A stretch of 22,926 nt of DNA from a virus. The stretch lies in IMG/VR virus record IMGVR_UViG_3300025141_000808, positions 1 to 22,926 of that record; one strand, 5' to 3'. The translations under genes were made by a program, and so were the position numbers. Below, in pieces: positions 1 through 22,926 of the stretch. The notes beneath the pieces are model-generated. The model had not been told where the DNA came from, made no database searches, and was given only the letters and a program-made list of their open reading frames with translations. How positions within the stretch are numbered: position 1 is the first letter of the stretch; each line of letters starts with the position of its first letter.

Positions 1-180
1 TATATATATGAGGAAGAGGATTATGATTTAATCTATGACGATAGGTATGAATTAATCACTAGGGATCAAAATTATATGTCTAATTTACGGCGACAGGGGT
101 TCATTCGACGAGATGATACGGTAGCGGGCCCTACCTTCCCATGCTGGAAAGTCATCAGAGATAGAGGTAATAAAGAATAA
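1..180 (+). CDS. C-terminal fragment of an unidentified phage protein (5' end outside window)
   Basis: Frame 1 is open from the first base to the TAA at 178-180 and encodes 59 residues. The fragment starts very acidic (EEEDYDLIYDD) and ends with a basic stretch around FIRRDD and a final RDRGNKE. I do not recognise the family. In T4-like phages the gene just upstream of scaffold gene 22 is often the prohead protease (gp21) or a small prohead core protein, so a head-assembly role is possible, but that is context only. It is followed by a 67-base gap holding an AACTATTTAC motif before the scaffold gene, which suggests that the scaffold starts its own transcription unit. Confidence 0.6.
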   Translation, partial: YIYEEEDYDLIYDDRYELITRDQNYMSNLRRQGFIRRDDTVAGPTFPCWKVIRDRGNKE

Positions 181-203
181 ACTTAGATTTTAGCCTTTTT
201 AAT

Positions 204-213
204 AACTATTTAC
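204..213 (+). promoter_or_regulatory. AACTATTTAC intergenic motif, copy 1 (before scaffold gene)
   Basis: Exact AACTATTTAC, preceded by a T5 run (196-200), 34 bases before the scaffold ATG. It is one of five copies or near-copies in this window, each in a gap ahead of a virion gene. Its role is inferred: a phage-specific (late) promoter element or an RNA processing site. The sequence shows only the recurrence and position. Confidence 0.5.
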
Positions 214-247
214 TGGGAGATAGATCTTTGTATATGAGGAGACGTGT

Positions 248-1387
248 ATGTCATCAAATAATATGTTAAAACAGGCGATTATAGATGCGGACGCTTTACG
301 CGAAGTCGCACTTAAGAACGCAGAAGCAATTGTGGTGGAAAAATATTCTAACCAAATTAAAGAAGCGGTCGATACAATGCTTGAGCAAGAAGAAGATCCG
401 CTTGCTGACCCCCTTGAGATGGGTGGTATGCCTCCCTTGGAAGGCGAAGAAGCGGGCCTGCCCGTCTCTCGTGCTGCCGATGGCTTACCCGACGAAGAGC
501 CGGGTAGCGAGGTAGGGTCAACAGTAGATCTAGCTGCCGTCGATGGAGAAAGATTGTGCCCATGCCCAGCAGATGGTGAGGCGGTAGAAGTTAATTTTAA
601 ACAACTTCAAGACTTGATGACTACTCTGGAAGAGCCAGGAGAAGAAGTGGGAGAGGTAGAGATTGAGGAAGAAGAAGTAATGCCGGGCCCAACACCCCAA
701 GAGGCGCTTGCCGAAAAATTAGATTTGGACGAAGAGACTATGATAGAGTTGGATGATTTACTCGACGAAACTTTTTTCAGTCAAAGCACCGAAGAAGAAG
801 AGGTGGAAGGCGAGGAGCACGCAGGCGAGATTGTTGAAACAAGCCTGGACAATGACGATGGCGGTATTATTGCCTTGGATCAAGAAGCAGATGAAAACCC
901 TGCATGGTACGCTGAATCAATCAAGCGCAACAAGAAAATGTTGCATGAGAACAGTAAGCTTACAAAAACGAATTCAAAAATGCTTAAAGAACATAAGCAT
1001 CTTTTAAAAGAGCAGAAGCAAATTTTAAAAGAAAATAAAGAGATGAAAAATCTCTTAAGAAAACTTTCTGGCAAATTGGAAGAAGTAAATCTTTCCAACG
1101 CCAAACTAATTTATACGAATCAGGTCCTTAGTAATGGTACCTCCTTGAATGAGCGACAAAAACAACGTATTGTCGAATCTATTAATAGTGCCGATTCAGT
1201 CGAAGCAGCGAAGTCTATCTATGAGACACTTCAAAGCGCAGTGGGTTCATCTCTTCAATCAAGAGACAAATCGCAATCACTGAGCGAAGCAATCGTTAGA
1301 GGTAATGCTACAACGCTGAGACAAAAACAAAAAGAAACAAAGCAAGATCCTCATATGCAACGTATGAAGAAACTTGCTGGCATTTAA
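248..1387 (+). CDS. 22: Prohead core scaffolding protein, gp22-like
   Basis: 379 residues, extremely acidic over the first 220 (many Glu/Asp runs), then a long basic-and-polar coiled coil at about residues 225-290, with repeated heptads such as KMLKEHKHLLKEQKQ. A C-terminal helical section follows and ends in MQRMKKLAGI. An acidic, helical, low-complexity protein immediately upstream of the major capsid gene is the signature of the T4 gp22 scaffold, which forms the prohead core and is degraded by the gp21 protease at maturation. T4 gp22 is 269 residues, so this one is longer, mainly in its acidic half. The start is supported by GAGGAG six bases upstream. It is 23 bases from the capsid gene and surely cotranscribed with it. 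Assignment rests on composition, coiled coil and neighbour; the sequence itself evolves too fast to be decisive. Confidence 0.8.
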   Translation: MSSNNMLKQAIIDADALREVALKNAEAIVVEKYSNQIKEAVDTMLEQEEDPLADPLEMGGMPPLEGEEAGLPVSRAADGLPDEEPGSEVGSTVDLAAVDGERLCPCPADGEAVEVNFKQLQDLMTTLEEPGEEVGEVEIEEEEVMPGPTPQEALAEKLDLDEETMIELDDLLDETFFSQSTEEEEVEGEEHAGEIVETSLDNDDGGIIALDQEADENPAWYAESIKRNKKMLHENSKLTKTNSKMLKEHKHLLKEQKQILKENKEMKNLLRKLSGKLEEVNLSNAKLIYTNQVLSNGTSLNERQKQRIVESINSADSVEAAKSIYETLQSAVGSSLQSRDKSQSLSEAIVRGNATTLRQKQKETKQDPHMQRMKKLAGI

Positions 1388-1410
1388 TTCATTTAAGGAG
1401 GAAAAACAAA

Positions 1411-3087
1411 ATGTCTATTTTAGAAAAATTGACTGAAGGGATCGTTAGTCGTGACCTCAGTAGAGAGAACCATGCTCTTCTCGATAAGTGGGAAAAAACT
1501 GGTCTTTTGGAAGGATTGGAGGACGGCAACAAGCGTAATGCTATGGCGTGTCTCCTTGAAAACCAAGCAAAAGAGCTTCTTCGTGAAGCATCAACCATGG
1601 CAGGAGCTACTGGCGGTGACGTCGAAGGCTTTGCTGCTGTAGCATTTCCAATCGTTCGACGTGTATTCGGCGGATTGATTGCCAATGACTTAGTGTCGGT
1701 TCAGCCGATGAGTCTGCCCAGCGGACTTATCTTCTTTCTCGACTTCACCTTTAATGAGACTCGATTAGGTAACACAATTGACACGTCGCTATACGGTGGT
1801 GGAGTGGTTGCTTCCGGACTCACCGGTGGCGTATCGCTGACAGGTGCTAATGCAGAAGTGTCGTTCTACAATTTGAACAACGGCTATGCATCTCCAACTG
1901 GTTCCGATGCGACTGCAATCGCGACCGCAGTTCAGTCTGGTACTATTGGTGGCTCAACAGCAGCCGATGCGGAATGTACAGAACTTTGTCGTTATGACCC
2001 TGATATTGCTTCTGGTACTGCTGTTGCTATTGCTTCAATGAGCGGTTCACAGTTAGCACAGTTGAATTATGACGATTTAGTGAGCATTACTCGTACTTGC
2101 ACAGAAGGTCGGCAGGCTCGTCGTTTGTCTCAATTGAGTGGAACGTCTGACACGGTTGTGAATCTGGTTCTGGTTTCGACCGGATCTAGTGAAACGCCCA
2201 TCACTCTGATGGCGGCCTTAACTACTTCTGTTGATACGTCCTGGGTGGAAGTTGATAACTTCCGAACTGGCGGAGCGATTGGTTCTGTTGAGGGTGTTGA
2301 TAACTGGGGATTGGAAAATAATCCAAACATTCCAGAAATCGATATCAAGGTGGACAGTGTTGCTGTAACCGCCAACACCAAAAAGTTGAAAGCAAAATGG
2401 ACCCCTGAATTGGGACAAGATTTGAACGCTTATCACAACCTCGATGCCGAAGTTGAATTGACAAGCATTCTGTCTGAACAAATTGCTCTCGAAATCGACC
2501 AAGAAATTTTGGAAGATTTGGTGAAAGGTGCGACAGCTGGTAAGTTTTACTGGAGTCGACGCCCTGGAAAGTTCCTGGTGCGTGATACTGGTACTTCTAC
2601 TGCTGGCTTGACGGATCCCGGCGACTTCACGGGTAACGTGTCGGAATGGTATGAGACTTTGCTCGAAACCATTAACGACGTGTCTGCTCAGATTCATCGT
2701 AAGACGCTTCGAGGCGGAGCAAACTTCTTAGTTTGTGGTCCCGAAGTATCTAACATTCTTGAGTTTACAGCAGGCTTTAAAGCACGCGTGACTCATGATG
2801 ATGATAAGGGCACCGCTGGTGCAGTTAATGTCGGTAACATTTCCAAGAAATGGGATGTCTATGTAGACCCCTACTTCCCACGAAATGTGATTCTGGTAGG
2901 TCGTAAGGGTAGTTCATTCCTCGAAAGTGGATATGTCTACGCCCCCTACGTGCCATTGCAAACCACACCCACCATCTTTGGTATTGAAGACTTCGTGCCC
3001 CGCAAGGGAGTCATGACGCGATATGCCAAGAAAATGGTGCGTCCCGATATGTACGGACTGGTTATCGTCGAAGACTTGTTAGGTTAA
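1411..3087 (+). CDS. 23: Major capsid protein, gp23-like (HK97 fold)
   Basis: 558 residues (T4 gp23: 521). It forms the hexamers of the T4-type head after N-terminal cleavage by the prohead protease. The segment at residues 79-112, with PIVRRVFGGLIANDLVSVQP and then SLPSGLIFFLDF, is the hallmark of gp23 proteins; the C-terminal half with YVDPYFPRN, SSFLESGYVYAPYVPL and RKGVMTRYAKK is likewise typical. The first ~72 residues would be the removed delta region: LLE50-N51 and LRE59-A60 match the T4 (L/I)xE cleavage rule, and VE72-G73 is a further candidate just before the conserved core. A strong AAGGAGG nine bases upstream fixes the ATG. The gene is followed by an intrinsic terminator (3117-3157), consistent with a high-output transcript ending here. 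Confidence 0.96.
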   Translation: MSILEKLTEGIVSRDLSRENHALLDKWEKTGLLEGLEDGNKRNAMACLLENQAKELLREASTMAGATGGDVEGFAAVAFPIVRRVFGGLIANDLVSVQPMSLPSGLIFFLDFTFNETRLGNTIDTSLYGGGVVASGLTGGVSLTGANAEVSFYNLNNGYASPTGSDATAIATAVQSGTIGGSTAADAECTELCRYDPDIASGTAVAIASMSGSQLAQLNYDDLVSITRTCTEGRQARRLSQLSGTSDTVVNLVLVSTGSSETPITLMAALTTSVDTSWVEVDNFRTGGAIGSVEGVDNWGLENNPNIPEIDIKVDSVAVTANTKKLKAKWTPELGQDLNAYHNLDAEVELTSILSEQIALEIDQEILEDLVKGATAGKFYWSRRPGKFLVRDTGTSTAGLTDPGDFTGNVSEWYETLLETINDVSAQIHRKTLRGGANFLVCGPEVSNILEFTAGFKARVTHDDDKGTAGAVNVGNISKKWDVYVDPYFPRNVILVGRKGSSFLESGYVYAPYVPLQTTPTIFGIEDFVPRKGVMTRYAKKMVRPDMYGLVIVEDLLG

Positions 3088-3116
3088 ACTTTCGAGTCCA
3101 ACAGTTAACTAAAAGA

Positions 3117-3157
3117 AAAGAGTCTTCATATTGCATATGGAGGCTCTTTCTTTTTTT
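3117..3157 (+). terminator. Intrinsic terminator after major capsid gene
   Basis: A 15-bp stem with two G:U pairs (arms 3117-3131 and 3135-3149), a TGC loop, then one C and seven T. It sits 30 bases past the gp23 stop. This is a textbook rho-independent terminator; A-rich sequence before it (3111-3116) could extend pairing into the T run. Confidence 0.9.
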
Positions 3158-3161
3158 GAAA

Positions 3162-3171
3162 AACTAATTAC
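3162..3171 (+). promoter_or_regulatory. AACTAATTAC intergenic motif, copy 2 (before neck gene 13)
   Basis: One mismatch from AACTATTTAC, located four bases after the T run of the terminator and 31 bases before the GTG of the gp13-like gene. Its place directly behind a terminator makes a role in restarting transcription plausible. Confidence 0.45.
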
Positions 3172-3202
3172 TTTGTGCACTATATAATGCGGAGGAAATA
3201 AT

Positions 3203-4468
3203 GTGGCAGTTCCTGTTTTATCACCGAGTTCAAATTCTAGTTTAGTTGTTTTACCTGCAACCGGGTCAAAATCTCTAGTTACAGGGTCACTTCCCATTGG
3301 TGCCTACACTGGTGCTGACTTCATTTCCGGCGCCTACGATCAAGTTGCTTATGTTTATCGCAAACTCGGCGGCGAAGTTCTAGATATTGAGATAACTGCC
3401 AATCAGGTCTATGCGGCCTATGAAGAAGCGGTCTTAGAATATTCTTATATTGTCAACATTCATCAAACAAAGAATGCCCTTTCTGATTTACTCGGTAATC
3501 CTACGGGAACTTTTGATAGTGATGGAGCCATGCAAGCAGGCGACCTTAATACTGCTTTAAGCGGAACGGGAGCCGAATTACGTTATCCTAAGTTTAATTT
3601 TTCTTATCCTAAGCGTGTGGCGATGGGAATATCAGAAAAGGCTCGTGTCGGAGGATCCAATCAATTCTATTCATCTTCTCTTGACGTGGTGGCGGATCAA
3701 CAATCATATGATCTTCAAGCAGCCGTATCCGCTAGCGCTTTGTCGGGGGGTGTTAACTTCGCTTCCATAGATAGAGATAGAAGGATCAATATCACCCAAG
3801 TATGGTATAAGTCTCCACGTGTTATGTGGAGATTTTATGGATATTACGGCGGAATTAATGCGGTGGGGAACATGTCAACATATGGACAATATGCGGACGA
3901 TAGCACATGGCAGGTGGTTCCGGTGTGGCAGAATAAACTTCAAGCCATGGCATATGAAGATGCTATGTATACTAGGATTTCTCACTATTCTTTTGATGTA
4001 AGAGATAATCAATTAAGACTTTTTCCCACCCCATCTGGCGTAGACATGACCAAGTTGTGGTTTGAGTTTACGGTGGACGAAGATCCATTGCTTGATAAGG
4101 CAGGGATGGAAACCGGCGCGAAGGGCATCAATAACATGAATACGGCGCCATTTGCTAATATCCCTTATATTAATATAAATTCTATAGGGAAACAGTGGAT
4201 TCGAAGATTTGCACTTTCCATATGCAAGGAGATGTTAGGGCTTGTTCGGAGTAAGTTTTCTACTATTCCCATTCCGGGCGAGGCAGTTACCTTAGACGGG
4301 CCGGCCCTTATTACTTCCGCCAAAGAAGAGCAGAAAGCTTTAAGAGATGAACTGAAAGAAGTTCTTGATGAATTGACGTATGCTAAATTGGCAGAGAAAG
4401 ACTCGGTGATTGCAACCAATGCTGAGACTTTGCTCTCTAAAATACCTCTGGCTATATACCCAGGTTAG
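3203..4468 (+). CDS. 13: Neck protein, gp13-like
   Basis: 421 residues (T4 gp13: 309). With gp14 it closes the filled head and makes the tail-docking neck. The stretch at residues ~43-95, with YRKLGGEVLDIEITANQVY and then YEEAVLEYSYIVN, is characteristic of marine T4-like gp13 proteins. The start is GTG: GGAGG (3191-3195) lies seven bases upstream. An overlapping ATG at 3201 is in another frame and stops after 14 codons (MWQFLFYHRVQILV), so it cannot be the start, though it competes for the same ribosome site. It is the first gene after the capsid terminator and is followed at 13 bases by gp14. Confidence 0.85.
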   Translation: MAVPVLSPSSNSSLVVLPATGSKSLVTGSLPIGAYTGADFISGAYDQVAYVYRKLGGEVLDIEITANQVYAAYEEAVLEYSYIVNIHQTKNALSDLLGNPTGTFDSDGAMQAGDLNTALSGTGAELRYPKFNFSYPKRVAMGISEKARVGGSNQFYSSSLDVVADQQSYDLQAAVSASALSGGVNFASIDRDRRINITQVWYKSPRVMWRFYGYYGGINAVGNMSTYGQYADDSTWQVVPVWQNKLQAMAYEDAMYTRISHYSFDVRDNQLRLFPTPSGVDMTKLWFEFTVDEDPLLDKAGMETGAKGINNMNTAPFANIPYININSIGKQWIRRFALSICKEMLGLVRSKFSTIPIPGEAVTLDGPALITSAKEEQKALRDELKEVLDELTYAKLAEKDSVIATNAETLLSKIPLAIYPG

Positions 4469-4481
4469 GAGGGGCAACTAA

Positions 4482-5276
4482 GTGGCAGATAAAAACATAA
4501 CATGGACTCAGCCCACCAATCCTCCTCCTCCCTTATTCATGGGAGGAAAAGAGCGAGATTTTGTAAAGCAGGTCAATGATGAATTGATCGAACGCGTGAT
4601 AGGGCAGACCATTTTGTACTATCCCGTTAGTTTAGAACATACAAATTATCATTCTTTATACGGAGAAGCGATTCACAAGAGTTTTCTATCGCCAGTTAAG
4701 GTTAATGCTTTAATTACATGGGATGGGCAAACTACTACTACTACAAATTATGGAATTGATCGACGCTCTAAACTTACTATTCATTTTCATAAGAGAAGGC
4801 TCACTGAAGACCAAGACTTGCAAGTACAAGAAGGAGATTTTATACTCTATGGAAGATTGTTTTACGAAATTGTAGAGCTGAATGAACCACAACGACTTTT
4901 TGGGCAAATAAATCATAAAATGGAAATAGCTGCTACATGTATCCGCGCCCGCGATGGGGTTTTTGAAGAAGCAGCTCTTCCAGAAGTTTCTATCACCAAG
5001 TATCAGTTGGCACAAGAGCGAGTCCAAAATGTGTGTGTGTTAACTATTCCGGATGACTGTAAGATATGTGTTCCCAAGCTTTCCGGGGCTGATGTTACAT
5101 CATTGGATTATAGAACACTCGAAGAGTTCGTAGCGGACCCCAGCAAATATAACGGGTATCAGTTCTACTTAACTGATGCAGGCCCATCGCCTGTTGGAGC
5201 ATTTACCATTTCTAATAAGTGGTATTTTAACGAAAATGCGGTTTGGTATGTGAGTCCGTTTTACAATACGGCATAA
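4482..5276 (+). CDS. 14: Neck protein, gp14-like
   Basis: 264 residues (T4 gp14: 256). It partners gp13 in the neck complex. The central block with YYPVSLEHTNYHSLYGEA, then WDGQTTTTTNYGIDRRSKL and GDFILYGRLFYEIVEL, is typical of T4-type gp14. Residues from about 165 onward (after RARDGVF) form a tail with two cysteines (DDCKICVPK) and a Tyr/Phe-rich end that looks like an added C-terminal domain. GTG start, with AGGAGGGG at 4467-4474, overlapping the gp13 stop and seven bases from the GTG. It sits between gp13 and gp15, as in T4. Confidence 0.85.
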   Translation: MADKNITWTQPTNPPPPLFMGGKERDFVKQVNDELIERVIGQTILYYPVSLEHTNYHSLYGEAIHKSFLSPVKVNALITWDGQTTTTTNYGIDRRSKLTIHFHKRRLTEDQDLQVQEGDFILYGRLFYEIVELNEPQRLFGQINHKMEIAATCIRARDGVFEEAALPEVSITKYQLAQERVQNVCVLTIPDDCKICVPKLSGADVTSLDYRTLEEFVADPSKYNGYQFYLTDAGPSPVGAFTISNKWYFNENAVWYVSPFYNTA

Positions 5277-5288
5277 GGATAAAGAGAT

Positions 5289-6125
5289 ATGGCAGATAAA
5301 GAAACTATTATTAATTTACAACCTTCAAACTTAGAAACTATTGACGATGCAATGTTTAAATGGGTGAATGAACATATTAATGTATCCGCTACTTCCAATA
5401 GAGGATGGGAAAAAGTCCCAGTGATTTGGACATCGGCGGAACGCGCCTTTCAATCTAAGAGAGACAAGAGTTTGAGAGATAAAGAAGGGGCCCTCATTCT
5501 CCCCCTCGTAACAGTGGAGAGAAGTTCAGTGGAAAAGGATTTAGCTTTTAAGGGATCCCTCCAGTCTAATATTTTTCCTCGGAATGATTATAGAGGGGGT
5601 TCGATACCGTTAGATCGAGTGATAAATCAGGTTAAAACAAAGAACTTTCAAAATGCGGACGCAAAGAAAAAATATGGACAGTTGAACTTTAAAGTTAAGC
5701 CAACAAACAATAAAATAGTTTATACTTACCGCTCTATTCCCATGCCGGTATATATCACAGTAATGTATAAGATTATGTTAAGGGCGGAATACCAGCAGCA
5801 GATAAATGAATTGGCTCAACCTTTTATGGTCGCGACCGGAGGGATCAACGCCTTTATATTACAGGGCGAAGGCCATCGCTATGAAGGATTTATGCAAAAA
5901 GAGTACCTCCAAGAGAATAATGTGGCAGATATGGGGGCTGACGAGCGCATATATCAAACCTCTGTCAATATCAAGATTTTAGGATATCTTGTTGGAAGTG
6001 GTGACAACCAAAAGACGCCTCAAATTGTAGAAAGAGAGAACGCTGTGGAAGTTAAACTTCCTCGGGAGCGTGTTATTCTTGGGGATACGCCCACATGGAA
6101 GGATGGTAAGTATATTGGATTGTAG
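5289..6125 (+). CDS. 15: Tail completion / sheath stabilizer protein, gp15-like
   Basis: 278 residues (T4 gp15: 272). gp15 forms the terminal ring of the tail that stabilizes the contracted sheath and joins tail to head. Recognisable blocks are WEKVPVIWTSAERAFQSKRD (residues ~40-60), ALILPLVTVERSSVEKD, the YRSIPMPVYITVMYKI strand followed by RAEYQQQINELAQPF, and a C-terminal YQTSVNIKILGYLVG strand. The ATG follows the gp14 stop by 12 bases with AAGGA nine bases upstream. Length, motifs and order 13-14-15 agree. Confidence 0.88.
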   Translation: MADKETIINLQPSNLETIDDAMFKWVNEHINVSATSNRGWEKVPVIWTSAERAFQSKRDKSLRDKEGALILPLVTVERSSVEKDLAFKGSLQSNIFPRNDYRGGSIPLDRVINQVKTKNFQNADAKKKYGQLNFKVKPTNNKIVYTYRSIPMPVYITVMYKIMLRAEYQQQINELAQPFMVATGGINAFILQGEGHRYEGFMQKEYLQENNVADMGADERIYQTSVNIKILGYLVGSGDNQKTPQIVERENAVEVKLPRERVILGDTPTWKDGKYIGL

Positions 6126-6164
6126 CTTTCGGTAGAGAATAAAACTGCATTTGATATTTTTTAA

Positions 6165-6174
6165 AACTATTTAC
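6165..6174 (+). promoter_or_regulatory. AACTATTTAC intergenic motif, copy 3 (before sheath gene)
   Basis: Exact AACTATTTAC preceded by a T6 run (6157-6162) and an A-rich step, 54 bases before the sheath ATG. It is the same arrangement as copy 1. No terminator is visible between gp15 and this site, so it would add transcription on top of read-through. Confidence 0.5.
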
Positions 6175-6180
6175 AAGAAG

Positions 6181-6197
6181 ATAAAACCAAGTTTTAT
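6181..6197 (+). other. Small perfect hairpin in the sheath gene leader
   Basis: ATAAAAC (6181-6187) and GTTTTAT (6191-6197) pair perfectly over a CAA loop. It lies between the AACTATTTAC motif and the AAGGAG at 6212-6217. It is AT-rich and weak, with no T run behind it, so it is not a terminator. It may protect the 5' end of a leader transcript, or be chance. Confidence 0.3.
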
Positions 6198-6228
6198 ATC
6201 AAGATTTTAATAAGGAGAGCAACGTACT

Positions 6229-9200
6229 ATGTCAGTTAATAAATTTAAGTTTGTATCCCCTGGAGTGTTCGTCTCAGAGGTTGACAATTCACAGTTACCC
6301 GGGCTTCCACGAGGGGTAGGACCAGTTGTTATAGGAAGGTCGCTTAAAGGACCAGCGATGCGCCCTATCCAAGTAGATTCCTTCTCAGAGTTTGTTGAGA
6401 CTTTCGGCAATCCTATTTTTGGTGGTGGTGCCTCAGACGTATGGAGAGCGGGCCCTAACGTTTCGGCTCCTTCCTATGGTACGTACGCTGCCCAAGCATA
6501 TTTACGAAACGAAAGTCCCCTTGTATTTGTTAGACTCGCAGGGATTAATATATCCAGTGCCACAGGTGATGGCGTTGCCGGCTGGGAAGCTAATTCGTCA
6601 GAAATGACGGGAAGTGGCGAAGGTGTTTATGGTGGCGGCGCGTTCGGCTTGTTTATCGCCCCCAATCCTGGTACCACTACCGCTATTGCGGCATCCGGCA
6701 CCTTGGAAACCCCTCTAAGCGGTACCGTCACCATCCTCGGCGATGAACAATTTATATTGACATCCTCCTTTGGAGGCAATATATATACTTTTATTGCTAC
6801 GGGATCAACTCCCGTCGACATAAGCACCACCAATCCATTCATATATGAGTTTGATGCAGGCGAAGCAGACGCACAAGGTCTAGGCATCACATCTACCAAT
6901 ATAGCAGCGCTTATTAACGCTAGCGCATCGGCAGATTTCACCGCTGTTTCTTCTTCAGTCGGAGTTACTATTAGCTCCACTGCGGTAGGTACTCTCGGTA
7001 ACGATGATAATCTTTCTTCGTCTCTTGCCGGCGCCGAACTGGTTGCAACTGATTTTACCGATGGTGTCAATAAGCTTGGCCCATTTACTGGTAGCCTTGC
7101 TGCCATCTTTTATGCACGAACTGGTTCAATCGGATTGAGTGGAACGTATGCAGATGGAGCCACAGAAGGTTCCGGAACTTGTGGAATTTTTAAATCTACT
7201 ACTTTGAATACCTTTACTGCTTGCATTAAAGATGCCGGCGGGACCACCACTGATAAAATAGTTTTTAATTTTAATGAGAATAGTAAACTTTTTATTAGAA
7301 ATGTTTTTAATACTAATCCAACGGCGATTAATTCCTCAACCAATGTCAATAAGACAGAAAACCAAAAAACTTATTTTCTTGGTGAATCTTTTGAGCGAAG
7401 CATTAGTGACTTAAGCGATCTCGACAATGGTAGTTATGGTGTTATTTTAGGGCTTGAGTCCAGTAGTGTGGCACAGCACATCCAGCGCACCGAGCTTACT
7501 GATGCTCAAACTGGATGGTTTTTTGCTCAAGATTTAAACGCGCCAGCTTCTTATGATGCGCTTAATATGCAGAAGCTTTTTAGGTTTGTTGGTCTTGATG
7601 GCGCCGAGTGGCCTCAGAATAATTTGAAGATTTCTATCACGAATATTACACCTTCAAATAACGAAGCGAATCCTTTTGGGTATTTTACAGTACAAATCAG
7701 AGATATTGCCGATAGTGATAACAATCCACGACCTGTAGAAACTTACAGCGATGTGAATTTGAATCCCGATTCTCCCAATTATATTGTGCGACGCATAGGG
7801 GATTCTTATACTCAGTGGGATGAAACTGCTAAAAGATATACGGTTTATGGTGATTATGTTAACATTTCTCGCTATGTGCGTATTGAACTGGATAGTGCCC
7901 TCAAACCAGATGGCCCTCCAGATTCTAAGATGTTGCCATTTGGAGTTTATGGTCCTACTCGATGGAAAGGCTTTGGTCTTAATAGCGGGAGTGCCACCGC
8001 GCTGGAGCCATATACTAGTGGCACTGCTAACCCCAACGTCTATGTTATTGGGAACAATGGGGTACCTGACTCGGTGGCAGATGATAACAATTTTGTTAAA
8101 ATAGGAGTTACTACGACACCAGCGACACAGCTTACTGGAACTTTCTTATTTCCAGCCGTACCTACTCGAACGAATAGTGACGATGGAATAATTACTAACC
8201 AGACGGATGCTTACTTCGGTGCAACGGCCAACATGAAGGATAGCAATCGGGTTGAGGCGAGTGTGAAAGATATGTTGAGGCGCAAGCCAAATGATAAAGG
8301 TGTCCAGACAACCAACCCCGAGGCTATAGAGTATTCATGGGTTTTCTCTTTGGATGATGTAGAGCCGGGCGTAAGCGGATCAACCGCAGCGTGGGCGAGT
8401 GGATCTAGAGCAGACGGCGATTCATATACAGCAACAGGTGATTACAAAACTGTTCTTGATGCTGGCTTTGATAGTTTTACTACTCTATTGAGTGAGGGTT
8501 TCGAGGGTGTAAATATCCTTGAGAAAGAACCTTTCCGCAATACAGTGTTGGTCGGCGGTACGGCAGGCACAAGCTATACTTATGCTTCACTAGAGCGCGC
8601 CATTGACACAGTGGCAGACGCCGACGTTGTTGAAGCCAATATGATGTCAGTGCCGGGACTTACGAACTCTACGCTTACAAGCAGGCTATTAGATGTCTGC
8701 GAAGCGCGTGGCGATTCGCTAGGGGTTATTGATCTGGAGGGTGGCTATACACCTGTCACAGAAAATGCAGAGGCTTCCGATTCAGATAGGATAGGATCAG
8801 TGCAAAATACCGTAGATCTGTTGAACAATAGAAACCTTAACAATAGTTATGGCTGTGCCTATTATCCATGGGTTCAAGTGACTGATACTGTCACCACGGG
8901 AGGCTCCTTGTGGGTGCCTCCAAGTGTTGTGGTCTTGGGAACTTTGGCTAGCAGTCAAGCGGCAAGTGAACTATGGTTCGCCCCAGCCGGCTTTACCAGA
9001 GGTGGCCTCACGGAAGGAAGTGCTGGCTTGCCGGTAACTAATGTACGGACTAGGCTAAATTCTAAAGAAAGAGATAGTCTTTACAACACCAACATTAATC
9101 CGATTGCCCAATTTCCTGCCGAAGGAATTGTAATTTTTGGACAGAAGACCCTTCAGGTTTCACAATCAGCACTAGATAGAATTAATGTACGTAGATTGAT

Positions 9201-9492
9201 GATTTATGTGAAGCGCGAGATTTCTCGCATTGCTGCCACCATGTTGTTTGAACAAAATGTACAAGCAACTTGGAATAGATTCTTAGGTAAAGTTAATCCT
9301 TTCCTGGGAAGCATTAAGACGCGCCTGGGATTGACTGACTATTTGGTAATTTTGGATGACACTACGACGACGCCTGATTTGGTTGATAGAAATATCTTAT
9401 ATGCTAAGATTTTCTTGAAGCCTGCTCGCGCTATTGAATTTATTGCTCTGGATTTTGTTATTACAAGAACTGGTGCAGGTTTTGAGGATTAA
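6229..9492 (+). CDS. 18: Contractile tail sheath protein, gp18-like, with inserted domain
   Basis: 1087 residues, against 659 in T4 gp18. The N terminus (FKFVSPGVFVSEVDNSQLPG, then GPVVIGRSLKGPAM) and the C-terminal domain (INVRRLMIYVKREISR, then RNILYAKIFLKPARAIEFIA) are the conserved parts that form the contractile core and the sheath-tube contacts. Residues ~160-285 look like an inserted Ser/Thr/Gly-rich beta domain (EQFILTSS, then IAALINASASADFTAV, then GTLGNDDN), of the kind found in many phage surface proteins. It separates AFGLFIAP from GSLAAIFYARTG. Extra length also lies in the middle (residues ~590-700). Start: AAGGAG 11 bases upstream. Confidence 0.93.
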   Translation: MSVNKFKFVSPGVFVSEVDNSQLPGLPRGVGPVVIGRSLKGPAMRPIQVDSFSEFVETFGNPIFGGGASDVWRAGPNVSAPSYGTYAAQAYLRNESPLVFVRLAGINISSATGDGVAGWEANSSEMTGSGEGVYGGGAFGLFIAPNPGTTTAIAASGTLETPLSGTVTILGDEQFILTSSFGGNIYTFIATGSTPVDISTTNPFIYEFDAGEADAQGLGITSTNIAALINASASADFTAVSSSVGVTISSTAVGTLGNDDNLSSSLAGAELVATDFTDGVNKLGPFTGSLAAIFYARTGSIGLSGTYADGATEGSGTCGIFKSTTLNTFTACIKDAGGTTTDKIVFNFNENSKLFIRNVFNTNPTAINSSTNVNKTENQKTYFLGESFERSISDLSDLDNGSYGVILGLESSSVAQHIQRTELTDAQTGWFFAQDLNAPASYDALNMQKLFRFVGLDGAEWPQNNLKISITNITPSNNEANPFGYFTVQIRDIADSDNNPRPVETYSDVNLNPDSPNYIVRRIGDSYTQWDETAKRYTVYGDYVNISRYVRIELDSALKPDGPPDSKMLPFGVYGPTRWKGFGLNSGSATALEPYTSGTANPNVYVIGNNGVPDSVADDNNFVKIGVTTTPATQLTGTFLFPAVPTRTNSDDGIITNQTDAYFGATANMKDSNRVEASVKDMLRRKPNDKGVQTTNPEAIEYSWVFSLDDVEPGVSGSTAAWASGSRADGDSYTATGDYKTVLDAGFDSFTTLLSEGFEGVNILEKEPFRNTVLVGGTAGTSYTYASLERAIDTVADADVVEANMMSVPGLTNSTLTSRLLDVCEARGDSLGVIDLEGGYTPVTENAEASDSDRIGSVQNTVDLLNNRNLNNSYGCAYYPWVQVTDTVTTGGSLWVPPSVVVLGTLASSQAASELWFAPAGFTRGGLTEGSAGLPVTNVRTRLNSKERDSLYNTNINPIAQFPAEGIVIFGQKTLQVSQSALDRINVRRLMIYVKREISRIAATMLFEQNVQATWNRFLGKVNPFLGSIKTRLGLTDYLVILDDTTTTPDLVDRNILYAKIFLKPARAIEFIALDFVITRTGAGFED

Positions 9493-9498
9493 ATTTAA

Positions 9499-9519
9499 AA
9501 GTATTTACTATTTATAGTA
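9499..9519 (+). promoter_or_regulatory. AAGTATTTAC motif, copy 4, overlapping a 6-bp inverted repeat (before tube gene)
   Basis: AAGTATTTAC (9499-9508) differs from the consensus by one base. It runs into a second overlapping copy, ACTATTTATAG (9507-9517), and an inverted repeat TACTAT-TT-ATAGTA (9506-9519). It ends 29 bases before the tube ATG. TATTTATA here is the reverse complement of the T4 late promoter box TATAAATA, but lies in the opposite sense to the genes. Confidence 0.45.
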
Positions 9520-9547
9520 TAACGAGACAACGAGGAGAAAATATATT

Positions 9548-10099
9548 ATGCCATTTTGGGGAACAGCAGCAGTATCAGATCCGAAGAGATCATTTAGATG
9601 GATCCTTGATCTAGGAGTAGATGGGTTAGCAGACAATATTTCCTATATTTGTAAGAAGATTCAAAAGCCGACTATGAATATCGCAGAAGCAGAACATAAG
9701 TTTCTTAACCATAGTTTTTATTATCCTGGTAGCGTTAGTTATGACAAGATTACGATGGTATTGGTTGACCCTGCCAACCCCCACTCCACGCAGGCATTAT
9801 ATAATTTGATTCAAGATTCTGGGTATGAATTGCCCGGCAACATCACAGATGATGTGGGGGTGGGTAACGGCACCTCTACCATTAGCAAGAGATTGGCAAC
9901 TTCTAAGATTAATGATTGCAAGATTACAATGTTAGATGGTTCCGGAAACAAAATTGAAGAGACTCTCCTAAAGAATGCATGGATAGCTAAGGTAGATTTC
10001 GGCGGCGAGTTAGATTACGAGACAGAAGATCTTATGCAAATTACTGTGGACTTCAGGTTTGATTGGTTTGAACTAAAAACATTCGACCAGTCGGCCTAA
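9548..10099 (+). CDS. 19: Tail tube protein, gp19-like
   Basis: 183 residues (T4 gp19: 163). It polymerises as hexamer rings inside the sheath to form the DNA conduit. The order sheath-tube and the size fit. The N terminus has the typical FWGTAAVSDPKRSFRWIL, and the body alternates short beta strands (VSYDKITMVLVDP, then AWIAKVDFGGELDYE and MQITVDFRFDWFEL) as in the gp19/Hcp-like fold. GAGGAG lies ten bases before the ATG. It is followed at 19 bases by the gp26-type gene. Confidence 0.92.
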   Translation: MPFWGTAAVSDPKRSFRWILDLGVDGLADNISYICKKIQKPTMNIAEAEHKFLNHSFYYPGSVSYDKITMVLVDPANPHSTQALYNLIQDSGYELPGNITDDVGVGNGTSTISKRLATSKINDCKITMLDGSGNKIEETLLKNAWIAKVDFGGELDYETEDLMQITVDFRFDWFELKTFDQSA

Positions 10100-10118
10100 A
10101 AAATAAAGAGAGGTATTA

Positions 10119-11021
10119 ATGAGAAAGCGAACTAATGAGGAGCGGCTAGGCTTGCCCACTCCGGGGGCAGTCCATTCTAGCGACGCTCCTCCTATGCCTA
10201 TGGCATCACCTGACGAGCCATCGGCAGGATTAAGCTATGTTGTTCCCACTGGAATGGTGGAAATCCCTTCGCAAGGGAAGTTATATCCCGAAACGCATCC
10301 TTTATATGGCTCCGATGAAGTGGAGCTAAAAGAGATGACTGCGAAAGAGGAAGATATTTTAACGACGCAATCCTATATTAAAAAGGGAACTGCTTTTGAT
10401 CGATTGCTTCGAAGTTTAATAGTAGATAAGTCAATCAAGCCGGGAGAGCTTTTGATTGGCGATAAAAATGCTCTGTTAATTGGTGCGCGCATAAGTGCAT
10501 ATGGGAATCTGTATGATACTACTGTTTCATGCCCGATTTGTTCTCACGAGCAATCGTATGAATTCGATCTTCTTACATGTCCCCACACTAATCCGGTCGA
10601 TCTCCAGACGACGGAAGATGAAGAGTTGCGCCAAGCTGTTAGTGAAGGCGACGAAGCAGGAAAGTATCTTATTTTACTACCTAAATCTCAGTGCACTGTG
10701 GAGATCAGGCTCGTTACAGGAAATGATGAAACTAGCATGACTCAACTTAAAGAGATGAAAAGAAAGAAGAAGTTGGCAGAAAGCCCTTTAACTGATCACC
10801 TCAAGAAGATTGTACTTTCTGTTAATGGAGTCGACCAGTCAGGAGAAGTTTCTAGATTTATAGAATCGATGCCGGCCTCTGATTCTCGTTTTCTTCGGAA
10901 GATGTTTGCCAAGCTAACCCCCAATATTGAAATGACGCAAGAGTTCGTTTGCGACGAGTGTGATTACGAACAGGAGTTAGAGGTGCCCTTTACCAGTCGG
11001 TTTTTTTGGCCTGACTCCTAA
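10119..11021 (+). CDS. 26: Baseplate hub assembly / tail chaperone protein, gp26-like, with zinc-ribbon cysteines
   Basis: 300 residues (T4 gp26: 208). The block at residues ~70-130, with KEMTAKEEDILTTQSYIKKG and LLIGDKNALLIGARISAYG, is the core of the T4 gp26-type baseplate family. Four cysteines of a likely zinc ribbon follow: CPIC at 138-141 and CDEC near residue 279, with C154-P-H also present. The N-terminal ~45 residues are Pro/Ser-rich and probably disordered. The position between tube and tape measure is that of tail assembly chaperones in other tailed phages. The frame-0 product ends RFFWPDS immediately after a T7 run (11001-11007), and a +1 (or -2) shift there would fuse it to the downstream 52-residue frame, making a protein of about 354 residues. 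Confidence 0.8.
   Translation: MRKRTNEERLGLPTPGAVHSSDAPPMPMASPDEPSAGLSYVVPTGMVEIPSQGKLYPETHPLYGSDEVELKEMTAKEEDILTTQSYIKKGTAFDRLLRSLIVDKSIKPGELLIGDKNALLIGARISAYGNLYDTTVSCPICSHEQSYEFDLLTCPHTNPVDLQTTEDEELRQAVSEGDEAGKYLILLPKSQCTVEIRLVTGNDETSMTQLKEMKRKKKLAESPLTDHLKKIVLSVNGVDQSGEVSRFIESMPASDSRFLRKMFAKLTPNIEMTQEFVCDECDYEQELEVPFTSRFFWPDS
11001..11007 (+). other. T7 run: candidate ribosomal frameshift site
   Basis: The gp26-type frame reads CGG TTT TTT TGG and stops 12 bases later. One base forward it reads TTT TTT GGC CTG ACT and stays open through the ATG of the next frame at 11026. A P-site tRNA-Phe on 11004-11006 can re-pair perfectly after +1 (11005-11007) or -2 (11002-11004) slippage. A homopolymer error in assembly would look the same. 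Confidence 0.4.
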
Positions 11022-11025
11022 GTAC

Positions 11026-11184
11026 ATGGAAAGTGTATATGAACAGTTTTTCTTCTTAAAGTATTATGGAGGCTGGAGTTTTATTGAAGCTTACAATCTG
11101 CCTCGTCAATTGCGCAACTGGTTTGTTGAACGTTTGACCAAGCAATTAGAAAGAGAAGCAGAGGCTTCAAAAGTGAAGAGATAA
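11026..11184 (+). CDS. Small tail-assembly frame downstream of gp26-like gene (52 residues)
   Basis: 52 residues from ATG 11026 to TAA 11182-11184. It is rich in aromatic residues (FFFLKYYGGWSF, then YNLPRQLRNWF) with a basic-acidic helical C terminus. It begins four bases after the gp26-type stop and has no recognisable Shine-Dalgarno sequence, so translation must come from coupling or from a frameshift off the upstream gene (see the T7 run at 11001). From memory, similar GGWSF...LP...LRNWF sequences occur at the C-terminal end of gp26-type proteins or as separate small frames in marine T4-like phages, which would support a chaperone G/GT-like arrangement. The stop codon is inside the stem of the following terminator. 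Confidence 0.6.
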   Translation: MESVYEQFFFLKYYGGWSFIEAYNLPRQLRNWFVERLTKQLEREAEASKVKR

Positions 11185-11210
11185 AAGAGCATCTGCTCTT
11201 TTATTTTTTT
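11181..11210 (+). terminator. Intrinsic terminator after gp26-like cluster
   Basis: Perfect 10-bp stem (11181-11190 with 11195-11204), ATCT loop, then six further T (11205-11210). The TAA of the 52-residue frame is inside the 5' arm. It separates the sheath/tube/gp26 unit from the tape-measure unit. Confidence 0.88.
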
Positions 11211-11216
11211 GGTGGC

Positions 11217-11226
11217 AACTATTTAA
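11217..11226 (+). promoter_or_regulatory. AACTATTTAA intergenic motif, copy 5 (after terminator, before 115-residue gene)
   Basis: One mismatch from AACTATTTAC, seven bases after the terminator T run. It is only 19 bases from the GTG start and five bases from the SD (GGAGG 11232-11236). This short distance limits how it could work as a promoter, because a start site ten bases downstream would remove the SD. Confidence 0.4.
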
Positions 11227-11245
11227 TGTATGGAGGTGGTGTGCT

Positions 11246-11593
11246 GTGAATGAAAGTAATAATGATGACCTGGTTCCAATGGTAATAGATTTTACCGAAG
11301 CGCGTAACGCGGAAGGGAAGATACAGGAATCGTGGATATTAACATTTGGCGCAATATTGCGATGGATGATGCCGTCTCTTTATAAAGGCTCAGTCCTCCC
11401 ACTTACCGTGAAGGGAACTTCCGGAGAGATAAAAAGTTTTGCCGATGTGTTGGGCAAAGAAAAGAAATATCTTCAATCTTGGAAAGACAACGGCTTAGAT
11501 AGTCCCGTTACCTACCAAAACCAGACTAAGTTAGCTCGGTCTGTTTCTAAGTTTGAAAGAGTGACAGGGTTGAAATGGCCATTTAAAAAGTAA
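11246..11593 (+). CDS. Small conserved-type phage protein of unknown function upstream of tape measure
   Basis: 115 residues, no recognised family. The middle contains WILTFGAILRWMMPSLYKGS and LPLTVKGTSGEIKSFADVLG, and the end is basic (ETG-like turn, then LKWPFKK). No signal peptide or certain membrane span is visible, although residues ~28-46 are hydrophobic. GTG start chosen because GGAGG (11232-11236) lies nine bases upstream; an in-frame ATG at 11279 has no SD. It stands between a terminator and the tape measure, so a role in tail assembly, for example with the tape measure, is the natural guess, but it is only a guess. Confidence 0.75.
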   Translation: MNESNNDDLVPMVIDFTEARNAEGKIQESWILTFGAILRWMMPSLYKGSVLPLTVKGTSGEIKSFADVLGKEKKYLQSWKDNGLDSPVTYQNQTKLARSVSKFERVTGLKWPFKK

Positions 11594-11609
11594 GAGGGGG
11601 AATTAAATA

Positions 11610-13973
11610 GTGGCATATGATGATCCAGCGCAAAATAAGAAAGACGCTATAAAGGCGCAGAAGCAACTTCTGCGCGAGATCAAGCGAGAAAAAGACGACA
11701 AGGTAGAAATTAATAAACTTCAAACAGCTTACTTGGAGATGAAGATCAAAGAGTTGCAGGCTGAAAAAGAGATCGCTATTTTAAACGAACGGCACGATGC
11801 CCTTGCGGCCCTTGAGAAAGAGGTAAAATGGCGCGAGAAAAAGATTGTTCAACTTGACCAAGAGAAGGGCATCCTTATATCTCAAAATGAGATGCGGGAG
11901 ACATCCAATCAGTTAATAGATGGAATGGCTAGCCGGCTGGGAATTGCTTCCAGCGCCACGAGACATTTGTTCAAGGATTTAAATAAGAATTTCCAAAGCC
12001 TTAAGGCCAGCGCAGAGGCTGCGGGCGAAATGACGCCCGCCATCAACGCCGCGGGCCGGATGGTTGAGCAATTTGGTAAGTCCCTTTGGGACGCATATCA
12101 TCCCATGAATCTAATTGAGTCGGCCTTTGATGCTATCTGGACAGCTTCCGTAGAATTCTTTTTCCGAAGCTCACTGTCAATTGCTCAGTTCAATGCGGCC
12201 GCTGGTGACTTGGGAACCGCATCTAGAGATGTTGGAAGAGCCATAAATTTGTCATTGGGCGTCAATATTGAGCAGGCAGCATCGGCCGCCGCAGGTCTTG
12301 CCGGTAGCTTTACTGAATTTACTTCTATATCAGGTCGCACACGCTCCGACTTGATTACCACAACTGCCGCACTAGAGAGAATGGGCATCGGCGCACAGGA
12401 AAGTGGCGCCCAAATGACTTACTTTGTTCAAGCGGCTGGCATGTCGATACCGCAAGCAGAGAAACAGATGAAACAATTGTCTGTGGCTGCAGCAGAATTT
12501 GGCAAAACCCCAGCGCAGTTTGCTAGCGAGTTTGCTAGTGCTAGCGCATCGTTGGCATCTCACGGTCCAAAAATGCTGGAAGTTTTCTTAGATCTAGAAT
12601 CAGTGGCCAAAGCCAGTGGCATTGCTATGGAAAAACTCCTGGGCATTGCAGAGAAGTTTGATACTTTTGACGCGGCAGCTAGCTCAGTCGGTAATTTAAA
12701 TGCTTTAATGGGTGGCGACTATTTGAATACGCTAGAAATGATGAACATGACCGAGAAAGAAAGAATTTCAGCACTCAAGGAAGCGCTGTTTCTTCAAGGT
12801 AGAAGTTTTGATCAGATGGAAAGATTTGAAAGGAAAGCAATTGCGGAATCAATAGGCACCGACGAGCAGACACTTGCACAGATGATGGGATATTCTACGA
12901 GAGAAAGTAGGAAAGCACGTCGGGAAGCAGACGCAAAGATGAAACAAGAGAAAGCATATCAAAAAATGCTTGGGCAAACTATTCATATTGCCGAAGCAAT
13001 TTCATTCCTACTCCAAGGATTGTTCGCACAGACGGGATTGATGGACGCTTTTAGTTTTGCGTTTGGAAAGCTCTTTGAGTTATTGGGGGAGGGAACGCCT
13101 CTCGGGGATTCGGTTAGAAGGATAACGGGAGCTTTAGGCCTCTTTATGGGCAAGGTTATCAAAGAGGGCGTCGGATTTCTGGAAAAGTTTCTTGGAACGG
13201 GCGAGACAGTCGTAGTCAAGTTTGATGAATGGCTCGGAGAAATATCCGACTGGTTTGACACAAAGCTGGCGACTATTGGCGACCCCGGCGAAGTACTTGA
13301 CAGCTGGCTAGCCACCATCAGCGGCGCAATTCCTGGGCTTGCCAATTTCTTTAGTTCAGATGCTGTTTCAGGAGTGAGTGATGCGGTAACGGGCATGGTC
13401 ACAAAACCCTTATTGGGGATTATGAAAAAGTTTCAAGCAGAGTTTGACAAAGAAGACGGATTTGGCGGGCAACATGGGTGGTTTAATATCGGATCAGACA
13501 CCATCTCCAATACCCTCACCGCCGGCATAGCGGCACTGGAGTCCTCCGAAAGTCCTCTCCAAAAGGGCGCCCGTGAGGCAGGTGCCAAGGCAGGTGAAGG
13601 CACGATGAAAACCATGGGTGACGCTTTTGGAATTCCTCCGGGTGGCGGAGAGTCAACGAAAGCCAAAGCGATGGGGAAAATAGTGAGTGACAGTTATCAG
13701 GCTGGCATGGATGCGGAAGGGCTAAATAAGGTAACGAGACAATTGATAGACTCTACCAATGATTGGGCCACAGCACTTAATGAAGTGGCCGAGGCCGCCA
13801 AGCGAGTGGGTGAAAATATGGGAGCCGAAGGAGCCGGGACTACAGCAAACCCAACTGCTCTTGGTGGGTTCGGACAAGGACAGGAAATACAATTAGTGCT
13901 TGAGGATGGCTATGAATTTAGAGCGTATTTACGAGACGCTCGCAATAGTGATGCTCGCGAGCATTCGCCTTAA
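11610..13973 (+). CDS. Tail tape measure protein
   Basis: 787 residues. Residues ~8-100 are a highly charged coiled coil (AQKQLLREIKREKDD, KIKELQAEKEIAIL and similar). A long Ala/Gly/Met-rich helical middle follows, then hydrophobic segments near residues 455-510 (AEAISFLLQGLFAQTG, LMDAFSFAFGKLFELL) and another amphipathic region at ~560-600. A large, helical, partly hydrophobic protein after tube and chaperone genes is the classical tape measure, which sets tail length and is the T4 gp29 counterpart in role (590 residues). At about 0.15 nm per residue it would predict a tail near 118 nm, longer than T4's. GTG start, with GAGGGGG nine bases upstream and the previous stop 16 bases away. Confidence 0.82.
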   Translation: MAYDDPAQNKKDAIKAQKQLLREIKREKDDKVEINKLQTAYLEMKIKELQAEKEIAILNERHDALAALEKEVKWREKKIVQLDQEKGILISQNEMRETSNQLIDGMASRLGIASSATRHLFKDLNKNFQSLKASAEAAGEMTPAINAAGRMVEQFGKSLWDAYHPMNLIESAFDAIWTASVEFFFRSSLSIAQFNAAAGDLGTASRDVGRAINLSLGVNIEQAASAAAGLAGSFTEFTSISGRTRSDLITTTAALERMGIGAQESGAQMTYFVQAAGMSIPQAEKQMKQLSVAAAEFGKTPAQFASEFASASASLASHGPKMLEVFLDLESVAKASGIAMEKLLGIAEKFDTFDAAASSVGNLNALMGGDYLNTLEMMNMTEKERISALKEALFLQGRSFDQMERFERKAIAESIGTDEQTLAQMMGYSTRESRKARREADAKMKQEKAYQKMLGQTIHIAEAISFLLQGLFAQTGLMDAFSFAFGKLFELLGEGTPLGDSVRRITGALGLFMGKVIKEGVGFLEKFLGTGETVVVKFDEWLGEISDWFDTKLATIGDPGEVLDSWLATISGAIPGLANFFSSDAVSGVSDAVTGMVTKPLLGIMKKFQAEFDKEDGFGGQHGWFNIGSDTISNTLTAGIAALESSESPLQKGAREAGAKAGEGTMKTMGDAFGIPPGGGESTKAKAMGKIVSDSYQAGMDAEGLNKVTRQLIDSTNDWATALNEVAEAAKRVGENMGAEGAGTTANPTALGGFGQGQEIQLVLEDGYEFRAYLRDARNSDAREHSP

Positions 13974-13988
13974 AGGGGGGAAGAAATT

Positions 13989-15107
13989 ATGACGGTATTT
14001 AGACCTGGAGTAGATCCTTTAGGCATAGACAACGAGACACCACAAGTTATGCCCAGCCCGCAGGCCAAAAGGCCGCAGGCCAAAAATAAAGAATCAGCTA
14101 TGAGCGCCGGCAACCGGATTCGAGCCAATCGTCTTGAAACAGGTGCCACAGAAATCAGTCTAGATGATTACGAGAGAGGGGGCACAATCTTCACAGCCGA
14201 CTCCCGCGAAGTAAGTACTTTGGATGACGGCATTTCCCCCACGCCAATTTTTAGAGTGGCTAGCGAAGGGGGCTATTACTCTCCCTCCGACGCCCTGGCT
14301 AATAAGAAACATCAGTATATTGAAATCTATCATATTCCTACTGGAAAGAATGTCTTTTTTAAATCTTTTCTCACTTCCTTTAAAGATACCTTTCAAACGG
14401 AATACAATTCTGAAACTGTTTTTGGAAGAATGGATCCTATCGCCACCTATATGCATACGGGGCGCCGAATAGAGTTGGCCTGGACTGTTCCGTCGAGTGG
14501 TCTTGGAGAAGCAAAAGAAAATTTAGCAAAAGCAAATAGGCTAGCTTCATTTCTCTATCCTGTTTATGATGAGGCAGAGGGGGGAGCTACCACTATGAGA
14601 TCGGGCCCCATCTTTAAGCTGAAAATGGGCAATCTAATTATAAAGCCGGGTCTGAGCCACACAACTGGCCCCGCGAAACACATGGGCTTGACCGGTATAA
14701 TTGGTGGCTTTTCTTATAATCCCACTTTGAAGGACGGTGTATTTGATTTACCCACTGGGGAATTATACCCCAAGACTATCGTCATTAGCTTGGCTTTTAC
14801 TGTCCTACACGACACCCCGCTGGGTTGGGTAGTTGATGGCGATGTCGCTGTATTGCGCCAGAATGCAGGCGATGCCCCCGTGGACGTTGGGAATAACCAG
14901 CCCAGGCGCTTTCCTTATGGAGGAGACAACAAGGCGGTATCAGATCCTAGTAAAAGTCGTGCACCCTTGAAGGTCACACAGGATGGTTGGGAATCGCGAA
15001 TGAATTTGCAAAACGATTTAGCCAGAAGAAGAGCAGAGGTAAGAGCGGGGAGGATAACGCGGGCAGTGAATGATGCGTTTCAAGTAAATTCTGCTTTTAA
15101 ACTGTAG
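13989..15107 (+). CDS. Baseplate tail-tube cap/initiator protein, gp48/gp54-like (tentative)
   Basis: 372 residues, close to T4 gp48 (364) and gp54 (320), the proteins that start tube polymerisation on the baseplate. The first ~50 residues are polar and low in complexity with a PQAK repeat. The body contains FLTSFKDTFQTEYNSETVFG and GRMDPIATYMHTGRRIELAW, and ends with GGFSYNPTLKDGVF, then LYPKTIVISLAFTVLHDTPL. The GFSY...ELYPK..ISLAFTVLH pattern is what I associate with gp48-type and analogous tube-initiator proteins. Position between tape measure and the gp53 LysM protein supports a baseplate centre role. The choice between gp48 and gp54 cannot be made here. ATG with a G-rich SD (AGGGGGG). 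Confidence 0.6.
   Translation: MTVFRPGVDPLGIDNETPQVMPSPQAKRPQAKNKESAMSAGNRIRANRLETGATEISLDDYERGGTIFTADSREVSTLDDGISPTPIFRVASEGGYYSPSDALANKKHQYIEIYHIPTGKNVFFKSFLTSFKDTFQTEYNSETVFGRMDPIATYMHTGRRIELAWTVPSSGLGEAKENLAKANRLASFLYPVYDEAEGGATTMRSGPIFKLKMGNLIIKPGLSHTTGPAKHMGLTGIIGGFSYNPTLKDGVFDLPTGELYPKTIVISLAFTVLHDTPLGWVVDGDVAVLRQNAGDAPVDVGNNQPRRFPYGGDNKAVSDPSKSRAPLKVTQDGWESRMNLQNDLARRRAEVRAGRITRAVNDAFQVNSAFKL
14058..14085 (+). repeat. 13-bp direct repeat, 15-bp period, in tube-cap gene
   Basis: CCGCAGGCCAAAA occurs at 14058-14070 and 14073-14085 and encodes a doubled PQAK in the flexible N-terminal part of the gp48/54-like protein. It looks like a recent in-frame slippage duplication. Confidence 0.8.
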
Positions 15108-15128
15108 GAGTAGGGAGAGATATAAAGT

Positions 15129-15473
15129 ATGACTTCACGATATGATAATAGAGTGGCCGCAATCAATAACGTGCCTATGTATCGGTCGCTCTTTAAGAAA
15201 AGAGGCGTTAAGTTTATCGAGCAGTTTAAAACGGCTGATATTTATTTTCCCACCAACGAAGAGATGGGACAACTTAGAGAAGTTGATCATGTTTGGAAAT
15301 TGGGAGATCGGTTCTACAAGTTGGCGCATAAGTATTATAGTAATGCAGAGATGTGGTGGATCATCGCGTGGTATAATCAGACCCCGACTGAATCTCACGT
15401 GTCCCCCGGACAATTAATTCAAATTCCCCTCCCTCTTGATAAAGTAGTGCCTATGTTTATGCGTGGCGCGTAG
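15129..15473 (+). CDS. 53: Baseplate wedge protein with LysM-like domain, gp53-like
   Basis: 114 residues (T4 gp53: 196). The C-terminal half is LysM-like: WKLGDRFYKLAHKYYSNAEM, then WWIIAWYN, and finally VSPGQLIQIPLPLDKV. T4 gp53 has a LysM fold and clamps wedges around the hub; small LysM proteins in the same place occur in P2-, Mu- and R-pyocin-type baseplates. The N terminus with YDNRVAAINNVPMYRSLFKK would contact other baseplate parts. It is 12 bases upstream of the 1074-residue gene. A peptidoglycan-binding role is unlikely inside a baseplate set, where the fold serves protein contacts. Confidence 0.75.
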   Translation: MTSRYDNRVAAINNVPMYRSLFKKRGVKFIEQFKTADIYFPTNEEMGQLREVDHVWKLGDRFYKLAHKYYSNAEMWWIIAWYNQTPTESHVSPGQLIQIPLPLDKVVPMFMRGA

Positions 15474-15485
15474 GGGGTAAAGTAC

Positions 15486-18400
15486 ATGGGATTGTTTGGA
15501 GAGAGCGAAGAAGATAAAGCCAACCGTCTAGCTGACGAAGCCTATCAGCGCCGGCTAGATAAGGAAGCCGCGGCCGAAGCGATGCGTGAAAAGCAGGCGC
15601 GCATCCATGAACAAGAAGAGGCTGTAAGGTTCTCCAACAAAAGCGGGTATGAGGCATATGAAGACTTAGCAAATGCCCCTTTGGATGCTACTGAAAACTC
15701 TGAGCGCGCCCAAATGGGCCTCACGAAAGCGCAGTACAACATTGTCAAGCGGGATGAGATGGGGCTTCCGGTAGCGGACACTCCTGCAAACCGCAAACTT
15801 TTGAAAAAGAAAGGCATTAGCGATGAACACGCTCAGAATGTCTCCAAGACCCTCGCAGGCAAGGAAGTTAATGGAAAGAAAGGCTATGCGGGATTAGCCG
15901 AAGCCCAAAAGATAAAAGATGCGAAGCTGGATGCCCTCAAGTCTCGCAAGAGAAGAGGGAAGGGGGGACTTTCTGCCGAACAGCAGGCGTTACGAGCCTT
16001 ACTTGCGGCTCAAACTCACCAAAACTTTATTATGCAAAACATGCGAACGTTCTCTTCCCTCGCATGGCATCCTGAAGCGCAAGACTTGGAACACCTCATA
16101 TTGGTTTCCAAGTATAAAGGAAATTTAGTTAACAAACTTACTACGAGCGCTCGTTTGGGACCTCTAATGGATGCATCTCCCTATCAGCTAAGTCAACTGG
16201 TGCCCTACTTCCGTCTTGCAAAGAAGAATAAGGAAGGGAAGCTAACTGAATTTCAATTTATGGATCGTTTAAAAGATCACTACTATGATCAAGAGGGGGT
16301 GAAACAGGTGTTGAAGAGTTCGTTGGGGCAAGGAGTGGGCCTGAAGAGTTTTAGATGGCGCACAACGGGCACCAACATGTTTAGCGCACCCAGAACATTG
16401 AGAGCAACTCTCTCTTTACACTTCCAATCTGTCAGCGAATTGGTGAGGACTGCTCGCATAGATGAAAGGGAGGGCCCTCTTTGGCAAGACTTGATAGTTC
16501 CTCAACGTGGCGTCACCCACCCACAAGGATGTCCAACTGCCTACGAGGACATAAACTCCAAGATAAACAGATTAGCATCTCAGACTGAGGCCCGAGCAAT
16601 GGGCCCACCAGCGCAAGTCGAGAAGAAAAAAGAACCACCTGACTTCTCTTTGGTGGTGGAAGCCGGCTGGAACTATACAGTGAAAAGCGACATCCCCCAG
16701 AATTTAAAAGAGGCAGTGGATATGAGTCGCACCGTTCTTAATCTAACTCTGGTCAGTCATAAATTTAATTTTCGTGATAATGGCAGCATTGACTTAGATA
16801 TAGAATACATTGCGCGCCTTGAATCAATCATTGAAAGTTATGGGGCCAATTTGTTGACTGCGCCAGTCGATGGAAAGCCGAATAATATTCTTACAGAATT
16901 GGCAGAGGCGAGGAGAAAAGCAGCCCAGATGAATGTTGCGTTGGATAGTCCAACTGGAGATTTTAATTGTTTGGACAGAGTGGCCAGTGAGAAACAGAAA
17001 GAGAGGATTGATAAGCAAGCGTCCAAAGTAGATAAAAAGATACGCAAGTTAGAACAAAAGGTTGAAGCGCTCGTGACTCGCTCAAAGGTTTCAATGTATG
17101 GAAAATTTACCCAACACATGATAGAGCAACAGTTGCTTATTGCCATCGATCTACCAGAGAAGGATTATGCGGAGGGAAATCTCCCACCTGCCGATGAAAT
17201 TGATTTGGATAATTCTAGTTTTCTTTCTAAAGATTCTGCTAACAAGAAGAACCCAACGCGACTGCCGTCGCTAACTGAAGGTACGGCAAAAGCAGTCAAC
17301 CAAATTTCTACAGGCAGAGGAGCAGATCGTGAGGTTAGTGCAAAGAAACTTTTAAGCAGGGCGCTAGGACATATTGAGTGGGATCGGCCACCCAAAAAAG
17401 GATATGAGCGACTCTCTTATTTTTATTTAGGAGATTTGATTAATTTTTTCGCCGGCATTCTTCCAGCCCAAGACGCCAATAGCACTGATAGGTTTGAAAT
17501 CGTCTTAGGGGATTTAGTTTTCTTAGACTACAAACAAGTAGGAGCAACCCTGGAGGAAGCGGTGGGAGCCTACGGCAAGGATGAGTATGAAGATTTGGAC
17601 GAGACAGAAAAAAAAGAAGCGTCCACACTAGCGGAAGAGGAGATCTATTCAAATATGAGCGCCTATACGATTAAGCAAAACCTAGCGACGGTACCGGTTT
17701 CCTTTGCGGCTTACACAAAATGGTTTGCGGAGGAGGTTATTAATGGGGATACAGTTTTTACCTTCAAAAGTTTTTTACAGTCCCTTACGACTAAGTTAAT
17801 TGTAGGCGCTCTTCAAGCAACCGACAACTCACCAGTTAGTGGCGATCTCAGAAGGATGCTGAAGGAAAGAAATCGTGTTCGGGCCACTACAATTTATGGT
17901 AAAAACAAAGCCCTTCGCCGGGGAAGGTTGACTACAGAAACCCTGACTCCACGCAAGGAAAGCAATCTGCTTATTAAGCCTGCTCTTGCAGAAGAGGAAA
18001 ACAACGCAAAACCAGTAGAGGGAGACGAGCATGGGAACGCTCATAAGAACCGACAGTTTTTTATTCTGTCGGCCAGTCGCCTTCCTCGGGCATCGCAGGT
18101 CGTAGACGAAAAGATAAACGCGGAAGAGGGAGTATACCATCTAAAGATTGGGGCTGACAGAGGTCTTTTAAAGAAGTTGTCTTTAGAGCGCGAGTCAAAT
18201 GCACGCATCAGGGATGCCAACATAATGCGCGCATACAATCAGGGGAGCCCGTCGCTAGGAATTATCCAGGAACCTTATAATGCCAGCATACAGGTGTATG
18301 GGTGTAGTTTTTTTCAGCCCGGACAATATGTTTATTTAAATCCTACCAATATTGGACTAGGAACATCTTTGGAAAGGTACTCAATTGCGCGCCGGATAGG

Positions 18401-18710
18401 GATCGGCGGATTTTACATAATCACAGAGGTGTCTACTCTTCTGGAAAAGGGGATTCTCGAAACTACTTTAAAATGCATTTTCCAAGATTATGGATATTTG
18501 CCCGATAGCAGGGAAGCAGACGACCGCACCGACCCAGTTCAGGAAATTAGCATGGACGATATGTGGAAAGAGGTCATGCGAGAGGAGATTGATAGGCAAG
18601 ACCAGCGGAAAGAAAAGATTGCCTCAAATAGGCGCGAGGGGCGCGCCCGAGCAGCCAAACTAGCAGAGGAGAATGCACAGCTCAGAGCGCAGTGCGATAA
18701 ATTTAAATGA
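15486..18710 (+). CDS. Large tail/baseplate structural protein, unassigned (1074 residues)
   Basis: 1074 residues. Residues 1-160 are charged and helical, similar to an assembly tail. Residues ~185-330 contain LSQLVPYFRLAKKNKEGK and TLRATLSLHFQSVSELVRTA, patterns of beta-rich baseplate proteins. Residues ~415-470 have NLTLVSHKFNFRDNGSIDLD. A coiled coil follows at ~510-545 (KQKERIDKQASKVDKKIRKL), and a C-terminal domain with IQVYGCSFFQPGQYVYLNP, then GGFYIITEVSTLLEKG. The C terminus is again a charged helix. I cannot name a T4 homologue; length is like gp7 (1032), but the position after gp48/54- and gp53-like genes also fits a hub or wedge protein. Its stop overlaps the next start as ATGA. 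Confidence 0.7.
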   Translation: MGLFGESEEDKANRLADEAYQRRLDKEAAAEAMREKQARIHEQEEAVRFSNKSGYEAYEDLANAPLDATENSERAQMGLTKAQYNIVKRDEMGLPVADTPANRKLLKKKGISDEHAQNVSKTLAGKEVNGKKGYAGLAEAQKIKDAKLDALKSRKRRGKGGLSAEQQALRALLAAQTHQNFIMQNMRTFSSLAWHPEAQDLEHLILVSKYKGNLVNKLTTSARLGPLMDASPYQLSQLVPYFRLAKKNKEGKLTEFQFMDRLKDHYYDQEGVKQVLKSSLGQGVGLKSFRWRTTGTNMFSAPRTLRATLSLHFQSVSELVRTARIDEREGPLWQDLIVPQRGVTHPQGCPTAYEDINSKINRLASQTEARAMGPPAQVEKKKEPPDFSLVVEAGWNYTVKSDIPQNLKEAVDMSRTVLNLTLVSHKFNFRDNGSIDLDIEYIARLESIIESYGANLLTAPVDGKPNNILTELAEARRKAAQMNVALDSPTGDFNCLDRVASEKQKERIDKQASKVDKKIRKLEQKVEALVTRSKVSMYGKFTQHMIEQQLLIAIDLPEKDYAEGNLPPADEIDLDNSSFLSKDSANKKNPTRLPSLTEGTAKAVNQISTGRGADREVSAKKLLSRALGHIEWDRPPKKGYERLSYFYLGDLINFFAGILPAQDANSTDRFEIVLGDLVFLDYKQVGATLEEAVGAYGKDEYEDLDETEKKEASTLAEEEIYSNMSAYTIKQNLATVPVSFAAYTKWFAEEVINGDTVFTFKSFLQSLTTKLIVGALQATDNSPVSGDLRRMLKERNRVRATTIYGKNKALRRGRLTTETLTPRKESNLLIKPALAEEENNAKPVEGDEHGNAHKNRQFFILSASRLPRASQVVDEKINAEEGVYHLKIGADRGLLKKLSLERESNARIRDANIMRAYNQGSPSLGIIQEPYNASIQVYGCSFFQPGQYVYLNPTNIGLGTSLERYSIARRIGIGGFYIITEVSTLLEKGILETTLKCIFQDYGYLPDSREADDRTDPVQEISMDDMWKEVMREEIDRQDQRKEKIASNRREGRARAAKLAEENAQLRAQCDKFK

Positions 18711-19960
18711 AATTTAGTGGCGGATCCAATACAAATACTGCGCATCAATCGTTTGTCTTCCGACAGCAATATGCTTTCAACTATCCGCCGGGGATAAGAG
18801 ACTACAGGCAGATTAATCTGTGGTATAATGAAATGCTATTTGGGCGAGTTGATCAGGGAGGCAACATAGTTTATCCCTCCGAAGCTTTCTTAAAACAATT
18901 ACACACCAGCGGTAAACGTACTTATTTTGTTCTTAATTTTGTTGCAGACGCGTATGAAGCTTTTCGCGATACTGTAAGGGCACAAGAAACTCACAACCAC
19001 TTTCTCAATGTGGATGGCACTCCTTTTGAGAAGCGCTTCGAGCCGACGCGAGGATGGATTAGTATTAACGAAAATTACAACACTTATATACAAGATTATT
19101 ATGATAGTTTTGTACTACCTTTCATGGCCAATCCCGCTCGTAAAGAGGACATAAGAACTTTTGATGATTTTATAACAGAATTTACTCGGATGATTGATCG
19201 GACGTCGCTGTTGGTACCTTTCACCAAGACGGAGTACATCGTCAGTAAATATGGCTCTCCCCTTACTAGCGGGCTCGTTGTAGAGTTTGCGAATAAAGAC
19301 CATGGTGATGACTCTATGAAGATACTGGATTTTGTAAATAATATTAACTTTGAACTATATCGAGAGGTTGCTAGCCAGAATGGTTTTGCTGTTGACATGA
19401 ACGCGCCATGGCGGCTCATCGCGGATATCGGATCGGATGCCATGAGTCGGTTTATGAAAGAGTATGATCAGAGTTTAGACACCGTGTTTGATGCGTATTA
19501 CTATAAATCTTCTTACTTTGATATTCCCAATTTAAAGGTATATTTGTCGGATTTTTATGACGGATTTGTGAGATCCTTCCCCACCATTCATATTCCCCAT
19601 GTAGGCCCGCTGACCCCCCAAGCCATCGCCACCGAAGCGGCGGAGCATGGCGCCCGAAATATTAGCTTGACAACAGTAGAAAATCGTGATATAATGGCAC
19701 CAGAGGATTATAAATTTAAGTACAATAACTTATTCTGGATTCGCCTTTGTATTTTTATAAGGGCAAAAGAAACAAATCAAAACTGGGATCAACACAAGTT
19801 TGATCATGTGGTAAAGCGAGCGAGTGAGTTTTATATGTATTCGACAGAAATGGCAATGTTAAAGTTTATAAAAAAAGAATTGGAGCGAGATCCGGGAGAG
19901 TATTTTCTAGCCGACCAAAGGCGGCGCGGATCATTTGACTTTAAAAGAAAGCGAGCGTAG
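18707..19960 (+). CDS. Unassigned phage protein, probably structural (417 residues)
   Basis: 417 residues; no family recognised. The sequence is globular and aromatic-rich: HQSFVFRQQYAFNYPPGIRD and YRQINLWYNEMLFGRVDQGG at the start, TRGWISINENYNTYIQDYYD near residue 115, and a basic end (RRRGSFDFKRKRA). The ATG overlaps the previous TGA (ATGA) and has no SD, so translation is probably coupled to the 1074-residue baseplate-type gene, which argues for a virion role. Its 3' third contains a perfect sigma70 promoter (19667-19695) that would serve the downstream replication genes, making this the last gene of the virion block. Confidence 0.65.
   Translation: MKFSGGSNTNTAHQSFVFRQQYAFNYPPGIRDYRQINLWYNEMLFGRVDQGGNIVYPSEAFLKQLHTSGKRTYFVLNFVADAYEAFRDTVRAQETHNHFLNVDGTPFEKRFEPTRGWISINENYNTYIQDYYDSFVLPFMANPARKEDIRTFDDFITEFTRMIDRTSLLVPFTKTEYIVSKYGSPLTSGLVVEFANKDHGDDSMKILDFVNNINFELYREVASQNGFAVDMNAPWRLIADIGSDAMSRFMKEYDQSLDTVFDAYYYKSSYFDIPNLKVYLSDFYDGFVRSFPTIHIPHVGPLTPQAIATEAAEHGARNISLTTVENRDIMAPEDYKFKYNNLFWIRLCIFIRAKETNQNWDQHKFDHVVKRASEFYMYSTEMAMLKFIKKELERDPGEYFLADQRRRGSFDFKRKRA
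19667..19695 (+). promoter_or_regulatory. Perfect sigma70 promoter inside the 417-residue gene
   Basis: TTGACA (19667-19672), 17-base spacer, TATAAT (19690-19695): full consensus at optimal spacing. It lies 266 bases before the DNA polymerase GTG and would drive the polymerase-MazG-tubulin operon. It shares CTTGACAAC and TATAATGG with the promoter at 22564. Confidence 0.8.
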
Positions 19961-19961
19961 A

Positions 19962-21152
19962 GTGAATAATGTTTTTACTGTTTTAGATTCAAAAAAAGAG
20001 TGTTTAGGATATTATTACAACGGGGAAATTAAAGAGCAGAAAACTGAAGATCAGTTCATCACATGGGATTATAAACCAGAATTTCATGATGATGCCATTG
20101 AGTATGTAGAGTTGTATGCTTTAGGGAAGTCGTTGGAAGAAGTATGTCCTGAACACTTAAGAGAAGAGTGGGAGAAATTACAATCTAGAAAGGGAGCATT
20201 TCAAAATGCTTTAGTGGTGTCTAAGGTAGACCCCGGTAATGTGTGCGCTTATGATGTTATCCCCCAATGGTTCTTAAAAGAATATTCACAAGTTAAGTGT
20301 GATATCCTCGAATGGATTTTTTATAACATGGACAAGCCCTTGAACTATCCCACTATGCTCAGGTTAGAAAAGCTTTTTGCTGAGATAAAAAATAATTCTT
20401 TGAATATTGATTTGAGTGTCATGAAGGGAGAGCTATCCTCCATGCTTGTGAGGCAGAACCTAAAGAAGTTGAGCGCCGTAAACAATACTCTTGATTATAA
20501 TCAATTCGGGTCAGTTACAGGGCGCCTTACCTTGGAGAAGGGGAGTTTTCCAATTCTCAACTTGCCCAAGAATTTTAGAAAGGTTCTCAAGCCTACTAAT
20601 AATTTCTTTGTGGAATTTGATTACAACGCTGCAGAGCTAAGAACGATGTTGGCGCTCATGGATATAGAACAGCCCAAAGAAGACATTCATAACTGGAACA
20701 TACGCCACATCTTCCAGGATGGATGCTCTAGGGAAGAAGCAAAGAAGCGAGTTTTCGCGTGGTTGTATAATCCGCAGTCTCAAGATGATCTTTTAAACAA
20801 AGCATACAAGCGTGATGAAGTGTTGTCTAAGTACTGGGATGGTACGAAAGTTACCACCCCATTTGGGAGAGTAATAGAAGCGAGCGAACATTATGCTTTA
20901 AACTATCTCATTCAAAGCACCACGAGCGATCTCGTCTTGGAGCAGGTGCTCAAAGTAAGCGAATTCATTGAGGAAACGCCCTCAAAAATAGTTTTTTTGA
21001 TCCACGACAGTTTTGTGCTTGACATTCCCGCAGAATCGCGGTATAATATACCCGAGATCAAAAACATATTTGCGTCCAATCGCTTCGGAGAGTATAGGGT
21101 TGGAGTGAGAGTGGGAAAAGATTTTGGTAGCATGAAGGAGATTAGAGTATGA
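19962..21152 (+). CDS. Family A DNA polymerase, polymerase domain only (no 3'-5' exonuclease)
   Basis: 396 residues from GTG 19962; an in-frame TTG at 19935 would add nine. Numbering from GTG: TGRL at 187-190 (Klenow R668 region), motif A DYNAAELR at 220-227 (metal Asp220, steric-gate Glu225), motif B O-helix R257-x3-K261-x3-F265-x3-Y269 (Klenow R754/K758/F762/Y766), TPFGR, then N314-x3-Q318, and motif C HDSF at 348-351. So all catalytic motifs are present. Deviations: the Gly after the O-helix Tyr is Asn, and the Glu of motif C (HDE) is Ser. Thumb, palm and fingers fit in the length; the exonuclease domain is absent. The start follows the previous stop by one base with a weak SD. Classical T4 relatives use family B gp43. 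Confidence 0.88.
   Translation: MNNVFTVLDSKKECLGYYYNGEIKEQKTEDQFITWDYKPEFHDDAIEYVELYALGKSLEEVCPEHLREEWEKLQSRKGAFQNALVVSKVDPGNVCAYDVIPQWFLKEYSQVKCDILEWIFYNMDKPLNYPTMLRLEKLFAEIKNNSLNIDLSVMKGELSSMLVRQNLKKLSAVNNTLDYNQFGSVTGRLTLEKGSFPILNLPKNFRKVLKPTNNFFVEFDYNAAELRTMLALMDIEQPKEDIHNWNIRHIFQDGCSREEAKKRVFAWLYNPQSQDDLLNKAYKRDEVLSKYWDGTKVTTPFGRVIEASEHYALNYLIQSTTSDLVLEQVLKVSEFIEETPSKIVFLIHDSFVLDIPAESRYNIPEIKNIFASNRFGEYRVGVRVGKDFGSMKEIRV
21019..21047 (+). promoter_or_regulatory. Perfect sigma70 promoter inside the polymerase gene
   Basis: TTGACA (21019-21024), 17-base spacer, TATAAT (21042-21047). It is 101 bases before the MazG-like ATG, within codons just after polymerase motif C. It would give extra transcription of the MazG- and tubulin-like genes relative to the polymerase. 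Confidence 0.78.
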
Positions 21153-21463
21153 CGTATTATGATAAACTAGTTCGGGATAGAATCCCCGAAATCTTAGATA
21201 AGAAAAATAAAGAATTTGTAGCGTATAGGGTAGCAGATTGTGATTACTCCCTTTATTTAAAGAGGAAACTCCGCGAAGAGGTTGAGGAATTTTTAGAATC
21301 TCCCTCGGTCCACGAGTTAGCGGATGTGTATGAGGTATTAAGTGCTCTTCTTAAGGATATGGATTACACGATGGCAGACGTGAGAGCAGAGCGCGCATCT
21401 AAGATAGAAGAACGGGGCGCCTTCGACGACCGCTGGATATTGGCAGAAGTTAAAGATGATTAG
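21149..21463 (+). CDS. MazG/HisE-like nucleotide pyrophosphohydrolase
   Basis: 104 residues. The all-alpha NTP pyrophosphohydrolase pattern is clear: KLVRDRIPEIL at 6-16, the metal-binding EEVEE at 43-47 followed by ELAD at 56-59 (ExxE...ExxD), and ERGAFDDRWIL at 88-98. This small subfamily (phosphoribosyl-ATP pyrophosphohydrolase-like) is common in phages. MazG proteins hydrolyse (d)NTPs to monophosphates, and in phages have been proposed to clean up or rebalance nucleotide pools; the substrate here cannot be read from sequence. The ATG overlaps the polymerase stop (ATGA) and has its own GAAGGAG eight bases upstream. It overlaps the next gene by eight bases. Confidence 0.85.
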   Translation: MTYYDKLVRDRIPEILDKKNKEFVAYRVADCDYSLYLKRKLREEVEEFLESPSVHELADVYEVLSALLKDMDYTMADVRAERASKIEERGAFDDRWILAEVKDD

Positions 21464-22301
21464 CGTTATTGGGGTAGGCAATGCGGGATGTAATGTTGCT
21501 GACTTACTCGCAGACCACGATCCCTATACTATCTACAAAATTGATACCCTCCTTCCCAAGGAAAAGGGATGTTTTTCGATTGCCAAGTGTACCAATGCCG
21601 AAGATTACGAAAGTAAGCTCTCGGCTAAGGTGACAAATGCATTGAAAAAGATTAGTGGACCGGTGGTCCTTATAGTGGCCGGCGGTGGGAAGATATCGTC
21701 CGCGACTCTACGCATTCTAGAGTGTGTGCGTGACAATCCAATTGAGGTAATATATATTAAGCCCGATCTGTCTACCGTTAGCGCCACAGCACAGACGCTG
21801 GACAAGATAACTTTCGGTATACTACAGGAGTATGCGAGGTCAGGCATTTTTGAGAGACTCTACGTAGCATCTAACACAGAGATTGAGAGAGCAGTAGGAA
21901 ACATTCCTCTCTCTCAATATTATCCTAAGATAAATGCCATAATAGCATCCACTTTCCATATGTTGAATGTCTACAAAAATACGCCCGCCAGTTTTTCCAG
22001 TTTTTTGGATTCAGATGGCATCTCGCGTATCTCTACAATTGGGGTGGGAACATTGGATAAGGTGGTAGATCAGATGTTTTTTCCTCTTGACTATGTGGGG
22101 GAGAAAAATTACTATTTTGCGATAAAACAGAAACAGTTGGATGAGGATCCAGAATTACTAGCTAACATCAAGAGGAGAGTAAAGCAGGACGATCCAACCA
22201 TTAAGACGGGATTTGGGGTATATGCTACGCCCTATGACCAGAATTACATTTATATTGTAGCAAACACAAAAATCATACAAGGAGTAAATTATGATGAGTA
22301 A
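21456..22301 (+). CDS. FtsZ/tubulin-like GTPase homologue (divergent)
   Basis: 281 residues (FtsZ ~380, phage PhuZ ~315). Begins ISVIGVGNAGCNVADLL (residues 2-18), matching the FtsZ T1 segment IGVGGGGGNAV. VLIVAGGGKISSATLRIL at 71-88 is at the place of the tubulin signature GGGTGTG, but only GGG is kept. YVASNTEIERAVGNIPLSQ at 136-154 fits the FtsZ nucleotide-contacting 'PND' region, and FLDSDGISRISTIGVG at 183-198 the T7-loop region, with Asp185/Asp187 as possible catalytic acids. It is a short protein with no FtsZ-type C-terminal tail. The eight-base overlap with the MazG-like gene implies coupling. Possible roles are a phage filament for DNA or capsid positioning, or interference with host FtsZ. 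Fold assignment is fairly likely; GTPase activity uncertain. Confidence 0.65.
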   Translation: MISVIGVGNAGCNVADLLADHDPYTIYKIDTLLPKEKGCFSIAKCTNAEDYESKLSAKVTNALKKISGPVVLIVAGGGKISSATLRILECVRDNPIEVIYIKPDLSTVSATAQTLDKITFGILQEYARSGIFERLYVASNTEIERAVGNIPLSQYYPKINAIIASTFHMLNVYKNTPASFSSFLDSDGISRISTIGVGTLDKVVDQMFFPLDYVGEKNYYFAIKQKQLDEDPELLANIKRRVKQDDPTIKTGFGVYATPYDQNYIYIVANTKIIQGVNYDE

Positions 22302-22575
22302 AATATACGCGGGAATGTTCCGCAAGAAGAACAATGATCTGAGGCACATGACTTTTGTCAAGTTAGACGATGTACCAGATACTTTTTTGGAAACTAAAAT
22401 TAAGGATAAGTCTAAAGATCGCACGATGCCCACAGGCATGGAATTGGTGTGGGATCTCGACAAGGCAGATTTTCGCGTCTTTAATTATACCGCCCAAGTA
22501 GGTGATCTCAGGGAGATAGATATGACCGACGAGGAAAAAGATAAAATTTTCGCAAACAAAAGCTTGACAACCTGA
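22291..22575 (+). CDS. Small phage protein of unknown function (94 residues)
   Basis: 94 residues; function not recognised. Basic N-terminal half (KIYAGMFRKKNNDLRHMTF, FVKLDDVPDTFLETKIK), then MPTGMELVWDLDKADFRVFN and an acidic end (DMTDEEKDKIF). The FVKL.D.P..FL...G.E.VWDLD..FR.FN pattern looks familiar from small proteins of T4-like marine phages, but I know no function. It has tandem ATGs; AAGGAG precedes by six bases, and the second ATG overlaps the stop region of the tubulin-like gene. The -35 of the SSB promoter lies in its last codons, so it ends the polymerase operon. Confidence 0.75.
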   Translation: MMSKIYAGMFRKKNNDLRHMTFVKLDDVPDTFLETKIKDKSKDRTMPTGMELVWDLDKADFRVFNYTAQVGDLREIDMTDEEKDKIFANKSLTT

Positions 22576-22592
22576 TTTGGTTGTGCTATAAT
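22564..22592 (+). promoter_or_regulatory. Perfect sigma70 promoter for the ssDNA-binding protein gene
   Basis: TTGACA (22564-22569), 17-base spacer, TATAAT (22587-22592), followed by GGGG. The SSB ATG is 31 bases past the -10, so the expected leader is about 25 bases with AAGGAG at 22612-22617. The -35 overlaps the end of the 94-residue gene. Confidence 0.9.
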
Positions 22593-22623
22593 GGGGATGT
22601 CGTTTAGATAAAAGGAGAAAATA

Positions 22624-22926
22624 ATGGCAATTGATATGAAGAAAATGCAAAGTAAATTTAGTAATCTTAAAGCACGTAGTGGCGGAGGTTCTTGGTGGAA
22701 ACCTAACGATGGTGTGCAAACCATTCGCATTCTTCCAACGGAAGACGGGGATCCTTTCAAGAGTTTCTATTTTCACTACAATATTGGCAAGGAAAATGGT
22801 TTTCTTTGTCCAAACAACAATTTTGGCGACGACTGTCCAGTCTGTGGTTTTGTGAAGAATCTTTACCGTGAAGGTGATGATGAATCCAAGAACATGGCCC
22901 GACAGTTGAACGCTAAGAGTCGCTTC
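22624..22926 (+). CDS. 32: Single-stranded DNA-binding protein, gp32-like (N-terminal 101 residues, runs off window)
   Basis: 101 residues to the window edge, no stop. The N terminus is basic (MKKMQSKFSNLKARSGGGSW), fitting the T4 gp32 B-domain that mediates cooperative binding. WWKPNDGVQTIRILP at 24-38 starts the OB fold. A zinc site H51-x10-C62-x8-C71-x2-C74 matches T4 gp32 His64-x12-Cys77-x9-Cys87-x2-Cys90 closely. gp32 coats ssDNA and organises replication and recombination. It has a consensus sigma70 promoter of its own and AAGGAG six bases before the ATG, as expected for an abundant early protein. A full protein would be about 250-300 residues. Confidence 0.9.
   Translation, partial: MAIDMKKMQSKFSNLKARSGGGSWWKPNDGVQTIRILPTEDGDPFKSFYFHYNIGKENGFLCPNNNFGDDCPVCGFVKNLYREGDDESKNMARQLNAKSRF

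Follow-up and report, generated by a model that had tools for sequence, protein, structure and literature searches.

The early promoters of bacteriophage T4 are built from an UP element, a -35 box, a TGn extension, and a -10 box, with conserved A-11 and T-7 and A-rich sequence at -40 to -44 (PMC2988021, PMC1524935). The same UP/-35/TGn/-10 design has been described for five T4-like phages (PMC1524935). The -35 box of the T4 early promoters reads GTTTAC, and the T4-like phages RB49, RB43, and Aeh1 have a G at position -33 (PMC2988021, PMC1524935). In the middle promoters of T4 a MotA box replaces the -35 box (PMC2988021), and the late promoters of T4-like phages carry the element TATAAATA at -13 to -6, with CTAAATA in Aeh1 (PMC1524935).

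Gene content of the window

The window, which is the stretch of DNA analysed here, is the entire 22,926-base record of an uncultured virus contig. Its structural genes (major head protein, tail sheath, tail tube, and baseplate) are T4-related, and the source virus belongs to an uncultured T4-related marine clade. A search of annotated phages with the window DNA did not reveal any match; about 90 related contigs were gathered for comparison. The tail sheath gene (6229-9492) encodes 1087 residues and is far longer than the best-matching sheath profile with its 496 positions.

Most close relatives share the gene order structural gene - polymerase - (small gene) - FtsZ-fold gene - small gene - SSB, and all these genes are on the + strand of the window. 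The final gene of the structural block (18707-19960, 417 residues, no family match) carries the first of the three promoter sites described below in its codons 321-330. It is followed by a family A DNA polymerase without exonuclease domain (19962-21152; PF00476, E 8.5e-13; phrog_17), which probably starts at the GTG at 19962 and carries the second site. The polymerase is short (396 residues), its motif C reads HDS and not HDE, and a tblastn search with it did not find a relative in annotated phages. The relatives additionally encode the alpha subunit of DNA polymerase III. The next gene (21149-21463) encodes a small protein with an LVRDRIP motif, for which all library matches are below the cut-off and which may be MazG-like. 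The gene at 21456-22301, downstream of the second site, encodes an FtsZ-fold protein, whose structural model (pLDDT 94) matches FtsZ structures with E ~1e-13 and a TM score of ~0.7. Of the FtsZ motifs, the GGGTGTG box and the catalytic T7 loop are apparently missing, and in about 40 relatives the gene is found between the polymerase and SSB genes. A small conserved gene with a weak match to phrog_1086 (22291-22575) overlaps with its 3' end the -35 box of the third site, and the gp32-type single-strand DNA-binding protein (SSB; 22624-22926; PF08804; phrog_1192) is cut by the end of the window.

Three perfect promoter sites

Three exact TTGACA-N17-TATAAT sequences are present on the + strand at 19667-19695 (site 1), 21019-21047 (site 2), and 22564-22592 (site 3), exactly where the first-pass annotation had placed them. 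Its observation that the first 19.6 kb contain none holds for spacings of 15-19 and both strands, because these three are the only matches in the whole record. Dinucleotide shuffles of the window contained on average 0.05 matches at spacings of 15-19 and never reached three, the base composition predicts 0.006 perfect N17 sites in the window considering both strands, and the reversed pattern, searched as a control, has 0 matches. The chance rate of one in 17 million assumed before needs to be corrected to about one per 7 million positions based on the base composition. A weight matrix trained on the relatives, with the window excluded but the orthologs of its three sites included, scores sites 1, 2, and 3 at 36, 25, and 35, while the next site on the + strand reaches 6.0 and the best site on the - strand 0.8.

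All three sites have the features of sigma70 promoters, namely the -35 box TTGACA, the -10 box TATAAT, and a spacing within 16-18 bases. The extended -10 element TGn is present at sites 1 and 3 but not at site 2. An A-rich UP element at -40 to -45 is clearest at site 3 and weaker at site 1, and site 2 is T-rich in this region. Site 1 consists of the -35 box at 19667-19672, an N17 spacer with the extension TGA at 19687-19689, and the -10 box at 19690-19695, and transcription is predicted to start near 19702. The respective boxes of site 2 are at 21019-21024 and 21042-21047, with a predicted start near 21054. Site 3 comprises an A-rich stretch resembling a proximal UP element (22554-22563), the -35 box (22564-22569), the extension TGC (22584-22586), and the -10 box (22587-22592), with a predicted start near 22599. 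Each site had been supposed to lie upstream of a replication-type gene, which is correct for site 1 (polymerase) and site 3 (SSB) but not for site 2, which precedes a small gene and the FtsZ-fold gene. The first-pass annotation also does not mention that sites 1 and 2 are within genes.

A promoter class shared by related contigs

In 23 related records we identified 61 perfect sites, of which 60 are on one strand within their own record, and the reversed pattern is found 0 times. Fifteen contigs (682 kb including the window) could be oriented by the polymerase gene. They contain 49 perfect N17 sites on the forward and 0 on the reverse strand, which is not the scatter at equal density over both strands that would have spoken against promoters, although these counts are descriptive because the relatives share ancestry and are not independent, so that the codon test presented below weighs most. 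Allowing one mismatch, there are 61 forward and 2 reverse N17 sites in these contigs compared to a Markov expectation of 2.1, and spacings other than N17 are close to zero. Across all contigs, the weight matrix at a threshold of 18 picks up 121 sites on the forward strand and 0 on the reverse strand. Most sites with up to one mismatch (100 of 110) are located outside the structural blocks, and the ten inside are all orthologs of site 1.

The spacers differ in sequence among the relatives but are constant in length. When the sites are aligned, A-rich sequence at -45 to -40, TGTGn or TGn before the -10 box, and TATAAT become visible, with TGn in more than half of the sites. A C precedes TTGACA in 86-100% of the sites, and in 93% of those of the near clade. 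Judged from these alignments, the full motif is an A-tract, CTTGACA, an N17 spacer ending in TGn, and TATAAT. The sequences CTTGACAAC and TATAATGG, which the first-pass annotation had noted as common to sites 1 and 3, are truly present there. Of their additional letters, however, only the C before TTGACA is general among the relatives, which do not conserve the "AAC" and the "GG".

In the relatives, the genes downstream of these promoters encode DnaB helicase, DNA polymerase III alpha, SSB, and D12 and C5 DNA methyltransferases, as well as a Mom-like enzyme, a dCMP deaminase, and the chaperone Hsp20. The proposal of a regulon of the replication block is therefore right with respect to the replication genes but too narrow. 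Because the promoter class is also found before DNA-modification and chaperone genes, the regulon comprises the non-structural genes in general. In contig L112, a Mom-like DNA modification gene (17542-18453) is located immediately behind a promoter of the CTTGACA class. In L126, near 18343, an inverted repeat of 12 bases has the -10 box of a promoter in its loop and is followed by TTTTT, an arrangement resembling an overlap of terminator and promoter.

Some promoters of a sister clade contain an additional element. Of 26 independent promoter families, 11 have GATC in the same register at -19 to -16, while 0.12 would be expected. Such promoters (TGATCTGn-TATAAT) were found in L105-L125 (records G005, G014, G017, G018, and G019); the three promoters of the window do not have the element. 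G017 and G018 of the sister clade and G010 of the window's clade encode adenine methyltransferases of the D12 type that score above the family cut-off. The GATC may be an operator, serve as a methylation switch, or represent an extended -10 element specific to this lineage. It is conceivable but rather unlikely that the early programme of the sister clade is switched or timed at GATC by adenine methylation or a dedicated operator-binding protein.

Conservation of the individual sites

Site 1 is located inside the coding sequence of the gene at 18707-19960, about 270 bases before the start of the polymerase gene. In the relatives, TTGACA and CGTGn are invariant down to 39% amino acid identity. 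The -10 box varies but always reads TAnnnT, and thus T-12, A-11, and T-7 are kept. These are the bases on which sigma70 depends most. For the codon test we compared 17 sequences (this gene and its relatives), in which 78 columns have a conserved residue that at least two codons can encode. Just three of the 78 columns use a single codon throughout, and these are L321 (TTG) and T322 (ACA), which form the -35 box, and R327 (CGT) in the extended -10 element. With the frozen codons exactly on the promoter boxes, selection on the promoter can be told apart from selection on the protein. As read from these codons, the promoter is frozen at the codon level in the last gene of the structural block, which borders the replication genes.

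Site 2 is found near the 3' end of the polymerase gene, and the next gene starts about 100 bases further downstream. It is perfect in all relatives whose polymerases are at least 67% identical. L030 matches it at 11 of 12 positions, and the remaining, more distant relatives lack it, including most of those with a polymerase identity of 55% or less. The site overlaps the conserved polymerase motif C (HDSFVLDIP), and therefore its conservation is partly driven by the protein. Single codons are used in 27 of 208 such conserved, degenerate columns of the polymerase, many of them clustered around the site (residues 343-367), so that here the codon signal is real, although general conservation contributes to it.

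Site 3 spans the 3' end of the gene at 22291-22575, and its -10 box ends 31 nucleotides before the SSB start codon. Each of the 12 non-redundant sequences with an SSB at least 65% identical (window included) matches the boxes at N17 in 11 or all 12 of the 12 positions. Among the more distant SSB relatives, 21 of 32 score at least 10 of 12, compared to 2% of shuffled sequences. Inverted repeats across the promoters were rejected as a feature because they are not above the intergenic background. An example is the repeat ACAACC-6-GGTTGT of site 3, in which the relatives show one paired change.

The earlier assertion that the sites must be selected has thus been borne out, as they are strand-specific, located outside the structural block except for site 1 and its orthologs, conserved, and frozen in their codons at site 1. 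Because the relatives retain them even inside protein-coding genes, the three sites are, as far as sequence comparison can tell, almost certainly real promoters.

A candidate late promoter element

A second motif, ACTATTTA, is enriched in front of genes of the same contigs. It is present in 48 upstream regions compared to 6.5 expected, and its reverse complement in 0. The + strand of the window contains four copies in total, which all precede genes of the structural block: at 205-212 before the gene at 248, at 6166-6173 before the tail sheath gene at 6229, at 9507-9514 before the tail tube gene at 9548, and at 11218-11225 before the gene at 11246. In the relatives, some copies are located within genes or away from the structural block. 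We regard ACTATTTA as a candidate late promoter element.

Function of the promoters

The three sites very probably are strong primary-sigma (sigma70-type) promoters of an early, pre-replicative programme with a build like that of T4 early promoters. From the motifs and their positions we infer that the sites are active as promoters, that they act early and are read by the unmodified host RNA polymerase, and that ACTATTTA has a late role. In the initial stage of infection, the host RNA polymerase would be drawn to the three strong sites. From site 1, transcription would begin in the last gene of the structural block and proceed into the DNA polymerase gene, a start at site 2 within the polymerase gene would re-supply the small gene and the FtsZ-fold gene, and site 3 would provide a separate strong start for SSB. 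The replication module would accordingly be read from three nested starts. The structural genes, which do not have promoters of the CTTGACA class, would probably be read later from the ACTATTTA-containing class.

Given that sites 1 and 2 are part of coding sequence and encode conserved residues, with site 2 overlapping motif C of the polymerase, their letters might have been kept for the protein and the promoter match might be incidental. Upon synonymous resampling site 2 stays perfect in 3.5% and site 1 in 1.3% of the trials. However, both survive together in only 0.03%, the synonymous codons across the 17 diverged relatives are frozen only at the -35 box and the extended -10 element of site 1, and site 3 and most of the sites in the relatives are intergenic. 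An origin from coding constraint is thus very unlikely, and for site 1 the codon pattern already contradicts it. A reading of the motif by a phage-encoded sigma factor or activator instead of the host primary sigma is hardly to be expected. The motif is indeed tighter than typical bacterial promoters, as seen in the C before TTGACA and the register-locked GATC of the sister clade, but every element fits the canonical host consensus, and searches for Sigma70_r2 in 8 relatives and for gp55 homologs in 11 did not give any match.

The sites might also be active sigma70 promoters that are used throughout infection or in a middle phase, for example for priming replication origins. They adjoin the polymerase and SSB genes, and the sequence alone does not fix any timing. 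However, the full -35 box distinguishes them from the MotA-box middle class of T4, and a different motif is present upstream of the structural genes, so that such use seems improbable compared to the early programme. Concerning early use by the host polymerase, the promoter set suggests a host whose primary sigma recognises canonical -35 and -10 boxes. The clue to the sigma70 type of the host seen in the first-pass annotation agrees with this but is weak and does not name the host, and a search of genome contigs for the host with SSB and the FtsZ-fold protein did not find any relative. Perfect N17 sites are absent from T4, T7, lambda, SP-15, a T4-related phage of Flavobacterium, and Rhodothermus phage RM378. 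Their absence from the phages of Flavobacterium and Rhodothermus, which represent hosts of the Bacteroidota type, fits a host with canonical sigma70 -35 and -10 boxes. The comparison provides a very clean promoter map for an uncultured clade of T4-related marine phages, in which candidate early and late regulons are separated by sequence alone.

Comparison with known phage promoters

A T4-type middle promoter with a MotA box centred at -30 was considered and rejected, since all three sites have a full TTGACA -35 box. Identity with the T4-type late promoter was also rejected, since the + strand of the window does not contain TATAAATA. Both ACTATTTA and the T4-like TATAAATA are found before structural genes, and ACTATTTA may be the counterpart of this short AT-rich element.

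The promoters of the window's clade share with the T4 early promoters the A-rich UP element, the 17-base spacing, the TGn, the A-11 and T-7, and the placement at pre-replicative genes. In the relatives, they precede pre-replicative genes and are absent from late genes, as is the case for the early promoters of T4. They differ in the -35 box, which is CTTGACA with a C and not a G before TTGAC, and hence neither GTTTAC nor GTTGAC is found. Like the window's clade, the marine T4-like phages HTVC008M of Pelagibacter and P-HM2 of cyanobacteria have several TTGACW...TATAAT sites, and in HTVC008M TGTGA often precedes the -10 box. Perfect N17 sites are, however, fewer there, with 5 in the 147 kb of HTVC008M and 2 in the 184 kb of P-HM2 compared to 49 in 682 kb of the window's clade. 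Based on this comparison, our claim is limited to promoters that would work like a T4 early promoter and does not extend to identity with the T4 consensus. The three sites are a new example of an already known kind of phage "early" promoter.
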